Positions 1-64,000 of a stretch of 64,000 nucleotides of DNA are shown piece by piece. Positions within the stretch are counted from its first letter, which is position 1. The number at the start of each line of letters is the position of its first letter. A model generated the notes under the pieces. That model was not told the DNA's origin and did no database searches. It saw only the letters and a program-made list of their open reading frames with translations. Both the position numbers and the translations under genes were made by a program. Source of the DNA: Gammaproteobacteria bacterium (GTDB lineage: Bacteria > Pseudomonadota > Gammaproteobacteria > Steroidobacterales > GCA-2729495); contig QUBU01000011.1 of the NCBI GenBank assembly GCA_014337915.1, positions 1 through 64,000 of the forward strand, written 5' to 3'.

Positions 1-497
1 GAGACCGCGCCCGCCGCGGCCACCGGCTGGCGCCGCGCCAGGTCCGCCCGGGCCCGCGCCAGCGCAGTGCGCGCCTCGGCGACGGCCGCCTCGGCCGCCG
101 CCACTTCCGAATAACTGGCACGCACCGCGCGCACCGCCTGGCCGAGCCCGGCCGCGGCGGCGGCGAGTTCCACGTCCGCGGTGGCGGGATCGAGGTCCAC
201 CAGCGGCTGGCCGGCGCGCACCTGCTCGGTGTCATCAGCGTGCAGCGCGATCACCGTGCCGGGATCGCGCGCGGTGATCATCACCTGGTCGCCGGCCACA
301 TAGGCATCGTCGGTGACTTCGCGCGAACCGCCGAGATACCACCAGGCGACATAGGCCAGCAGCGCGATACCGACCGCGCCGGCCAGCAGCTGCAGCCAGC
401 GGCGGCGCGCTGGCGACCAGCCGGCCCTGGTCGGCGAGGCAGGCGGAGCCGGCGGGGCGGCTGCCGCGCTGGAGGAATTCCTGTCGTTGTCGCTCAT
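1..497 (-). CDS. HlyD/EmrA-type membrane fusion protein, N-terminal part (cut by window edge)
   Basis: Periplasmic adaptor of a tripartite drug exporter, linking an inner-membrane pump to an outer-membrane channel. Only the N-terminal ~165 residues are inside the window. They show a charged, alanine/proline-rich cytoplasmic tail, one membrane span (about residues 33-52, LLAGAVGIALLAYVAWW), then the biotinyl-lipoyl-like start typical of EmrA (DDAYVAGDQVMITARDPG) and the first arm of an alanine-rich coiled-coil hairpin. The ATG at 497 overlaps the stop of the upstream outer-membrane factor gene (ATGA), so the two are translationally coupled. The inner-membrane pump (EmrB-like) presumably follows outside the window. 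Confidence 0.85.
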   Translation of the reverse strand, partial: MSDNDRNSSSAAAAPPAPPASPTRAGWSPARRRWLQLLAGAVGIALLAYVAWWYLGGSREVTDDAYVAGDQVMITARDPGTVIALHADDTEQVRAGQPLVDLDPATADVELAAAAAGLGQAVRAVRASYSEVAAAEAAVAEARTALARARADLARRQPVAAAGAV

Positions 498-1921
498 GGG
501 GAAGACCTGCTGTCGGAAAGGGTGCCGGCACTGGCCGGCTCGAAGCCGCCACCGACCGCAATCAGCAGCCGGATGCGCGCGATCGCCTGGTCGGCCTCGA
601 GGTCCGCGGTGGCCTGGCGCGCGGCGAGGAACTGCAGATCCGCCTCGATCTGCTCGAGCTTCGAGCCGAGGCCGGCGGCGAGCCGCGCGTCCGCCAGGCG
701 CTGGATGCCGGCGCTGCCCGTCTCGGCCTCACGCTGTGCGCCGAGGGCGGTGGCGGTGCCCTGCACGCGGGTCAGCGCATCGGCGGTCTCGCGCACCGCG
801 CCGAGCACCGCCTGGTTGTAGTCGGCGATGGCGGCATCGGCCCTGGCGCTGGCGCCGGCATAGGCGGCGCGCAGCCGCCCGCCGTCGAAGATCGGCAGGT
901 GCAGGGCGGCGCCGACGCCGTAGGTGACCGCGTCGTTGCTGAATAATCGGTCGAGCCCGATCGCCTGCAGCCCGGCCAGCCCCATCAGGTCGATGTCGGG
1001 ATAGAACGCGGTGCGCGCCACCTCGCGCCCCGCCATCGCGGCATCGATGCGTGCCTGGGCCGCGAGGATGTCCGGCCGCCGCGCCAGCAGGTCGGCAGGC
1101 AGCGTCGCCGGCAGCGGCAGGCTGGCCTCGAGTGCGAGATGGGTCGGCTGCAGGGTCGCGTAGTAGTCCGCGCCCCGGCCGGCGAGCAGCGCACAGGCAT
1201 GCAGCAGTGCTTCACGCTGCGCCCCGGCCAGCGCCAGTTCCTGCCGCGCCTGCGCCTCGCGGATCTCCGCCGCATGTGCCTCGCGCTCGCTGTCGAGCTG
1301 GCTCTGCACCCGCAGCCGTACCAGCGCCAGCGCTTGGCCACGCTCCCCGAGTTCCGCCTGCGCGGTGGCAAGCCGCTGCTCGGCGCGCGCCAGCTCTATA
1401 TAGGTCTGCACCAGGGAACCGGCCAGTGCCAGCCGGGCCGCGGCATGGTCCAGCGCCGCCGCACCCGCCGCGGCGCGGGCCTGGTCCACCGCGGCTGCCT
1501 GGCGCCCCCAGAAATCCAGGTCCCAGCTGAGGTTGAGCTGCGCCTGGCCGATGTTGTGCGTATTGCCGCCCCAGGGTGGCGGGATGATGTAGGCATCGCT
1601 CAGCCGCTGGCGCTGCACGCTCGCATCGCCCGTCAGCTGCGGCCGCCGCGCGGCCTCGGCGCTGGCGAGGAAACTCCCGGCCTCGCGCTGGCGCGCCAGC
1701 GCCGCGGCCAGCGTCGGGTTGCCGGCCAGCGCATCCGTCACCAGGCGGTCGAGCTGCGGATCACCCAGCGCCTGCCACCAGCCCGCCGCGATCGGCGGTG
1801 CCGGGGCGTCGGCGAGGCCCAGCGCCGGCACGGCCAACGGTGTCACCGCCACCGGCTCGCGCGGCAGGCTGCAGGCCGCGAGCCAGAGCGCCAGCAGGAC
1901 GCTGAGGCCGCGCCGTCTCAT
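494..1921 (-). CDS. RND/MFS efflux outer-membrane factor lipoprotein (NodT/OprM family)
   Basis: 475-residue outer-membrane channel of a tripartite efflux system. The N-terminus is a lipoprotein signal with lipobox LAAC (Cys17). It is followed by the two OEP repeats of the TolC fold, with typical NodT-family phrases such as WWQALGDPQLDRLV near residue 50, LNLSWDLDFWG near 135, and RRPDILAAQARIDAA in the second repeat. The start is set by the lipobox and by a 4-base ATGA overlap with the upstream marR-type gene. It also overlaps the downstream fusion-protein gene, so regulator, channel and adaptor form one coupled operon. Substrate unknown; aromatic or drug efflux is inferred from the operon type. 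Confidence 0.9.
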   Translation of the reverse strand: MRRRGLSVLLALWLAACSLPREPVAVTPLAVPALGLADAPAPPIAAGWWQALGDPQLDRLVTDALAGNPTLAAALARQREAGSFLASAEAARRPQLTGDASVQRQRLSDAYIIPPPWGGNTHNIGQAQLNLSWDLDFWGRQAAAVDQARAAAGAAALDHAAARLALAGSLVQTYIELARAEQRLATAQAELGERGQALALVRLRVQSQLDSEREAHAAEIREAQARQELALAGAQREALLHACALLAGRGADYYATLQPTHLALEASLPLPATLPADLLARRPDILAAQARIDAAMAGREVARTAFYPDIDLMGLAGLQAIGLDRLFSNDAVTYGVGAALHLPIFDGGRLRAAYAGASARADAAIADYNQAVLGAVRETADALTRVQGTATALGAQREAETGSAGIQRLADARLAAGLGSKLEQIEADLQFLAARQATADLEADQAIARIRLLIAVGGGFEPASAGTLSDSRSSP

Positions 1922-2412
1922 GGTTCGGCCGCCTCCTCGCCCGTCGCCGCCTCGAGGCGCGCGACCAGCCGGTTGAGCGTCGCGATCAGCTGCAGGATCT
2001 CCGCGCGCTCGAAGTCCTCGAGCACCTCGTTCCACAGGCCGGCGACGCGCTCGGCCAGGTCCGTCACCGTCCGGCGACCAGCATCGGTGAGCTGCAGCTG
2101 CGTGATGCGCCGGTCGCTGTCATCGCGCAGCCGGGCGAGCGCACCGCGCTGCTCCAGCTGGTCGATCAGCCGCGTCATCGCCCCGCTGCTGTGGCCGATG
2201 TTGCGCGAGAGCTCCGCGCCAGTGGTGGCGATGCCGCTGTGGACCAGCGCCAGCACGATCCACTGCGTGAAGGTGACCTCGCTCGCCGCGAAGGCCGCCT
2301 CGGCGCGCGCCGAACTCAGCTTGTGCGCGCGGCGCAGCAGGTAGCCGATGGCATTGATGGGATCGAGGGAATCCGGCGGGTAGAAGGCGGGCACGAATAA
2401 CTGCCTGGGCAA
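1918..2412 (-). CDS. MarR-family transcriptional regulator
   Basis: 164-residue winged-helix regulator, normal MarR length. The DNA-binding region spans about residues 45-110: TQWIVLALVHSGIATTGAELSRNIGHSSGAMTRLIDQLEQRG, then the wing with the family motif D-x-R-x-x-x-x-x-L-T (DDSDRRITQLQLTDAGRR). It is the first gene of the efflux operon and probably represses it, with ligand binding giving induction. The start codon chosen is TTG, because no ATG fits; a GTG six codons later (2394) is an alternative, and neither has a strong ribosome-binding site. Its 3' end overlaps the channel gene by ATGA. Confidence 0.88.
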   Translation of the reverse strand: MPRQLFVPAFYPPDSLDPINAIGYLLRRAHKLSSARAEAAFAASEVTFTQWIVLALVHSGIATTGAELSRNIGHSSGAMTRLIDQLEQRGALARLRDDSDRRITQLQLTDAGRRTVTDLAERVAGLWNEVLEDFERAEILQLIATLNRLVARLEAATGEEAAEP

Positions 2413-2433
2413 TTACTGCCAAGGAAGATAATT
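2395..2433 (-). promoter_or_regulatory. Candidate autoregulatory operator of the MarR/efflux operon
   Basis: On the minus strand two 11-base imperfect direct repeats, GGCAGTAATTG and GGCAGTTATTC, flank the proposed TTG start 15 bases apart. An AATTA...TAATT inverted repeat (2411-2415 with 2429-2433) overlaps them. MarR proteins usually bind A+T-rich dyads at their own promoter. Assignment to this regulator is inference. Confidence 0.3.
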
Positions 2434-2465
2434 CCCCCGCCCAAGGAAATCAAGGGCATGGGGCC

Positions 2466-3704
2466 CTAGGCCGGCGCCCCCAGGGCCCGCCCGTGGCTGT
2501 GGCCACCCTCCATCCGCGGCAGGAACCCGGCCAGCAGGCCGATCACCGGCAGGAACGAGCAGAGGTGATAGACGAAGCCGATGCTGGTGGCATCCGCCAG
2601 CTCGCCCAGCACCGCCGCGCCGATGCCGCCCAGGCCGAAGGCAAAGCCGAAGAACAGCCCCGCCACCGCGCCCACCCGCGAGGGCATCAGCTCCTGCGCA
2701 TAGACCACGATGGCCGGGAAGGCCGAGGCGAGGATGAAGCCGATCGGCACGCTGAGCAGCGCGGTCCAGAACAGGTTGGCGTAGGGCAGCAGCAGCGTGA
2801 ACGGCAGCACGCCGACGATCGACACCCAGATCACCGCCTTGCGGCCGATGCGATCGCCGATCCAGCCGCCGGCGATGGTGCCGGCCGCCACCGCGGCGAG
2901 GAACAGGAACAGGTACAGCTGCGCCGCCTGCACCGACACCTGGAACTCGTTGATCAGGTAGAAGGTGTAGTAGCTGGTCATGCTCGCCATGTAGAAGAAC
3001 TTGGAGAAGATCAGCGCGATCAGCACCGCCATCGCCAGCGCGAGGCGCCGGCGCGGCAGCGGCGGGCGCGAGGCCGCATGTGCAGCGCTCGCCCGCATGC
3101 GCTCCAGCCCATGGTCCCGGTACCAGCGCCCCACCCGCACCAGCAGGAAAATGCCGAGCAGCGCCGCCAGCGAGAACCAGGCGATGCTCTCCTGCCCGTA
3201 GTTCAGCACGATGAACGCCGCCAGCAGCGGCCCCAGCGCCGAGCCCGCATTGCCGCCCACCTGGAACACCGACTGCGCCAGGCCGTGCCGATGACCCGCC
3301 GCCATGCGCGCCACGCGCGAGGATTCCGGGTGGAACACCGAAGAGCCCACGCCCACCAGCGCCGCCGCCACCAGCAGCGAGGTGAAGTTCGGCGCGTAGG
3401 CCAGCAGCACCAGGCCGCTGAGCGTCGAGGTCATGCCCATGGCCAGCGAGAAGGGCCGCGGACGGCGGTCGATGTACAGGCCGATGAGCGGCTGCAGCAC
3501 CGAAGCCGTCACCTGCGAGGTGAAGGTGAACAGCCCGATCTGGCCGAAATCCAGCCCGTAGTTGGTCTTCAGCAACGGATAGATCGCCAGCAGCAGCGAC
3601 TGCATCATGTCGTTCAGCAGGTGGCAGACGCTGATGGCCGCGAGGATGGAAAAGGCCGTGCCGCCGGCACTGGCGTCGCCGGGGCGAATGGCTGGGGTGC
3701 TCAC
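2466..3704 (-). CDS. fsr: MFS exporter, fosmidomycin-resistance (Fsr) type
   Basis: About 412-residue, 12-span major facilitator transporter. The N-terminal stretch HLLNDMMQSLLLAIYPLLK, then GLDFGQIGLFTFTSQVTAS, and the loop GSSVFHPESSRVARMAAG are hallmarks of the Fsr subfamily, which exports fosmidomycin and other small polar compounds by proton antiport. A central cytoplasmic loop (GRWYRDHGLERMRA) separates the two six-helix halves. I chose the GTG at 3704 because the 17 codons before it, reachable from a GTG at 3755, look non-coding. It lies 53 bases upstream of the marR-type gene on the same strand but with its own spacing. The physiological substrate cannot be read from sequence. Confidence 0.85.
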   Translation of the reverse strand: MSTPAIRPGDASAGGTAFSILAAISVCHLLNDMMQSLLLAIYPLLKTNYGLDFGQIGLFTFTSQVTASVLQPLIGLYIDRRPRPFSLAMGMTSTLSGLVLLAYAPNFTSLLVAAALVGVGSSVFHPESSRVARMAAGHRHGLAQSVFQVGGNAGSALGPLLAAFIVLNYGQESIAWFSLAALLGIFLLVRVGRWYRDHGLERMRASAAHAASRPPLPRRRLALAMAVLIALIFSKFFYMASMTSYYTFYLINEFQVSVQAAQLYLFLFLAAVAAGTIAGGWIGDRIGRKAVIWVSIVGVLPFTLLLPYANLFWTALLSVPIGFILASAFPAIVVYAQELMPSRVGAVAGLFFGFAFGLGGIGAAVLGELADATSIGFVYHLCSFLPVIGLLAGFLPRMEGGHSHGRALGAPA

Positions 3705-3917
3705 GTGGGGATCTGGTTGCGTTGGGCTGCGTCGGGCCGCGTCGGGGTGGCGCACAGCCTAGCAAAGCGCACCCCCGCCTTCCACGGCGCGCCGCGCGGC
3801 CCGGCGCGGCAGACAGCCGCAGGGCGGCGGCGCGCTGACATGTATCAGGGCGTGCGCCCCACCCCTGCGTAGCATGGATCCTGCCGCGCCATGTATTGAA
3901 CAAGGAGGACCGAGGCC

Positions 3918-4532
3918 ATGTCCCTGCCCGCATTCTTTGCCGAAGCCCCGCGCATCCAGCTGCGCGACCCCCTGGCCGAGTTCCTCGGCGCCAGCGACGG
4001 CGGCCTGCTCGAATACAGCTATGCCGACGCCGTGCGCCTCGCCGGGCACTCCTGCCCCACCGTCGCCAGCGCCTACCTCATGGCACGTGCCGGGCTGCGC
4101 GCGCTCTACGGCAACACCACCGCGGTACGCGGCGCCGTCTCCGTCACCATGAATGGCCCGGAAGCCGAAGGCACCACCGGCGTCATCGCCCAGGTCTTCA
4201 CGCTCATCACCGGCGCCGCCGCCGACAACGGCTTCCACGGCATCGGCGGCCGCTTCGTCCGCCAGGGCCTGCTGGGCTACGACGGCGACGACCCGCAGAG
4301 CATCGCCAGCTTCCGCCGCAACGACAGCGGCGACACCGTCCACCTCTCGCTCGACCTCTCCAGCGTCCCGCCCGCCAGCCAGATGCGCCACCTCATGGGT
4401 CGCGCCATGTCAGCCGACGCCACCGCCGAGGAGCGCCGCGAGTTCGGCGCCGTATGGCAGGAGCGCGTGCGCCGGCTGCTGCTAGAGCATGCCGACGACG
4501 CCAATGTGATCAGGGTGGAGCGGCGGGGGTAG
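3918..4532 (+). CDS. FmdE-superfamily-like protein of unknown function
   Basis: 204 residues, cytoplasmic, no signal peptide. The segment LAGHSCPTVASAYLMARAGLRALYG (about residues 41-65) resembles the metal-binding GHxCPG...G region at the N-terminus of FmdE (formylmethanofuran dehydrogenase E-like) proteins. A glycine-rich patch (FHGIGGRFVRQGLLGYDGD) follows. The rest has no domain I recognise. A strong AAGGAGG at 3902-3908 lies 9 bases before the ATG and settles the start. It stands alone between a leftward transporter and the leftward defence island. Its base composition is host-like, so it probably marks the chromosome side of the island boundary. No methanofuran pathway genes are nearby, so the name says nothing about function here. 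Confidence 0.6.
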   Translation: MSLPAFFAEAPRIQLRDPLAEFLGASDGGLLEYSYADAVRLAGHSCPTVASAYLMARAGLRALYGNTTAVRGAVSVTMNGPEAEGTTGVIAQVFTLITGAAADNGFHGIGGRFVRQGLLGYDGDDPQSIASFRRNDSGDTVHLSLDLSSVPPASQMRHLMGRAMSADATAEERREFGAVWQERVRRLLLEHADDANVIRVERRG

Positions 4533-4541
4533 GCGGCCGCG

Positions 4542-4718
4542 TCAGGTCAGCTTGAGGGCGGCGAAAAGCAGGCCGGTCACGACCACGAGCATCGAGCCGA
4601 GGCGGACGGTGAGGGTCATGGACAGCATCTCCATGTCCTTACGGATCAGCGCGCACTCCTGGTGCAGCTCGGTGCGCAGCAGCTGCAGGTCGGCTTTGGT
4701 GGCGATTGTTTTGGACAT
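4542..4718 (-). CDS. Small coiled-coil membrane protein (DUF1640/CCDC90-like)
   Basis: 58 residues. A charged helical segment (ATKADLQLLRTELHQECALIRKDMEML) is followed by a single hydrophobic C-terminal span (LGSMLVVVTGLLFAALKLT). This layout recalls bacterial DUF1640-type coiled-coil/membrane-anchor proteins. The ATG at 4718 is preferred over one 12 bases upstream (4730) because GGAG lies 6 bases before it. The gene begins only a few bases after the 252-residue gene, so it is probably the last gene of the island operon. No function is assigned; tethering a complex to the membrane is one possibility. Confidence 0.55.
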   Translation of the reverse strand: MSKTIATKADLQLLRTELHQECALIRKDMEMLSMTLTVRLGSMLVVVTGLLFAALKLT

Positions 4719-4732
4719 GTCGTGCTCCATGG

Positions 4733-5491
4733 TCAGGCCGCACGCGTCTGCAGCTCTTTGTTGAGCTTCCCGCCGTACTCGGGGATCAGCTTTATCCAGT
4801 CATCCCGCCGTTGCAGGATGTCCATGGCCGACGGCGGCTTTCCATCCGGCATCACCACATACCAACTAGCCGGTGTCCGGGTTTTCCTGACGGCGCCGCC
4901 AACGAGCCTGGCAAGGCCTTCCAGGTGCTCGTGCGCCAGGTCAAGAAGGTCAAAGTCGTTTGCGCGCCAGTTCACCGTTTCGGTGTCAAACCCGCCGTTC
5001 TGGTTGCATCCTCCGAGTGAGAAGGGGCTGTCATCCGGGCCGGGCCATCGGACCATGAGACTCTTCGGTGCTGGCTCGACGAATATCCCGTGCTCAATGT
5101 TGACCGTCCGGGCGAGAACACGAGGCTGCACCAGGTCGCCTCCAGTGGGAAGCTCAAACACCGGCATTTCGACAAGGCCAAAAGCGATGTGAAATCCAGC
5201 ATGCAGCTGGAGATACTCGCCCAGGGTCTCCGCACCCTCGCGGATGCCATCGCCGACCACCAGCAACAGTATCCTCCGGCCGCGCCTCAGGTTCCGGGTG
5301 ATTGCATCAACAAAACGGGCTTCGTCCAGCTCGGCGATGGGGAGCACGCGCGGATTCCGGTCGACCAGCTTCTGCAACCAGCTTTCGCTGAAGCGTTCGC
5401 CCTCATCGCTGGACCTGCTGAGTTTCCTGAGTTCGATGGGTTCCGTCTGCCCGTCGGATTCAAGGCCTTTCACATACAGAGGGGGTTGCAT
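4733..5491 (-). CDS. Island protein resembling a PD-(D/E)XK-nuclease family member with the nuclease core missing
   Basis: 252 residues. The N-terminus (MQPPLYVKGL..., then ESWLQKLVDRNPRVLPIAELD) matches the opening of a family of ~370-390-residue phage-defence-associated proteins. As I recall them, they continue into an IDNLFVTPDG...VEVKLWRN nuclease core and then FIDAVNNNLRRGR...VGDGIR. Here PIAELD (about residue 55) runs directly into EARFVDAITRNLRRGRRILLLVVGDGIREG, so the catalytic block appears to be deleted in frame. The C-terminal part (LVEMPVFELP, the tail ending KLIPEYGGKLN) is intact. It follows the helicase gene by 63 bases. It may be a non-catalytic partner or a decaying gene. Confidence 0.65.
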   Translation of the reverse strand: MQPPLYVKGLESDGQTEPIELRKLSRSSDEGERFSESWLQKLVDRNPRVLPIAELDEARFVDAITRNLRRGRRILLLVVGDGIREGAETLGEYLQLHAGFHIAFGLVEMPVFELPTGGDLVQPRVLARTVNIEHGIFVEPAPKSLMVRWPGPDDSPFSLGGCNQNGGFDTETVNWRANDFDLLDLAHEHLEGLARLVGGAVRKTRTPASWYVVMPDGKPPSAMDILQRRDDWIKLIPEYGGKLNKELQTRAA

Positions 5492-5555
5492 AATGGTGAC
5501 GCCTCGTCAGGCGACTTGTCATGCTCCAGATCTCTTCAGAATTCCGACCGTCGGA

Positions 5556-7622
5556 TCAGCATTGCATGTCATCCAGAAACTCGGAAGCCGGTTTCAGGCC
5601 AGTGACCAAAAGGTGATCCCTTGCCCGCGTGCAGGCGACATATAACAGGTGCCGCTCAGTGTTATAGATCTCCTCGAGATCCGCATCATCGGTCACTCCC
5701 TCGATCCGTGCCTGCAGCGGGATAACCTCGTCATCACAGGCCATGACGACAACCGCACGAAACTCAAGTCCTTTGGCGAGGTGCATCGTGCTCACGGACA
5801 AGTAGCTGCTCGTGGTCTCGACATGCTCATCAAGTACCTTGAAATGTATTCCAGCCTTTTCAACCGCCGCTCGTGCCCTGTCGAGCTCGGTATCTGATCG
5901 CACAAATACGGCGATTTCGTGGGCAGCAAGCCCCTCCCCGATGCGTGCTGCCAGCCACTCGGCTACGAACATGACCTCTGCATCACTCGAGTCCATGACC
6001 CGCATATCTGGCTGGGGCCCGTTGAAGACGGAAACCGCTCCGCTGCGCTTTTCGACGTTGCCATCGACATCTGCAATCTCAGGCGCCAGCAACCTATCGG
6101 CTTGCTGGCGGATCTGGTGCGATGTCCGGTAGTTGACATTCAGCGTCCTTGAACGTCCCCGGATGTCGACGCCCAGTGCCATCCAGGAGAATGGCTGCTG
6201 GAAGATCCGTTGTCCCAGGTCGCCGGAAAAGAACAGCCGATTCGGCACATCGGCACCCATTGCTGCGAGGAATCGCAACTGAGGCACGTCAAGATCCTGC
6301 GCTTCGTCCACCACCACAAACTCGAATGGTGGATGCTTACGCTCCGCCAACGCCATTGAAAGGCGATTGACAATCTGCGCCATCGTCATGAGCTTCGAAG
6401 CGTGAATCTGCTCACGGACAGTAGAAAAGACGTTCCATAGCGCAGCACGCCGCGGCTCACGCAGTTGCGTCCGGCGCCCGAGCCGTCGAACATCCCGGTA
6501 CTGCCCCCAGCTTGTGAGCTGCCAGGCATCCACGACATCCCGCCACTCGGCCAGCAGGAACTGCAGGCTGAACTTCAGGTCCGGCTGCTCCGCAGCCGCT
6601 TGGTTGAGCGCGCCCTGGATGAACTCCGTTGTCGCCAAAGCGGGCGGGCCATACTGCGTCTCATAGAGGCGCATGGCCATCGAGTTGAGCGCCTGAACCT
6701 CAATCCGCTCCCCCAGCCGAGGCTCGTGACTGATCAGGCGACGGAGCCGGATGCGCAAGGCATGGGCCAGTGTGTCCGAGAAGGTGGTAAGCAGGACGCG
6801 AGCTTCGGGATTCCTGCGCGCGAGGAATACGGCCCGGTGCAAGGCAACGATGGTCTTGCCCGTACCGGCCGAACCTGAAACTCGCGCAGGCCCGGCGTAG
6901 TTACGCTCGACAAGCTGCCGCTGCGCCGGGTGCAGAAAGACCGTCCATTTCTCCCAGGGGAACTCGAGCGCCTGCGCAAGCTCATCCACGTTGCCCATCA
7001 CCCTGAAGCGACGTTGGGCATCTGGATGATCGAAAGGATTGGCCACCGGCGGAGTCGAGGCCAGGGGTTGACCGCCGGTCGCAAGCTCCAGAAGTGCCTC
7101 GGCAGCTTCGCCGGGCAAGTGATCCGCCAACTCCAGCAGGCTGTCCTCGTCGGCGTGACGTACATCGCTCAGCCACTCGGGCGGGACTCCGTAGTTCAGC
7201 AGCTCATCGTCGGTTTGCCGGGCGAAGAGCAAGGGTTTCGGCCTTGCCGCCTGCTCCTGCTCGACATATTTCGGAACGACGATCTCCTGAACCGTCTCCC
7301 GGATCTCGACCAGCTGGGCAGCACCCGTCTTGGGGTGGGTTGCCAGCTTTCGGCGCTCCGCCCAGTGATAGGCGGCGTCATGATGACCGACAAAGCAGAG
7401 CAGCAGGCTCGTGTCAGTCTTGTGAATGATCAGGCGGACGTCGCGGCTGACGCGAACCGACCAGAAGCGCGGGTCCTTGGCCCGGTCAAGTTTGTGGAAC
7501 TGCATTCCCGGGCTGGCCGGGTTCATCTGCAAATCGAAAGCAGTTGTCTTGACCGCCTTTTGCTCTTCGTTGGTCAGGCGGGCGAGGCTGTCAGTAAACG
7601 TATCAGCAATACGGAATTCCAT
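5556..7622 (-). CDS. Superfamily 1 UvrD-like helicase with an N-terminal RelE/ParE-like domain
   Basis: 688 residues. Residues 1-95 look like a RelE/ParE-fold toxin (FTDSLARLTNEEQKAV, then LHSVRVSRDVR-type strands ending CFVGHHDAAYHWAERRK). Residues 220-685 form an SF1 helicase: Walker A GSAGTGKT (250-257), Walker B DEAQD (439-443), the motif IV region LNVNYRTSHQIR, motif V MHLAKGLEFRAVVV and motif VI YVACTRARDHL. UvrD-type enzymes translocate 3' to 5' on DNA. The start overlaps the stop of the DUF6941 gene (TAATG), so it is co-translated with it, and through it with a toxin-antitoxin pair. This suggests a defence role, possibly nucleic-acid surveillance with an RNase-like effector. That role is inference. 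Confidence 0.85.
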   Translation of the reverse strand: MEFRIADTFTDSLARLTNEEQKAVKTTAFDLQMNPASPGMQFHKLDRAKDPRFWSVRVSRDVRLIIHKTDTSLLLCFVGHHDAAYHWAERRKLATHPKTGAAQLVEIRETVQEIVVPKYVEQEQAARPKPLLFARQTDDELLNYGVPPEWLSDVRHADEDSLLELADHLPGEAAEALLELATGGQPLASTPPVANPFDHPDAQRRFRVMGNVDELAQALEFPWEKWTVFLHPAQRQLVERNYAGPARVSGSAGTGKTIVALHRAVFLARRNPEARVLLTTFSDTLAHALRIRLRRLISHEPRLGERIEVQALNSMAMRLYETQYGPPALATTEFIQGALNQAAAEQPDLKFSLQFLLAEWRDVVDAWQLTSWGQYRDVRRLGRRTQLREPRRAALWNVFSTVREQIHASKLMTMAQIVNRLSMALAERKHPPFEFVVVDEAQDLDVPQLRFLAAMGADVPNRLFFSGDLGQRIFQQPFSWMALGVDIRGRSRTLNVNYRTSHQIRQQADRLLAPEIADVDGNVEKRSGAVSVFNGPQPDMRVMDSSDAEVMFVAEWLAARIGEGLAAHEIAVFVRSDTELDRARAAVEKAGIHFKVLDEHVETTSSYLSVSTMHLAKGLEFRAVVVMACDDEVIPLQARIEGVTDDADLEEIYNTERHLLYVACTRARDHLLVTGLKPASEFLDDMQC

Positions 7623-8116
7623 TAGGACACGGCGGGCTCGTTGGAACGCACTGCCTTCGGCCCAGCATGCCTATTGGTGACGAAGAAATTCCCACCGCGA
7701 AGCTCTTCACTTTCAGTGATCGCCCGGAAACGAAGCCGGCAAGGCTTCTCAAATGTAATCGGCGACAGAACCATGACGGCCGTCAGCTTTATCGCACTAT
7801 CAGCAGGCTCGGGGCTGGCACCGTCCGGAAGCGAGGGCGCTTCCTCCCTAGCGATTGCTGCAAGCTGCTCGGAATGTAACTCAGTTTGAATGATCACTTC
7901 ATCGTCCCGTTTGACGACAAAGGTCAGCGACTCAAACGGCCGATCACCCGGAGTCCGTGCTTTCATGACGAAGCAGAGTCGCGGAAGGAGTGCGGGAAAT
8001 GCATCGAGAACGATGGCGTTCTCGTATATTCCCATGAGCGATCGCTTGTTGCCCAGCTCTTCGCGAACGTCATCGCAGACGATCACATCGAAGAATCGCG
8101 GATTGCCAGCACTCAT
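7622..8116 (-). CDS. DUF6941-like protein
   Basis: 164 residues, soluble. The opening FFDVIVCDDVREELGNKRSLMGIYENAIVLDAFP is typical of the DUF6941 family as I recall it (cytosolic, single domain, beta-rich, function unknown). A second block, AVMVLSPITFEKPCRLRFRAITESEELRGGNFFV, completes an apparent beta-sandwich. It begins within the end of the antitoxin gene (ATGA overlap) and ends within the start of the helicase gene (TAATG), so its product is made in step with both. No catalytic motif is visible. It may be a sensor or adaptor of the operon. Confidence 0.7.
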   Translation of the reverse strand: MSAGNPRFFDVIVCDDVREELGNKRSLMGIYENAIVLDAFPALLPRLCFVMKARTPGDRPFESLTFVVKRDDEVIIQTELHSEQLAAIAREEAPSLPDGASPEPADSAIKLTAVMVLSPITFEKPCRLRFRAITESEELRGGNFFVTNRHAGPKAVRSNEPAVS

Positions 8117-8577
8117 GGCAGCTGGCGGTCTTGAGTAAACGCGCTCTCGAACTGTTCGATAGTGATACCGAGCACTTCGCAGAGACGGCGCACCGTACTG
8201 ATCTGTGGGTCGGATTGTCCCGCCTCAATCCGGGCGATATGAGACTGACTGGTTCCCAATTGCTGAGCAAGTCGCTTTTGGGACCACCCTTTCGCGAGTC
8301 GGAATGTGGCGAGGCCACGGGGGGCGCTGCTGTAAAATCTCTCGCCGACAAAGCGCCGTGCCTCAGCCATTGCTTCGCGCCCGGCATCATCCGCCTCAAA
8401 TTCATCTATCAAGGAATCAATCGAGACAAAATCCGACGGAAGTGAAGCCTCCGGCTCGATAGCGAAATTGAAGTAGATCACCTTAGCCGGCGCCGACTGG
8501 GGGCGCGGGCGGTCAGGTCCGACTAAAGTGCCGGTCGTAGCACTCGATGACACGCTGGGTGAACGCATCGTCCTCAT
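8113..8577 (-). CDS. XRE-family antitoxin / transcriptional regulator
   Basis: 154 residues. A C-terminal helix-turn-helix of the XRE/HigA type covers about 85-145: GLATFRLAKGWSQKRLAQQLGTSQSHIARIEAGQSDPQISTVRRLCEVLG. The N-terminal ~30 residues are low-complexity because the reading frame overlaps the 3' end of the toxin gene by 65 bases. AGGGAG 7 bases before the ATG at 8577 supports that start, although a GTG at 8481 would give a compact 122-residue product beginning near VIYFNFAIEPE. The role is to neutralise the upstream RelE-like toxin and repress the operon, probably through the palindrome at 8923-8940. Confidence 0.85.
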   Translation of the reverse strand: MRTMRSPSVSSSATTGTLVGPDRPRPQSAPAKVIYFNFAIEPEASLPSDFVSIDSLIDEFEADDAGREAMAEARRFVGERFYSSAPRGLATFRLAKGWSQKRLAQQLGTSQSHIARIEAGQSDPQISTVRRLCEVLGITIEQFESAFTQDRQLP

Positions 8578-8920
8578 AGTTGAACTCCCTGCGTCGGGCT
8601 ATGCCCAGAACAGCGATCGTCCGTGTCAGCGGCTCGAAGGCATAGACAACGCGATACCGAATTCCTAGTTCCTCAAGTTCCCAGAGTTTCAGGCGCCAGA
8701 GGTTGCGCATTTCGTTGTTCTGCTGCGACTCCCACCGGCTGACATGGAAGTCTGCTGTTCCCGCCTGACCATAGTCGTGCTGCGTGAGTCGGTCGAACAG
8801 TTCCTGATCCGACTTGGCTTGCTCCATCAGCGCCAGAATTCGCGCGGCCGGCCTGTGATCGTCTGCACGAATGGCCGCGAGGTCGGTTTTTGAGTCCGTG
8901 TGAAAAACAACTTTCGGCAC
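8513..8920 (-). CDS. RelE/ParE-superfamily toxin (HigB-like)
   Basis: 135 residues. The layout matches RelE/HigB-type ribosome-dependent mRNases: central NNEMRNLWRLKLWELEELGIRYRVVYAFEPLTRTIAVLGIARRREFNYEDD, i.e. the beta-sheet core with basic residues, then a C-terminal helix carrying YDRHF. The start codon is GTG at 8920, only two bases from a perfect palindrome that probably serves as operator. The toxin comes first and the antitoxin second, as in higBA modules. The pair is chained by gene overlaps to DUF6941 and the helicase. The catalytic residues of this branch are not certain to me. Confidence 0.8.
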   Translation of the reverse strand: MPKVVFHTDSKTDLAAIRADDHRPAARILALMEQAKSDQELFDRLTQHDYGQAGTADFHVSRWESQQNNEMRNLWRLKLWELEELGIRYRVVYAFEPLTRTIAVLGIARRREFNYEDDAFTQRVIECYDRHFSRT

Positions 8921-8922
8921 AC

Positions 8923-8940
8923 GATACCTTATCGGGTATC
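8923..8940 (-). promoter_or_regulatory. Palindromic operator of the toxin-antitoxin/helicase operon
   Basis: GATACC-6 bases-GGTATC is a perfect inverted repeat ending two bases before the toxin GTG. Its position fits autoregulation by the XRE antitoxin and would block transcription initiation or early elongation. A -10/-35 pair could not be placed with confidence. Confidence 0.5.
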
Positions 8941-9020
8941 AGCTGAACAACCCCGAAAATTGAATCAAAGTCCCACTTTTGACCTAATCCGCGGACCACT
9001 GAGAGGAGGCCAGCATCCTC

Positions 9021-11855
9021 CTAGACCCTAAACACCTTCATCACCTCATCCCCCAAGTGATTAATGACCTTCACTGCTATGCGGCCGGACTTGGGCTTCG
9101 GAAATGGTCGGGACGTATCGCTGTGCAGCGTTGCCCAGGCGTCGGCGTCGATTTCGGCCTTGAGGGTGGTCTTGAGGGCGCTGTAGGGGTCGTTGGCGCC
9201 GAGGAAGTAGGCGTGGCGGACGAAGAAGCTCTCTTCGTTGTAGTCGGTGTCGATGAACCAGCAGGCGATACCGTCGGCGCCGTCGCTGCGGACTTCGCCG
9301 GTGTTGGGGTGGAAGACGTCCACGCCGTTTACCTTGACCCGGATGTAGCCGTCCTGGGCGGGCAACACGTCGATGTCAGGCTCGCCGAAGATAACGAAGA
9401 GATTACCCTTGCCGGTGTTCTTCAGGTCGCCAGCCATATGCAGGTCGGCATTCATGCGAGCCTTCAGAACTGGGATACGGCCGAGCTTGTCGAACTCCGT
9501 AGAATGGGCGTCGTAGTTGAAGGCGCAGCAGATGAGCACGTCGAAGTCGCCATCACCGGCCTCGCGGGCTGCGGCAACCAGATCAGGCCGCGTGACGGTG
9601 CCGAACTCGGGGCCGATGAAGATGGCTGCCCGCTTCTCACCGCCGGATCCATTGCCTGATTCGGCGTAACGGCCCTCGGCACAGACCAGCTCGCCCGGCC
9701 AGGGTGCGAGCGAGGTGAAGCTGATGCGGTCTTCCTTGTGGGCCTGCTGAACACCGGCGGTGCGGAGGTTGTCGAGGATCATCTGCACAAAGCCCTCCGC
9801 CTCACCTGTGTGGCCATCCGGCGGGGTGCCACCTGCCGCAGCCAGCGGGTCAATCAGCTCGTCGTTCTCGTCGACGCCGAGTACCCGGTGGGGCGAGAGG
9901 CTCTCCACGGTAAAGGGACCGGCCACGCGGACGGTCTTCTTGTCCTCGTAGGGCTTGTCGTAGAGGTATTCGAATTCGGCTTTGGCAGCAATTGAGGCGT
10001 CGATCTCTTTCTGACGCGCAATGCGCGCCTGCCACCAGTCGGCGTGCAGCTTCTTTGCGGCGTCGGGCCACGATGCCTCAGCCTCCCGCGGAATTTCCCA
10101 TTCTTGCCACTGCTTCGTCAGCGCCGCATTGAGCCTTTCGCGCAACGGTTCGAGCGTCTGCTGCCATTTTTCCCAGATGACATCGATCTCCGCGTTATTG
10201 GCGATGGACTTCAGCGTGATGTGCGGCACGCGCGCGTAGACGAAGCCGTGGCGGATGTCGCCCTGCACGGGCTTGGAACTCGGCGCAGTGCGCGTGATCT
10301 CGGCTTCCTTGATCTGGCCGTCGCGGGAATCGGCCAGCAGATAAAAGGGATAACGCGCGCCCATGATGCGGGCACGGGCCAGCGCCAGCGCCACGCGCGA
10401 GGTGTCAATCGTGATCCAGCGCCGGCCCCATTGCTCGGCGACGGTGGCGGTGGTGCCGGAACCGCAGGTCGGGTCGAGCACGAGGTCGCCGGGGTCGGTG
10501 GCCATGAGGAGGCAGCGTTCGATAATCTTCACGTTGGTCTGAACTACATAGATCTTCGTGTCCGTGAACTGGCCCGTCGCAGTGTCATCCCAATAATTCG
10601 CCCGCGCCTTGACCGGGAAATCAGTAATCTCGCGGACATACCGAAGTGAATTTACCGCAGTGTAGATTCTGTCCCCGCGCAGTAAACGAGTCATTCCTTG
10701 CGGATACGTAGCCTTCCAATGCGAATTTGGTGCCGGTCGGAAAACTCTCCCTTCGACTTCAAACGGCTGGTCTTCGTTTGCCGCGCCCTGAGAAATCAAA
10801 TTGTCCGGCTTGAAGAGGCGCGCATCGGCAGACTGAAAACTTTCAAGGCTCTCGTTCGATTTGAGTGAACGAGAAATACCCGGAGCTTCCTTCACCCACC
10901 GATATGCTGCTTCCTGTCGGGCAAGACTGAACTCTTCCCAAAGTTGCCGGTATTTTGTCTGCTTTGCGCTCTTCCCAAACCAAAGAACATGGTCGGAGAT
11001 GTTCGCCAGTTTGCCGGTTTCAAAACCGCCGGTCGTCAGAAAATTGATACCACTGATGAAGTTGTCCTCCCCAAACACCTCGTCCATCAAATCCCGGACG
11101 CGGTGGACATTTTCGTCGCCGATCTGCACGAAGATGGAGCCGGACTCGGTGAGAAGATCGCGGGCGACGGTGAGCCGGTCCCGCAGGTAGGTGAGGTAGC
11201 TGTGGATGCCGTCGCGCCAGGTGTCGCGGAAGGCTTTGACCTGCTCTGGCTCGCGGGTGATGTGGTCGGCTTTGCCGTCCTTCACGTCGCGGCTGGTCGT
11301 GCTCCACTGGAAGTTGCTGTTGAACTTGATGCCGTAGGGCGGATCCAAATAAATGCATTGTACCTTGCCGCGCAGACCCTCGCGCTCGGCGAGGCTCGCC
11401 ATTACCTGCAGTGAATCGCCGAGGATCATGCGGTTCGACCAGTTCTGGTCGTGCTGGTAGAACTCGGTCTTGTCCACGCCCTTCGGGATGCCGTTGAAGT
11501 CGGCGAAGAGGTCCGCGGTAGTCTGACCCGCCTCATGCTCGCGCTCTTTTGTTTCACGCAGCAGCTCGTCGATTAGCGCCTTCGGGTGCACCTTCTCCTG
11601 GATATAGAGCGGCGGCGCATGGACGACGAGATCGCTCCAGTCCTGCTCGTCCTTGCCGCGCCAGACGAGCTGCGGATCAAGATCACGATTACGGCGCTCG
11701 TAGGCCACCCGCACCGGGCTCTGGTCGGCCTTCTCCATCACCGACTGGTACTCGGCCGTCGGGATGTTCCTGCGTCGGGCCTCTTCATGGGTGAGCGTCT
11801 CGACGGTCTTGCGAGCGCCTTTCGGAGTGGACTTGGCCGCTGTCTTCTTTGCCAT
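9021..11855 (-). CDS. mod: Type III-like DNA adenine methyltransferase (Mod)
   Basis: 944 residues, longer than the ~650 of classical Mod. It should methylate adenine at N6 and specify the recognition sequence. Catalytic motif IV DPPYG is at 171-175, and the AdoMet-binding motif I DPTCGSGTT follows at 461-469. This is the beta-class order. The ~280 residues between them should hold the target recognition domain, whose DNA (about 10640-11060) is more A+T-rich than the rest. The C-terminal ~400 residues form a large extension seen in the subfamily paired with ~1000-1150-residue Res proteins. The gene is third of a leftward set with res and a small nuclease, 81 bases downstream of the latter. 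Confidence 0.92.
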   Translation of the reverse strand: MAKKTAAKSTPKGARKTVETLTHEEARRRNIPTAEYQSVMEKADQSPVRVAYERRNRDLDPQLVWRGKDEQDWSDLVVHAPPLYIQEKVHPKALIDELLRETKEREHEAGQTTADLFADFNGIPKGVDKTEFYQHDQNWSNRMILGDSLQVMASLAEREGLRGKVQCIYLDPPYGIKFNSNFQWSTTSRDVKDGKADHITREPEQVKAFRDTWRDGIHSYLTYLRDRLTVARDLLTESGSIFVQIGDENVHRVRDLMDEVFGEDNFISGINFLTTGGFETGKLANISDHVLWFGKSAKQTKYRQLWEEFSLARQEAAYRWVKEAPGISRSLKSNESLESFQSADARLFKPDNLISQGAANEDQPFEVEGRVFRPAPNSHWKATYPQGMTRLLRGDRIYTAVNSLRYVREITDFPVKARANYWDDTATGQFTDTKIYVVQTNVKIIERCLLMATDPGDLVLDPTCGSGTTATVAEQWGRRWITIDTSRVALALARARIMGARYPFYLLADSRDGQIKEAEITRTAPSSKPVQGDIRHGFVYARVPHITLKSIANNAEIDVIWEKWQQTLEPLRERLNAALTKQWQEWEIPREAEASWPDAAKKLHADWWQARIARQKEIDASIAAKAEFEYLYDKPYEDKKTVRVAGPFTVESLSPHRVLGVDENDELIDPLAAAGGTPPDGHTGEAEGFVQMILDNLRTAGVQQAHKEDRISFTSLAPWPGELVCAEGRYAESGNGSGGEKRAAIFIGPEFGTVTRPDLVAAAREAGDGDFDVLICCAFNYDAHSTEFDKLGRIPVLKARMNADLHMAGDLKNTGKGNLFVIFGEPDIDVLPAQDGYIRVKVNGVDVFHPNTGEVRSDGADGIACWFIDTDYNEESFFVRHAYFLGANDPYSALKTTLKAEIDADAWATLHSDTSRPFPKPKSGRIAVKVINHLGDEVMKVFRV

Positions 11856-11936
11856 CGGGATGTTCTCAGGACGCTAATGCCGTAACACGATCGAAATCTG
11901 GTGGATTCACATGGATTTTGAATCCTCGATAGATTG

Positions 11937-12545
11937 CTAGACGTGAAGATTGCATAGAATATGACTCACTTGAAGATCGTCCCCACATGAATGTTTGTGG
12001 GTCGACAGAAACGACCATTTCAAGGTGTAGTCCTGCGTCGCACCCTGCTGAAGCAGGGGCAGCTTCGAGTCCATGTGCTTCCGAAGCTTGACCACCAGAT
12101 CCGCAATGTTGGCCTTCCGCACGTAGACGATCATCAGCCCCCGACATTCCCGACCGGTGGAATAACGCGTGACAAGCTGCTGCAGGCCTTTCTCGTGATA
12201 GACCGGACCATCGTAAATTTTTGCTTCTCCGAGCTTTTTGCGCATCGGAAAACAATATGTCGCTTCAATTGTCAGATCGACATGCCCATTTGAGTTGGTT
12301 TCCTGGGATACGGTTAACCCAGGAATTGTCAGAGCCATCGCGAAAACTGCTGACAGCCCCTCTTCATCCAACTTTTCGAGGTTCTTTTTGTTGGACTCAA
12401 GTTGCACTACAGCTCGTTCAAGAATTGAATTGAACGCAGTTTCAAATTCGGCACTGGTTGTCGCGGTTATAAGGTCGAGAAATGCGGGCGCCTTACGTTT
12501 GATCGCTTCGACTAAAGCCAGTACTGAATCATTTTCGGCACTCAT
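11937..12545 (-). CDS. Putative PD-(D/E)XK nuclease inserted between res and mod
   Basis: 202 residues, unrecognised as a named family. A restriction-like active site can be read: Asp90 in GHVDLTIEA and Glu107-x-Lys109 in KLGEAKIYDGP. A helix follows with GLQQLVTRYSTG and then a strand RGLMIVYVRK, matching the alpha-beta order of the PD-(D/E)XK fold. The N-terminal ~85 residues are helical. The ATG overlaps the stop of res (ATGA), so it is coupled to the helicase-nuclease. Base composition is markedly more A+T-rich than mod or most of res, indicating separate acquisition. It could be an accessory nuclease or a specificity-linked effector. Confidence 0.7.
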   Translation of the reverse strand: MSAENDSVLALVEAIKRKAPAFLDLITATTSAEFETAFNSILERAVVQLESNKKNLEKLDEEGLSAVFAMALTIPGLTVSQETNSNGHVDLTIEATYCFPMRKKLGEAKIYDGPVYHEKGLQQLVTRYSTGRECRGLMIVYVRKANIADLVVKLRKHMDSKLPLLQQGATQDYTLKWSFLSTHKHSCGDDLQVSHILCNLHV

Positions 12546-15500
12546 GCTTTGCTATCTCGAGCATCTACGGGTATCCACCGGACGGTGGTTTGGGATGCCC
12601 AGGTTTGCCATTCCTGTTCGGTAATCGATTTGTCTCGCCACCAGCGCGTTAGCATTCGAATAAGCTCTTCTGGTGGGATTACTCGTCCATTCGGGTCTGT
12701 TGAGCGTATCTCCAATTCCAGGAACCCTACCGACTCTCGGGACAACAAACCAAGGACAGCAAGCATTTCGTCTGTACTGCACTGAGTCGACTTGGATAGC
12801 GAGTTCAGACTCGCAAGCTGAATTGCATGACCTGGATCCGACGTAATGGTTGACCATAGAAGATGGTTCAAATTGGCCCACTTGGGGTCTGGTCCCAATT
12901 GTTTCATCAAATACGCTCTGGCTTTGTCTATGACCGGGTTTTTGGAATCAGTGATTCCCGCAATCATTTCATCAAACTGCGACCTCACCTTATGGCTGAA
13001 ATCAGCCTGCATCTCGTAAACGTCCGTGAATTCGGCAAATGCCCACCGTCCGTGCTTTCCTAGATGGTTGACACCCGGAACCCAGTAGGTGTCCATGGTG
13101 GCCTTCTTTTCTTTGGCATCCTCACGCCGGTAGCCCTTGATCTCGACCACAAGGTTCAGCGGGTCGTCCGGGCCGCGGCCGTCATCGACCACCACGATGA
13201 AATCCGGGATGTACTTCCGGGTCCCGGAGCCGTAGCGGTAACGGACGACCAAGCCGACGTTATGGTTCTTCACGTAGCGCAACACCTTCGGGTGAGCCTC
13301 GGCGACCCGGCAGAACTCCGCTTCCCAATCGCTGTCGAGGATGACCCAGTTCACGTGGCAGCGGCGGGCATCGGTCTGGTAACGGTCCGACTTCGAGGTC
13401 GTGAAGTTCACGTGAATCGTGGAACCGACGGGGTTATAGGGATCGAGCAACGCCTTGATCGGCCGCTCGCCCACGAACCTGCGGGTAATGCCGGCGGTGA
13501 TACGCTCGCAGGCCATATCGGCGAGTTCCTGGTACATGAGCTGGGCCGGGTACGTGCCACCCTTGCAGACCAGGCAGGTATCCAGCCATTGCTTCGCAAC
13601 GCGCTTCAACTGGCCGAACAGATGCAGCCTGGGTTCTTCCCCCGGATCACGCCACTTCGTGTAGAGGAGACGCTGAGTGAGGTTATAGAGAATCGTGGAA
13701 GGGCGCATGTCCTCGAGGTACTTGAGGCTCAGGTCCACGTCCTGACCGATGATGCCGGCGTTCTTGGTGATGGAAGGACCGACGAGATCGGGGGTCAGTT
13801 CTAGCACCGACTCATCATTGAAAACCGCCTCGAGACGTTCCTCCGGCAGTTCGACCCGGTAGCCCAGTACCCGGGGGAAGCGGATCTCCAATGCATCACG
13901 GTCGGGACGGACCGCCTTAACCTGAATGGTCTCCCGCGGCGGCTGGGGCGGAGCCACCACCGGCTTCGCGGTGAAGTCGAAGGGAATGCCCAGGATGTCA
14001 GCGTACTCGACGTTGAAGAGCCCTTCCTCGTTGAGATCATAGGACTGGCGGCGGAGAGCGCGGCCGATGACCTGCTCGCAGAGGAGCTGGGTGCCGAAGG
14101 CACGGACACCGAGCACGTGCGTCACGGTATTGGCGTCCCAGCCTTCGGTAAGCATAGATACCGAAACGACACAACGAATCTGATCGCCCAGCCGGCCGGG
14201 TTTACCGACGGTGTTCATGACTTCGCGGAGCAGATCCTGGTCGGTCAGATTCTCGGCCTGACGAATATCGCCGGTACGCTCGACGATCTCGCGACGGAAA
14301 CGATCAATTTCATCCGCCGCTATCCGGCGGAATTTGTCGTCGAGGGCCTCACCGGATTCGAGCTGCTCGCTGTCGATGAGTAGCGTCTTCGGCCGGCCGA
14401 GCGGGTTGCCGTGCTCGTCGAAGTTGCGGAAAAGCTCCAGGCGGCCGTTCTCGAGCGTGGTGCTGCCGTCCTCGTTCTCGCGATGGAAGCCCGAGATGTA
14501 GTCGTACACGAGCTTGGATATGGCCGTGTTCTGGCAGACCACGATGAAGCAGGGCGGCACCGGAATCTTCGCGTCTTCCCAGAGACGGAAAGTTTTCTCG
14601 TAGTGGCCATAGAGCGCCAACAACGCCGTCTGCAGCTCGACGGGGATGCTCAGGGGATCGAGGTCGTCACTCTGGCCCCGACCCTTCTTCGGCATGCGCT
14701 TGCCGATGTGCTCCCAGAGGTTGCGGAACTTGGGCATTTCCGCCCCGGGGATGTTGTCGGCGACCGGCACGCGGGGGAGCTTGACGATGCCGCACTCGAT
14801 AGCGTCCATGAGCGAGAAGTCGCTCATGGTCCAGGGGAACAGCGTACCTTCCGCGTAACCCGAGCCACTGAGGAAGAACGGTGTTGCGGACAGATCTATG
14901 ACGCGGTTAAGGCCCAGGTTGCGGTTGACAACCTCGAGACCGGAAATCCACAGCCGGGCGGCCTGATTGTTCTTCTCGGCTTCCTTGCGCTCATCGCCCT
15001 TGAGGGCTTCATCGTCCTCGTCGTCCGGCTTTTCCCGGTAACAGTGATGCGCCTCGTCGTTGATCGCCAGGATGTTCTTCAGGCCCATCAGGTCGGGCAT
15101 AACGCGCTGAAGCATCTGGCCTTCGGTCTCCAGCGTGCTTAAAGGCTTGCCCCGGCCCTGCAGGAGCGAGCGACCGCCCCTGGACAGCTCCAGGCGCTCG
15201 CGCAGCTTGAAGGCATGGTAATTGGTGATGACGATCTTGGCCTTCTTGAGATCCTCCAGCAGGTCGCCGGGCACCAGCTCGGCGCTCTGGTAATAGCTGT
15301 CAGGATCGTTCGGTTGCAAGACGCGCAAGCGGCTTTTGATCGTCAGTCCTGGAGCCACGACCAGGAAGCCGCGTGAGAACCGCTTGCTGCCCGGGTGGCG
15401 CACGGCATTGAGGGTCTGCCAGGCGATCAGCATGGCCATGACCGTGGTCTTGCCGGCGCCGGTCGCGAGCTTCAGGGCAAGACGCTGGAGCTCGGGATTG

Positions 15501-15988
15501 GCATCGTTGTTGGCGTTGCTGAGATGATCGAGGAACCGGCTGCCAGCTTTACCGATTTGCGGGGCAACCTCGGTCAACCAGATCGCCGTCTCGACGGCTT
15601 CCACCTGGCAGAAAAATGGGCGAAAACCGCTGAACTGATGATGCCGCCAGTGGTGCAGGAGCTGCGCGGTAACCGGGGTTACCCGCCAGTCGCTCGGATC
15701 CGGCAGTTGGCGCCAGCGGTCCACCTCCTGGCGCACGGCGTTGATAACGGCAGTGTGGGAATACTGCTGAGCGTCGGTGGAGAGCCCCTTGCCCTCGTCG
15801 AAGACGATCTGAGTCTGCTTGGCCGCCTTCTGCTTGCGAGCCTTGGGTATCGGCGTGATGAACTCGGCGCGGCGGCGAGTCTCCAGAATCTGCTGGGTCG
15901 GCTGGCCAGTTTCGTCAAGTTCCCAGTGGCGACGGGGGTATTCGTAGGGGGAATTGAGAACCGGGTGGTCGAAGAATGGGTTGCTCAT
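12542..15988 (-). CDS. res: Type III-like restriction enzyme, helicase-nuclease (Res, BPTD_3080-like family)
   Basis: 1148 residues. The SF2 helicase has Walker A ATGAGKTT (175-182), DEAH (311-314), motif III SATP (367-370) and motif VI-type QVIGRALRRQ (639-648). A PD-(D/E)XK nuclease follows with PDF (928-930) and E949-I-K951. A further ~190 C-terminal residues have no motif I recognise. The opening (MSNPFFDHPVLNSPYEYPRRHWELDE) is typical of the restriction-endonuclease family that pairs with the long Mod type. It cleaves unmodified DNA after ATP-driven translocation or switching. The last ~170 codons (below about 13060) become A+T-rich, together with the adjoining small nuclease gene. First gene of the leftward R-M operon. 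Confidence 0.92.
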   Translation of the reverse strand: MSNPFFDHPVLNSPYEYPRRHWELDETGQPTQQILETRRRAEFITPIPKARKQKAAKQTQIVFDEGKGLSTDAQQYSHTAVINAVRQEVDRWRQLPDPSDWRVTPVTAQLLHHWRHHQFSGFRPFFCQVEAVETAIWLTEVAPQIGKAGSRFLDHLSNANNDANPELQRLALKLATGAGKTTVMAMLIAWQTLNAVRHPGSKRFSRGFLVVAPGLTIKSRLRVLQPNDPDSYYQSAELVPGDLLEDLKKAKIVITNYHAFKLRERLELSRGGRSLLQGRGKPLSTLETEGQMLQRVMPDLMGLKNILAINDEAHHCYREKPDDEDDEALKGDERKEAEKNNQAARLWISGLEVVNRNLGLNRVIDLSATPFFLSGSGYAEGTLFPWTMSDFSLMDAIECGIVKLPRVPVADNIPGAEMPKFRNLWEHIGKRMPKKGRGQSDDLDPLSIPVELQTALLALYGHYEKTFRLWEDAKIPVPPCFIVVCQNTAISKLVYDYISGFHRENEDGSTTLENGRLELFRNFDEHGNPLGRPKTLLIDSEQLESGEALDDKFRRIAADEIDRFRREIVERTGDIRQAENLTDQDLLREVMNTVGKPGRLGDQIRCVVSVSMLTEGWDANTVTHVLGVRAFGTQLLCEQVIGRALRRQSYDLNEEGLFNVEYADILGIPFDFTAKPVVAPPQPPRETIQVKAVRPDRDALEIRFPRVLGYRVELPEERLEAVFNDESVLELTPDLVGPSITKNAGIIGQDVDLSLKYLEDMRPSTILYNLTQRLLYTKWRDPGEEPRLHLFGQLKRVAKQWLDTCLVCKGGTYPAQLMYQELADMACERITAGITRRFVGERPIKALLDPYNPVGSTIHVNFTTSKSDRYQTDARRCHVNWVILDSDWEAEFCRVAEAHPKVLRYVKNHNVGLVVRYRYGSGTRKYIPDFIVVVDDGRGPDDPLNLVVEIKGYRREDAKEKKATMDTYWVPGVNHLGKHGRWAFAEFTDVYEMQADFSHKVRSQFDEMIAGITDSKNPVIDKARAYLMKQLGPDPKWANLNHLLWSTITSDPGHAIQLASLNSLSKSTQCSTDEMLAVLGLLSRESVGFLELEIRSTDPNGRVIPPEELIRMLTRWWRDKSITEQEWQTWASQTTVRWIPVDARDSKA

Positions 15989-16167
15989 GCCCCGGTCGTA
16001 CTTTCTTATGGCTGGTCGCTGGGACGCTCAGGGTAGACGATGCGAATCGGTGGATAAAGCCGGGCAATCACGACGAACCTGCGCCGAAAATCCTTCCGAT
16101 GCTGGAGTGTCACCCATGTGTCCGGAATAACCTGTTACCGATATGCTCGGAACAGACCTCGAATGAA

Positions 16168-16243
<76 letters not shown>

Positions 16244-16373
16244 ATCCGGGGAAGCAGCGCGCAGGGGCCGCGGCCGCGAAGGGCGCCCGGCAGCGAGGCT
16301 GCGCGGGGAGCGGTATTTAAGCCGTCCTGGGCGACCGGCGTCAAGGCGAGCGGGCCGGGGGCTGGCGGGGCTC

Positions 16374-16640
16374 TCAGCCGGCCTTGAAATCCGGTGGTTT
16401 TTCCGAGCCCTCGCCGAAGAAGAACTTCTGCATTTCCTCCTCGAGGAATTTGCGTGACTTCGGCTCGATGGGCGTCAGGCGGTACTCGTTGATGAGCATG
16501 GTCTGGTGGCCCAGCCACTGCTGCCAGGCCTGCTTCGAGACGTTCTCGAAGATGCGCTTGCCGAGTTCGCCGGGATAGGGCGGGCGGTCGAGGCCGTCGG
16601 CCTCGGCCTTGAGCAGGATGCAGTGGACTTTTCTGGGCAT
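16374..16640 (-). CDS. yggX: Probable Fe(2+)-trafficking protein YggX
   Basis: 88 residues, full family length. It carries the conserved N-terminal [33 protein letters not shown] and C-terminal [29 protein letters not shown]. YggX is a small cytosolic protein linked to iron-sulphur cluster protection and repair and to oxidative-stress resistance. It sits 3 bases downstream of mutY, whose product carries a 4Fe-4S cluster; the mutY-yggX pairing is common in gammaproteobacteria. It probably belongs to the asmA-mutY-yggX transcript. Confidence 0.95.
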
Positions 16641-16643
16641 GGG

Positions 16644-17702
16644 TCAAGGCGGCGCGGGCCGCTCCTGGAGCAGGGAGTTCAGCAGCCTGGTCACCGGCGC
16701 GGCGAGGCCGACGCGGGCAGGGTCGTGCAGGTTATACCAGAGCCAGCGGCCGCCATCCAAAGCGCGGCGCGGCTCGGGCACGTCCACCTCGACGGGCGTC
16801 ATGTCGAGGTCGAAGTGGGTGAAGCCGTGGCGGAGCACGGGGCGCTGTGCGATGCGCAGCGGCGGCTGGCCGATTTCGCGCTGGCACCAGTCGCCGACGG
16901 CATCCAGCCCCTCGACCTCGGGCAGGCCCCAGAGGCCGCCCCAGAGTCCCGTGGCGGGGCGCTTCTCCAGCAGCACGCGCCCGGCGCCGAAGCAGACCAG
17001 CATGACGACGCTGCTGCGCTGCGGGCGCGCGCGCCTGGGCTGCGCCGCGGGCAGGCGTTCGGCGATGCCGTCGCGGCGCGCGAGGCAGCGGCTGGCGAGC
17101 GGGCAGCGTTCGCAGGCCGGCCGGCGCCGCGTGCAGAGCGTGGCGCCGAGATCCATGATGGCCTGCGTGTAGGCGGCGGGCCGGTCGGCCGGCGTGTATT
17201 GGTCGGCGAGCTGCCAGAGCCGCGCCTGCACGGCGGGGACCGCCGGCGGTTCCTCGATGCGATGCAGGCGGGTGAGCACGCGCTTCACGTTGCCGTCGAG
17301 GATCGGCTGGCGCTGGCCACCGGCGAGCGCGAGGATGGCGCCGGCAGTGGAGCGGCCGATGCCCGGCAGCGCCATCAGCGCATCGAGGTCCATGGGCAGC
17401 ACGCCGCCATGCGCCTCGCAGACGCGGCGCGCGGCGTGCTGCAGCTGGCGCGCGCGGCCGTAGTAGCCGAGGCCCGACCAGGCGTGCAGCACGGCGTCTT
17501 CGCTGGCGGCGGCGAGGGACTGCAGGTCGGGGAACGCCGCCATGAAACGGTCGTAGTAGCGCTCGACGGTCACCACCTGCGTCTGTTGCAGCATCACCTC
17601 GGAGACCCAGACGCGGTAAGGCGTGGGATCGCGCTGCCAGGGCAGGTCCCGGCGGCCGTGGACATCCCACCAGGCGAGCAGGGCCGGGGCGATGCCGGTC
17701 AC
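16644..17702 (-). CDS. mutY: A/G-specific adenine DNA glycosylase
   Basis: 352 residues. Removes adenine mispaired with 8-oxoguanine. The helix-hairpin-helix glycosylase core carries catalytic Glu35 (VSEVMLQQTQ) and Asp134 (LDGNVKRVL). A 4Fe-4S loop is formed by Cys188, Cys195, Cys198 and Cys204 (spacing C-x6-C-x2-C-x5-C). The C-terminal Nudix-like domain that reads 8-oxoG starts near residue 225 (SSVVMLVCFGAGRVLLEKRPATGLWGGLW). The GTG start overlaps the asmA stop (GTGA), giving coupled translation. With mutM at 35.7 kb, the window encodes two arms of the GO repair system. Confidence 0.96.
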   Translation of the reverse strand: MTGIAPALLAWWDVHGRRDLPWQRDPTPYRVWVSEVMLQQTQVVTVERYYDRFMAAFPDLQSLAAASEDAVLHAWSGLGYYGRARQLQHAARRVCEAHGGVLPMDLDALMALPGIGRSTAGAILALAGGQRQPILDGNVKRVLTRLHRIEEPPAVPAVQARLWQLADQYTPADRPAAYTQAIMDLGATLCTRRRPACERCPLASRCLARRDGIAERLPAAQPRRARPQRSSVVMLVCFGAGRVLLEKRPATGLWGGLWGLPEVEGLDAVGDWCQREIGQPPLRIAQRPVLRHGFTHFDLDMTPVEVDVPEPRRALDGGRWLWYNLHDPARVGLAAPVTRLLNSLLQERPAPP

Positions 17703-20074
17703 TGTTGCTGCGGCTCGGGCGCGGGCTGCGCCGGCTTGAGCAGGTCGCGCAGGCTGCGCTTGAGGACGTCGCGCGGCTTTTCTTCCTTCTGCGGTACCGT
17801 TGCGGGCGGCGGCTCGCTGCCTGCCGTGGCCGGACTGGTAGCTGGCGCGCTGGCGCTGCCCTCCGTCGCGGCGGGTTCGTCCGCGCCACCGAGGCGCCTG
17901 AACAGCCGGTCCTTGAGCTTCTGCACCGCCGCGCCGGCAACCATGTTCTTGATGTCGACCGAGACCTTGGGCTTCTCGAGCGGGCCCTTGACGGTGAGCG
18001 GGATGGCCAGGCCCTTGAGGTCCTTGATGCTGCTGCCGTCCTCGAAGACCGGGGTCTCGAACACCTGCGCCTGCAGCGCGTAGTCCATGTTGCGCGCCAC
18101 GAGGTTGAGCGCGCCCTTGCCGGTGAGGCGCAGGAACGGGATCTGCGCCAGCAGCTGGTCATCGCGCAGTACGCCGTCGGCGAGCGTGCCGGTCATCTCC
18201 ACGGCCTCGAGCGGCGTCTGCGGTTTCGCGGGCGCGGGCGGTGCTGCCTCACCGCGCAGGCGCGCGCGGGCGCTGCGGATCTCATGCCAGAGATCGGTGC
18301 CCTGGTAGACGCCGTCGGCCAGCGACAGCGCGACCTTGCCGTCGAGCGTGGCGAGGATGTCGTCGCTGCGGTTGCCGCTGCCGCTGGCGCTGATGCGGCC
18401 GCTGAGCGCGCCGGCGAGCTTGTCGGTCTGGTAGCGGTCCCTGAGGATGCTGCCGAGCTGCAGGGCGCTGATCTGCTGGTCGAGCGTGACCTGCGCCTTC
18501 GGGCCGCTGGCATCGATGGCGACGCTGCCGCGATAGCTGCCGCCGTAGAGCTGCGCGGCCAGCGGGTCGAGGCGCAGCCGCCCGCCGTCGGCGCGCACGG
18601 TGGCGCTGACGTCAGTGAGGTGCGTTTTCGCGAATACCAGCTTGCCGATGCCGATGCGGCCATCGAGGCGCATGCCGCGCAGGGTCTCGACGGGGATGTC
18701 ATCGCCGGCGGCTGCGGCGGCCTTGTCCTTGTTCTTGTTCTGGTCCTGGCCCGCGGTCGCGCCGCCCGCGGTGGCGGGCGCGAGGTAGCGGTCGAGGTCG
18801 AGCTGGTCGATGCGCAGGTCGAAGCGCGTCATCGGCTTGTCGAAGCCGTTGAGGCCGAGGCTGCCGGTCAGCCGGCTGTCGTCGAGCTGGATGTCGAGGC
18901 CCTTGAGGTCCAGCACATCCTTGCCGAGCGACCAGGCGCCGCTGCCGGCGAGGCGGGTCAGCGCCTTCGGGTCCGCGGTCTTCGGTTCGGGCTCGCCCAG
19001 CGCCGCGAGCAGGCTGCGCGGTGAGAGCGGTTCGAGCTTGAAGCGGCCGGCGAGTTCGGCGCCGCCCGCGCTGCCGGGCCTGAGCCGGCCGCCGCCCTCG
19101 AGCGCGAGGCGCGCACCGAGGCCGTCGATGTCGGCCTTGAAGGCCTTGATCGCACCGGCGAGCTTGTCGATGTCCAGCGCCAGCCCCTCGAGCGCCAGCT
19201 TGCCGCTGATGCTGCCGCCGGGGATGTTCCTGCCCTTCATGCTGAAGTCGGCCTGCAGCGCGGGAATCACCAGTTCGCTGCTGGCGCCGAAAGCAAGGTT
19301 CGCCGCGACGGCACTGAGTTTGCCCTCGATGGTCTGCGCCGGCAGCGAGGCGCCGGTGAGACCGAAGTCCAGCTGCGGCTTCGTCAGTGTCAGCTTCGAG
19401 GTTGCGGGGTCCAGCAGCGCGCTCGCCCGCAGCGCGATCTCGCCGCCGAGGCCGTCGCTCTCCTCGCTGAAGTGGGTGGTGAGCTGCAGGTCGAAGGGTA
19501 CGCCGGGGCTGATGCTGCCGGTGTCCAGCTGCAGCTGCTCGGCACGGTAGGCCGAGCCGTCCTGCTCGTCGCGGTAAGCCAGCTGGCCGCTGCGGATACG
19601 GATGCCGCCGATGTGCAGCTCCGGCGCCGGCGTTTCCGCGGCGGCGGCTGCCGCGCCGTCGGGTGCCTGCTGCGGGGCGAACTCCCAGTTGGCCACGCCG
19701 TCCTTGCGCAGCAGCAGGTTGGCGTCCAGGCCATCGAGGCTGACGACGCCGATCTCCACCCGCCGCTCGGTGAGCAGCGGCCAGAGGCGGATGCTCAGCT
19801 CGGCGTTCTCCACGCTGGCGAAGCTGTCGCCGGCGAAGCCGGGCGGGTTGCCGAGCCTGGCGCGGCCGAGGCGGATGCTGCAGCAGGGAAAGAAGTCGAG
19901 GCCGATGTCGCCTTCGAGGCTGAGCTTGCGCCCGGTGGCCTTCTCCACCGACTGCGCGAGCAGCGGCTGGAATTCTTTCGGGTCGAACAGGACGGCGACC
20001 GCCAGGGCAATGGCCAGGGCGAGCACCAGCAGGACGCCGACCAGGCCGGCGATGAGCTTCATGACGCGGTTCAT
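17699..20074 (-). CDS. asmA: AsmA-family envelope protein
   Basis: 791 residues. One N-terminal membrane anchor (about residues 6-28) is followed by a long periplasmic region with the AsmA signature FDPKEFQPLLAQSVEKATGRKLSLEGDIGLDFFP. The C-terminal AsmA_2 repeat includes GASGSGN-like and LDGKVALSLADGVYQG. The extreme C-terminus is proline/alanine-rich with basic patches. AsmA proteins are repeating beta-groove proteins thought to carry phospholipids between the membranes. A low-complexity lysine/asparagine linker lies near residue 450. It heads the asmA-mutY-yggX operon and overlaps mutY by four bases. Confidence 0.9.
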   Translation of the reverse strand: MNRVMKLIAGLVGVLLVLALAIALAVAVLFDPKEFQPLLAQSVEKATGRKLSLEGDIGLDFFPCCSIRLGRARLGNPPGFAGDSFASVENAELSIRLWPLLTERRVEIGVVSLDGLDANLLLRKDGVANWEFAPQQAPDGAAAAAAETPAPELHIGGIRIRSGQLAYRDEQDGSAYRAEQLQLDTGSISPGVPFDLQLTTHFSEESDGLGGEIALRASALLDPATSKLTLTKPQLDFGLTGASLPAQTIEGKLSAVAANLAFGASSELVIPALQADFSMKGRNIPGGSISGKLALEGLALDIDKLAGAIKAFKADIDGLGARLALEGGGRLRPGSAGGAELAGRFKLEPLSPRSLLAALGEPEPKTADPKALTRLAGSGAWSLGKDVLDLKGLDIQLDDSRLTGSLGLNGFDKPMTRFDLRIDQLDLDRYLAPATAGGATAGQDQNKNKDKAAAAAGDDIPVETLRGMRLDGRIGIGKLVFAKTHLTDVSATVRADGGRLRLDPLAAQLYGGSYRGSVAIDASGPKAQVTLDQQISALQLGSILRDRYQTDKLAGALSGRISASGSGNRSDDILATLDGKVALSLADGVYQGTDLWHEIRSARARLRGEAAPPAPAKPQTPLEAVEMTGTLADGVLRDDQLLAQIPFLRLTGKGALNLVARNMDYALQAQVFETPVFEDGSSIKDLKGLAIPLTVKGPLEKPKVSVDIKNMVAGAAVQKLKDRLFRRLGGADEPAATEGSASAPATSPATAGSEPPPATVPQKEEKPRDVLKRSLRDLLKPAQPAPEPQQQ

Positions 20075-20125
20075 CGCGCCATTACACCATCCCCCCTGCG
20101 CGCGGCCAAGGCGCGCAGCGCGGCG

Positions 20126-20551
20126 TCAGCAGCCGTCGGTCATCGGCTGCAGCAGCAGCGCGCCACCGGGATGCTGCGGCGGCGCGTAGCGCACGCCGCA
20201 GCGCGCGCCCGGCGCGGCGTCGCGATGCCGGAAGGTGTCGCCGGACAGGGTGAATGCCATGGTCTCAGCCGGTGTCATGAGGCGGGCGATGTCCGCCGCC
20301 ACGGGATAGCCATTGACGAGGCCGGTGGCTCCGGACTGCGCGCGGCCGAGCGCCTGGCCGAGCTGCGCGGCGCTGCGCAGGCCCGCGGCCAGCGCCTGCA
20401 CTTCGGTGCGCCGGTTCAGGCTGGCGGTGTCGCGCTGCCCCGGGATCGCCAGCGTCGCCAGCAACGCCAGGCAAGCGACGGCGACCAGCGCCGTCGCCGC
20501 ACTGATGCCCTGCCCTGCGTCGCTGCCCTGCGCGCCCGTTGCCACGGCCAT
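20126..20551 (-). CDS. Hypothetical pseudopilin-like secreted or membrane protein
   Basis: 141 residues. A short N-terminus ending GQG is followed by a hydrophobic helix (ISAATALVAVACLALLATLAI) and a soluble C-terminal part with two cysteines (RCGVRY, DGC). The G-then-helix layout resembles a type IV pseudopilin, but the usual Glu at position +5 is absent. The reading frame overlaps the 3' part of the 183-residue frame upstream by about 135 bases, so either the two genes overlap or a frameshift has split one gene. I do not recognise a family. Function unknown. Confidence 0.5.
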   Translation of the reverse strand: MAVATGAQGSDAGQGISAATALVAVACLALLATLAIPGQRDTASLNRRTEVQALAAGLRSAAQLGQALGRAQSGATGLVNGYPVAADIARLMTPAETMAFTLSGDTFRHRDAAPGARCGVRYAPPQHPGGALLLQPMTDGC

Positions 20552-20967
20552 GTCCGCACCCTCTGCCCGAGCGCGGGACTGTCGCGCGGCGCGCGGCCGC
20601 CGTCCGTGACGGGCGTCGCAGGCAGCGCCGCATCCGCGGCGAGCAGCGCCTCCAGCTGGCGCCGGCGACCCGCGGCGACCCAGGGCGTGACCAGCAGGAC
20701 AGGCAGGCAGAGGACGGCATCGCGCTGCCAGCCGGCGAGGTCCAGGCGCCAGGCGAGGACCAGCACGGCGAGACCCGTTGCCCCGGCGGCCAGCGCCGCG
20801 AACCAGGTGCCGCTGCAGGCGCATGCCCGCGCGAGGACCACGAGGTCCAGGCCGAGCCGCGCCAGCCGGCCGCGCGCGGCATAACCGGGCAGGGCATCGT
20901 GGCGCAGCAGCTCGATCCATCCGGCGAGCCAGCGGGCGGCGGTCGCAGGCAACTTCATGCCGGCCAT
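20416..20967 (-). CDS. Hypothetical membrane protein, 3' end doubtful
   Basis: 183 residues. The N-terminal ~115 residues look like a real membrane protein: an amphipathic opening (WLAGWIELLRHDALPGYAARGRLARLGLDLVVLARA), then two hydrophobic helices near 55-75 and 83-98. After residue ~135 the composition turns to arginine/tryptophan-rich sequence typical of wrong-frame translation. This happens where the downstream pseudopilin-like frame begins. A single base error or a natural frameshift could join the two. A start at Met4 (20958) is equally possible. Confidence 0.4.
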   Translation of the reverse strand: MAGMKLPATAARWLAGWIELLRHDALPGYAARGRLARLGLDLVVLARACACSGTWFAALAAGATGLAVLVLAWRLDLAGWQRDAVLCLPVLLVTPWVAAGRRRQLEALLAADAALPATPVTDGGRAPRDSPALGQRVRTWPWQRARRAATQGRASVRRRRWSPSLAWRCWRRWRSRGSATPPA

Positions 20968-21184
20968 GGGAAACGCTGCGTGGCCGGCGTTCCAGCGGGA
21001 AATCCGGCGCGTTCGCCTGCATCCGGGCGGCAGGCCCTTGCCGATGCCGAACGGAAATATGTGAAACCGGTCCCGGCAGCCGGGTGCCCCGCCCCGCTAG
21101 CCTTGCGCACACATCTGTCCCCTGGACTGGGCGCGAAAGGGGTTCGGTGGCTGCGCTGCACGCGGCCGCCCGGCCAATGAACCC

Positions 21185-22924
21185 GTGAAACTGCTGTTGG
21201 TGGAAGACAACGCCGACGATGTCGCCTTCCTCGGCGCGTCGTTGCGCAGGCAACAGGCCAGCGATATCGAGCTGGTCCACTGCCGTTCCCTGAAGGAGGC
21301 GCGCGAACTGCTGGGCGGCGGCGGCTTCGACGTCGTGCTGCTCGACCTGCACCTGCCCGATGCCCGTGGCATGGAATGCGTGGACGGCATCCAGGCCGTC
21401 AACCAGCGCGCCGCGGTGGTGGCGCTCTCCGGCCAGGATGACGAGGCCTTCGCCGTCAGCATCCTCAACAAGGGAGTGCAGGATTACCTCGTGAAGTGGG
21501 AGGGCCAGGGCCGTACCATCCTGCGCTCCATCCGCTACGCCGTGGAACGCAAGCGCGCCGAGCTGCACCTGAACTACCTGGCGCAGTTCGACCCGCTCAC
21601 CGAGCTCGGCAACCGCCAGTACTTCCAGGACCAGCTGCGGCGCGCCACCGCGCGCGCCCGCCGCGAAGGCAACCGCGTGGCGCTGTTCTTCCTCGACATC
21701 GACCAGTTCAAGATGGTCAACGACACGCTCGGCCACCAGGCCGGGGACCAGCTGCTGCAGGAGGTGGCGCAGCGGCTCGGCAGCCAGGTGCGGGCCGGCG
21801 ACGTCATGGCCCGGCTCGGCGGCGACGAGTTCGCCATCCTCATGGAGGGCGTCGGTACGCCGGTGGACGCCGGCACCATCGCCCAGCAGCTGCTGGACGT
21901 GATCGAGGCGCCGTTCACCATCGACGGCCACCAGGTCAAGGTGACCACCAGCATCGGCATCACCTTCTACCCGTCGGACAACAACGACACCGTGCGGCTG
22001 CTGAAGAACGCCGATATCGCCATGTACCAGGCCAAGGATTCCGGCCGCAACAACTTCAAGTTCTTCACCGAGCGCATGCACACCGAGCTGGTGGAGTACC
22101 ACGAGCTGCAGCGGGACATCGCCGAGGCACTGCGCAAGCAGGGCTTCCGCCTGGTGTTCCAGCCGAAGGTGAACCTGAAGACACGCAAGCTGCAGGGCCT
22201 GGAGGCGCTGCTGCGCTGGGACTGCCCGAAGCGCGGCCCGGTGAGCCCCGCGCGCTTCATCCCGGTCGCCGAGGCCAGCGGGCATATCGTGCCGCTGGGC
22301 TACTGGGTGCTCAACAGCGTCTGCGAAACCATCAAGGCCTGGGAGCAGGCCGGGCTGCCGCTGGTGCCGGTGTCGGTCAACGTCTCCACGCGCCAGTTCC
22401 AGCAGGCGGATTTCCAGCGCCGCGTCGCCGGCACGCTCGAGCAATTCGAGGTGGCGCCGGAACTCATCGAGCTGGAGATGACCGAGGGCCTGCTCATGGA
22501 GGACACCGATGCCGCGCATCGGACCCTCACCGGGCTCAAGGACCTCGGCCTGCGCATCGCCATCGACGACTTCGGCACCGGGCACTCCTGCCTCAGCTAC
22601 CTGCGCCGCTTTCCCATCGACGTCCTGAAGATCGACCGCTCCTTCGTCAACGAGGTCGGCGCCAGCGAGGACAGCCGCATCATCATCGATGCCATCATCT
22701 CCCTGGCGCGCAGCCTGCGCCTGGAAACCGTCGCCGAGGGCGTGGAGACCAATGCCCAGCTGGATTTCCTGATGGAGCGCGGTTGCTTCATCGCCCAGGG
22801 CTTCCTGTTCGGCATGCCGATGGCGGCCCCGCAGCTGGAGCCGCTGCTGAATGAGCTCATGGAGGGCACCGCCCTCATGCGGGTGCCGGACTTCGCCGAT
22901 CCACTGCGGGCTTCCGGCAGCTGA
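21185..22924 (+). CDS. Response regulator with GGDEF and EAL domains (c-di-GMP turnover)
   Basis: 579 residues. The REC domain (1-120) has phospho-acceptor Asp54 in VLLDLHLPD. The diguanylate cyclase domain has an intact GGDEF at 212-216, and the phosphodiesterase domain has EAL at 340-342, with later EAL motifs DDFGTGHSCLSYL and DVLKIDRSFV. Both output domains look potentially active. The start is GTG at 21185, directly at the VEDN receiver opening. The nearest ATG (21177) is out of frame. A PAS histidine kinase gene begins 11 bases downstream, so phosphorylation probably tunes c-di-GMP levels through this protein. Confidence 0.95.
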   Translation: MKLLLVEDNADDVAFLGASLRRQQASDIELVHCRSLKEARELLGGGGFDVVLLDLHLPDARGMECVDGIQAVNQRAAVVALSGQDDEAFAVSILNKGVQDYLVKWEGQGRTILRSIRYAVERKRAELHLNYLAQFDPLTELGNRQYFQDQLRRATARARREGNRVALFFLDIDQFKMVNDTLGHQAGDQLLQEVAQRLGSQVRAGDVMARLGGDEFAILMEGVGTPVDAGTIAQQLLDVIEAPFTIDGHQVKVTTSIGITFYPSDNNDTVRLLKNADIAMYQAKDSGRNNFKFFTERMHTELVEYHELQRDIAEALRKQGFRLVFQPKVNLKTRKLQGLEALLRWDCPKRGPVSPARFIPVAEASGHIVPLGYWVLNSVCETIKAWEQAGLPLVPVSVNVSTRQFQQADFQRRVAGTLEQFEVAPELIELEMTEGLLMEDTDAAHRTLTGLKDLGLRIAIDDFGTGHSCLSYLRRFPIDVLKIDRSFVNEVGASEDSRIIIDAIISLARSLRLETVAEGVETNAQLDFLMERGCFIAQGFLFGMPMAAPQLEPLLNELMEGTALMRVPDFADPLRASGS

Positions 22925-22935
22925 GCCACGCCGCC

Positions 22936-24471
22936 ATGACCGCCTGCGTCAGCGCCCACACTGCGACGATGGACCCTGACCTGCAGGCGCTGCTCCAGGA
23001 CACTGGCGTTGGCATCTGGCGCTTCGAAGCGGACCCGCGCCGCTTCTGTTTCGATGACACCTGCCGCGCCATGTTCGACGTCGATGCCGACGCCAGTTTC
23101 GGGCCGGAGCTCATCCGCCAGCGCATCCACCCGGAAGACCAGCCCGGTTACTGGGCCGCGATCCGCAGGGCGATGGCCGGCGAGGCCAGCTTCAGCATCG
23201 AGTACCGCATCCTGCGTCGCGATGGTGCGATCCGCTGGATCAGCGCCCGCGGCCGCGTGCACCCGGGCCAGCCCGGCGAAGCCGTCGTGGTGCAGGGCGT
23301 CTGCTTCGACATCAGCGAGCGCCGGCAGCTGGAGGACAGCCTGCATGCCACCGAGCTGCGCCTGCAGGCGCTTGCGGACAGTTTCCCGGGACTGTTCTGC
23401 TACATGGATCGCAACTATGTGGTGCGCTTTCTCAGCGACCGCTACATCGAGCACCTCGGCACGGACCGCCGCGAGCTCATCGGGCGGCCGCTGGCGGAGC
23501 TGACCGGGGCGGCGCGCTTTCGCGAGCAGCGGCCCATTTACGACGCCGTGCTCGCCGGCAAGGTCCACAGCTTCGAGGATGCGCGCCGCATGCCCGACGG
23601 CGAGCTGCGCCACTATGCCATCAGCTACCAGCCGGACCGCGGCGCCAGCGGCGAGGTGCGCGGCTTCATGGCCATCGGCCTGGACATCACCGACCTGCGC
23701 CGCGTCGAGCAGGCCCTGCAGGAGCGCACGCGGGAACTGTCGCGCTCAAACCATGACCTCGAGCAGTTCGCCTACGCGGCCTCGCATGACCTGAAGGCGC
23801 CGCTGCGTGCCATCGAGGCACTGGTGGCCTGGCTGCGCGAGGATCTCGCCAGCCATGACAGTAGGCAGGTGCAGGAAACCCTGGCGCAGCTCGCCCAGCG
23901 CAGCAGCCGCCTGCACCAGCTGCTCGATGACCTGCTCGCCTACGCGCGGGCGGGCCACGCGACGAGCGAGGCCAGCGAAGTGGACAGCCGGCAGCTGGTG
24001 GCCGACATCGGCCTGCTGCTCGCACCGCCGCCCGGGATGCGCGTGGAAGCCGACGCCTCGCTGCCCGTGCTGCGCACCTGGCGGGCACCGCTGGAGCAGG
24101 TGCTGCGCAACCTGGTCAACAATGCGATCAAGCATCATCCGCGCCGCGAAGGCCTGGTGCGCGTCTATGCCGAGCGTGGCGACGGCGGGCTGGTGTTCGC
24201 AGTGGAGGACGACGGTGCGGGCATCCCGACCGAGTTCGCCGACAAGGTGTTCCTGATGTTCCAGACCGCCGGGCGCCGCGAGGGCGTCGAGGGCAGCGGC
24301 ATGGGGCTCGCCATCGTCAAGCGCATCGTCGAGGGCCAGGGCGGCCGCATCTGGTTCGGTCCCGGCCGCGACGGCCGCGGCACGGTGTTCCGCTTCAGCT
24401 GGAAGCCGCTGCCAGCCGCATCAGCGCCCCGTGAGCCGCGCAACCTTCACCCGCTGCCCGCCGCGGGCTGA
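22936..24471 (+). CDS. PAS-domain sensor histidine kinase
   Basis: 511 residues, no membrane span, so cytosolic. Two PAS/PAC modules (about 18-130 and 140-258, the first ending VQGVCFDISERRQLEDSL and the second GLDITDLRRVEQAL) precede a short coiled coil. The kinase core has phospho-acceptor His284 (YAASHDLKAPLRA), an N box around residues 392-396, the G1 box DDGAG (425-429) and the G2 box GSGMGLA (453-459). The family resembles the phytochrome-like/bacteriophytochrome kinases without a chromophore domain. Next to a REC-GGDEF-EAL gene, it is the likely cognate kinase. Confidence 0.93.
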   Translation: MTACVSAHTATMDPDLQALLQDTGVGIWRFEADPRRFCFDDTCRAMFDVDADASFGPELIRQRIHPEDQPGYWAAIRRAMAGEASFSIEYRILRRDGAIRWISARGRVHPGQPGEAVVVQGVCFDISERRQLEDSLHATELRLQALADSFPGLFCYMDRNYVVRFLSDRYIEHLGTDRRELIGRPLAELTGAARFREQRPIYDAVLAGKVHSFEDARRMPDGELRHYAISYQPDRGASGEVRGFMAIGLDITDLRRVEQALQERTRELSRSNHDLEQFAYAASHDLKAPLRAIEALVAWLREDLASHDSRQVQETLAQLAQRSSRLHQLLDDLLAYARAGHATSEASEVDSRQLVADIGLLLAPPPGMRVEADASLPVLRTWRAPLEQVLRNLVNNAIKHHPRREGLVRVYAERGDGGLVFAVEDDGAGIPTEFADKVFLMFQTAGRREGVEGSGMGLAIVKRIVEGQGGRIWFGPGRDGRGTVFRFSWKPLPAASAPREPRNLHPLPAAG

Positions 24472-24479
24472 ACAGGAGC

Positions 24480-24869
24480 TCAGAGGGCGCGGCCGATCCC
24501 GTAACCCGCCCAGGCGGCGCCGAGCCCGAGCAGCAGCTGTGCACTGACGTTCAGCACCAGGCGCGTCCAGGCGCCATCGAGGCCGAGGCCGAGGGACTCG
24601 AAGGCGAAGGCCGAGAAGGTGGTGAAGCCGCCGAGCAGGCCGGTCAGCAGGAACACCCGCAGGTCCGGCACCAGGAACTGGCGACCTTCGGCCAGTCCAC
24701 CCAGCAGGCCGATGGCGAGCGAGCCCATGACATTCACCGCCAGCGTGCCGACGGGAAACGCCAGCCCGGGGAACAGCCGGTGCACGGCACCGCTGCCGAG
24801 GAAGCGCGCCACGGAACCGAGCGCGCCACCGAGCGCCACCAGGGCGAGCTGCAACCAGGAAACCTGCAC
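24480..24869 (-). CDS. crcB: Fluoride-specific ion channel CrcB/FluC
   Basis: 129 residues, four hydrophobic helices. Family motifs GGALGSVARFLGSG near the N-terminus, FPVGTLAVNVMGSLAIGLL and the GLLGGFTTFSAFAFE filter helix are present. It forms dual-topology dimers that leak fluoride out of the cell. It lies 37 bases downstream of a DHA2 exporter gene and convergent with the histidine kinase. No fluoride riboswitch consensus was seen in the short gap upstream, so expression probably comes from the exporter promoter. Confidence 0.95.
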   Translation of the reverse strand: MQVSWLQLALVALGGALGSVARFLGSGAVHRLFPGLAFPVGTLAVNVMGSLAIGLLGGLAEGRQFLVPDLRVFLLTGLLGGFTTFSAFAFESLGLGLDGAWTRLVLNVSAQLLLGLGAAWAGYGIGRAL

Positions 24870-24906
24870 CGCGTCCGCCCTGGTTCGCCCTGGCCGGCGC
24901 GGCGGC

Positions 24907-26304
24907 TCAGCTGCTGGCGGCCGCCGTGGCGGCCTGCTCCGCCGCCCGGTTCTTCAATGCGCCCGACAGCAGCAGGGCCCCGACCAGCAGCAGGCCGATG
25001 GCGAGGAAGGCATGCTGGAAGCCGCCCGGCGTGCCGGCATGCGAGGCGGCCACCGCACCGACGTAGGCCGTGCCGGTGATCTGGCCGATGGAGAGCACCA
25101 CCGAGAGCAGCCCCTGGGCGGCGGCACGCTGCGCTTCGCCCGCTTCGCTCAGCACCACGTAGCGCAGCGGCGCACCGAGCAGCGAGGAGAGGCCAAAGCC
25201 GGAGAGCACCTGGGCGACCACGAACCAGACGATGTCGGTGCCGAGCAGCGCGAACACGAAGTAGCCGAGCGCGGTCAGCAGCAGGCCACCCTGGATGACG
25301 AGCTTGGAACCGACGCGATCGAGCAGGCGGCCGGCCACCGGCGAGCCGATGATCAGCGCTACCACGGTGGGCAGCAGCCACAGCGTCGCCTCGTACGGCT
25401 CCATGTTGAATGAGGCCACCGCGAAAGTCGGCAGGAAGATGCCGCTGGTCTCCGACACACCGGTGCACACCGCGATGAGGCCGGCGATGTTCATCTGCCG
25501 CGACTGGAACATGCGGGTCTGCAGCACCGGATCGCCGGCGGACTTCTCCATGCGCCAGAACAGCGGCATCAGCACCAGCGACAGCATGATCAGGCCGCCG
25601 ATGCGCGGGTGGAGCATGCCGAGCCAGGGCTCGTTCTGGTCGAGCCCGGTGATACCGAGCGCGAGCGAGCCGAGGATCACCGCCAGCAGCAGCATGCCGG
25701 GGAAATCGAAGGGCTTGGGATTGGCCGGCCGGATCGCCGGCAGCAGGCGCATGGCACCGATGATCAACCCGACCGCGATCGGCAGGTTGATCAGGAACAG
25801 CCAGTGCCAGGTGCCGAACTTGAGGATCAGGATCGCCACCAGCGGCCCGACCAGGAAGGCCATGCCGAACACCGCGCCGATGAGCCCGAGCGCACTGCCG
25901 CGCTTCTCCGGCGGGAAGGTGTCGCCGATCACCGCCGCGGCCACCGGCAGGATGGCGCCACCACCGCAGGCCTGCACCGCGCGCCCGGCCAGCAGCATCT
26001 CGAAGCTGGAAGCGCTGGCGACGATGAGCGAGCCGGTGCCAAACAGCAGCGCTCCGATCATGTAGATGATGCGCCGGCCGAAACGGTCCGACAGCTTCGC
26101 CATCAGCGGCGTGCCGATCAGGCTGGTGAGGATGTAGAGGTTGGATATCCAGGCCAGCTGGCGGCTGGTGACGCCGAACTCCTCCTGGATGGCCGGGAAG
26201 GCCGGCCCGATGATGGCGATGTCCAGCGCGCCCATGAGCACGCCGACGAACAGCAGGAGCAGGATCTTGTTGCGTTGTTTCTCGTCCATGCCGGTCTCGT
26301 TCAC
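24907..26304 (-). CDS. MFS drug exporter, DHA2 (EmrB/QacA-like) family
   Basis: 465 residues with about 12-14 hydrophobic helices. The signature loop GTPLMAKLSDRFGRRIIYMIG (motif A) and the motif C-like region GLIGAVFGMAFLVGPLVA are clear, as is the opening LFVGVLMGALDIAIIGPAFPAIQEEFGVT. It should export drugs or other hydrophobic compounds by proton antiport. The C-terminal tail is short and alanine-rich. It lies directly downstream of tRNA-Gly and upstream of crcB. No regulator or fusion protein adjoins it, so the substrate is unknown. Confidence 0.9.
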   Translation of the reverse strand: MNETGMDEKQRNKILLLLFVGVLMGALDIAIIGPAFPAIQEEFGVTSRQLAWISNLYILTSLIGTPLMAKLSDRFGRRIIYMIGALLFGTGSLIVASASSFEMLLAGRAVQACGGGAILPVAAAVIGDTFPPEKRGSALGLIGAVFGMAFLVGPLVAILILKFGTWHWLFLINLPIAVGLIIGAMRLLPAIRPANPKPFDFPGMLLLAVILGSLALGITGLDQNEPWLGMLHPRIGGLIMLSLVLMPLFWRMEKSAGDPVLQTRMFQSRQMNIAGLIAVCTGVSETSGIFLPTFAVASFNMEPYEATLWLLPTVVALIIGSPVAGRLLDRVGSKLVIQGGLLLTALGYFVFALLGTDIVWFVVAQVLSGFGLSSLLGAPLRYVVLSEAGEAQRAAAQGLLSVVLSIGQITGTAYVGAVAASHAGTPGGFQHAFLAIGLLLVGALLLSGALKNRAAEQAATAAASS

Positions 26305-26341
26305 TGCGGAGAAAAGGCCCCGTCGGGGGCCTTGCGGAATC

Positions 26342-26415
26342 TGGAGCGGGTGATGGGAATCGAACCCACGTTAGTAGCTTGGGAAGCTACAGTTCTACCA
26401 TTGAACTACACCCGC
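26342..26415 (-). tRNA. tRNA-Gly (anticodon CCC)
   Basis: 74 nt with encoded CCA. Acceptor 5' GCGGGTG pairs with 3' CACCCGC, discriminator U. The anticodon stem-loop is GTAGC-TTCCCAA-GCTAC with CCC in the loop, and the T-arm is GTGGGTTCGATTCCCAT. It lies between the DHA2 exporter and trmB. Confidence 0.96.
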
Positions 26416-26572
26416 GCTGCCGCGGAGTTTAAGTGTCCGCCACTCGGTGCAGCAAGCCGGAAAGCCCGCAACCGGCCGTGCTGGGACACCGGGCGACGAC
26501 ACTGTCCCAGGATGCAGCGGCAGGCTAATCTGTGCGCCTCCCCGCAACCGGCGAACGCCACCCGCATCCAGC

Positions 26573-27280
26573 ATGACTGCGCCACCGGACATCGAGGCCG
26601 GGCCGCCTCCGGGCCACCGTGCCATCCGCAGCTACACCCTGCGCGCCGGGCGCATCACCGTGGCCCAGCGGCGCGCACTGCAGGAACTCTGGCCGCGCTA
26701 CGGCCTGGAGTTCGCGCCCCGGCCGCTCGAGCCGCGCCAGGTCTTCGGCCGCGAGGCGCCGCTGGTCATGGAGATCGGCTTCGGTGACGGCGAACTGCTG
26801 GCGGCCATGGCGGCCGCGGAGCCGGAGCGCGATTTCCTCGGTGTCGAAGTGCACGAGCCCGGCATCGGCCATGCGCTGCTGCTCGCCGAACGGCTCGGTC
26901 TGCGCAACCTGCGCTTCATCCGCCACGATGCAGTAGAGGTGCTGGCGCAACAGCTGGCCGACGCCAGCCTCGCGCGCCTGCAGCTGTTCTTCCCCGATCC
27001 CTGGCCGAAGAAACGCCACCACAAGCGGCGCCTGGTGCAGCCCGCGTTCGTGGGGCTGGTGGCGCGCCGGCTCGCCCCGGGCGGGATATTCCACGTCGCC
27101 ACCGACTGGGCACCCTACGCGGAGCACATCGAGGCCGTAGTGGCTGGCGAGCCGGCATTCGCGCAACCGCCGCTGCCGGCGGCGTCGCGCCCGCGCACCC
27201 GCTTCGAGCGCCGCGGCGAACGCCTGGGCCACGAGGTCTGGGAGCGTGCCTGGCAGCGCTCGACCCGGCCTGCGGGCTGA
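26573..27280 (+). CDS. trmB: tRNA (guanine-N7-)-methyltransferase
   Basis: 235 residues. Methylates G46 in the variable loop of tRNAs. The Rossmann fold has MEIGFGDGELLAAMA (AdoMet motif I, about 65-79), FLGVEVHEPGIG (motif II) and LQLFFPDPWPKKRHHKRRL, the family's most characteristic stretch. The N-terminal YTLRAGRITVAQRRAL region is also typical. I start it at ATG 26573; an upstream frame extension reaching 26447 runs through tRNA-flanking DNA and looks non-coding. It lies next to tRNA-Gly but is transcribed divergently from it. Confidence 0.95.
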   Translation: MTAPPDIEAGPPPGHRAIRSYTLRAGRITVAQRRALQELWPRYGLEFAPRPLEPRQVFGREAPLVMEIGFGDGELLAAMAAAEPERDFLGVEVHEPGIGHALLLAERLGLRNLRFIRHDAVEVLAQQLADASLARLQLFFPDPWPKKRHHKRRLVQPAFVGLVARRLAPGGIFHVATDWAPYAEHIEAVVAGEPAFAQPPLPAASRPRTRFERRGERLGHEVWERAWQRSTRPAG

Positions 27281-27344
27281 GTTATAAATGAGTCGTGCCC
27301 GGGCGGTGATCCCCACCGCAGCAGCCACATTCGGAACAAGAACG

Positions 27345-27635
27345 ATGACAGAAATATCCCCGGTCGTGGGCAACTGGTACAAGCAGGAGAACGGCGATCG
27401 CTTCGAGGTCGTCGCCCTGGACAGGGCTGATGGCACGGTGGAGATCCAGTACTACGACGGCACCATCGAGGAACTCGACTTCGACTCCTGGCAGGAGATG
27501 GAGATCGAGGAGACCGAGGCGCCCGACGACTGGACCGGGTCCGTGGACGTGGACGAGGAAGAGTTCGAGGACCTGCAGGACAGGCCGGAAGAAAACTTCG
27601 ACGATCCGCTCGAGTACCTCGACCGCCAGGAGTAG
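27345..27635 (+). CDS. DUF6763-like small acidic protein
   Basis: 96 residues, strongly acidic. The N-terminal half (PVVGNWYKQENGDRFEVVALDRADGTVEIQYYDGTIEELDFDSWQEM) matches the DUF6763 family found in gammaproteobacteria, as I recall it. It probably folds as a small beta-barrel. The C-terminal half is Asp/Glu-rich and likely disordered. It follows trmB by about 60 bases on the same strand and may share its transcript. Function unknown. Confidence 0.75.
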   Translation: MTEISPVVGNWYKQENGDRFEVVALDRADGTVEIQYYDGTIEELDFDSWQEMEIEETEAPDDWTGSVDVDEEEFEDLQDRPEENFDDPLEYLDRQE

Positions 27636-27644
27636 GCGCGCCGC

Positions 27645-28964
27645 CTAGGCCGCGCGCGCCCGGCGCGCCACGAGCATCGACAGCAGGATGGCCGGCAGGC
27701 CCATCGCCGAGGCGTAGAGGAAGAAGCTGACCCAGTCGCTGGCCTCGACCACCATGCCGGAGAAGCCGCCGATGAAGTTGCCGAGCACCGTCATCAGCGC
27801 GGAGAACAGTGCGTACTGGGTCGCGGTGTAGGACACGCTCGTCAGGCTCGACAGGTAGGCGATGAACACCGTGCCGGCGAAGCCCGCCGCCAGGTTGTCC
27901 GCCGAGATGGTCACCATCAGGAAGCGCAGGTCCGGCTGGCCATGCCAGGCCAGCACGGCGAACAGCATGTTGGTGGTTGCCACCAGGATCGCCCCGGCCA
28001 CCAGTGGCCGCACCGCACCCCAGCGCGCCACCGCAACACCGCCGAGCGCCGCGCCGGCCAGCGTCAGCGCGAAACCGAACACCTTGGCGATGGTGGCGAT
28101 CTGCGACAGCGAGAAGCCGATGCTGATGTAGAAGGGGTTGGCCATGACGCCGAGGATCAGGTCGCTGATGCGGTAGCAGGCGATGAAGCCGAGCAGCACG
28201 AAAGCCCAGGCGCCGTTGCGGCGGAAAAAATCCGCGAATGGGCCGACCACCGCGGAGGCGAACCAGTCGCGCAGCCGCCGCGCCGCGGACCCACCTGCCG
28301 CGGCCGCGGTGGCATCGGCAGCGGACTCGCGCGGCGGCTCCTCGATGATGAACACCGTCACCACGCCCACCAGCATCAGCGCCGCCATGGCGTGGTAGGC
28401 GGCCGGCCAGGACATGAAGTCGGCGATGAACAGCGCGCCCGCCCCCGCCGCCAGCATCGCCAGCCGGTAGCCGAACTGGTAGGCCGCGGCCATGGCGCCC
28501 TGCAGGCGCTGTGCCACCGCCTCGATGCGCCAGGCGTCGATGGCGATGTCCTGCGTCGCCGAGCAGAACGCGACCGCCACCGACAGCCAGGCGACGCGCA
28601 GCAGATCCCCGGCGGGATCCGCCCCGGCGAGGCCCATGAGCGCCGCGGCGACGCCAGCCTGCGCCAGCAGCATCCAGCTGCGTCGCCGGCCCAGCCAGGC
28701 GCCGACGCCCGGCAGCGGAATGCGATCCACCAGAGGCGCCCAGAGGAACTTCAGCGAGTAGGTCATGCCGACCCAGGCGAACATGCCGATGCTGGATTTC
28801 TGCACCCCGGCCGTGGCGAGCCAGGCCGAGAGCGTGGCGAACACCAGCGGGAACGGCAGTCCGGCGGAAAAACCGAGGAACAGCATCGCCAGCACGCGGC
28901 GGTGCAGATAGACGCCGAGCCCGGAGCGCGGGGCCTCGTCCCCGGCCGCGGGTTCAGCCGGCAT
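27645..28964 (-). CDS. ampG: AmpG-type muropeptide MFS transporter
   Basis: 439 residues with 12-14 spans. AmpG features include LFLGFSAGLPFPLVFATLSAWLATAGV, FAWVGMTYSLKFLWAPLVDRIPLP and FCSATQDIAIDAWRIEA. The transporter brings GlcNAc-anhydro-muropeptides into the cytoplasm for cell-wall recycling and, in some bacteria, signals beta-lactamase induction. The ATG at 28964 lies 11 bases inside the end of xthA, so the two are coupled. Convergent with the DUF6763 gene. Confidence 0.9.
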   Translation of the reverse strand: MPAEPAAGDEAPRSGLGVYLHRRVLAMLFLGFSAGLPFPLVFATLSAWLATAGVQKSSIGMFAWVGMTYSLKFLWAPLVDRIPLPGVGAWLGRRRSWMLLAQAGVAAALMGLAGADPAGDLLRVAWLSVAVAFCSATQDIAIDAWRIEAVAQRLQGAMAAAYQFGYRLAMLAAGAGALFIADFMSWPAAYHAMAALMLVGVVTVFIIEEPPRESAADATAAAAGGSAARRLRDWFASAVVGPFADFFRRNGAWAFVLLGFIACYRISDLILGVMANPFYISIGFSLSQIATIAKVFGFALTLAGAALGGVAVARWGAVRPLVAGAILVATTNMLFAVLAWHGQPDLRFLMVTISADNLAAGFAGTVFIAYLSSLTSVSYTATQYALFSALMTVLGNFIGGFSGMVVEASDWVSFFLYASAMGLPAILLSMLVARRARAA

Positions 28965-29730
28965 CCAGGCGGTAATCCATGATGAGCGGCGCGTGGTCGG
29001 AAAAGCGCTTGCGCTTGTAGATGCCGGCGTCCTCCACGCGGCTGGCGAGTTCTGGCGACACCAGCTGGTAGTCGATGCGCCAGCCGACGTTCTTCGCCCA
29101 GGCCTGGCCGCGGTTGGACCACCAGGTGTACTGCTCGGGCCGGTCATCGACGAGGCGGAAGGCGTCCTTCAGGCCGACCTCGCCCAGCACCTCGTCCATC
29201 CAGGCGCGCTCCTCGGGCAGGAACCCCGAGTTCTTCTGGTTGGCGCGCCAGTTCTTCAGGTCGATTTCCCGGTGGGCGATGTTCCAGTCGCCGCAGATGA
29301 CGTAGCGCCGGCCATCCCTGCGGATGCGGCGCAGGTGCTCCATGAACGCCTTCATGAAGCGGAACTTGGACTGCTGGCGGTGCTCGCCGGCGGAACCCGA
29401 GGGCACGTAGAGCGAGACGATGCTCAGGTCGCCGAAGCGCACTTCGAGGTAGCGGCCCTCGTGGTCGAACTCCGGCGTGCCGAAGCCGCGTACCAGGCCG
29501 TCGGGATGCTCGCGGGTGAGCAGCGCCACCCCGGAATAGCCCTTCTTCACCGCCGGCTCGTAGTAGGCATAGAAGGATTTCGAGGTGAACGGCGGTTCGG
29601 CGAGGTGCTCCGGCCCTGCCTTGATCTCCTGCAGGCAGATGACGTCCGCGCGCTGCCGCGGCAGCCATTCGAACAGGCCCTTGCGGGCCGCCGCGCGGAT
29701 GCCGTTGACGTTCAGGGTGATGATGCGCAT
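28954..29730 (-). CDS. xthA: Exodeoxyribonuclease III (AP endonuclease)
   Basis: 258 residues, family length. Motifs of the EEP nuclease fold are intact: MRIITLNVNGIRAA at the N-terminus, ICLQEIKA (metal-binding Glu), YSGVALLTRE, YVPSG, ICGDWNIAHREID (Asp-Asn pair), WWSNRG and the C-terminal SDHAPLIMD catalytic Asp-His. It repairs abasic sites and trims 3' blocks. The ATG at 29730 is placed at the conserved MRI opening. It is divergent from pyrE with only 70 bases between the starts. Confidence 0.96.
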   Translation of the reverse strand: MRIITLNVNGIRAAARKGLFEWLPRQRADVICLQEIKAGPEHLAEPPFTSKSFYAYYEPAVKKGYSGVALLTREHPDGLVRGFGTPEFDHEGRYLEVRFGDLSIVSLYVPSGSAGEHRQQSKFRFMKAFMEHLRRIRRDGRRYVICGDWNIAHREIDLKNWRANQKNSGFLPEERAWMDEVLGEVGLKDAFRLVDDRPEQYTWWSNRGQAWAKNVGWRIDYQLVSPELASRVEDAGIYKRKRFSDHAPLIMDYRLDAG

Positions 29731-29800
29731 GCCGTGATCGCGATGCCGCCCGCCATGCGATACTCTACCAGAAGGCGCCGCGGGCGCCGGGGACTGCGGC

Positions 29801-30448
29801 ATGCGCGCTTATAAGACGGAGTTCATCGAGCTGGCGCTGGAGATCGGCGCGCTGAGGTTCGGTCAGTTCAAGCTCAAGTCGGGGCGCATCAGCCCGTACT
29901 TCTTCAACTCCGGGGTGTTCAACACCGGCTATGCGGTCGCCAAGCTCGGCCGCTACTACGCCGCCGCCGCGCGCGAGTCCGGCATCGAGTTTGACCTGCT
30001 GTTTGGCCCGGCCTACAAGGGCATCCCGCTGGTGACGCTGACCGCCGCGGCACTCGCCGAGCACCATGGCCTGGACCGGCCCTTCTGCTTCAACCGCAAG
30101 GAGATCAAGGACCACGGCGAGGGCGGGCTGATCGTCGGCGCGCCCATGGGCGGGCGCGTGCTGATCGTCGACGACGTCATCACCGCGGGCACCGCCATCC
30201 GCGAGTCCGTGGACGTGATCCGCGCCGCCGGCGGCGAGCCGGCCGGGGTGCTGATCGCCCTGGACCGCCAGGAGCGCGGCAGCGGCACAATGTCCGCGGT
30301 GCAGGAGGTGCAGGCCAACTACGGGGTGAAGGTCACCAGCATCATCGGCCTGGACGACCTCGTGGAGCACCTCGAGGGCAGCACCGCCTTCGGCCAGCAC
30401 CTGACGCTGGTGGCCGACTACCGCCAGCGCTACGGCGTCCGCGGCTGA
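29801..30448 (+). CDS. pyrE: Orotate phosphoribosyltransferase
   Basis: 215 residues. Converts orotate and PRPP to OMP in pyrimidine synthesis. The family opening [38 protein letters not shown], the orotate/loop region [14 protein letters not shown] and the PRPP motif [13 protein letters not shown] are all intact. A G+C-rich stretch (GGCGCCGCGGGCGCC) lies just before the start and could form a leader hairpin. Downstream is a perfect palindrome at 30464-30482. Confidence 0.96.
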
Positions 30449-30463
30449 GCAGCAGCGCACAGC

Positions 30464-30482
30464 GCGCCCGGGACCCGGGCGC
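30464..30482. repeat. Perfect inverted repeat downstream of pyrE
   Basis: GCGCCCGGG-A-CCCGGGCGC is a perfect 19-base palindrome 16 bases after the pyrE stop. No run of T follows, so it is at best a Rho-aided or processing hairpin. A second G+C dyad (GCCGCCG...CGGCGGC) lies a little downstream. Confidence 0.45.
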
Positions 30483-30581
30483 AGCGCCGCCGATTCCGGA
30501 CCTGGGTCACTGTTCCGCGGCGGCAGGCGGCGGGATAATCTGCCAGTTGCCGGGCGGGGTTGCCCGGTCGGGCGCACAGTC

Positions 30582-31274
30582 ATGAACCGTACAGCAGGCA
30601 GGCTCGCGGCCGCGGCCCTCGCGGTCCTCATTCCCATCGCCAGCACGTACTCCGCCACCTCCCCGGCCAGGCGGCCGGCGGCCAAGCCGTCGGGCGAGAC
30701 CAAGACCTATCGCTGGGTGGACAAGGATGGCGTGGTGCATTTCGGCGACAGCGTGCCGCCTGAGTACGCCACCAGCGAGAAGCAGGTGCTGAACGACTAC
30801 GGCGTGCCGGTCAGCACCGAGGGCGGCAAGCGCAGTGCCGAGCAGATCGCGGCGGACAAGGCCGCTGCGAAGAAGGCCGAGCAGGAACGCCAGAAGGCCA
30901 TCCTCGCCGCGCGCCGCGACCAGGTGCTGCTCGACACCTACCTGTCGGTGGAGGAGATCGAAGCGCTGCGCGACCGGCGCATCGAGCTCATCGATACCCA
31001 GATCAAGGTGACCGAGAACTACCTGCAGGGCCTGCGCGACATCCTGCAGAAGCTGCAGGCCGAGGCCGCCGGCTTCAAGCCCTACAGTCCCGATCCGCAG
31101 GCGCCACCCATCGACCAGCGGCTGGCGAAGGAGCTCTCGAACACCATGGACTCCATCATGCTGTACGAGAAGAACCTGGCCGACACCAGGAACCGCAAGG
31201 CGGACGTGGTCGGCCAGTTCACCGCCGACATCAGCCGCTTCAAGGAACTGAAGGCCGCAGCGCCGCAGGAGTGA
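30582..31274 (+). CDS. Secreted DUF4124-domain coiled-coil protein
   Basis: 230 residues. An N-terminal signal peptide (AAALAVLIPIASTYSA) precedes a DUF4124 domain with its standard core KTYRWVDKDGVVHFGDSVPPE (about 40-62). From about 85 to 225 the sequence is long charged helix suited to coiled coil. DUF4124 is a short envelope domain of unknown role in proteobacteria. The gene stands alone, convergent with dut. Confidence 0.82.
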   Translation: MNRTAGRLAAAALAVLIPIASTYSATSPARRPAAKPSGETKTYRWVDKDGVVHFGDSVPPEYATSEKQVLNDYGVPVSTEGGKRSAEQIAADKAAAKKAEQERQKAILAARRDQVLLDTYLSVEEIEALRDRRIELIDTQIKVTENYLQGLRDILQKLQAEAAGFKPYSPDPQAPPIDQRLAKELSNTMDSIMLYEKNLADTRNRKADVVGQFTADISRFKELKAAAPQE

Positions 31275-31304
31275 GGCGCCGCTGCCGGATGCCTCCGGCG
31301 GGCA

Positions 31305-31769
31305 TCAGCGCTGGCCGGTATGGCCAAAGCCGCCCGCGCCGCGCTCGCTGGCGGTGAACTCCGCAACCAGCTCGAACTGCGCCTGCAGCACCGGCACGAA
31401 GACCATCTGCGCCAGGCGCGCGCCCGGCTCGATGATGAAAGCCTCGCGGCCGCGGTTCCACACCGAAACCATGACCTGCCCCTGGTAGTCCGAGTCGATC
31501 AGGCCGACCAGGTTGCCGAGCACGATGCCATGCTTGTGGCCGAGCCCCGAGCGCGGCAGGATCAGCGCCGCCAGACCCGGATCGGCCATGTGCACGGCCA
31601 TCCCCGTGGGCACCAGCGTCGTGGCCCCGGGCTCGAGCAGCAGGTTCTCCGCCACGCAGGCGCGCAGGTCGATGCCTGCCGAACCCGTGGTGGCGTAGTC
31701 GGGCAGCGGGAATTCACCGCCGAGGCGCGGATCGAGGATCCGCAGCTGGACGCGCGGGCGGGCACTCAC
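31305..31769 (-). CDS. dut: Deoxyuridine 5'-triphosphate nucleotidohydrolase
   Basis: 154 residues, trimeric dUTPase. All five motifs are present: GSAGIDLRA (1), [11 protein letters not shown] (2), [13 protein letters not shown] (3), RLAQMVF (4) and the C-terminal [11 protein letters not shown] arm (5). It hydrolyses dUTP to dUMP, keeping uracil out of DNA and feeding dTMP synthesis. The start is GTG at 31769, overlapping the stop of coaBC (GTGA). The coaBC-dut order is typical of gammaproteobacteria. Confidence 0.97.
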
Positions 31770-33010
31770 GACAGCCGGGGCCGGCGGATGGGCGTGACGC
31801 CGGCCGCGGTGCCGGCGAGGCGCAGCGCGATGGCGGCGACGATGCGCCGCGCGAGTTCCAGCTTGGAAGTCTGCGCGATCTCCTCGCGCCCGCCCGGCCA
31901 GAGCAGCACCGCGCTGTTGTCGTCGCGGTCGAAGCCGAGCTGGTTGCCGACCAGGTTGGCGACGATCATGTCCAGGCCCTTGCGCTGCAGCTTGTCCAGC
32001 GCGTGCTCCTCGAGCTTCTCGGTCTCGGCAGCGAAGCCGACGGTGAACGGCCGTCCCTGCGCCAGCGCAGCGACCGCGGCCAGCACATCGGCGCATTTCA
32101 CCAGGTGCAGGTCCAGCGTCGCCGCCTTCTTCTTGATCTTCTGGCCGGCGGCCTGCTCCGGGCGATAGTCGGACACCGCGGCGGCGCCGATGTAGATGTC
32201 CGCCTGCGCGGCGCGCGCCAGCGTCGCCTCGTGCATCTCGGCCGCGGACTCCACGTCGACGCGTTCCACGCCCGGTGGCGTCGTGATCTGCACCGGCCCG
32301 GCAACCAGCGTTACCCGGGCACCAGCCTCGGCCGCGGCCTGTGCCACAGCGAAGCCCATCTTGCCGGAGCTGCGGTTGCTGATGAACCGCACCGGATCGA
32401 TGGGCTCGCGCGTCGGGCCTGCCGTCACCAGCACGCGCCTGCCGGCCAGCGAGCCGTTCGCCATGCCGGCCAGGGAGACCAGCGCCGCGACGATCTCCGC
32501 CGGTTCGCTCATGCGGCCCGGGCCGCTCTCGCCGCAGGCCTGCGCGCCCTCGGCGGGGCCGACGAAGCGCACGCCGCGAGCGGCGAGCAGCGTACGGTTG
32601 TCACGCGTCGCCGGATGCGCCCACATGACGTGGTTCATGGCTGGCGCCAGCAACAGCGGTGCGCTGGTCGCCAGGCACAGGGTGGTCAGCAGGTCGGGGG
32701 CGAGGCCGGCGGCGAGCTCGGCCATCACATGCGCCGTGGCCGGGGCGATGACCACGTAGTCCGCCCAGCGCGCGAGTTCGATGTGGCCCATGGCGGCCTC
32801 GGCCTGCGCATCCCAGAGGTCCTGGCGCACCGGCTGGCCGGACACGGCCTGGAACACCGTGGGCGCGACCATGCAGGCCGCACTGCGGGTCATGACCACG
32901 CGTACCTCGGCACCCTGGTCACGCAGGCGGCGGACGACATCCGGGCTCTTGTAGGCGGCGATGCCACCTGAGACGCCGAGGAGGATCTTCTTGCCGGCCA
33001 GCAGGCTCAT
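31766..33010 (-). CDS. coaBC: Bifunctional phosphopantothenoylcysteine decarboxylase / phosphopantothenate-cysteine ligase
   Basis: 414 residues. The N-terminal flavoprotein decarboxylase (CoaC) has [18 protein letters not shown], the His-containing [20 protein letters not shown] and PAMNHVMW. The C-terminal ligase (CoaB) begins near residue 185 with [32 protein letters not shown] and carries the [18 protein letters not shown] substrate region. Together they make 4'-phosphopantetheine from 4'-phosphopantothenate, CTP and cysteine for CoA synthesis. The ATG at 33010 fits the family start. coaD at 38.3 kb encodes the next step. Confidence 0.96.
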
Positions 33011-33116
33011 GCAACTAGCGTACAAGAATCGCCCCGCCGGGTGGATCGCTTTGTCCCTGCTGCGGGCAGTTTCGTGACTTGGGTCGCGCCCGCGCCAACC
33101 CGGAGAATGGCCGGCC

Positions 33117-33800
33117 ATGGAAACGCGATCGATCAAGGACTGGCCGCCCGGCGAGCGGCCCCGCGAACGCCTGCGCGGTGCCGGGCCGACCCAGCTGTCG
33201 GATGCCGAGCTGCTGGCGGTGATGCTCGGTCGCGGCGTGCGCGGGGCCTCGGCGGTCGAGCTGGCCCGCAGCCTGCTCGCCACCTTCGGCGGCATCCGCG
33301 GGGTACTCAACGCCAGCCTGGAGGACCTGCAGGGCCTGCGCGGGGTTGGGCCTGGCAAGGCAGCCGCCCTCGTGGCCGTGCGCGAGTGCTGCTGCCGCTA
33401 CCTGCAGCAGAAGCTGGCACCGGGCCGGGCCATTCGCTCCCCGGCCGACAGCCGCGAGTTCCTGCTGGCCCGCCTGCGGGACCGGCCGCAAGAGGTGTTT
33501 TGCTGCCTGTTCCTCGACAATCGCCACCGGGTCCTGGCTTTTGAGGAACTTTTCCAGGGAACTATCGACAACACGACGGTGTACCCCCGGGAGGTCGTGC
33601 GCCAGGTGCTGCGCCGGAACGCGGCGGCCGTGATCCTGGCCCACAACCACCCCTCCGGGGTGGCCGAGCCGAGCGAGGCAGACCAGCTGATCACCCGGCG
33701 CATCCGCGGGGCCCTCGAACTGATCGATGTGCGGCTGCTCGACCACTTCGTCATAGGCGACGGCGTCTGCACCTCGCTTGCCAGCCGCGGCATGCTCTAA
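33117..33800 (+). CDS. radC: RadC/YicR JAB-domain protein
   Basis: 227 residues. An N-terminal helix-hairpin-helix region (GLRGVGPGKAAALVAV) is followed by a JAB/MPN metalloprotease-like domain with the intact metal site His176-Asn-His178-Pro-Ser-Gly and Asp189. Despite the name, a repair role is not established; the fold suggests a Zn-dependent hydrolase. It is divergent from coaBC and directly precedes rpmB-rpmG, the conserved order. Confidence 0.93.
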   Translation: METRSIKDWPPGERPRERLRGAGPTQLSDAELLAVMLGRGVRGASAVELARSLLATFGGIRGVLNASLEDLQGLRGVGPGKAAALVAVRECCCRYLQQKLAPGRAIRSPADSREFLLARLRDRPQEVFCCLFLDNRHRVLAFEELFQGTIDNTTVYPREVVRQVLRRNAAAVILAHNHPSGVAEPSEADQLITRRIRGALELIDVRLLDHFVIGDGVCTSLASRGML

Positions 33801-33804
33801 GGGG

Positions 33805-33833
33805 TTGCCTGAATGGCGGCCGGCTGGTTTAAT
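33805..33833 (+). promoter_or_regulatory. Probable sigma-70 promoter of rpmB-rpmG
   Basis: TTGCCT (33805-33810), 17 bases, then TTTAAT (33828-33833): 4/6 and 5/6 matches to the consensus boxes at ideal spacing, about 60 bases before rpmB. An 8-bp dyad (GGCCGGCT/AGCCGGCC, 33818-33841) overlaps the -10 region and is followed by TTTC. It could end radC transcripts or fold in the leader. Confidence 0.5.
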
Positions 33834-33890
33834 AGCCGGCCTTTCGCCCCGAGCGGGCGATTCAACCACCTGATTCGACAGAGGTTCGTC

Positions 33891-34127
33891 ATGTCGCGCG
33901 TCTGCCAGGTCACCGGCAAGCGGCCGTCCTACGGGAACACGGTTTCCCACGCCAACAACAAGAGCCGGCGCCGCTGGCTGCCGAACCTCCACACGCACCG
34001 CTTCTGGCTGGAGAGCGAGAAGCGCTTCGTGCGGCTGCGGGTCACAACGCGCGGCCTGCGCACCATCGACAAGGTCGGGCTCGAGAAGGTCGTGGCTGAC
34101 CTGCGCGCCCGCGGCGAGAAGGTCTGA
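33891..34127 (+). CDS. rpmB: 50S ribosomal protein L28
   Basis: 78 residues, standard bacterial L28 (bL28): [34 protein letters not shown] at the N-terminus and [20 protein letters not shown] at the C-terminus. A structural protein of the large subunit. It is followed by rpmG after 11 bases, and the pair ends at a strong terminator. Confidence 0.98.
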
Positions 34128-34138
34128 GGGCAGCAGCC

Positions 34139-34303
34139 ATGGCAAGCAAGCGCGACAAGATCAAGCTCGTGTCCACCGCTGACACCGGCCACTACTACAC
34201 CACCACCAAGAACAAGCGGCTGCATCCGGACAAGATGGAGGTCAACAAATTCGACCCCGTGGTCCGCAAGTACGTGAAGTACAAGGAAGCCAAGATCAAG
34301 TAG
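34139..34303 (+). CDS. rpmG: 50S ribosomal protein L33
   Basis: 54 residues, bL33. It opens [26 protein letters not shown] and ends [11 protein letters not shown]. This is the cysteine-free (zinc-independent) form. Second gene of the rpmBG operon; a Rho-independent terminator starts 6 bases after the stop. Confidence 0.98.
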
Positions 34304-34309
34304 AAAAAA

Positions 34310-34333
34310 AACCGCCGGAAGGCGGTTTTTTTT
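34310..34333. terminator. Bidirectional Rho-independent terminator between rpmG and desA
   Basis: The stem AACCGCC/GGCGGTT has a GGAA loop, flanked by an A-run on the left and eight T on the right. It can terminate rpmBG rightward and the desaturase gene leftward. Confidence 0.95.
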
Positions 34334-34354
34334 CGTCCACTCCCGGCAGCGACC

Positions 34355-35566
34355 TCAGGCCGGTACCGGCCGCAGCTGGGGCTGCGGCTGCGGGATGTAC
34401 TCGCGCAGGCGTGCCGAGAAATCCTCCAGCGCGGCGATGCCGCTCGCCTCGGCCCGCGCGCACCACTCGCGCAGCTCGACCACCAGCCGTTCGTTGGAGA
34501 CGTTGGCCTGCTGCCAGACGCGCATCAGCTGCTGGCGGTACTGGTCCACGGTGTGCAGCACCGGGCTGCTGGCCAGGATGCGGGCCAGGCGCTGGCGCGC
34601 CGGCTCGTCCATCAGGCCGGGCCAGCGGGTCAGCAGACGGCCGGCCGAGCGCAGCAGCACGTCGCCGCGCCGTGAACGGCGCTCCATGCGCAGCACCGGC
34701 AGCACCACGCGGCGGCTGTAGTCCCGCAGCACATGCATGCGGTTCTGCAGGACGGCGCGCAGGGTGTCCACGTCCACCGGGCGCGGCGCAGCCGCGAAAT
34801 GCGGCACCGGCGCCAGGCGGCCGATGCGGCACAGGCCCAGCGCCGCCAGCGCGCGGATGTAGAACCAGCCGATGTCGAATTCACCGGAGCGCAGCGAGAA
34901 CCGTGCCGAGGTGGGGAAGGCGTGGTGATTGTTGTGCAGCTCCTCGCCGCCGATCAGCACCCCGACCGGCACCAGGTTGGTGGAGGCATCCTCGGTTTCG
35001 AAGTTGCGGTAGCCGATGGCGTGGCCGACGCCGTTGATGACGCCGGCCGCGAAAAACGGCATCGCCACCATCTGCACGGCGAACAGGGTGATGCCGCCGG
35101 CGCCGAACAGCAGCACGTCGATACCGAGCATCAGCCAGACGCCCACGAGGCCGTGACGGTAGACGTGGCGCTCCAGCCAGTCATCCGGGGTGCCGCGGCC
35201 GTACTTCTCGAGCGTTTCCTGGTTGGCCGCCTCGACGCGATACACCTCGGCGCCGCGCAGCAGGATGGTGCGCAGCCCGTACACGACGGGGCTGTGGGGA
35301 TCATCGCGGGTTTCGCAGAAGGCGTGGTGCTTGCGGTGCACAGCCACCCATTCGCGTGTCACCATGCCCGAAGTCAGCCAGATCCACAGGCGGAAGAAGT
35401 GGCGGATGGCCGGGTGCAGGTCGATGGCGCGATGCGCCTGGTCGCGGTGCAGGTACAGCGTGACCGCCGCCATCGAGATGTGGACGGCCACGAAGGCCAT
35501 CGCCGCCTTGCCCCAGAAGCCGAGGCCCAGCAGGCCATCTATATGATCCGCAAGAAATTGAAGCAT
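34355..35566 (-). CDS. desA: Delta-9 acyl-lipid/acyl-CoA desaturase, DesA type
   Basis: 403 residues. Di-iron membrane desaturase with three histidine boxes: H40-RDQA-H45, H77-RK-H80-H81 and H211-NN-H214-H215, and two pairs of hydrophobic spans between them. It introduces cis double bonds into membrane acyl chains under aerobic conditions. The C-terminal ~100 residues (from about 300) are not part of the desaturase fold. They resemble the tail of ISL3-family transposases, as in the Pseudomonas DesA proteins I recall. The ATG at 35566 is preferred; a GTG at 35602 would add 12 residues. It ends at the shared terminator with rpmG. Confidence 0.9.
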   Translation of the reverse strand: MLQFLADHIDGLLGLGFWGKAAMAFVAVHISMAAVTLYLHRDQAHRAIDLHPAIRHFFRLWIWLTSGMVTREWVAVHRKHHAFCETRDDPHSPVVYGLRTILLRGAEVYRVEAANQETLEKYGRGTPDDWLERHVYRHGLVGVWLMLGIDVLLFGAGGITLFAVQMVAMPFFAAGVINGVGHAIGYRNFETEDASTNLVPVGVLIGGEELHNNHHAFPTSARFSLRSGEFDIGWFYIRALAALGLCRIGRLAPVPHFAAAPRPVDVDTLRAVLQNRMHVLRDYSRRVVLPVLRMERRSRRGDVLLRSAGRLLTRWPGLMDEPARQRLARILASSPVLHTVDQYRQQLMRVWQQANVSNERLVVELREWCARAEASGIAALEDFSARLREYIPQPQPQLRPVPA

Positions 35567-35705
35567 CCCGGTCGCCCGTCCATGGTGTTGGCTGCGGGCC
35601 ACTATAGCGGATGGCCCGCGCGGCGACCAAGGCAGCCTTCACGGCATTGGGCCTCGCCAGCCCCGGCTTGCCGCAACGCATTGCCTGCTTTGCCGAAGGC
35701 AGCAC

Positions 35706-36605
35706 ATGCCTGAGCTGCCCGAGGTCGAGACCACGCGCCGCGGCATCGCGCCCTGGATGGAGGGCCGGCGCATCCGCCAGCTGCTGGTGCGCGAACGGCG
35801 CCTGCGCTGGCCGATTCCGCCGCGGCTCGGGGCAAGGCTGGCCGGCGCCCGCGTGCAGCGCGTCGGCCGGCGCGGCAAGTACCTGCTGCTGGAGACCTCG
35901 CGGGGCACGGCGCTGCTGCACCTGGGCATGTCCGGGAGCCTGCGCGTGCTGGAGCAGGTGCAGGCTCCCGGCCGACACGACCACTTCGACATCCTGCTCG
36001 ATGGGGGATACTGCATCCGCTTCCACGATCCGCGCCGCTTCGGCTCGCTGCTCTGGGCGGGCAGCGAACCGCAGGCGCATCCGCTGCTCGCGAATCTCGG
36101 CCCCGAGCCGCTGGAGGCTGCGTTCAGCGGCAGCTACCTGCACGATCGTGCACGCGGACGGCGCCTGGCCATCAAGCCGTTCATCATGAATGCGGCGATC
36201 GTCGTCGGTGTCGGCAACATCTATGCGAGCGAGGCGCTGTTCCGCGCGGGCCTGCATCCCTGCCGCGCGGCGCAGCGTATCCCGCTCGCAGGCATGGAGC
36301 GGCTGGCGGGCGCCGTGCGCGAAGTGCTCGACGAGGCGCTGGCGCTCGGCGGCACGACGCTGCGGGACTTCCATGGCAGTGGTGGCGAGCCCGGGTACTT
36401 CGCGCAGGAACTGCGTGTCTACGACCGGGCCGGCGAAGCCTGCGGCAGCTGCGGCACGCCGATCCGCCAGTTCCGGCAGGGCCAGCGCTCGACGTTCTTC
36501 TGCCCGCGCTGCCAGCCGCGCAGCGGCCTCAGTAGACCAGGGCCTCGCCCTCGCGGCGCGGGTCGCCCGCCGCCTCGACCTTCCCGCTCGCGTAGTCCCA
36601 GGTGA
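35706..36605 (+). CDS. mutM: Formamidopyrimidine-DNA glycosylase
   Basis: 299 residues as read. Excises 8-oxoguanine and formamidopyrimidines. Catalytic Pro2 and Glu3 (MPELPEVETTRRG) are intact, with Lys in RRGKYLLLE, the DNA-binding NIYASEALFRAGLHP and a C-terminal zinc finger (CGSC...CPRC). The family normally ends within a few residues of the last cysteine. Here about 27 arginine/proline-rich residues follow, encoded by DNA that is also the 3' end of ggt on the other strand. The frame simply stays open through 77 bases of convergent overlap. mutM and mutY together form the GO system. Confidence 0.95.
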   Translation: MPELPEVETTRRGIAPWMEGRRIRQLLVRERRLRWPIPPRLGARLAGARVQRVGRRGKYLLLETSRGTALLHLGMSGSLRVLEQVQAPGRHDHFDILLDGGYCIRFHDPRRFGSLLWAGSEPQAHPLLANLGPEPLEAAFSGSYLHDRARGRRLAIKPFIMNAAIVVGVGNIYASEALFRAGLHPCRAAQRIPLAGMERLAGAVREVLDEALALGGTTLRDFHGSGGEPGYFAQELRVYDRAGEACGSCGTPIRQFRQGQRSTFFCPRCQPRSGLSRPGPRPRGAGRPPPRPSRSRSPR

Positions 36606-38217
36606 CCACGTTCATGTTGCCGTAGTCCCGGCCGCTGGCCTTGAGGCGGTGGCCCATGGCCTCCAGCGCGCGGATTTCCTCGTCGCTGAAGGCCCCGGGC
36701 TCGTAGGTCACCACGTCGGGCAGGAACTGGTGGTGGTAGCGCCGTAGCGCCGTCATCGAATGCGCGTCGTGGCCGTCGATCCAGTCCAGCGTGGCCAGCA
36801 GCACCATGGTGATGATGCGGCTGCCGCCCGGCGTGCCGAGGATGGCCAGGCCACGGCTGGACTCGAGGAAGGTCGGCGTCATGCTCGAGAGCATGCGCTT
36901 GCCCGGTGCAATGGCATTGGCGGTGGCGCCCTGCAGCTCGTAGGCGTTGCCCGTGCCCGGCTTCACCGTGAAATCATCCATCTCGTTGTTGAGGATGACG
37001 CCGGTGCCGGGCGGCATGAACGCCGCGCCATACCAGGTATTGATGGACAGCGTGCCCGCGACCCGGTTGCCCTCGGCATCAAGGATGGAGAAATGCGTGG
37101 TGTCGTTGCCTTCGCTGCCGTCGGTCCTGGCCGCAGGCAGCAGTTCGCTGGGGGTGGCGCGGTCGAGCCGGATGGAGGCGCGCTGGCCGGCCGCATAGAA
37201 CGGGCTCAGCAGCTGCGCGACCGGCACGGCGCTGAATGCCGGGTCCCCGAGCCAGGCGCTGCGGTCACGGTAGGCGCGGCGCATGGACTCGATGATGAGG
37301 TGCTTGCGCGTGGCGCCGTCGAAGCGGCCGAGGTCCCAGCCCGAGAGGATGTTGAGCATGTCTACCAGGCCGATGCCTCCGGCCGAAGGCAGCGGCGCAG
37401 AGACGATCTGCACGCCGCGGTAGCTGGCGCGCACCGGCTCGCGCTCGATGACCTGGTAACCGGCCAGGTCCGCCGCGGACCAAATGCCGCCGCCGGCACG
37501 CACGCCCTCCACCAGCGCCGCCGCGGTGGGGCCACGGTAGAAACCGTCGAAGCCACCGGAGGCCAGCCGGCGCAGCGTCAGCGCCAGGTCCGGCTGGCGC
37601 AGGCGCGCGCCGATCGCCGGCAGCTCTCCATCTGGACAGAACACCGCCATCATTGCCGGCGACTTCTCCATGGCCTTGCGGCGGAAACGCAGGCCGGCCT
37701 GCAGGCCGGCATCGATGGCGATCCCCTCCTCGGCCAGGCGGATGGCCGGCGCGAGGCTGCGCGCGAGCGGCAGGCGGCCGTAGCGCCTGGCGATGTGGAC
37801 CAGCGCTGCTGGCTCGCCCGGGATGCCGGCGGCGAGCGGGCCATCGAGGCTGGCACCCGGGATGACGTTGCCGGCCGCGTCGAGGTACATCCCGGCAGTG
37901 GCGGCGGCCGGCGCGGTCTCGCGCCCGTCGACCAGGACGTCGCGTGCATCGCGCGCGACATGCAGCAGCCAGAAGCCGCCACCCCCGAGGCCGGAGGCAT
38001 TGGGCTCGGCCACCGCCAGCGCCGCGCTCACCGCCACCGCGGCATCGAAGGCATTGCCGCCGGCGGCCAGCGCTTCCTCGCCCGCGGCGATCGCCTGCGG
38101 ATGCGCCGCCGCGATGGCAGCCTTGCCGGGCCGCGCCGGCGTCGCGGCGCCTGCGGCGCCGGTGAGCAGGAAGGCGGCGAGGACCAGCGCGGCGAGCAGC
38201 AGCTGACGCAGCTTCAT
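36529..38217 (-). CDS. ggt: Gamma-glutamyltransferase (glutathione hydrolase)
   Basis: 562 residues. A signal peptide (LLLAALVLAAFLLTGAAGA) sends it to the periplasm. The Ntn-hydrolase precursor should self-cleave before Thr373 in NDTTHFSILD, giving large and small subunits. Other family motifs are GGNAFDAAVAVSAALAVAEP, GLGGGGFWL, and GGSRIITMV near the C-terminus. It hydrolyses or transfers the gamma-glutamyl group of glutathione. I start it at Met 38217, at the signal peptide. The 3' end overlaps the 3' end of mutM by 77 bases on the opposite strand. Confidence 0.95.
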   Translation of the reverse strand: MKLRQLLLAALVLAAFLLTGAAGAATPARPGKAAIAAAHPQAIAAGEEALAAGGNAFDAAVAVSAALAVAEPNASGLGGGGFWLLHVARDARDVLVDGRETAPAAATAGMYLDAAGNVIPGASLDGPLAAGIPGEPAALVHIARRYGRLPLARSLAPAIRLAEEGIAIDAGLQAGLRFRRKAMEKSPAMMAVFCPDGELPAIGARLRQPDLALTLRRLASGGFDGFYRGPTAAALVEGVRAGGGIWSAADLAGYQVIEREPVRASYRGVQIVSAPLPSAGGIGLVDMLNILSGWDLGRFDGATRKHLIIESMRRAYRDRSAWLGDPAFSAVPVAQLLSPFYAAGQRASIRLDRATPSELLPAARTDGSEGNDTTHFSILDAEGNRVAGTLSINTWYGAAFMPPGTGVILNNEMDDFTVKPGTGNAYELQGATANAIAPGKRMLSSMTPTFLESSRGLAILGTPGGSRIITMVLLATLDWIDGHDAHSMTALRRYHHQFLPDVVTYEPGAFSDEEIRALEAMGHRLKASGRDYGNMNVVTWDYASGKVEAAGDPRREGEALVY

Positions 38218-38258
38218 GGGCCGCAATGCCGGGCCTGTGTGGTGCACCGCGGGCAGCC

Positions 38259-38744
38259 TCAGCGCTTGCTGAACCGGCGGCCCAGCGCCTGCGCCACCTT
38301 CGGGTGCACCAGCGCCGTCACGTCGCCGCCGAGGGCCGCCACTTCGCGGACCAGCGTCGAGGAGACGAAGGTGTACTGCTCGGCCGGCGTCATGAAGATC
38401 GTCTCCACGCCGGTCTCCAGATGGCGGTTCATGCTCGCCAGCTGGAACTCGTACTCGAAGTCCGATACCGCGCGCAGCCCGCGAATCACCACCTGCAGCC
38501 CGTGGGCCTTCGCATAGCCCACCGTGAGCCCGGTGTAGCCGTCGACGCGCACGTTGTCCAGGTCGGCGAGCGCATCTCGCGCCAGCTGCATGCGCTCCTC
38601 GAGCGCGAACATCGGCGCCTTGTGCGGACTGGCCGCCACGGCGACCACCACTTCGTCGAAGATGCGGGCGGCGCGGCGCACCAGTTCGTGGTGGCCGTTG
38701 GTGATGGGATCGAAGGTCCCGGGATACATGGCACCGACTGGCAC
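38259..38744 (-). CDS. coaD: Phosphopantetheine adenylyltransferase
   Basis: 161 residues. Makes dephospho-CoA from 4'-phosphopantetheine and ATP. The nucleotidyltransferase opening [20 protein letters not shown], the substrate loop [19 protein letters not shown] and the C-terminal [10 protein letters not shown] are intact. The start is GTG at 38744, supported by GAGGGA about 8 bases upstream; the internal Met in MYPGTFD would lack the N-terminal strand residues. It follows rsmD by 13 bases, the usual rsmD-coaD pair. Confidence 0.96.
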
Positions 38745-38757
38745 GTTCGTGGCTCCC

Positions 38758-39369
38758 TCAGGGACTGGCGGGTCGCTGGACCAGCGCGAAGCGCACCTGG
38801 CCTGCTGCCTTCTCCCGCAGGACCACCCAGTCCGGCGGCAGCGGTGGCAGGGGCTGGTCGCGCGCCATCTCCAGGTACAGGCGCGCACCAGCGGCCAGCC
38901 AGCCGCCGTCGAGCAGTGTACACAACTCGCCGAAATCGGCTTCGCCGAAGGGCGGATCCAGGAACACGAGGTCGAACGGCCGCGGACGGCCGCCGAGGAA
39001 ACGCGCGGCATCGGCGGCCACCACGCTGGCCCGTGGCGACTCGCAGCCGAGCCGGGCCAGCGCCTGTTCGAGGGCGCGCGCCACCGGCAGCTGGCGTTCA
39101 ACGAAGCAGACTTCAGCGGCACCGCGGGAGAGCGCTTCCAGGCCCAGCGCGCCCGTGCCGGCATAGAGGTCCAGGCAGCGCATCCCGGGGATCACCGGCG
39201 CGAGCCAGTTGAACAGCGTCTCGCGCACGCGGTCCGGCGTCGGGCGTAGCCCGGGGGCGACCAGCACCGGCAGGCGCCGGCCGCGCCAGGCACCGCCGAT
39301 GATGCGGACCTGCCCGGGTGGCTCGCCCGCGGCGGCTCCCCTGCTTCCCCTGACTGCCCTGCGCGCCAT
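38758..39369 (-). CDS. rsmD: 16S rRNA (guanine(966)-N(2))-methyltransferase
   Basis: 203 residues. The family opening [16 protein letters not shown] and [14 protein letters not shown] is present. The AdoMet motif is [20 protein letters not shown] and the catalytic motif DPPF is in [13 protein letters not shown]. It methylates G966 of 16S rRNA during 30S assembly. The ATG at 39369 follows an unconserved upstream frame extension. Divergent from ftsY, upstream of coaD. Confidence 0.95.
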
Positions 39370-39458
39370 GATGACGCGACGTTGTAGCAGAATCCGCGCG
39401 CCGCCGCGCAACGCCGGCGACGCGCCACGCCTCTGCATTACCCGCCGCTTCCGCTAAC

Positions 39459-40418
39459 ATGCCGCGCATGACCGATGCGACCCCCGCCCGTGAAGCCCCG
39501 CGCTCCGGGTTCTTCCAGCGCCTGAAACAGAAGCTCAACCGCGGCCTCGGCCTCGGCGTGGCGCTCGACTGGCTGGCGGGACGCAAGCTCGACCCGGCGG
39601 TGCTGGCCGAACTCGAGGACCAGCTGCTGCTGGCCGACGTCGGCATCGAGACCAGCGAGCGCATCATCGAGGGGCTGCGCCGGCGCATCGGCCGCGAGGC
39701 CATCGTCGACGAGGCAGGTGCGCGCGCCGCGCTGGCCGCCACGCTGGTGGAAATCCTGCAGCCGCGGGCGCAGCCGCTCGTCATCCCGCGTGGCGGCAAG
39801 CCGTTCCTGATGCTGATGATCGGCGTGAACGGCTCGGGCAAGACCACCACGATCGGCAAGCTCGCCCGCCGCTACCGCGACGAGGGGCTGAAGGTGATGC
39901 TGGCCGCCGGCGACACCTACCGCGCCGCCGCCATCGAGCAGCTGCAGGCCTGGGGCGAGCGCAACTCGGTGCCGGTGATCGCGCAGCAGCCGGGCGCGGA
40001 TTCCGCGGCGGTGGTCTTCGATGCGCTGCAGGCGGCCACTGCCCGCGGCTACGACCTGGTGCTGGCCGACACGGCCGGGCGCCTGCAGAACCAGGCCGGC
40101 CTGATGCAGGAACTCGCCAAGGTGGTGCGTGTCGCCGGTCGCGTCGATCCGGCAGCGCCCCACGAGAAGATGCTGGTGCTCGATGCCAGCCTCGGCCAGA
40201 ACGCCATCAACCAGGCGCTGCAGTTCCACCAGGCCGTGGGGCTGACCGGCATCAGCATGACCAAGCTCGACGGCGGCGGCAAAGGCGGCGTACTGCTGAC
40301 GCTGGCCGATCGCCTCGACGTGCCTTTCCGCTACGTGGGCGTCGGCGAGGATGCCGCCGACCTCGACGTCTTCGACGCGCAGCAGTTTGCTGCGGCACTG
40401 GCTGGCACCGCGCCGTGA
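39459..40418 (+). CDS. ftsY: Signal recognition particle receptor FtsY
   Basis: 319 residues. SRP-type GTPase that docks ribosome-nascent chains to the membrane. The NG domain has the P-loop GVNGSGKTT (122-130), DTYRAAAIEQLQ, the DTAGR G3 motif and TKLDGGGKGG. The acidic A domain that precedes NG in E. coli is almost absent here; only a short charged helix (FFQRLKQKLNRGL) that can bind membrane remains. First gene of ftsYEX, coupled to ftsE by GTGA. Confidence 0.97.
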   Translation: MPRMTDATPAREAPRSGFFQRLKQKLNRGLGLGVALDWLAGRKLDPAVLAELEDQLLLADVGIETSERIIEGLRRRIGREAIVDEAGARAALAATLVEILQPRAQPLVIPRGGKPFLMLMIGVNGSGKTTTIGKLARRYRDEGLKVMLAAGDTYRAAAIEQLQAWGERNSVPVIAQQPGADSAAVVFDALQAATARGYDLVLADTAGRLQNQAGLMQELAKVVRVAGRVDPAAPHEKMLVLDASLGQNAINQALQFHQAVGLTGISMTKLDGGGKGGVLLTLADRLDVPFRYVGVGEDAADLDVFDAQQFAAALAGTAP

Positions 40419-41116
40419 TCCGGCTCGACAAGGTCACCAAGCTCTACAGGGGCGGCCGCGAGGCGCTGCGCGAGGTCTCGCTGGACATCGGCCCGGGCGA
40501 GATGATCTTCCTCACCGGCCATTCCGGTGCCGGCAAGAGCACCATCCTCAAGCTGCTGGCACTGGTCGAGCGCCCGACCCACGGCCAGCTGCTGGTGGAC
40601 GGGCGCAACATCGGGCGCCTGCCAGCGCGGGAGATTCCCGCCTACCGGCGCCAGATCGGCATGGTGTTCCAGGATCACAAGCTGCTCGACGGGCGCTCGG
40701 CCTTCGACAACGTCGCCCTGCCGCTGGTCATTGCCGGTCTCACGCGGCGCGAAATCGAAAAGCGCGTGCGCGCCGCGCTCGACCAGGTCGGACTGCTCGA
40801 CAAGGAGCGCCAGGCGCCGCGGACGCTCTCGGCGGGCGAGCAGCAGCGGGTCGGCATCGCCAGGGCGGTCGTGGCGCGGCCCCGACTGCTGATCGCCGAC
40901 GAACCCACCGGCAACCTCGATGCCGAGCTGTCGCTGGAGATCATGCAGCTCTTCCGCCGCTTCAATGACGTCGGCGTGACCATGGTGATCGCCACCCACG
41001 ACCTGGTGCTGGCCGGGCGCGTCGGTGGCCGGCACGTGCTGCTGAACCATGGCCAGGTGCAGGACGGCGGCGCGGCGCCGGCCACGCCGGCACAGTGCTC
41101 GACGGGCCAGGCGTAA
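40415..41116 (+). CDS. ftsE: Cell-division ATP-binding protein FtsE
   Basis: 233 residues. ABC ATPase with Walker A GHSGAGKS (35-42), signature LSAGE (138-142), Walker B LLIADEP (158-164) and the family's VFQDHKLLDGRSAFDNVALPL. FtsEX links ATP hydrolysis at the septum to periplasmic amidase activation. The GTG start overlaps the ftsY stop. The last ~15 residues are a nonconserved tail. ftsX follows 6 bases later. Confidence 0.97.
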   Translation: MIRLDKVTKLYRGGREALREVSLDIGPGEMIFLTGHSGAGKSTILKLLALVERPTHGQLLVDGRNIGRLPAREIPAYRRQIGMVFQDHKLLDGRSAFDNVALPLVIAGLTRREIEKRVRAALDQVGLLDKERQAPRTLSAGEQQRVGIARAVVARPRLLIADEPTGNLDAELSLEIMQLFRRFNDVGVTMVIATHDLVLAGRVGGRHVLLNHGQVQDGGAAPATPAQCSTGQA

Positions 41117-41122
41117 CGACAG

Positions 41123-42037
41123 ATGGGCACATTCCTCACCCGCCACCTGCAGAACGCGCTCGCCGCGCTTGGCCAGCTGAGCCGCCAGCCGGTGGCGACG
41201 CTGCTCACCGTCGGTGTCATCGGCATCGCGCTGGCGCTGCCGGCCAGCCTGCAGTTGCTGGTGCAGGGCGGCCAGCGCTTCGCCGGCGGCTGGTCCGGCA
41301 TCCGCGACTTCTCCGTGTACCTGAAGCCGGGCACCGACCTTGCCGTGGCACGCAACCTGGCGCGCGCGCTGGCCAGCCACCCGAACGTGCAGGACACGCG
41401 GCTGATCGAGGCCGACGCGGCGCTGGCCGAATTCGGCCGCGACCCGGCATTCGGCGAGGCGCTGAAGGCACTGAAGAGCAACCCGCTGCCACATACGCTG
41501 GTGGTGCGGCCCGATGCGGAAGCGGCGCCGGCCGACCTCGATGCCCTGAAGGCCGAGCTGGCGGCGAAGCCCGAAGTCGACCTGGTGCAGCTCGACACCC
41601 AGTGGCTGCTGCGCCTGGCCGCCATCCTCGACCTGGTCCGCCGCGGCATCTGGATCGCCGCCGTGGTGCTGGTCGCGGCGGTGATCTTCATCGTCGGCAA
41701 CACCATCCGGCTGGACATCCAGAACCGGCGTCAGGAGATCGAGGTGTCGAAGCTGCTGGGTGCGACCGACGCCTTCGTGCGCCGGCCGTTCCTCTACATC
41801 GGCTTCTGGTACGGGATGCTCGGCGGGGCCGTGGCCCTGCTGCTACTGGCCTCGGTATTGCTTCTGCTCCGTGGCCCACTGGAGCGCCTGCTGCAGCTCT
41901 ATAGCGTTGATTTTACTGGCTTTGGCCTGTCCCCCGGCACGGCGCTGCTGGTGCTGGGGGCCGGCCTGGTGTCGGGCTGGGCCGGTGCCTGGCTGGCGGT
42001 GGGCCGCCACCTCTCGGCCATCGAGCCGCAGGTGTAA
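41123..42037 (+). CDS. ftsX: Cell-division permease FtsX
   Basis: 304 residues. The FtsX topology is clear: a cytoplasmic N-terminus (RQPVATLLTVGVIGIALALP as span 1), a periplasmic domain (FSVYLKPGTDLAVARNLARAL...), then three C-terminal spans with the NTIRLDIQNRRQEIEVSKLLGATDAFVRRPFLY cytoplasmic loop that couples to FtsE. It regulates EnvC-type amidase activators at the division site. Third gene of ftsYEX; rpoH follows behind its own promoter. Confidence 0.97.
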   Translation: MGTFLTRHLQNALAALGQLSRQPVATLLTVGVIGIALALPASLQLLVQGGQRFAGGWSGIRDFSVYLKPGTDLAVARNLARALASHPNVQDTRLIEADAALAEFGRDPAFGEALKALKSNPLPHTLVVRPDAEAAPADLDALKAELAAKPEVDLVQLDTQWLLRLAAILDLVRRGIWIAAVVLVAAVIFIVGNTIRLDIQNRRQEIEVSKLLGATDAFVRRPFLYIGFWYGMLGGAVALLLLASVLLLLRGPLERLLQLYSVDFTGFGLSPGTALLVLGAGLVSGWAGAWLAVGRHLSAIEPQV

Positions 42038-42090
42038 GTCATTGATCTGTCATGCTGCGGCACTGACCTGACCGGGAACCTTGGCGGTCG

Positions 42091-42119
42091 TTAGCACTCA
42101 AACCGGGCGAGTGCTAGGA
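42091..42119 (+). promoter_or_regulatory. CIRCE operator (HrcA) overlapping the rpoH promoter
   Basis: TTAGCACTC (42091-42099), a 9-base spacer, GAGTGCTAG (42109-42117): 17 of the 18 arm bases match the CIRCE consensus, with only the last G for A. A sigma-70-like pair coincides with it: TTAGCA (42091-42096), 17 bases, TAGGAT (42114-42119), each 4/6. The operator would therefore cover the promoter. HrcA binds CIRCE and releases it on heat shock. HrcA itself is not in the window. Confidence 0.9.
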
Positions 42120-42147
42120 TGACTTCAGCAAGGAGGATCCCGATTCC

Positions 42148-43011
<864 letters not shown>

Positions 43012-43014
43012 GGC

Positions 43015-43719
43015 TCAGTTCGCCGTCAGCGGTACGATGGTGATTTCCACACGCCGGTTCTGCGCCTTGCCCTCGGGCGTCGCATTGCTGGCGATCGGCC
43101 GGCTCTCGCCGGCACCGACGGCGATGAAGCGGTCGGCGCGCAGGTCACGCGAAGTCAGGTAGGTGACCACGCTGTTGGCGCGCTTCTCCGACAGCAGCTT
43201 GTTGTAGGAATCGCTGCCGTCGCTGTCGGTGTGGCCCGCTACCTCGACCATGGTCTTGTCGTATTCCTTCAGCACCAGGGCCACGGAATCCAGCACCGGG
43301 TAGAACGACGAGCTGATGTCGCCGCTGTTCACTGCAAAGGTGATGTTGCCCGGCATGTTGAGGGTGATGTTCTCGCCCTTCGGGCCGGTCCGGGTCACGC
43401 TGACGCCGGTGCCCTGCAGCTTCGCCCGCAGCGCGGCATCCTGCCGGTCCATGTAGTTGCCGACAGCACCGCCGGCCAGGGCACCGACACCGCCGAAGAT
43501 CAGCGCCTTCTTCTTGCGCTGGGCGGAATCGTTGCCGGTGATGAGCCCGATGGCGACACCCGTGGCGGCACCGATGGCAGCACCCTTGGTGGTCTTGTTG
43601 ACCTCGGTCTGCCCGGTATAGGGATCCGTGGTCTGCATGTACTCACAGCCGCCCGCCAGGACCATCAGTCCCGCCAGCCCGGCCAGGCCCGCTTTCCTCA
43701 CCATAGCGTTCATCAGCAT
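43015..43719 (-). CDS. OmpA-family peptidoglycan-binding lipoprotein (YiaD-like)
   Basis: 234 residues. Lipobox LAGGC (Cys25), then a glycine-zipper region (KGAAIGAATGVAIGLITG, ALIFGGVGALAGGAVGNYMD) and a C-terminal OmpA domain with VEVAGHTDSDGSDSYNKLLSEKRANSVVTYL and the AQNRRVEI end. The domain binds diaminopimelate in peptidoglycan, anchoring the outer membrane. The start at 43719 is supported by AGGAG 7 bases upstream. Convergent with rpoH, only 3 bases between stops. Confidence 0.92.
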   Translation of the reverse strand: MLMNAMVRKAGLAGLAGLMVLAGGCEYMQTTDPYTGQTEVNKTTKGAAIGAATGVAIGLITGNDSAQRKKKALIFGGVGALAGGAVGNYMDRQDAALRAKLQGTGVSVTRTGPKGENITLNMPGNITFAVNSGDISSSFYPVLDSVALVLKEYDKTMVEVAGHTDSDGSDSYNKLLSEKRANSVVTYLTSRDLRADRFIAVGAGESRPIASNATPEGKAQNRRVEITIVPLTAN

Positions 43720-43809
43720 CGTCGACTCCTGTTTTTTGGCCCGCAAAGGCGGGCCACCTTATCCCAGATTCACGGGCTCCCGGCAACCGGACAGGTCCGC
43801 CTTTTCCCG

Positions 43810-43837
43810 CCCCGGCCAAAGTTGTCCATGGCCGGGG
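43810..43837. repeat. Long inverted repeat between ompA-like and MATE genes
   Basis: CCCCGGCCA and TGGCCGGGG are perfect 9-bp arms around a 10-base loop, with a mirrored TTT...AAA context. It lies in a 247-base intergenic region shared by divergent genes. No T-run follows, so termination is unlikely; it could be an operator or leader hairpin. Confidence 0.4.
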
Positions 43838-43966
43838 AAAGCCTTAGCGTCCCGCGCATGACGCCCTGCCCCACGAGCCTTCTTGGACTGCCCGGGCCGC
43901 GCCCGGTTCCGGCGCCAGCGGGACTCGCACCCGACACCGTGGCCCAGGTCACGCTCGGCAGGCGTC

Positions 43967-45304
43967 GTGACCAGCGTGCCTGAACCGGCTGCATACGGCG
44001 ACCGTGCCCTCTGGCGGATCGCCGCACCGATGATCCTCTCCTCGGTCAGCACGCCACTGCTGGGGCTGGTGGACACGGCCGTGGTCGGCCATCTCGACGA
44101 GCCCCGGTACCTCGCCGCGGTCGCCGCCGGCGCGACGCTGTTCAGCGTGCTGTTCATGGGCCTGAACTTCCTGCGCATGGGCACCACGGGCGTCACCGCG
44201 CAGGCCTTCGGCGCCGGCCATGGCGATGGCGTGCGCCAGGCCCTGGGCCAGGCGCTGGCCATGGCCCTGTTGCTGGCCCTGGCGATGATCGCGCTGCAGG
44301 CCTGGATCCTCGACCTGGGGCTGGCGGCGCTCGGGCCGGCCCCGGAGGTGGCCGCGCTGGCAGGCGAGTACTTCCGCATACGCATCTGGAGTGCGCCGGC
44401 CTCGCTCGCCAACTTCGTGCTCATCGGCTGGCTGCTCGGCATGCAGAACGCGCGCGGCCCGCTGGTGCTGGTGCTGGTCACCAACCTGGTGAACGTGGTG
44501 CTGTCGGTGTCGTTCGTGACCGGGCTCGGCCTGCAGGTGCGCGGCGTGGCGCTGGCAACGCTGCTCGCCGAGCTGGCGGGCCTCGCCGTGGGCGCGGTCT
44601 TCGTGGCGCAGGAACTGGCCCGCTGCCCGGGGCGCTGGCAGCCGGCCTGGCTCGGCGAGCTGCGCAGCTACCGGCGCCTCGCGGGCATCAATGCCGACCT
44701 GCTGCTGCGCACGCTGTCGCTGATGTTCGTCTTCGCCTTCATCACCGCCCGCGGCGCGCGCGACGGCGCCGTGGTCCTGGCCACCAATGCGCTGCTGCTC
44801 AACTTCCAGTACTTCACCTCCTACGCGCTCGACGGCATCGCCCATGCGGCCGAGGCGCTGGTCGGCAAGGCCGTCGGTGCCGCGGATCGTGCCGGGCTCC
44901 TGCAGGTGGTGGCCCGTGGCCTGCGCTGGTCGCTGCTGCTCGCCGGCGCCTTCACCCTGGCCTACAGCCTCTGCGGCGGCCTGATCATCGATGCGCTGAC
45001 CGGAATCGAGGCCATCCGCGCCGCAGCCCGCGACTACCTGCCCTGGCTGGCGTTGCTGCCGCTGGTGTCGGCCTGGAGCTTCCTCTACGACGGCGTGTTC
45101 GTCGGCGCGACCTGGTCAGCGCAGATGCGCCAGGTGATGATGGCCTCGGCTGCGCTGGTATTCCTGCCGGCCTGGTACCTGGCGCAGCCGCTCGGCAACC
45201 ATGCGCTGTGGCTGGCCTTCACCGCATTCATGGCGGCACGGGGCATCGGCATGCACCTTTGGTTCCGGCGCCTGGCGGGCCGCAGCGCAAGCGGCACGGG
45301 CTGA
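43967..45304 (+). CDS. MATE-family efflux transporter (DinF-like)
   Basis: 445 residues with 12 hydrophobic spans in two MATE halves. DinF-type features are RIAAPMILSSVSTPLLGLVDTAVVGHLDEPRYLAAVAAG, FLRMGTTGVTAQAFGAG and ALDGIAHAAEALVGKAVGA. It exports cationic drugs or metabolites by ion antiport. I start it at GTG 43967, just before the conserved region; GTG 43976 is also possible. The Nudix gene follows on the same strand about 100 bases later. Confidence 0.9.
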   Translation: MTSVPEPAAYGDRALWRIAAPMILSSVSTPLLGLVDTAVVGHLDEPRYLAAVAAGATLFSVLFMGLNFLRMGTTGVTAQAFGAGHGDGVRQALGQALAMALLLALAMIALQAWILDLGLAALGPAPEVAALAGEYFRIRIWSAPASLANFVLIGWLLGMQNARGPLVLVLVTNLVNVVLSVSFVTGLGLQVRGVALATLLAELAGLAVGAVFVAQELARCPGRWQPAWLGELRSYRRLAGINADLLLRTLSLMFVFAFITARGARDGAVVLATNALLLNFQYFTSYALDGIAHAAEALVGKAVGAADRAGLLQVVARGLRWSLLLAGAFTLAYSLCGGLIIDALTGIEAIRAAARDYLPWLALLPLVSAWSFLYDGVFVGATWSAQMRQVMMASAALVFLPAWYLAQPLGNHALWLAFTAFMAARGIGMHLWFRRLAGRSASGTG

Positions 45305-45401
45305 TCGAACGGCGGCACCGCCGCGGCCCGCATGTCATCATCCCGCCTGCTTCCCCGAACAGGGCCAGGACAAGGGGGCGCGGGCCCGGCGCCGACCAGC
45401 C

Positions 45402-45956
45402 ATGAACAGAGACGAGAATCCCTGGACGACCCTCTCCGTGCGCCAGGTCTATGCCAACCCCTGGATCGAACTCTGGGAGGAGCGTTGCCTGGATCCGTCG
45501 GGCAACCCGGCGCTCTACGGGCGCGTCAGCTTCCGCAGCAAGGCGGTCGGCATCATCCCGCTCGACGACGCGGGCAACACCTGGCTGGTCGGCCAGTACC
45601 GCTACTGCCTGAAGCGCTATTCCTGGGAGATCCCCATGGGCGGCTCGCCGCACCCGGCGAGCGTGCTCGACACCGCGCGCCGCGAGCTGAAAGAGGAGAC
45701 CGGCCTCAGCGCCACGCGCTGGGAGCAGATCCTGTTCCTCCACACCAGCAACTCGGTGACCGACGAAGAAGGCTACGTGTTCGTCGCCGAGGGGCTGAGC
45801 GCGGGCGAGCCGGAATTCGAGTCCACCGAGAAGATCGAGATCCGCCGGCTGCCGGTCACCGAGGCGATCCGCATGGCGCGCAACGGCGACATCACCGATG
45901 CGCTGAGCGTCGCCGGGCTGCTTCAGCTTGGGGCGCTGCGCGGCTGGCTGCGCTGA
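45402..45956 (+). CDS. Nudix hydrolase, ADP-ribose pyrophosphatase-like
   Basis: 184 residues. A beta-strand-rich N-terminus (VRQVYANPWIELWEE) is typical of ADP-sugar pyrophosphatases. The Nudix box lies at 80-102 (GGSPHPASVLDTARRELKEETGL). The R-E-L-x-E-E-x-G core is intact, but the first Glu of the consensus (position 86) is Ala. Metal-binding glutamates 95, 98 and 99 remain, so activity is likely. Substrate is inferred from the family, not proven. Confidence 0.87.
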   Translation: MNRDENPWTTLSVRQVYANPWIELWEERCLDPSGNPALYGRVSFRSKAVGIIPLDDAGNTWLVGQYRYCLKRYSWEIPMGGSPHPASVLDTARRELKEETGLSATRWEQILFLHTSNSVTDEEGYVFVAEGLSAGEPEFESTEKIEIRRLPVTEAIRMARNGDITDALSVAGLLQLGALRGWLR

Positions 45957-46012
45957 TCTCTCCCGCTCGCCGCGGTTGCCGTGCCGGGGCCTGCCTGCGA
46001 TGATTGCCCGCC

Positions 46013-46624
46013 ATGCAGGATGAAGCGATCCGACGGATCCTCGACTTCTGGTTCTCGGCCGCGGAGCTCGATGCGCCGCAGATCGACAGCCGGATGGAGC
46101 GCTGGTTCGGCAGCGACCCGGCCCTCGACCAGCAGATCCGCACCGAATTCGGCCCGCTGGTGGAACGCGCGCTGGCCGGCGAGCTCGACGGCTGGGCCAC
46201 CAGCGCCGAGGGGCGCCTGGCCCTGATCCTGCTGCTCGACCAGTTCTGCCGCAACATCCACCGCGGCAGCGCCATGGCATTCGCCGGCGACAGGCGCGCG
46301 CTGAAGCTCTGCATCGAAGGGTCCATGGGCAACGAGTACCGCACGCTGTCGCCGGTGCAGCGGGTGTTCTTCTTCATGCCGCTGCAGCATGCGGAGTCGG
46401 CCGGAGTCCAGGACAAGTCGGTGCGTATCTACAACGCGCTGGCCGAGGGCGTCTCCGACACGCTGCGCGAGACCTTCCTCACCTTCGCGCAGTTCGCCGA
46501 ACTGCATCGGGACATCGTCGCCCGCTTCGGGCGCTTCCCGCACCGCAACCGGGTCCTCGGGCGCAGCAACACGCCCGAGGAGGATTCGTACCTCGCCGCC
46601 GACGCCCCGAGCTTCGGCCAGTAG
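46013..46624 (+). CDS. DUF924-family protein
   Basis: 203 residues, all-helical TPR-like fold. Family blocks are RILDFWFSA, RWFGSDPALDQQIRTEFG, LILLLDQFCRNIHRGSAMAFAGD and FFFMPLQHAESAGVQDKSV. The family is widespread and uncharacterised. I start it at ATG 46013; a TTG three codons upstream would also be in frame. It stands between the Nudix and thiolase genes on the same strand but with separate gaps. Confidence 0.88.
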   Translation: MQDEAIRRILDFWFSAAELDAPQIDSRMERWFGSDPALDQQIRTEFGPLVERALAGELDGWATSAEGRLALILLLDQFCRNIHRGSAMAFAGDRRALKLCIEGSMGNEYRTLSPVQRVFFFMPLQHAESAGVQDKSVRIYNALAEGVSDTLRETFLTFAQFAELHRDIVARFGRFPHRNRVLGRSNTPEEDSYLAADAPSFGQ

Positions 46625-46700
46625 CGGCGGCGGCCAGACACGGGCCAGATAGGGACCAGACAGGGGCCGGGCACCGGCACGCCACAGGGAGGGCATTCGC

Positions 46701-47981
46701 ATGCACTACCAGCCGACCCGCCGGGTTGCCATCGTCGGCAGCCTGCGCATCCCGTTCTGCCGTGCCCATACGCGCTACGCCGAAGCGTCCAACCAGGACA
46801 TGATGACCGCGGTCCTGCAGGGCCTGGTGGAACGTTACCGACTCGCCGGTGAACGCCTCGGCGACGTCTCGCTCGGCGCGGTGATGAAACACTCGCGTGA
46901 CTGGAACCTCGCCCGCGAATGCGTGCTCGGCAGCGGCCTGGCGCCGCAGACCCCGGCCTTCGACCTGCAGCGGGCCTGCGGCACCAGCCTCGAGGCTGCG
47001 ATCCTCATCGGCAACAAGATCGCGCTGGGCCAGATCGATGCCGGCATCGCCGCCGGCACCGACACCATCAGCGACACCCCGATCGTCTATCCCGACGAAT
47101 ACCGCCGCATCCTGCTGCGCAGCCATCGCGGGCGCACCGCGGGCGAGCGCCTCGCCCCCTGGCTCGGCCTGCGCCCGCGCCACTTCAAGCCGGACCTGCC
47201 TACCGTGGTGGAACCGCGCACCGGGCTTTCCATGGGCGAGAGCACCGAGATCACCGCGAAGGCCTGGGGCATCAGCCGCCAGGCACAGGACGAACTCGCA
47301 CTGGCCAGCCACCGCAATGCTGCGCGGGCCTGGGACAGCGGCTTCCACGCCGAACTCGTCATGCCCTGGAACGGTGTGCGCGAGGACAACAACCTGCGCC
47401 GCGACACCACGCTGGAGAAGCTCGCCGCGCTCCGGCCGGTCTTCGACCGCGGGCCCCAGGGCACACTGACGGCCGGCAACAGCACGCCCCTCACCGATGG
47501 TGCGGCGGCCGTGCTGCTCGCTTCCGAGGACTGGGCCGCGAAGCGCGGCCTGCCGGTGCTGGCCTGGCTGCGTTACGGACAGGTGGCCGCGGTGGACTTC
47601 GTCGCTGGCGAAGGCCTGCTGATGGCGCCCGCCTACGCGGTATCCACCATGCTGCAGCAGGCCGGCCTGGCGTTGCAGGACTTCGACCTCTACGAGATCC
47701 ACGAGGCCTTCGCCGCCCAGGCGCTGGCCACGCTGAAGGCCTGGGAGAGCGCGGAGTTCTGCCGCGAGCGCCTCGGCCGCAACCAGCCGCTCGGCGCGAT
47801 CGACCGCGAGCGGCTCAACGTCATGGGTGGCAGCCTCGCGCTGGGGCATCCCTTCGCCGCCACCGGCGCGCGCATCCTCGGTGCGCTCGCCAGCCAGCTC
47901 GCCAGGCGCGGCTCCGGCCGCGGCCTGGTTTCCGTCTGCACGGCGGGCGGCATGGGCGTCACCGCAATCGTCGAGCGCTGA
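46701..47981 (+). CDS. Acetyl-CoA C-acyltransferase (FadI-like thiolase)
   Basis: 426 residues. Catalytic Cys93 (QRACGTSLEA), the GH motif (GGSLALGHPFAATGAR) and second catalytic Cys (VCTAGGMG) are all present. Overall length and the opening RRVAIVGSLRIPFCRA fit the degradative FadI/acetyl-CoA acetyltransferase branch. It cleaves 3-ketoacyl-CoA in beta-oxidation or makes acetoacetyl-CoA. No hydratase/dehydrogenase partner (FadJ-like) adjoins it. A strong AGGGAGG precedes the ATG. It heads a rightward run with the dienelactone hydrolase and UbiD genes. Confidence 0.92.
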   Translation: MHYQPTRRVAIVGSLRIPFCRAHTRYAEASNQDMMTAVLQGLVERYRLAGERLGDVSLGAVMKHSRDWNLARECVLGSGLAPQTPAFDLQRACGTSLEAAILIGNKIALGQIDAGIAAGTDTISDTPIVYPDEYRRILLRSHRGRTAGERLAPWLGLRPRHFKPDLPTVVEPRTGLSMGESTEITAKAWGISRQAQDELALASHRNAARAWDSGFHAELVMPWNGVREDNNLRRDTTLEKLAALRPVFDRGPQGTLTAGNSTPLTDGAAAVLLASEDWAAKRGLPVLAWLRYGQVAAVDFVAGEGLLMAPAYAVSTMLQQAGLALQDFDLYEIHEAFAAQALATLKAWESAEFCRERLGRNQPLGAIDRERLNVMGGSLALGHPFAATGARILGALASQLARRGSGRGLVSVCTAGGMGVTAIVER

Positions 47982-48030
47982 TCCGGTAACATCGGCGCCA
48001 GGCTGATTTTCAGGGGAAAGGCGCTCCACC

Positions 48031-48693
48031 ATGGGCAGGCAAGTCGAACTGCAGGCATCCGACGGCCACCGCTTCACTGCCTGGCTCGCCGAGCCCGAGG
48101 GCAAGCCGCGTGGCGGCCTGGTGGTGTTACAGGAGATCTTCGGCGTCAACCACCACATCCGCAGCGTGACCGATCGCTTTGCCGCGGACGGCTACCTCGC
48201 CATCGCGCCGGCACTTTTCGATCGCGTGCGACCGGGCGTCGACCTGCCCTACGAGCAGATCGGTGCCGCACGCCAGGTGATGACCTCGCTGGAGCGCGCC
48301 AATACCATCCTCGATATGCGCGCAGCCGTGGAGGCCGTGCGCAGCGCTGGTGGCGTCGGCGCCATCGGCTACTGCTGGGGCGGCGCACTCGCCGACCTGG
48401 CTGCCTGCGAGTGCGACATCGATGCCGCGGTGTCCTACTACGGCCGCCACACCGCCACCTGGCTGGAACTGCAGCCGAAATGCCCAGTCATGTATCACTT
48501 CGGCAAGCTGGACCCGTACATCCCGCCGGAGACCGTGGCGGCCATCGAGGCCGGACGGCCGCAGGGCACGTTCTATATCTACGACCAGGCGGGCCACGGC
48601 TTCAACTGCGACGAGCGCCACGAGTTCCACGCCGACAGCGCCGCCCTGGCCCTGCAGCGCACGCGCGAGTTCCTCCAGCGCCACGTCGGCTGA
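48031..48693 (+). CDS. Dienelactone hydrolase-family protein
   Basis: 220 residues, alpha/beta hydrolase. The triad is Cys115 (GYCWGG), Asp161 (FGKLDPYIPP) and His189 (QAGHGFNCD), with Glu35 in LQEIFGV, as in dienelactone hydrolase. Known members open dienelactones in chlorocatechol degradation, but many DLH-fold proteins have other ester substrates. It sits between thiolase and UbiD genes, which fits aromatic or lipid catabolism without proving it. Confidence 0.9.
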   Translation: MGRQVELQASDGHRFTAWLAEPEGKPRGGLVVLQEIFGVNHHIRSVTDRFAADGYLAIAPALFDRVRPGVDLPYEQIGAARQVMTSLERANTILDMRAAVEAVRSAGGVGAIGYCWGGALADLAACECDIDAAVSYYGRHTATWLELQPKCPVMYHFGKLDPYIPPETVAAIEAGRPQGTFYIYDQAGHGFNCDERHEFHADSAALALQRTREFLQRHVG

Positions 48694-48745
48694 GGCAGCT
48701 CAACAGCCGGCAGGACCACGGGGACGACAACCAGGAGAGAGCCCC

Positions 48746-50422
48746 ATGCCAGACCGGGACGACGAACGTCACCCGCGCCTCGACCGGCGCACCCTCATCT
48801 CGTCGGCCGCGGCGCTCACGGCCTCTGCGTTGCCGGCACTCGGCGACCAGGCCCGGCAGTCAGCGCCGGCTGCCGCAGGCCGCACCGGCGACCCAGGCCC
48901 GGATACCAGACCCCTGTTCCCCTTCGACGGCCTGCGCGACTGGGTGCAGGCACTGGACGACCATGGGCTGCTGATGCGCATCGGCCGCATGGACCAGGAC
49001 GCCTACGAGATCACCGCGCTGGCCTACCGGCTCACGGACCAGTTCGGCTGGTATGGCGCGCCGGCAGTCATCGTCGACGAAGTGAAGATCGATGGCCGCT
49101 GGGTCAGGGGCCCGCTGCTGATCAACCACCAGGGCCACTGGGACACCGAGGCCATGCTCTTCGGCATCGTTCCGCGCAGGCGCAGCTCCGGTACCGAAAC
49201 CTACCGCCTGGCACTGGACCACGTCGCCGGCCTCATCGACGCGCATGGCGGCAGGCTGCCGGAGATCGCGCCGCTGCCGGTCGACGCTGGCCGCGCGCCG
49301 GTCAAGGAGGTGATCCTGCGGGGCGACGCTATCGACCTCGGGCAGTTCGCCTTCGTCCAGTCCAATCCCGGTGATGCGGGCCGCTACATCACCACCGGCT
49401 CCGTATTCACCGCAGATCCGGAACTGGGCATGAACTTCGGCACCTACCGCTGCCAGCTGCGCGGGCCACGCACCATCGGCATCAACCCGGAACCCGGCCA
49501 GCGCGCCTGGAAGATGTTCACCGCACAGCGCGAGCGGGGCGAGAAGCTCGCCAGGGTGTCCATCGTGCTCGGCCAGGACCCGATGATGTGGATGGTGAGC
49601 GGCTCGGCGCTCACCAAGGGCATCCGTGACGACGAACTCGCCATCACCGGCGGCCTGCGGGGCCGGGCGGTGGAGGTCGTGAAGTCCGAAACCAACGACC
49701 ACATGGTCCCGGCCAGCGCGGAGATGGTGATCGAGGGCGAGGTGCCGCTGCAGGAGCCGCTGCAGCCCGAAGGCCCCTTCGGCGAAATGTACGGCTACCT
49801 CGGCCTGCGCAAGGAAGAGAACTTCTGGATGCGGGTCACCTGCGTCACCCACCGCCGGGATCCCTGGATCCTCAACCAGTTCACCGGCGCCACCCGCGGC
49901 TTCTGCACCGCGCCGATGGAGGCGTTCGCCCTTTACCGCCTGAAGAAGCTGCTGCCCGGGCTGGTCGCGCTGCATTCACCGGTCGAGGCCACCGGCTGGA
50001 CCTTCGTCGCCATCGACAAGACGAAGCCCGGCCAGGCACTGGAGGCAGGCCGGCAGATCGCCCGGATCATCGGCATCGCCAAGATCGTCGTGGTCGTGGA
50101 CCAGGATGTCGATGTCCTGGACCGCAGCGCCGTCATGCATGCCGTCGGCTCGCGCTGGCAGCCCTACCCGGCGGCCGAGATCCTCAGGGACATGATGGGC
50201 ATGCCCCTGGACCCGAGTTCGCCGAACCGGCCGAAGACGAGCAAGATCGTCATCGACGCGACCCGGCAGTGGCCCGGTGAAGGTGGCCCGCAGGTTTATC
50301 CTGCCCTCAATCGCGACCTGCTGGTGCAACTGGCGCCGGGCGCGTTCCCACTGGTGGATTCGCAGTGGGAACGCTACCTCGGCGGCTGGCAGCGCCAGGG
50401 CTGCCCGCCCCGCACGCCCTGA
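48746..50422 (+). CDS. UbiD-family prenylated-FMN decarboxylase with a Tat-like signal
   Basis: 558 residues. The N-terminus has twin Arg14-Arg15 in LDRRTLISS followed by a hydrophobic AAALTASALPAL stretch and a flexible linker, resembling a Tat signal. The UbiD fold follows from about 55: NHQGHWDTEAMLFG, FGTYRCQLRGPRTIGI, DDELAITGGLRGRAVEVVKSETNDHMVPASAEMVIEGEV and EGPFGEMYGYLG, including the acidic residues expected near prFMN. UbiD enzymes reversibly (de)carboxylate aromatic or alpha,beta-unsaturated acids and need UbiX-made prFMN; no ubiX is in the window. AGGAGAG precedes the ATG. Convergent with the Rieske oxygenase gene. Confidence 0.88.
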   Translation: MPDRDDERHPRLDRRTLISSAAALTASALPALGDQARQSAPAAAGRTGDPGPDTRPLFPFDGLRDWVQALDDHGLLMRIGRMDQDAYEITALAYRLTDQFGWYGAPAVIVDEVKIDGRWVRGPLLINHQGHWDTEAMLFGIVPRRRSSGTETYRLALDHVAGLIDAHGGRLPEIAPLPVDAGRAPVKEVILRGDAIDLGQFAFVQSNPGDAGRYITTGSVFTADPELGMNFGTYRCQLRGPRTIGINPEPGQRAWKMFTAQRERGEKLARVSIVLGQDPMMWMVSGSALTKGIRDDELAITGGLRGRAVEVVKSETNDHMVPASAEMVIEGEVPLQEPLQPEGPFGEMYGYLGLRKEENFWMRVTCVTHRRDPWILNQFTGATRGFCTAPMEAFALYRLKKLLPGLVALHSPVEATGWTFVAIDKTKPGQALEAGRQIARIIGIAKIVVVVDQDVDVLDRSAVMHAVGSRWQPYPAAEILRDMMGMPLDPSSPNRPKTSKIVIDATRQWPGEGGPQVYPALNRDLLVQLAPGAFPLVDSQWERYLGGWQRQGCPPRTP

Positions 50423-50435
50423 CGCCCCCGGCCGC

Positions 50436-51587
50436 TCAGGCCTTGCGGGCCGCAGCGGCCGCGGCGGCCTTCCCCGGCAGCAGCGGCACCGCGGGCAATA
50501 CCCAGCTCTTGTGCTGGCGCCGCGCCGGACTCGGGATCGCATAGGCGACGCGGTCGTATTCGCTGCGGAACTTCTGCACGTCGATGCGCCAGCCGCGCTC
50601 CTCCCACTCCCGGCAGTACTCGCGATAGCGGGCGATGGCCTTGTCGGCCGGTACCAGGAACTCATGCGCATTGTTGCGTGGCGTGATGCGCGGGCGCTGC
50701 GGCTCGAGCACGTACTGGTCCTGGCCGGCGATGAAGGCGCTGCGATCGGCGAAGGTCGTGTCGTAGCGCGCATCGAGCAGGTTGTTGCGCGTGGCAACCA
50801 GGTACCAGCGGTCGAGCGTCTCGTGGATCGGCGTGTGCAGCAGGTAATTGTGCAGCTTCATGGAGTCCGAGGCGTCGATCTGCACCCAGGTGCAGTGCGG
50901 GCCGACGTGGCCGACGCCGCCGTCGATCCAGGCTTCCTTGTCGCGGCCCGAGGCCTTGCTCATGTCGCTCTGCGCCAGCCGCGGGGCGAACATCCGGTTG
51001 TGGTAGCCCACGCCCCAAGGGCCATCCTCGAGCGTGAAGTCCCTGACCTCGTAGTCCTCGCGCACGCCGAGGAAGCCATGGGTCGGGTGGGTGAACTCGT
51101 TGTGCGCGGGGTCGATGGTGTTCTCGATCGAGCGCTTGTAGTCGATCTTCCAGTCGGCCTGCAGGATGATGCTGCGCCAGCCCGGATCATCGTATTCGGG
51201 GATGCTGATGATCGGCGGGCGCTCCTCCTCCGGCAGGTCGCCGAGGAACACCCAGACCAGCCCGTACTTCTCTTCCACGGGATAGGCATCGATGCGGGTG
51301 CGCTCCGGGATCTTCGCATTGGCACCGAGCGAGGGCAGGCGTACGCAGGTGCCCTCGCCGTTGAAGGTCCAGCCGTGGTAGGGACACTCGACGCAGTCGC
51401 CGCGGATGCGGCCGTCGGCCATGGCTCCGCCGCGATGGGTGCAGGTATCACTGATGCAGCGGACCTTGCCCTTGCTGTCGCGCCAGAGCGCGAATGTGTG
51501 GCCGAGCATCATGACCTTGAGCGGGCGGTCGGTGCCGAACTTGACCTCGCCGGACTGCGCGGCGATGTACCAGAAATTGATGAACAC
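50436..51587 (-). CDS. Rieske [2Fe-2S] aromatic ring-hydroxylating/demethylating oxygenase
   Basis: 383 residues, oxygenase alpha-subunit type. The Rieske cluster is Cys49-T-His51 and Cys68-PY-His71. The mononuclear iron site is Asp159-PA-His162-NEFT-His167 region (NTIDPAHNEFTHP). The start is GTG at 51587, with AAAGGAG 6 bases upstream; a reading from 51635 would place junk before it. The family includes vanillate O-demethylase and N-demethylases, which use a separate reductase. No reductase gene is adjacent. It ends 13 bases from the UbiD gene, tail to tail. Confidence 0.92.
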   Translation of the reverse strand: MFINFWYIAAQSGEVKFGTDRPLKVMMLGHTFALWRDSKGKVRCISDTCTHRGGAMADGRIRGDCVECPYHGWTFNGEGTCVRLPSLGANAKIPERTRIDAYPVEEKYGLVWVFLGDLPEEERPPIISIPEYDDPGWRSIILQADWKIDYKRSIENTIDPAHNEFTHPTHGFLGVREDYEVRDFTLEDGPWGVGYHNRMFAPRLAQSDMSKASGRDKEAWIDGGVGHVGPHCTWVQIDASDSMKLHNYLLHTPIHETLDRWYLVATRNNLLDARYDTTFADRSAFIAGQDQYVLEPQRPRITPRNNAHEFLVPADKAIARYREYCREWEERGWRIDVQKFRSEYDRVAYAIPSPARRQHKSWVLPAVPLLPGKAAAAAAARKA

Positions 51588-51662
51588 GGTTGGCTCCTTT
51601 GCGTTCTGCGCTGCTGTCGCCAGGGATTCTGGCAAGCGCTGCCGGGGCCATCTTGACGTACG

Positions 51663-53057
51663 TCAGAAAACGCGCGGATCGCCCGGCGCCGCAGGCCCGA
51701 GCCTGCCGGCACGCAGCAGCGCGAGGTTCACCGCCGCCCTGGAGTTGCCGGGATCCACGGCGAGCGCCTCGAGCAGGGCCTGCGCGGCCGCCTCGCGATG
51801 CCCGGCAATGGCCAGCGCATGGCCGAGGTTGTTCCAGGCACGGCTGTTGCCCGGCGTCTTCGCCACCACGTCCGTCCAGAAGATCGTTTCGCTTGCGTAG
51901 ATGCGATTGCGCGCCACGGTCGCGAGCAGCAGGCCTGCGGCCACGATGGTCGTCGCCAGCAGGGCAGCGGCACGACGCCGGGACCAGAGCCATGCCGCGG
52001 CCACGCCGGCCAGCCAGGCCGGCCCGGCCAGCGCCAGGTAGAGCTGCCGGTCATTGGCCACATCGAGCCGCGGCAGCAGGGAGTTGGTCGGCGCCAGCCA
52101 GAGGAAGAACCACAGCAGTGCGAATGCCAGCACGGGCCGGCGGCGCAGCGCGAACACGCCGCAGAGCAGGACCACGGCCAGCACCAGGCCCTCGATGACC
52201 AGACGCGGCGTCGCTCCCGCGAGTACCGGCAGCATGGGGTCGGCGTTCAACCGGTCGATTCGCAGCAGCTGGCCCGCGAGGTAAGCGACCGCGTTCACCT
52301 GGCTCGCCAGCTGCGCGGCCAGCGATCGCGCCTCGAGGCTGGTTGCGAAGAAGTTCCGGTACTCCGGCAGCATCCAGGCAGCGGCCGCTGCCAGCAGCAG
52401 GACGCCCCAGTGCACGACCGTTGCGCGCAGTCCGGAAGCGAGGCCGCCGCTTTCGGCCGTCGCCCGCCACAGCAGCAGTGCGAGCGGCAGCACGACGGCG
52501 GTCTCGCGCGTGGCGAGCGCAGCGGCGAACAGCAGCGGCGAGAGCCCCCAGGCCAGCCAGGCGCGCTGCAGCCGCAGGCCGTCCACCCAGGCCAGCAGGC
52601 TCGAGAGCCCGAACAGTGCCGCCAGCGAGGTCGAGCGTCCCGACAGGTAGGTGACGGCCTCGGTCTGCACCGGATGCAGGACGAACAGCAGCGCAGCCAC
52701 CGTGGCCGCCACCGCACTGCTCCCGGGCAGGGACCCGCGCCAGCGGCGCAGCAGCGCCAGCAGCAGCAGACCGTTGGCGAGGTGGATGGCGAGGTTCACG
52801 GCATGGAAACCCGCCAGCCCGAGGCCGCTGGCATGGTTCAGTGCATAGCTCAGCTTCAGCAGCGGCCGGATGCCCGGCATCGACGCGCGCCAGGCCGCGA
52901 GCGACTGCACGCGCGGGTCCTGCACGATGACGTTCCAGTCATCGAACTGGAAACCGCCGCGGAAGGCATTCGCGTAGGCCAGCAGGCCCGCCGCCAGCAG
53001 CAGCGCCGCGGGCATGACCATGACCGGGCGCGCCTCAGGGCGTTGCGGCTGCCACAT
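51663..53057 (-). CDS. Polytopic membrane protein with C-terminal TPR (TMTC/glycosyltransferase-like)
   Basis: 464 residues. About ten hydrophobic spans follow an N-terminal ALLLAAGLLAYANAFRGGFQFDDWNVI block. Lumenal loops hold FHAVNLAIHLANGLLLLALLRRW and LFVLHPVQTEAVTYLSGRSTSLAALF, the DUF1736/TMTC-like features of GT-C membrane glycosyltransferases. Residues ~390-460 form TPR-like helices (NSRAWNNLGHALAIAGHREAAAQALLEALAVDPGN). A start at 53021 is also plausible; the ATG at 53057 has AGGAAG upstream but overlaps the carboxypeptidase gene by 23 bases. Acceptor and sugar are unknown. Confidence 0.8.
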   Translation of the reverse strand: MWQPQRPEARPVMVMPAALLLAAGLLAYANAFRGGFQFDDWNVIVQDPRVQSLAAWRASMPGIRPLLKLSYALNHASGLGLAGFHAVNLAIHLANGLLLLALLRRWRGSLPGSSAVAATVAALLFVLHPVQTEAVTYLSGRSTSLAALFGLSSLLAWVDGLRLQRAWLAWGLSPLLFAAALATRETAVVLPLALLLWRATAESGGLASGLRATVVHWGVLLLAAAAAWMLPEYRNFFATSLEARSLAAQLASQVNAVAYLAGQLLRIDRLNADPMLPVLAGATPRLVIEGLVLAVVLLCGVFALRRRPVLAFALLWFFLWLAPTNSLLPRLDVANDRQLYLALAGPAWLAGVAAAWLWSRRRAAALLATTIVAAGLLLATVARNRIYASETIFWTDVVAKTPGNSRAWNNLGHALAIAGHREAAAQALLEALAVDPGNSRAAVNLALLRAGRLGPAAPGDPRVF

Positions 53058-53868
53058 GGAAGGCTTCCTCGATCAGCGCCGCCGCGGTCCACCAGCGGTC
53101 CGGCGCATCGAGCAGCACCACGTCCACCCGCCTGCCCTGGCGTTCGGCGCGCGCCACCAGGCACCTGCCCGAGAGCCGCGTGTAGCCGGTCTTCACGCCG
53201 ATCACGCCGTCCGCACGGCCGAGGAGCATGTTCGTCGTCCGCAGCCCGATGCGCCGGCCGCCCAGCGTGGTGATCTCGCCGGCAATCACGCGCGCGCGCC
53301 ACTGGTAGGCCGGCATGGCCATGGCGAGGTCCGCCATGCGCAGCAGATCACGGGCCGTCGTGACGTGGCCGGGTCCCGGCAGCCCGCAGGGATTGGCATA
53401 GTGAGTTCCCTCCAGGCCCAGTTCCGCCGCACGGCTGTTGAGCCGGGCGACGAAGGCCTCGACGCTGCCTGCCGCGGCCTCGGCCAGCGCCAGGCAGGCG
53501 TCGTTGGCCGAGGCGACGATCATCGCCGTCAGGGCATCGCCGGCGCGCAGCTGCTCGCCGGCCTCCAGGCGCAGGCGCGTGCCCTGCAGGGACGCGGCCC
53601 GGGTGCTGACCGTGATAATGCGCTGCGGATCCCAGTCCTGCTCCAGCAGGACGATGGCGCTCAGGATCTTGGTCAGCGAGGCCGGCGGCCGCGGGCTGTC
53701 GGGGTTGCGAGCCCAGCGGATGTCGCCATCGATGGCGACGACGTAGGACGGCGCCGCGGCCGGGAACGGGTCCGGCAGCGGCGCGGCCTGCGGCGGCAGC
53801 GCCGCCGTCGCCATCGCCGTCGCCATCAAGGAGGCCAGCAACGCCAGCAGGGCAATGGCCGGCGGCAC
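53035..53868 (-). CDS. Serine-type D-Ala-D-Ala carboxypeptidase (DacA/PBP5-like)
   Basis: 277 residues, the peptidase S11 domain only. A signal peptide (PPAIALLALLASLMATAMATA) exports it. Catalytic motifs are SLTK (64-67), SAN (120-122) and KTG (226-228). It trims the terminal D-Ala from peptidoglycan pentapeptides. The C-terminal beta domain and amphipathic anchor of PBP5 are missing, so it may be soluble. The only suitable start is GTG at 53868, 15 bases after the DUF3617 stop, with a weak ribosome-binding site. It belongs to the leftward envelope operon. Confidence 0.85.
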   Translation of the reverse strand: MPPAIALLALLASLMATAMATAALPPQAAPLPDPFPAAAPSYVVAIDGDIRWARNPDSPRPPASLTKILSAIVLLEQDWDPQRIITVSTRAASLQGTRLRLEAGEQLRAGDALTAMIVASANDACLALAEAAAGSVEAFVARLNSRAAELGLEGTHYANPCGLPGPGHVTTARDLLRMADLAMAMPAYQWRARVIAGEITTLGGRRIGLRTTNMLLGRADGVIGVKTGYTRLSGRCLVARAERQGRRVDVVLLDAPDRWWTAAALIEEAFHVAAATP

Positions 53869-53882
53869 CGCGCTGGTGCCGT

Positions 53883-54890
53883 TCAGAATGGCAGCAGCTT
53901 GCGCAGTGCCTTCTTGCCTTCCTCGACGGCGTTGCCGGCGGGCGTCTGCTCCTGCGGTGCGGGCTGGCCCGAGGCATCCGGCTGGCCGCCCGTGGCACCG
54001 GCCCCGCCCTGCATCAGGTTGTGCCGGGCGTAGTCGCTGCAGAACTCGCGGTACTTCTGCTCCGGTTGCGAGGTGAAGCTGCGCCCGGCGCATTGCGCCT
54101 GCGCGATCGGCGCCGCCTCGTCGGGACAATGGCGCGCGAGGAAAGGCAGCGACGCGTCCTTGCCGACGCCAGCCTTGCAGAGCTGCTTGCGGGTCGCGGC
54201 GATGTCGACGCCGCAGGTCTTGCCCGCCGACTCCAGCTCCGGGTTGCTGGTGCCAGGCGCCTGGCCGCGCGCCGCCAGCAGGTCGTAGCCCTGCTCGGTG
54301 CCAACGCGCTTGCAGAACTCCGCCTTGGTCTTTGCATCGCAGGCGGTCGGGTAGCGGCCATCGAACATCATCACCTGCATGCTCCTGGCCGCCTCGCGGC
54401 ACTGCTGTGCCAGCGTCGCAGCGGTCTGTTTCTCGACAGCCGCGATCTGCTTCTTGATGGCGCCGGCATCGCACTGGGCGCCCAGGCGCTTGCCCGACAG
54501 CCGCGTGATCACGGTCTGGCCTTCCATGTTCATCGTCATCTTGCCCTGGTAGCTGTCGCGGCCCTGGTAGCTGAGCTCGCCGCTGCCGGTCATGGCGTCC
54601 TTGCCAGTGCAGCGCATCTTCCAGCTCATGCTGCTGCCGCTGCGCTGGACGTCATACATCTCGCAGGATTTGTCATCGGGCTGCGGCACCGCCGGCTGGT
54701 CGCCGGCCAGCGGCTGGCAGACCTGCTGGGTGTGCGGTGCCATGGACATGCCAGCCATTTCCATCGAGCTGGTGATCTCCCAGGTCTCGCCCGGTTCGGT
54801 CGCCGGGGCTGTGGTCTCCGCGGTCAGTCCCGGCCGCATGGCGAACAGGCCAGCGACGACAAGCATCAATGTAGCGCTACCGGAATTCAT
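53883..54890 (-). CDS. DUF3617-domain periplasmic protein
   Basis: 335 residues. A signal peptide (SATLMLVVAGLFAMRPGLTA) precedes a methionine-rich DUF3617 domain (PGETWEITSSMEMAGMSMAPHTQQVC, then GSSMSWKMRCTGKDAMTGSGELSYQGRDSYQGKM). A cysteine-rich repeat region follows (about 150-290, many C-x7-10-C pairs). The tail is Gly/Pro/Gln-rich, ending RKLLPF. ATG 54890 has GGGGAG about 6 bases upstream. Function unknown; the repeated cysteines may form disulphides or bind metal. Confidence 0.85.
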   Translation of the reverse strand: MNSGSATLMLVVAGLFAMRPGLTAETTAPATEPGETWEITSSMEMAGMSMAPHTQQVCQPLAGDQPAVPQPDDKSCEMYDVQRSGSSMSWKMRCTGKDAMTGSGELSYQGRDSYQGKMTMNMEGQTVITRLSGKRLGAQCDAGAIKKQIAAVEKQTAATLAQQCREAARSMQVMMFDGRYPTACDAKTKAEFCKRVGTEQGYDLLAARGQAPGTSNPELESAGKTCGVDIAATRKQLCKAGVGKDASLPFLARHCPDEAAPIAQAQCAGRSFTSQPEQKYREFCSDYARHNLMQGGAGATGGQPDASGQPAPQEQTPAGNAVEEGKKALRKLLPF

Positions 54891-54934
54891 GGCTTTTCTC
54901 CCCTGGCTGCGCTCGTGCAGGCGCAGCAACGGCA

Positions 54935-56236
54935 CTATAGCCGAGCGCTGCCAACCCGGTCAGCAGCCCGGTCCGGCTCCAGGCCCTGGCGCAGCCGCTC
55001 CGCGTCGAGTTCGCCGCAGCAGCGGGCCACCACCAGGGTGGCGACGCCATTGCCCACGAGGTTGGTCAGCGCCCGGGCCTCGGACATGAAGCGGTCGATG
55101 CCGAGGATCAGCGCCACCCCGGCCACCGGCAGCCCGCCGACAGCGGACAGGGTGGCGGCCAGCACGATGAAGCCGCTGCCGGTGACGCCGGCGGCTCCCT
55201 TGGACGTCACCAGCAGCACGGCGAGCAGCGTCAACTGCTGGCCGATGCCGAGCGGGGTATCCGTGGCCTGGGCGATGAACACCGCCGCCATCGTCAGGTA
55301 GATCGCGGTGCCATCGAGGTTGAAGGAGTAGCCGGTGGGGATCACCAGCCCGACCACGGACTTGCTGGCGCCCAGCGACTCCAGCCGCTGCATCATCCGC
55401 GGCAGCACCGCCTCCGAGGAGGAGGTACCCAGCACCACGAGCAGCTCCTCGCGGATCGTCCTGACGAAGCGCCAGATGCGGAAGCCGTTGCAGCGCGCGA
55501 CCACGCCCAGCACGCCGAACACGAAGATCAGGCAGGTCAGGTAGAAGGTGCCCATGAGGTGCGCCAGCGACCAGAGGCTGCCGGCGCCGTAGCGGCCGAT
55601 GGTAAAGGCCATGGCGCCGAAGGCGCCGAGGGGGGCCAGCCGCATGATGAGCCCGACGATGGCGAACAGGATCCCGGACAGGCGCTCGACGAAACGGAAC
55701 ACGGCGGAATCGCGTCCGCCCAGCTGGTGCAGGGCGAAGCCGAACAGCAGGGACACCAGCAGCACCTGCAGGATGTTGCCCGAGGTGAAGGCGCCGAGCA
55801 GCGTCGCCGGGATGATGTCGAGCAGGAAATCCACCGGCCCGCTCATGCGCTCCGGCCCGGCATAGGCGGCGATGGCCGCCGGGTCCAGCGTCGCCGGGTC
55901 GATGTGCAGACCGGCACCGGGCTTTATCAGGTTGACCACCAACAGCCCGACCACCAGCGCCAGCGTGCTCATGACCTCGAAATAGAGCAGCGCATAGAAC
56001 CCGGTGCGCCCCAGTTTCTTCATGTCCTCCATGCCGGCGATGCCGGTGACCACGGTACAGAAAATCACCGGAGCGATGATCATCTTGATGAGCTTGATGA
56101 AGGCGTCGCCGAGCGGCTTCATGGCCACCGCGCTGGCGGGTGCCAGTACCCCGAGCAGCACCCCCAGGACCACGGCGACGATGACCTGGAAGTACAGCGA
56201 GGCGTACAGCGGGCGACGGACAGTCGGTTCCATCAT
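54935..56236 (-). CDS. dctA: Dicarboxylate/amino acid:cation symporter (DctA/GltP family)
   Basis: 433 residues. Eight spans plus two re-entrant hairpins of the DAACS fold. Diagnostic motifs: [26 protein letters not shown], the serine-rich HP1 loop [36 protein letters not shown] and HP2 [20 protein letters not shown]. It takes up C4-dicarboxylates such as succinate, fumarate and malate with protons. The substrate is assigned from overall resemblance to DctA. It is the first gene of the leftward group ending at the TPR membrane protein. Confidence 0.9.
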
Positions 56237-56301
56237 GCGGTCACCGAGTCTACCGGCTTTGCGCTTAAGATGAGGCCAGCAGCCTGCACAGGGGAAGTCC
56301 C

Positions 56302-56697
56302 ATGGCCCTGGTCCACGCCGTCATCGCGCTGGCACTCATCGAGTTCTTCGTCTTCGGCGCCCTGGTGGGTCGCGCCCGTGCCCTCTACAAGGTCGAGGCG
56401 CCGGCGGTCAGCGGCCATCCGCTGTTCGAGCGCTACTACCGGGTGCACTACAACACCATGGAACAGCTGCTGTGCTTCGTGCCCGGCATGCTGCTGTTCG
56501 CCACCTACCTGAGCGCAAGCTGGGCGGCGGCCCTCGGCCTGCTGTTCATCGTCGGCAGGATCGTCTACCTGCGTGGCTATGTCGCCGACCCGAAAAAACG
56601 TGGCGCCGGCTTCGGCCTCTCGGCGCTGCCGGTGATGATCCTGCTGCTGGGCGGGCTGGGCGGCGCGCTGGCATCGTGGCTGCGCCAGGGCGGCTAG
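56302..56697 (+). CDS. MAPEG-family membrane protein
   Basis: 131 residues with four hydrophobic spans. The conserved stretch [30 protein letters not shown] and the [19 protein letters not shown] loop identify the MAPEG (microsomal glutathione transferase-like) family. Members conjugate glutathione to hydrophobic electrophiles or reduce lipid peroxides. ggt in the same window is consistent with glutathione use. Divergent from dctA. Confidence 0.92.
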
Positions 56698-56703
56698 TCC
56701 GGT

Positions 56704-57555
56704 TCAGTCCCCATCGACCACCGGGTTGCGCAGCAGCCCGAGGCCGCTGATCTCCACCTCCAGGACATCCCCCGCCTGCAGCCAGACGGGCGGCTGGCGC
56801 GCGAAGCCGACGCCGCTCGGCGTGCCGGTGGCGATGACATCGCCCGGTTCCAGCCGGGTGAACGTCGAGGCATAGGCCACCAGGTCCGCGACGCCGAAGC
56901 GCATGTCGCCGGTGGGCGCACCCTGCATGACCTGGCCGTTCAGGCGCGTCTCCAGCCGCAGGGCCGCCGGGTCGGGAATCTCGTCGGCGGTCACCAGGTA
57001 CGGGCCGAAGGCACCGCTGGCCGGGAAATTCTTGCCGGCGGTGAACTGCGAGGTCTGGCGCTGGAAATCCCGGACCGAGCCATCCATCAGGCAGGCATAG
57101 CCGGCGACATGGCCGAGGGCCTGTTCGCGCGTAACATGGCGGGCGCTACGGCCGATGACCAGCGCGAGCTCGCCCTCGAAGTCGTACTGCGTCGAGGCGC
57201 GGCTGCGCACCAGGGGCTGCCCGTGGCCCACCAGCGAGTCGGGAAAGCGCACGAAGATCACCGGCTGCGCGGGCGGCTCGCGTCCCATCTCGCGGATATG
57301 CGCCAGGTAATTCACGCCCACGCAGAGGATCTTGCCGGGGTTGGGGATCACGGGGTCGAAGACCACCTGGGCTGGATCCGGCAACCGCGGGTTGGCGAGC
57401 GCCGCTGCGGCCGCGTCCTTCAGCATGCCGGCCGCGATGGCGGATTTCAGGTCGGGATGGCGCGCCGCGAATGTCGCCGGCACCGGCCGCAGGCCATCGA
57501 CGGTGACCAGGCCATAACCGGGCACGCCGCGGATCCGGAAGCTCGCGAACTTCAC
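56704..57555 (-). CDS. Fumarylacetoacetate hydrolase-family protein
   Basis: 283 residues. The C-terminal FAH domain has KILCVGVNYLAHIREMG, the metal site DFEGELALVIGR with a later Asp, YACLMDGSVRDFQ and GDVIATGTPSGVGF. The N-terminal ~60 residues are the variable lid. Members hydrolyse C-C bonds of fumarylpyruvate, acylpyruvates or oxo-acids in aromatic breakdown. The start is GTG 57555, with GGGGAGG 7 bases before it; the nearby ATG is out of frame. Divergent from a succinate-semialdehyde dehydrogenase gene with 55 bases between starts. Confidence 0.92.
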   Translation of the reverse strand: MKFASFRIRGVPGYGLVTVDGLRPVPATFAARHPDLKSAIAAGMLKDAAAAALANPRLPDPAQVVFDPVIPNPGKILCVGVNYLAHIREMGREPPAQPVIFVRFPDSLVGHGQPLVRSRASTQYDFEGELALVIGRSARHVTREQALGHVAGYACLMDGSVRDFQRQTSQFTAGKNFPASGAFGPYLVTADEIPDPAALRLETRLNGQVMQGAPTGDMRFGVADLVAYASTFTRLEPGDVIATGTPSGVGFARQPPVWLQAGDVLEVEISGLGLLRNPVVDGD

Positions 57556-57610
57556 GCCATGACCTCCCCTCGGGGCCGCTGTGTTGCGATCGGCTAGTAT
57601 ATGCGGCTCG

Positions 57611-59080
57611 ATGCGTCTCTCCGACCCGAATCTCCTGCGCCAGCTCGGCCATATCGGCGGGCAATGGCTGGGCGCCGCTTCCGGTGCCAGCAGCCCGGTG
57701 CGCAATCCAGCGACGGGCGCGGCCATCGGCAGCGTGCCCCGCATGGACGCCAGCGACGCGCGGCGCGCCATCGAGGCAGCCCAGGCGGCGCTCCCGGCCT
57801 GGCGGGCGCTCACGGCCGGTGAGCGAGCGGCCTTCCTGCGACGCCTGCATGCCCTGATGCTCGAGCACCAGGAAGACCTCGCCATCCTGATGACCGCCGA
57901 GCAGGGCAAGCCGCTGGCCGAGTCGCGCGGCGAGATCGGCTATGCGGCCTCCTTCGTCGAGTGGTTCGCCGAGGAAGCCCGCCGCATCCAGGGCGAGATC
58001 ATCCCTGGCCCGCAGCACGACCGGCGCATCCTGGTGCTGAAGCAGCCGGTGGGCGTCGTGGCCGCCATCACGCCCTGGAATTTCCCCTCGGCGATGATCA
58101 CGCGCAAGATCGCGCCGGCACTGGCGGCCGGCTGCACCGTGGTGGCCAAACCGGCGCTCGAGACACCCTTCTCGGCACTGGCTCTGGCCGAACTCGCCTG
58201 CCGTGCCGGCCTGCCACCCGGCGTGCTCAACATCATCACCGGGCCCGGGCCGGAGATCGGCACCGAACTCACCGCCAATCCGCTGGTGCGCAAGCTGAGC
58301 TTCACCGGCTCCACCGCGGTCGGCAAGCTGCTGCTGGCGCAATGCGCCGGCACCGTGAAGAAGGTCTCGATGGAGCTCGGCGGCAACGCGCCCTTCATCG
58401 TCTTCGAGGACGCCGATCTCGACGCCGCGGTGGCCGGTGCCATGGCCAGCAAGTACCGCAACAGCGGCCAGACCTGCGTCTGCGCCAACCGGCTGCTGGT
58501 GCAGGACAGTGTCCATGACGAATTCGCGCGCCGGCTGGCCGCCGCCGTCGCCGGGTTGCGGGTCGGTGACGGCCTGCAGGGCGAGACCGACCAGGGCCCG
58601 CTGATCAGCATGCAGGCCGTGGCCAAGGTGGAGGCCCACATCGCCGATGCCCTGGCGCAGGGCGCGCGCATCCTCGTCGGTGGCCGGCGCCACGCGCTGG
58701 GCGGCAGCTTCTTCGAGCCGACCGTCCTCACCGGCGCCACCCCGGCAATGCGGCTGGCGCGCGAGGAAACCTTCGGCCCGGTGGCCCCGCTGTTCCGCTT
58801 CGGTACCGAGGCCGAAGCCATCCGCCTGGCCAACGACACCGAGTCCGGCCTGGCGGCCTATCTCTACACCCGTGACCTCGGCCGCAGCTTCCGCGTCGCC
58901 GAGGCCCTTGAATACGGCATCGTCGGCCTCAACACGGGGCTGATCTCCACCGCGGTGGCTCCGTTCGGCGGCGTCAAGGAGTCCGGCATCGGCCGCGAAG
59001 GCTCCCGCTACGGCATCGAGGAGTACCTGGAGATCAAGTACCTCGCCATTGCCGGCGTGGAGGCCGGCGCCAACGCATGA
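57611..59080 (+). CDS. gabD: NAD(P)-dependent succinate-semialdehyde dehydrogenase
   Basis: 489 residues. Aldehyde dehydrogenase with catalytic Cys289 (NSGQTCVCANR), Glu255 (MELGGNAPFIVFEDADLD), the nucleotide-binding ITPWNFPSAMITRKIAPALAAGC and FTGSTAVGK. GabD-type sequence features are strong, including GIGREGSRYGIEEYLEIKYL at the C-terminus. It oxidises succinate semialdehyde to succinate in GABA, tyramine or 4-hydroxybutyrate breakdown. The ATG at 57611 is in frame; another ATG at 57601 is not. The stop overlaps the next gene by ATGA. Confidence 0.93.
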   Translation: MRLSDPNLLRQLGHIGGQWLGAASGASSPVRNPATGAAIGSVPRMDASDARRAIEAAQAALPAWRALTAGERAAFLRRLHALMLEHQEDLAILMTAEQGKPLAESRGEIGYAASFVEWFAEEARRIQGEIIPGPQHDRRILVLKQPVGVVAAITPWNFPSAMITRKIAPALAAGCTVVAKPALETPFSALALAELACRAGLPPGVLNIITGPGPEIGTELTANPLVRKLSFTGSTAVGKLLLAQCAGTVKKVSMELGGNAPFIVFEDADLDAAVAGAMASKYRNSGQTCVCANRLLVQDSVHDEFARRLAAAVAGLRVGDGLQGETDQGPLISMQAVAKVEAHIADALAQGARILVGGRRHALGGSFFEPTVLTGATPAMRLAREETFGPVAPLFRFGTEAEAIRLANDTESGLAAYLYTRDLGRSFRVAEALEYGIVGLNTGLISTAVAPFGGVKESGIGREGSRYGIEEYLEIKYLAIAGVEAGANA

Positions 59081-60471
59081 AACCAGGCGGCAGTCGCCGT
59101 GCGCTCCTCACCGAGGGCCCCATCGGCAAGAACATCTTTTCGCTGATGATCCCCATGGCGCTGGGGATGATCGCCATCGTCACCAACAACGTCGCCGGCG
59201 CGTTCTTCATCGCCCGCGTCAGCACCGAGCAGCTGGCGGCGGTCAGCTTCACCTTCCCGGTGAGCTTCGTCGTCGGTGTCATCGCCATGGCGCTCGGCAC
59301 CGGCACCTCCTCGGTGGTGTCGCGGCTCTTCGGCTCCGGCAACCGCGACGACGTGCGCCGCATCACCGGCCACGCCATGCTGCTGGCGGTGGCCTGCGCC
59401 ATCGGCGTGCTGATCGTCGGCCTGCTGACCATCGACCCGCTGTTCCGCCTGCTCGGCGCCGACGAGACCACGCTGCCGATGATCCACCGCTACATGCGGA
59501 TCTACTACTGGGGCGGCGTCTTCATGGTTGCCCCGATGATCGCCAACTCGGTGCTGCGCGCGCTGGGCGATGCCCGGCGGCCGGCCATGATCATGACCAC
59601 CTCGGCGGTGCTCAACATCCTCATCGACCCGGTGCTGATCTTCGGCCTGTTCGGCTTTCCGCGGATGGAGATCGAGGGCGCGGCGCTGGGGGGCGTGATC
59701 GCCAATGCAGTCACCATGTGCGCCTCCATCTATTTCGTGATGTACGGCGAGAACCTGGTGAGCTTCCGCAATTTCCGGTCGGAGCTGATCGGTGACTCCT
59801 GGCGGCGCATCCTGCACGTCGGCCTGCCGTCGCTGACCAGCGGCCTGGTGGCGCCGGTCACCACGGCGTTCATCACCAGCCAGGTCGCCCGCTACGGCCA
59901 TGGCGCGGTGGCCGGCTTCGGCATGGCGGCGCGGGTCGAGGGATTGACGCTCATGGCGCTCATGGCGCTGTCGGCCGCGATGACGCCCTTCACCGGCCAG
60001 AACTTCGGCGCCGGCCGCCTCGACCGCGTCCGCAAGGGCGTGCGTTTCGCTTACCGCTTCTCGCTGATCTACGGCGCCTGCGTCGCAGTCGTGATGTTCC
60101 TGGCCGGCGACCTGCTGACCCGGCTGTTCGGGCTGGAACCCGAGGCCCGCAGCGCGGCGCTGATGCAGATGCATATCGTGCCGTTCAGCTACATGGCCTT
60201 CGGCATTTCCATGACCGTCAACGGTGCACTCAACGCGCTCGGCAAGCCTATGGCGGCCATGTTCGTGTCGCTGTCGCGGACCATTGCTGTCTATGCGCCG
60301 CTAGCCTGGCTGCTGTCGCAGCTGTTCGGCCTGGTCGGCATCTTCGTCGCAGCGGCGACCGCCAACGTCGTCGCCGGCGGCGTCGGCGCCGCCTGGTTCC
60401 GCATGGCTTTCAACCAGATGCTGGCGGACTTCAAGAGCAGGAGCGCCGCTGCCGGTCGCCAGCAGGCCTGA
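59077..60471 (+). CDS. MATE-family efflux transporter (NorM/MepA-like)
   Basis: 464 residues with 12 spans in two bundles. Typical features are GPIGKNIFSLMIPMALGMIAIVTNNVAGAFFIARVSTEQLAAVSFTFP, LGTGTSSVVSRLFG, RPAMIMTTSAVLNILIDPVLIFGLFGFPRM and GQNFGAGRLDRVRKG. It exports drugs or metabolites by sodium or proton antiport. The ATG overlaps the gabD stop, so it is coupled to that gene. That suggests, without proof, a metabolite exporter linked to its pathway. Confidence 0.92.
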   Translation: MKPGGSRRALLTEGPIGKNIFSLMIPMALGMIAIVTNNVAGAFFIARVSTEQLAAVSFTFPVSFVVGVIAMALGTGTSSVVSRLFGSGNRDDVRRITGHAMLLAVACAIGVLIVGLLTIDPLFRLLGADETTLPMIHRYMRIYYWGGVFMVAPMIANSVLRALGDARRPAMIMTTSAVLNILIDPVLIFGLFGFPRMEIEGAALGGVIANAVTMCASIYFVMYGENLVSFRNFRSELIGDSWRRILHVGLPSLTSGLVAPVTTAFITSQVARYGHGAVAGFGMAARVEGLTLMALMALSAAMTPFTGQNFGAGRLDRVRKGVRFAYRFSLIYGACVAVVMFLAGDLLTRLFGLEPEARSAALMQMHIVPFSYMAFGISMTVNGALNALGKPMAAMFVSLSRTIAVYAPLAWLLSQLFGLVGIFVAAATANVVAGGVGAAWFRMAFNQMLADFKSRSAAAGRQQA

Positions 60472-60550
60472 GCCGCCAGCGCCGGCGGGGCCGCAGAACC
60501 GCGAACGCGGCCACAGACATCCCGGGCCGGCCTGGCATAGGCTGGCTGCC

Positions 60551-61258
60551 ATGGAGAACCGCCGCAATTACTACCGCATCCTGCAGGTGCAGCCGGGTGC
60601 GCCGGTGGAGATCATCCGCGCCAGCTACCGCACGCTGATGCAGCGGCTGAAGGCCCATCCGGACCTCGGTGGCGACCATCGCCATGCGGCGCTGATCAAC
60701 GAGGCCTACGCCGTGCTCACCGATCCGGCGAAGCGCGCGGCCTACGATCGTGACTTCCAGCTGCGCGTACTCGACACCAGGACCGAGGGCGGCGCGGAGC
60801 CGACGGCTGGCGCCAACCGCCCACGGCCCGCCGAGCACTGCCTGTTTTGCGGCGCACCACAGCACTCGCGGCCGGCCCGGCAACGCGATGCGCGCTGCTG
60901 CCGCTGCGCCAGTCCGCTGCATCCGGCCACGGCTCGGCAACTCGCCAGCGATGGCCAGCGCGCATTGCCGCGCCTGCCGGGAAACCACGAGCTGCGGCTG
61001 TACACCCACTGGCCGGCGCCGGCCATCAGCGCGCAGTCCCGCGATGTCTCGCCCGACGGCATCAGCTTCGTGACCGGCCAGCGGCTGCAACCGCAGGCGG
61101 TCATCAAGCTGGACAGCGACTGGTGCCAGGCCGTGGTGCGCATCAGCAACATCCGCAGCGACAACGAGCGCAACGAGGGCAACTGGCTGACCGGGGCCGC
61201 TTTCCTCAGCGTCATCTTCCCCCGCTCCCGTGGCGCCTTCCTGTCGACGCAGGCCTGA
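60551..61258 (+). CDS. DnaJ-domain and PilZ-domain fusion protein
   Basis: 235 residues. The N-terminal J-domain (1-70) has the HPD motif at 36-38 (AHPDLGGDHR) and the closing AYAVLTDPAKRAAYDRDF. A possible zinc site follows (C97-x2-C100, C116-C117-x-C119). The C-terminal PilZ-like barrel carries D165-x-S-x-x-G170 (SRDVSPDGISF) and LTGAAF, while the upstream RxxxR half of the c-di-GMP site is unclear. The J-domain would recruit an Hsp70; PilZ would sense c-di-GMP. Cytosolic and stand-alone. Confidence 0.82.
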   Translation: MENRRNYYRILQVQPGAPVEIIRASYRTLMQRLKAHPDLGGDHRHAALINEAYAVLTDPAKRAAYDRDFQLRVLDTRTEGGAEPTAGANRPRPAEHCLFCGAPQHSRPARQRDARCCRCASPLHPATARQLASDGQRALPRLPGNHELRLYTHWPAPAISAQSRDVSPDGISFVTGQRLQPQAVIKLDSDWCQAVVRISNIRSDNERNEGNWLTGAAFLSVIFPRSRGAFLSTQA

Positions 61259-61283
61259 CCCGGCCGGCAGCGGATCCGGGCGC

Positions 61284-61310
61284 GTTACAACTTGGTACAA
61301 AGTGTTACGG
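61284..61310 (+). promoter_or_regulatory. Candidate activator sites (GTTACAA-type repeats) before a micropeptide gene
   Basis: GTTACAA (61284), GTACAAA (61295) and GTTACGG (61304) repeat at roughly one DNA turn, about 80-105 bases before the ATG of the 34-codon gene. Spacing near 10 bases is typical of response-regulator sites. The regulator is unknown and no convincing -35/-10 pair was placed. Confidence 0.35.
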
Positions 61311-61388
61311 CGCTGAAAGGAAGTCGCCGCGCTCAGCCCCTACATTGGCACCATCGAGTGATGGTACGGATGGCGAGGAGGACGACAC

Positions 61389-61493
61389 ATGGAAAGAACC
61401 TGCAGCCTGAATGCTTTCGAGCGGCTCGAAGGCCTGGCGACCGCGCTGGTCGCGGCAATGTTCCCGGTGCTGACGCTGGCCGTGCTGCTCTGA
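61389..61493 (+). CDS. 34-residue single-span membrane peptide
   Basis: The peptide opens MERTCSLNAFERLEG and ends in one hydrophobic helix (LATALVAAMFPVLTLAVLL). It is too short for routine gene calling, but the signals are good. A perfect AGGAGG lies 7 bases before the ATG, candidate regulator repeats lie upstream, and a strong Rho-independent terminator lies about 105 bases after the stop. No similarity to a named family is claimed. A small regulatory or stress membrane peptide is the likeliest class. The 5' leader could instead be a small RNA with this peptide as a by-product. Confidence 0.6.
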   Translation: MERTCSLNAFERLEGLATALVAAMFPVLTLAVLL

Positions 61494-61598
61494 CAGATCA
61501 TCGAGAAAAGACCGGACAGGCGCCGACCCCCCACCCCGGGTCGTCTTCCCCTCCCCCTCAGCGACCTGGGGCGGCGCCTGGACCGGGCGACGATGAAC

Positions 61599-61626
61599 GA
61601 GCCCCGCATTGCGGGGCTCTTTTTTT
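61599..61626 (+). terminator. Rho-independent terminator
   Basis: GAGCCCCGC-ATT-GCGGGGCTC is a perfect 9-bp stem followed by seven T. It ends rightward transcription from the micropeptide (and possibly DnaJ-PilZ) region, just before the 3' end of the leftward flavocytochrome gene. Confidence 0.95.
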
Positions 61627-61645
61627 ATCAGCCTATTCTGGGTGC

Positions 61646-63373
61646 TCAGTGGCAGCGGGTGCAGCTGCCGAGCTGCGCCAGTTGCTGCACGCGCGTCTGG
61701 GCCGGACCGGTGGGCCAGCTGGCGTCATGGCAGCTGCTGCAGGCCTGCGCACGCTCCTGTACCAGGCGGTGCACCTGCGTGAAATGCCAGAACCCCGGCT
61801 CCACCTGCACCAGCCGGTCGGCGAGGGCTTCGGGGGGGCGATTGTCCGCGACCGGGGCCGGCAACCCGGGATTGCTGCCGGCGGCCTGGTGCCCGGATTG
61901 CCGCAGGTCCGCCGCAGCCGTGCGCCCGGCAATGCGCCCGAGCAGCAATGACGGCCCGAGGAAGGTGCCGCTGCCACCATGGCTGCCGTTGATGCCCGCC
62001 ACGCCAGTGACCTCGCCGGCCGCGTACAGACCGGGGACCGGTTGGCGCCCGGCGTCGAGCGCGCGCGCATCATGGTCGATGGCGATGCCGCCCATGCTCT
62101 TGCGCGTCATCGGATACAGCTTGATGGCGTAGTAGGGCGGCGTGGCGAGTGCTGGCGGCAGCCGGGCCCCGGCCTGCGCGCCGAAGCGGCCGAAGTCCGC
62201 ATCGCGGCCGTTGCGCAGGAAGCCGTTGTAGCGATCCACGGTGGCCGCCAGCGCGTCGGCCGGTATGCCGGTGGCCGCGGCCAGCGAGGCCAGGTCGTCG
62301 GCGCGGCTCACCAGCGCGGGATTGCCCATGATTTCGCTGTCGATGACCCGGCGGTCGAGCCAGGGCCCGCCACGCACCATGAGCTGCCTGCGGCCCTCGC
62401 CATCGAACAGCAGCCAGTAGGTCGGCGGGTTGCGCGACAGCACCAGCGTCTCGATGTCCTTCGATGGCGCCTCTTCGTTGACGAAGCGCCGGCCCTGCCC
62501 GTCGACCATGATGGCCGCGGGGTTCTGCACCAGCAGGCCACGCCGCCCCGTCGGATCGCGCGGATTGGGCATCCCGGTGACGTAGACCAGCTGCCGGTCC
62601 AGGCGCTCCAGCGCGGCACCGGCCGCGGTGGCGAGACGCAGGCCGCTGCCCGTGGCGAATTCCCCGGAACCCACGTAGAGCGGTGTGGGCAAGGCATGGC
62701 CTGACGGCCAGTGCTCGCGCACCAGGGAATCGTTGCTCTCGAATCCGCCGGTGGCGATCACCACGGCGGGCGCGCGCAGCTTCAGGCGCCGCCCACTGCG
62801 CAGGTCGCGGGCAGCCACGCCGGTGACGGCCGGCCCGTCGCGCAGCAGGGCCGTCACATCGTGGTTGAACAGGAAGCTGATGCGCTCGCTGGCGAGCGCG
62901 TCGCGCAACACCGGCAGCACGGCGGTGACCGCCGCCCCGCGGGTGAAGTGGAAGCGCGGCACGCTGTCCTCCGCGCTCGGCAGGATCATGACGAACTCGA
63001 CGCCCCTGGCGACCAGCCAGTCATGCACCTCGGGGCGCGAGGCCTCGACGTAGCGACGCACCCAGTAGGGATCCGCGTCCTCGCCCCAGGCGAGGATGTC
63101 GCGGATCGCGAGTTCGACGTCGTCGTGATAGCCACGCTTCGCCTGCAGCGGCGTGCCGACCAGCGAGAAACCGCCGGCCATCATGGCATGGCCGCCGCCT
63201 ACCGAGTTGGCGTCGAGCACGATGACCCGCGCACCGCCATCGGCGGCTTCCAGCGCCGCCGCCAGGCCGGCGATGCCGGCGCCGATGACGATGATATCGG
63301 CCTGCGGCGGCGCGGCGCGCTGCGTCGCGCAGCCGCCGAGCGCGAGCAGCAGCGCCAGCGCGAAGGCGCGCAT
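61646..63373 (-). CDS. FAD-dependent flavocytochrome with a C-terminal dihaem tail (fumarate reductase/ketosteroid dehydrogenase-like)
   Basis: 575 residues. The start is a lipoprotein signal, lipobox LGGC (Cys15). A succinate dehydrogenase/KstD-type FAD domain follows: GAGIAG (31-36), ARVIVLDANSVGGGHAMMAGG, an internal VIATGGFESND and the C-terminal GLYAAGEVTGVAGINGSHGGSG. After a linker, the last 35 residues hold two c-type haem sites, CSSCH (545-549) and CTRCH (571-575, the very end). It should pass electrons between c-type cytochromes and a small organic substrate in the periplasm. It starts 4 bases after the beta-barrel gene. Confidence 0.88.
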   Translation of the reverse strand: MRAFALALLLALGGCATQRAAPPQADIIVIGAGIAGLAAALEAADGGARVIVLDANSVGGGHAMMAGGFSLVGTPLQAKRGYHDDVELAIRDILAWGEDADPYWVRRYVEASRPEVHDWLVARGVEFVMILPSAEDSVPRFHFTRGAAVTAVLPVLRDALASERISFLFNHDVTALLRDGPAVTGVAARDLRSGRRLKLRAPAVVIATGGFESNDSLVREHWPSGHALPTPLYVGSGEFATGSGLRLATAAGAALERLDRQLVYVTGMPNPRDPTGRRGLLVQNPAAIMVDGQGRRFVNEEAPSKDIETLVLSRNPPTYWLLFDGEGRRQLMVRGGPWLDRRVIDSEIMGNPALVSRADDLASLAAATGIPADALAATVDRYNGFLRNGRDADFGRFGAQAGARLPPALATPPYYAIKLYPMTRKSMGGIAIDHDARALDAGRQPVPGLYAAGEVTGVAGINGSHGGSGTFLGPSLLLGRIAGRTAAADLRQSGHQAAGSNPGLPAPVADNRPPEALADRLVQVEPGFWHFTQVHRLVQERAQACSSCHDASWPTGPAQTRVQQLAQLGSCTRCH

Positions 63374-63377
63374 ACGC

Positions 63378-63977
63378 CTAGCGCAGCTGGGCCAGCGGCG
63401 CGAAGTAGAAGCGCACGCCGAGGTTGAACCGCGTGACATCGTCGGACAGCACCAGGCCGGCGCCGATGGCGACGTTCCTGGCGATTTCGTACAGGCCACC
63501 GAGCTCCAGCGCGGTGTTGTCGTCGAACACGTCCTCGTAGAGGATGCCGCCGTTGAGCTCCAGCTGCGGGTTGACCATCACCCGCATCAGGCCCTCGAGG
63601 CTGAAGCCGGTCTCGTCGTCATCCCCCGGCTGGTCGAGATTGGCGCTGATGAGTCGCGCGCGACCGACCAGGTCCAGCCCGGGGCGCAGCGGCGTGTTGA
63701 AGCCGACGCCGAGGGCCAGCGCGTTGTAGTCCGCATCGTGGTCGAGGTCGGTGTCCTCGTAGGCCGCCAGCACGTGGATGTTCCTGCTGAGGGCGTAGGA
63801 ACCGCCCAGCAGGAAGCCGTCGCCATCGCCGTAGTGGTCGAAGTCGGTATTGGTGTAGGCGATCTCGCCGTAGCTGTACTGCGGCTCGGCCGCGGCCGAG
63901 GCGAGGCCCGGCAGCGCGATGCCGAGGCAGGATGCCAGCATCCATGCCGCCTGCTTGGTGCGCGTTGGCATAGTCAT
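63378..63977 (-). CDS. Outer-membrane beta-barrel protein
   Basis: 199 residues. Signal peptide MLASCLGIALPGLASAAA, then alternating amphipathic strands with aromatic belts (SYGEIAYTNTDFDHYGDGDGFLLGGSYALS, VLAAYEDTDLDHDADYNALALGVGF) and a terminal RFNLGVRFYFAPLAQLR strand. It resembles small 8-stranded barrels of the OmpW/opacity type. GGAGA precedes the ATG. It is the upstream partner of the flavocytochrome gene, so it may form a pore or scaffold for that enzyme. Confidence 0.8.
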   Translation of the reverse strand: MTMPTRTKQAAWMLASCLGIALPGLASAAAEPQYSYGEIAYTNTDFDHYGDGDGFLLGGSYALSRNIHVLAAYEDTDLDHDADYNALALGVGFNTPLRPGLDLVGRARLISANLDQPGDDDETGFSLEGLMRVMVNPQLELNGGILYEDVFDDNTALELGGLYEIARNVAIGAGLVLSDDVTRFNLGVRFYFAPLAQLR

Positions 63978-64000
63978 GTTCTCCGGAAAATCTGTTCGCG

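Follow-up and report, generated by a model that had tools for sequence, protein, structure and literature searches.

Sigma-32 and HrcA are presented as alternative heat-shock systems in textbooks, whose accounts derive from E. coli. A CIRCE operator at rpoH was predicted in 2004 in the deltaproteobacterium Geobacter sulfurreducens (PMC545781, Table 8). That operator resembles the one described here in its consensus, in the gene it precedes, and in its similar distance to it (there -51 to the start codon). However, in G. sulfurreducens hrcA-grpE-dnaK-dnaJ also has a CIRCE, whereas the hrcA locus here has none, and the portion of that account considered here does not mention an overlap with a sigma-E promoter (PMC545781). 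The same paper cites Permina and Gelfand (2003) for the HrcA/CIRCE regulon of beta-, gamma-, and epsilonproteobacteria, in which, as far as the citing text goes, regulator and operator are the same as here. That study may be the source of the statement, in an earlier, sequence-only reading of this DNA, that CIRCE on rpoH had been noted only in some beta- and gammaproteobacterial lineages.

The rpoH P3 promoter of E. coli is established as a promoter transcribed by sigma-E (PMC8103513, PMC9866376). A sigma-E promoter thus lies ahead of rpoH there, as is proposed for the present locus; however, E. coli has neither CIRCE nor HrcA, whereas here the operator and the putative sigma-E -10 element have bases in common. 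CIRCE at rpoH has therefore already been predicted and sigma-E transcription of E. coli rpoH P3 established, and a literature search, with most subscription journals outside its scope, found no report of the overlap of both, that is, of CIRCE interleaved with a sigma-E promoter at rpoH.

CIRCE in the ftsX-rpoH gap and the predicted HrcA regulon of the genome

The window (the whole 64-kb stretch of DNA that was analyzed) contains the gene order ftsY-ftsE-ftsX-rpoH on the plus strand. All four genes scored above the NCBIfam equivalog cut-offs: ftsY (39459..40418; TIGR00064, 321.6 bits), ftsE (40415..41116; TIGR02673, 278.5 bits), ftsX, directly upstream of rpoH (41123..42037; TIGR00439, 318.6 bits), and rpoH, encoding the heat-shock sigma factor sigma-32 of 287 amino acid residues (42148..43011; TIGR02392, 397.5 bits, with the cut-off at 323.1). 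The 110-base gap between ftsX and rpoH contains a CIRCE, two promoter signatures, and a ribosome binding site, AAGGAGG (42130..42136, plus strand).

The CIRCE, TTAGCACTC-AAACCGGGC-GAGTGCTAG, occupies 42091-42117 of the plus strand and is palindromic. Its arms, TTAGCACTC-N9-GAGTGCTAG, match the consensus of the HrcA binding site, TTAGCACTC-N9-GAGTGCTAA, at 17 of 18 bases, and 30 bases (42118-42147) lie between it and the rpoH ATG at 42148. With up to three mismatches allowed, it was the sole match in the window, and none was found in 100 shuffles of the sequence, which bears out the placement of a 17/18 CIRCE 30 bases ahead of rpoH by the sequence-only reading. That this site is a chance palindrome has practically negligible probability: besides the result for the shuffles, its position is conserved in the order and the class, and this conservation already refutes such an origin.

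The genome (2.72 Mb, 96.4% complete) carries one hrcA (TIGR00331, 335 bits), which adjoins grpE and dnaK. Two CIRCEs were found genome-wide with up to three mismatches, one at rpoH and one at groESL, so that the search for hrcA and further operator copies that had been proposed from the sequence yielded one regulator gene and a single additional site. No CIRCE was present ahead of hrcA, grpE, dnaK, or rpoE at the loci examined, even with up to six mismatches. No CIRCE-based autoregulation of HrcA is therefore seen, and the visible HrcA regulon consists of groESL and rpoH. Repression of rpoH by HrcA is the best reading of this arrangement, in which HrcA would bind the operator and lower rpoH transcription.

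The CIRCE ahead of groESL, in this genome as in the order, is the same operator and is probably served by the same repressor. In the order (L001, positions 1501-1527, and the relatives L005-L032), it lies immediately behind a promoter of the sigma-32 type (CTTGAAA...CCCCTAT) and, unlike the operator at rpoH, is accompanied by neither a sigma-E -10 nor TAAAAT. In the genus to which the window belongs, the sigma-32 -10 ahead of the groESL CIRCE looks degenerate.

Promoter signatures overlapping the operator

A putative sigma-70 -35 element, TTAGCA (42091..42096, plus strand), forms the start of the left CIRCE arm and matches the consensus at four of six bases. The putative -10 element, TAGGAT (42115..42120, plus strand), lies over the right arm; it also matches its consensus (TATAAT) at four of six bases and is weaker than the family-wide TAAAAT, a strong -10. 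The overlap of these two hexamers with the CIRCE arms was recognized correctly in the sequence-only reading, but they are separated by N18 and not by N17 as given there. Conservation of TTAGCA is inseparable from that of CIRCE itself. To the right of the operator, an alignment of 147 distinct rpoH-CIRCE loci, anchored on CIRCE, showed an A-A-T block immediately after the right arm, which generates the sigma-70 -10 TAAAAT. The third base past CIRCE was T in 143 of 147 loci and in 64 of 66 held-out loci, and TAAAAT was complete in 63/148.

The same alignment revealed a second signature. Columns -60 to -18 were near random (at most 0.13 bits), and the conserved blocks outside the arms included GGAACTT at -16 to -10 and T-A-A as the first three spacer bases. 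Together with the TC at the end of the left arm, which is shared with CIRCE, these blocks read GGAACTT-N16-TC[T/A]AA. The sigma-E consensus consists of GGAACTT, 15-17 bases, and TCNNA. The window carries an element that fits GGAACTT-N16(+-1)-TCNNA and matched the sigma-E search pattern exactly, namely GGAACCT (42075..42081, plus strand; -16 to -10 relative to CIRCE) and, after N16, TCAAA (42098..42102, plus strand), in which TC is the end of the left arm and AAA lies in the CIRCE spacer; its -35 is weaker than the family consensus. The promoter proposed from the sequence alone, with its conserved -10 over the right arm, was accordingly retained but was incomplete, having missed this second, sigma-E type promoter.

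The register of the -35 element relative to CIRCE was examined in several sets of loci. In an offset scan requiring at least five of seven matches to GGAACTT, the element was at -16 in 84/147 loci, and it fell within one base of that position in 99 of 135 non-redundant discovery loci. Among 66 loci of the class sample outside the discovery set, it was at exactly -16 in 37, compared with 1.6% per offset elsewhere (p ~6e-49), although the loci share ancestry and binomial p-values therefore overstate their independence; the flanking columns are saturated nonetheless. A third set had the element in register in 24/35 loci. In the family of the window, the -35 was at -16 in 22/25 loci, and A occupied the third spacer base in 24/25. 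The -35 and -10 elements also co-occurred within loci (odds ratio 14, p ~5e-15).

As a control, 19 groESL CIRCEs from the order were used (20 rows, of which L078 is an rpoH locus). None of the 19 had a -35 at -16, and none had A at the third spacer base. The opposite end of the CIRCE spacer, used as a mirror control, was without such a bias. A preference of HrcA as the cause of the spacer bias was rejected because both the groESL CIRCEs and the mirrored spacer end lacked it. The genome encodes RpoE (292.8 bits), and GAACTT-N16-TCTAT, with the same consensus and spacing, lies upstream of rpoE as expected for a promoter of the autoregulatory type. A stringent sigma-E pattern was also tried as a genome-wide regulon finder; it gave four matches, equal to the reversed control, and was uninformative beyond the match at rpoH.

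CIRCE might repress the sigma-70 promoter only, as the sequence-only reading had it, with the conservation of GGAACTT and TCTAA reflecting something else, such as an activator site. The TAAAAT on the right arm, the most constant element outside CIRCE by the counts above, is in line with this, as is the existence of CIRCE-rpoH loci that have no in-register sigma-E -35. We regard it as unlikely, since both halves fit the sigma-E consensus and spacing and co-occur within loci, the region upstream of rpoE in the same genome matches, and E. coli rpoH P3 is a known sigma-E promoter (PMC8103513). The in-register element is missing from roughly one-quarter to one-third of the CIRCE-rpoH loci, and the sigma-E element is thus common but not obligatory. 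In three loci (L237, L238, and L239), GAACTT was found ~15 bases further upstream, with an offset peak at -31/-32, and TCTAA adjoined CIRCE with no shared bases, which suggests a second sigma-E arrangement offset upstream of the operator.

Proposed gating of rpoH by HrcA

We consider it probable, from the layout of these elements, that the ftsX-rpoH gap is a compact control element in which a single HrcA operator is interleaved with two promoters and HrcA gates both inputs to rpoH. The sigma-E promoter (GGAACCT-N16-TCAAA) would begin its -10 with the two bases that close the left arm, and the sigma-70 promoter (TTAGCA-N18-TAGGAT) would take the outer ends of both arms. Because HrcA on CIRCE would cover the sigma-E -10 and the region from the sigma-70 -35 to its -10, it should block both promoters. 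The predicted transcription start sites are ~42108 for sigma-E and ~42127 for sigma-70.

In Bacillus subtilis, GroE keeps HrcA active and is titrated by unfolded protein. A corresponding GroE step is presumed here: in unstressed cells, GroE would keep HrcA folded, and HrcA bound to CIRCE would exclude both polymerases, so that rpoH and groESL would be expressed at low levels. Unfolded protein would titrate GroE, HrcA would become inactive, and rpoH and groESL would be released together. Transcription of the released rpoH could then be driven by sigma-70, and additionally by sigma-E if the envelope were also stressed. The status of GroE would in this way gate both envelope-stress and housekeeping input into rpoH. 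HrcA binding, repression, the use of the two promoters, and their start sites are, like the GroE step, predictions of this model, and they are base-precise and testable in culturable relatives. If the model is true, the availability of GroE is a gate for sigma-32 synthesis, and three stress circuits are joined within 46 bases.

Occurrence of CIRCE at rpoH in the order and the class

In the same order, CIRCE was present in 76 of 79 genomes, usually in two copies, and matching of the sites to rpoH positions identified the second copy as the one ahead of rpoH. Among 30 rpoH loci of relatives, 29 had a CIRCE ahead of the gene with up to four mismatches; in the remaining locus (L188, genome G024), the spacer was N10 instead of N9, and the sigma-E -35 was still at -16. 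The three genomes without CIRCE (G051, G064, and G075) belong to one family of the order and also have no hrcA. Their rpoH genes (L185, L186, and L187) are located elsewhere, not behind ftsX, and are preceded by a sigma-32 like CTTGAAAAA...GCCCCCA, as if autoregulation had taken the place of HrcA control at rpoH.

The class was sampled with 370 genomes and is understood in the GTDB sense of Gammaproteobacteria, which includes the betaproteobacteria. hrcA was found in 277 of these genomes and a strict composite CIRCE-rpoH pattern in 76, all 76 of which carry hrcA (hypergeometric p ~1e-11, not corrected for ancestry). As a measure of prevalence the strict pattern was rejected: 76/370 is a bad undercount, since loci with TTGGCACTC variants or with longer leaders escape it. 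A relaxed test was therefore applied to the rpoH upstream regions of 39 hrcA-positive genomes missed by the strict pattern, taken in handle order and not by content. CIRCE was present at rpoH in 35/39 of these genomes versus 1/16 hrcA-negative genomes (Fisher p ~5e-9). The sole hrcA-negative genome with the operator is G092; hrcA is present in a congener (G225), so that the gene may be lacking only in the assembly of G092. Taken together, the strict and relaxed figures imply a CIRCE at rpoH in ~93% of hrcA-positive class members. In a pattern scan of public genomes, the matches listed were spread over many genera, including Pseudoalteromonas, Methylocaldum, Thioalkalivibrio, Nitrosomonas, Aromatoleum, Advenella, and Silanimonas.

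The operator therefore holds its position ahead of a heat-shock gene and is lost with hrcA. The view in the sequence-only reading that CIRCE is seldom seen on rpoH was not supported by this survey: the arrangement is the usual state where hrcA exists in the class, and it is also predicted in G. sulfurreducens. Judged by these genomes, the rpoH CIRCE is real but typical, recurring in most beta- and gammaproteobacteria that retain HrcA; it is not a rarity, nor is it confined to this genome.

In E. coli, sigma-32 is controlled largely at the levels of translation and stability. This would favor an explanation in which CIRCE is a relic, HrcA is irrelevant to rpoH, and control is post-transcriptional as in E. 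coli, through an RNA thermometer and through DnaK and FtsH. Such an explanation is very improbable, given that the arms are kept while the flanks are saturated over hundreds of loci, and that CIRCE has disappeared along with hrcA. Over its first 160 nt, the predicted rpoH mRNA folded no better than shuffles and gave no sign of a thermometer beyond them (z 0.09), which as a single test is weak evidence. Under HrcA control of rpoH, RNA thermosensing or sigma-32 proteolysis of the E. coli type could nevertheless dominate over transcription.

In most of the hrcA-bearing class members sampled, HrcA would stand above sigma-32, on an operator that also carries an envelope-stress promoter. For a wider proposition we see about equal grounds for and against: that the standard rpoH element of HrcA-keeping beta- and gammaproteobacteria is a CIRCE whose arms double as sigma-E and sigma-70 -10 elements, with a single repressor gating the envelope-stress and housekeeping supply of sigma-32, and that regulation of the E. 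coli type was derived after the loss of HrcA.

Two further rpoH leaders departed from the common form. In the hrcA-less genome G129 (L296), the leader retains a AGTGCTAATAT remnant, as if the right arm and its -10 alone had survived. In genome G125 (L295), a tandem pair of CIRCE-like sites, with 0 and 3 mismatches, lies ahead of rpoH.
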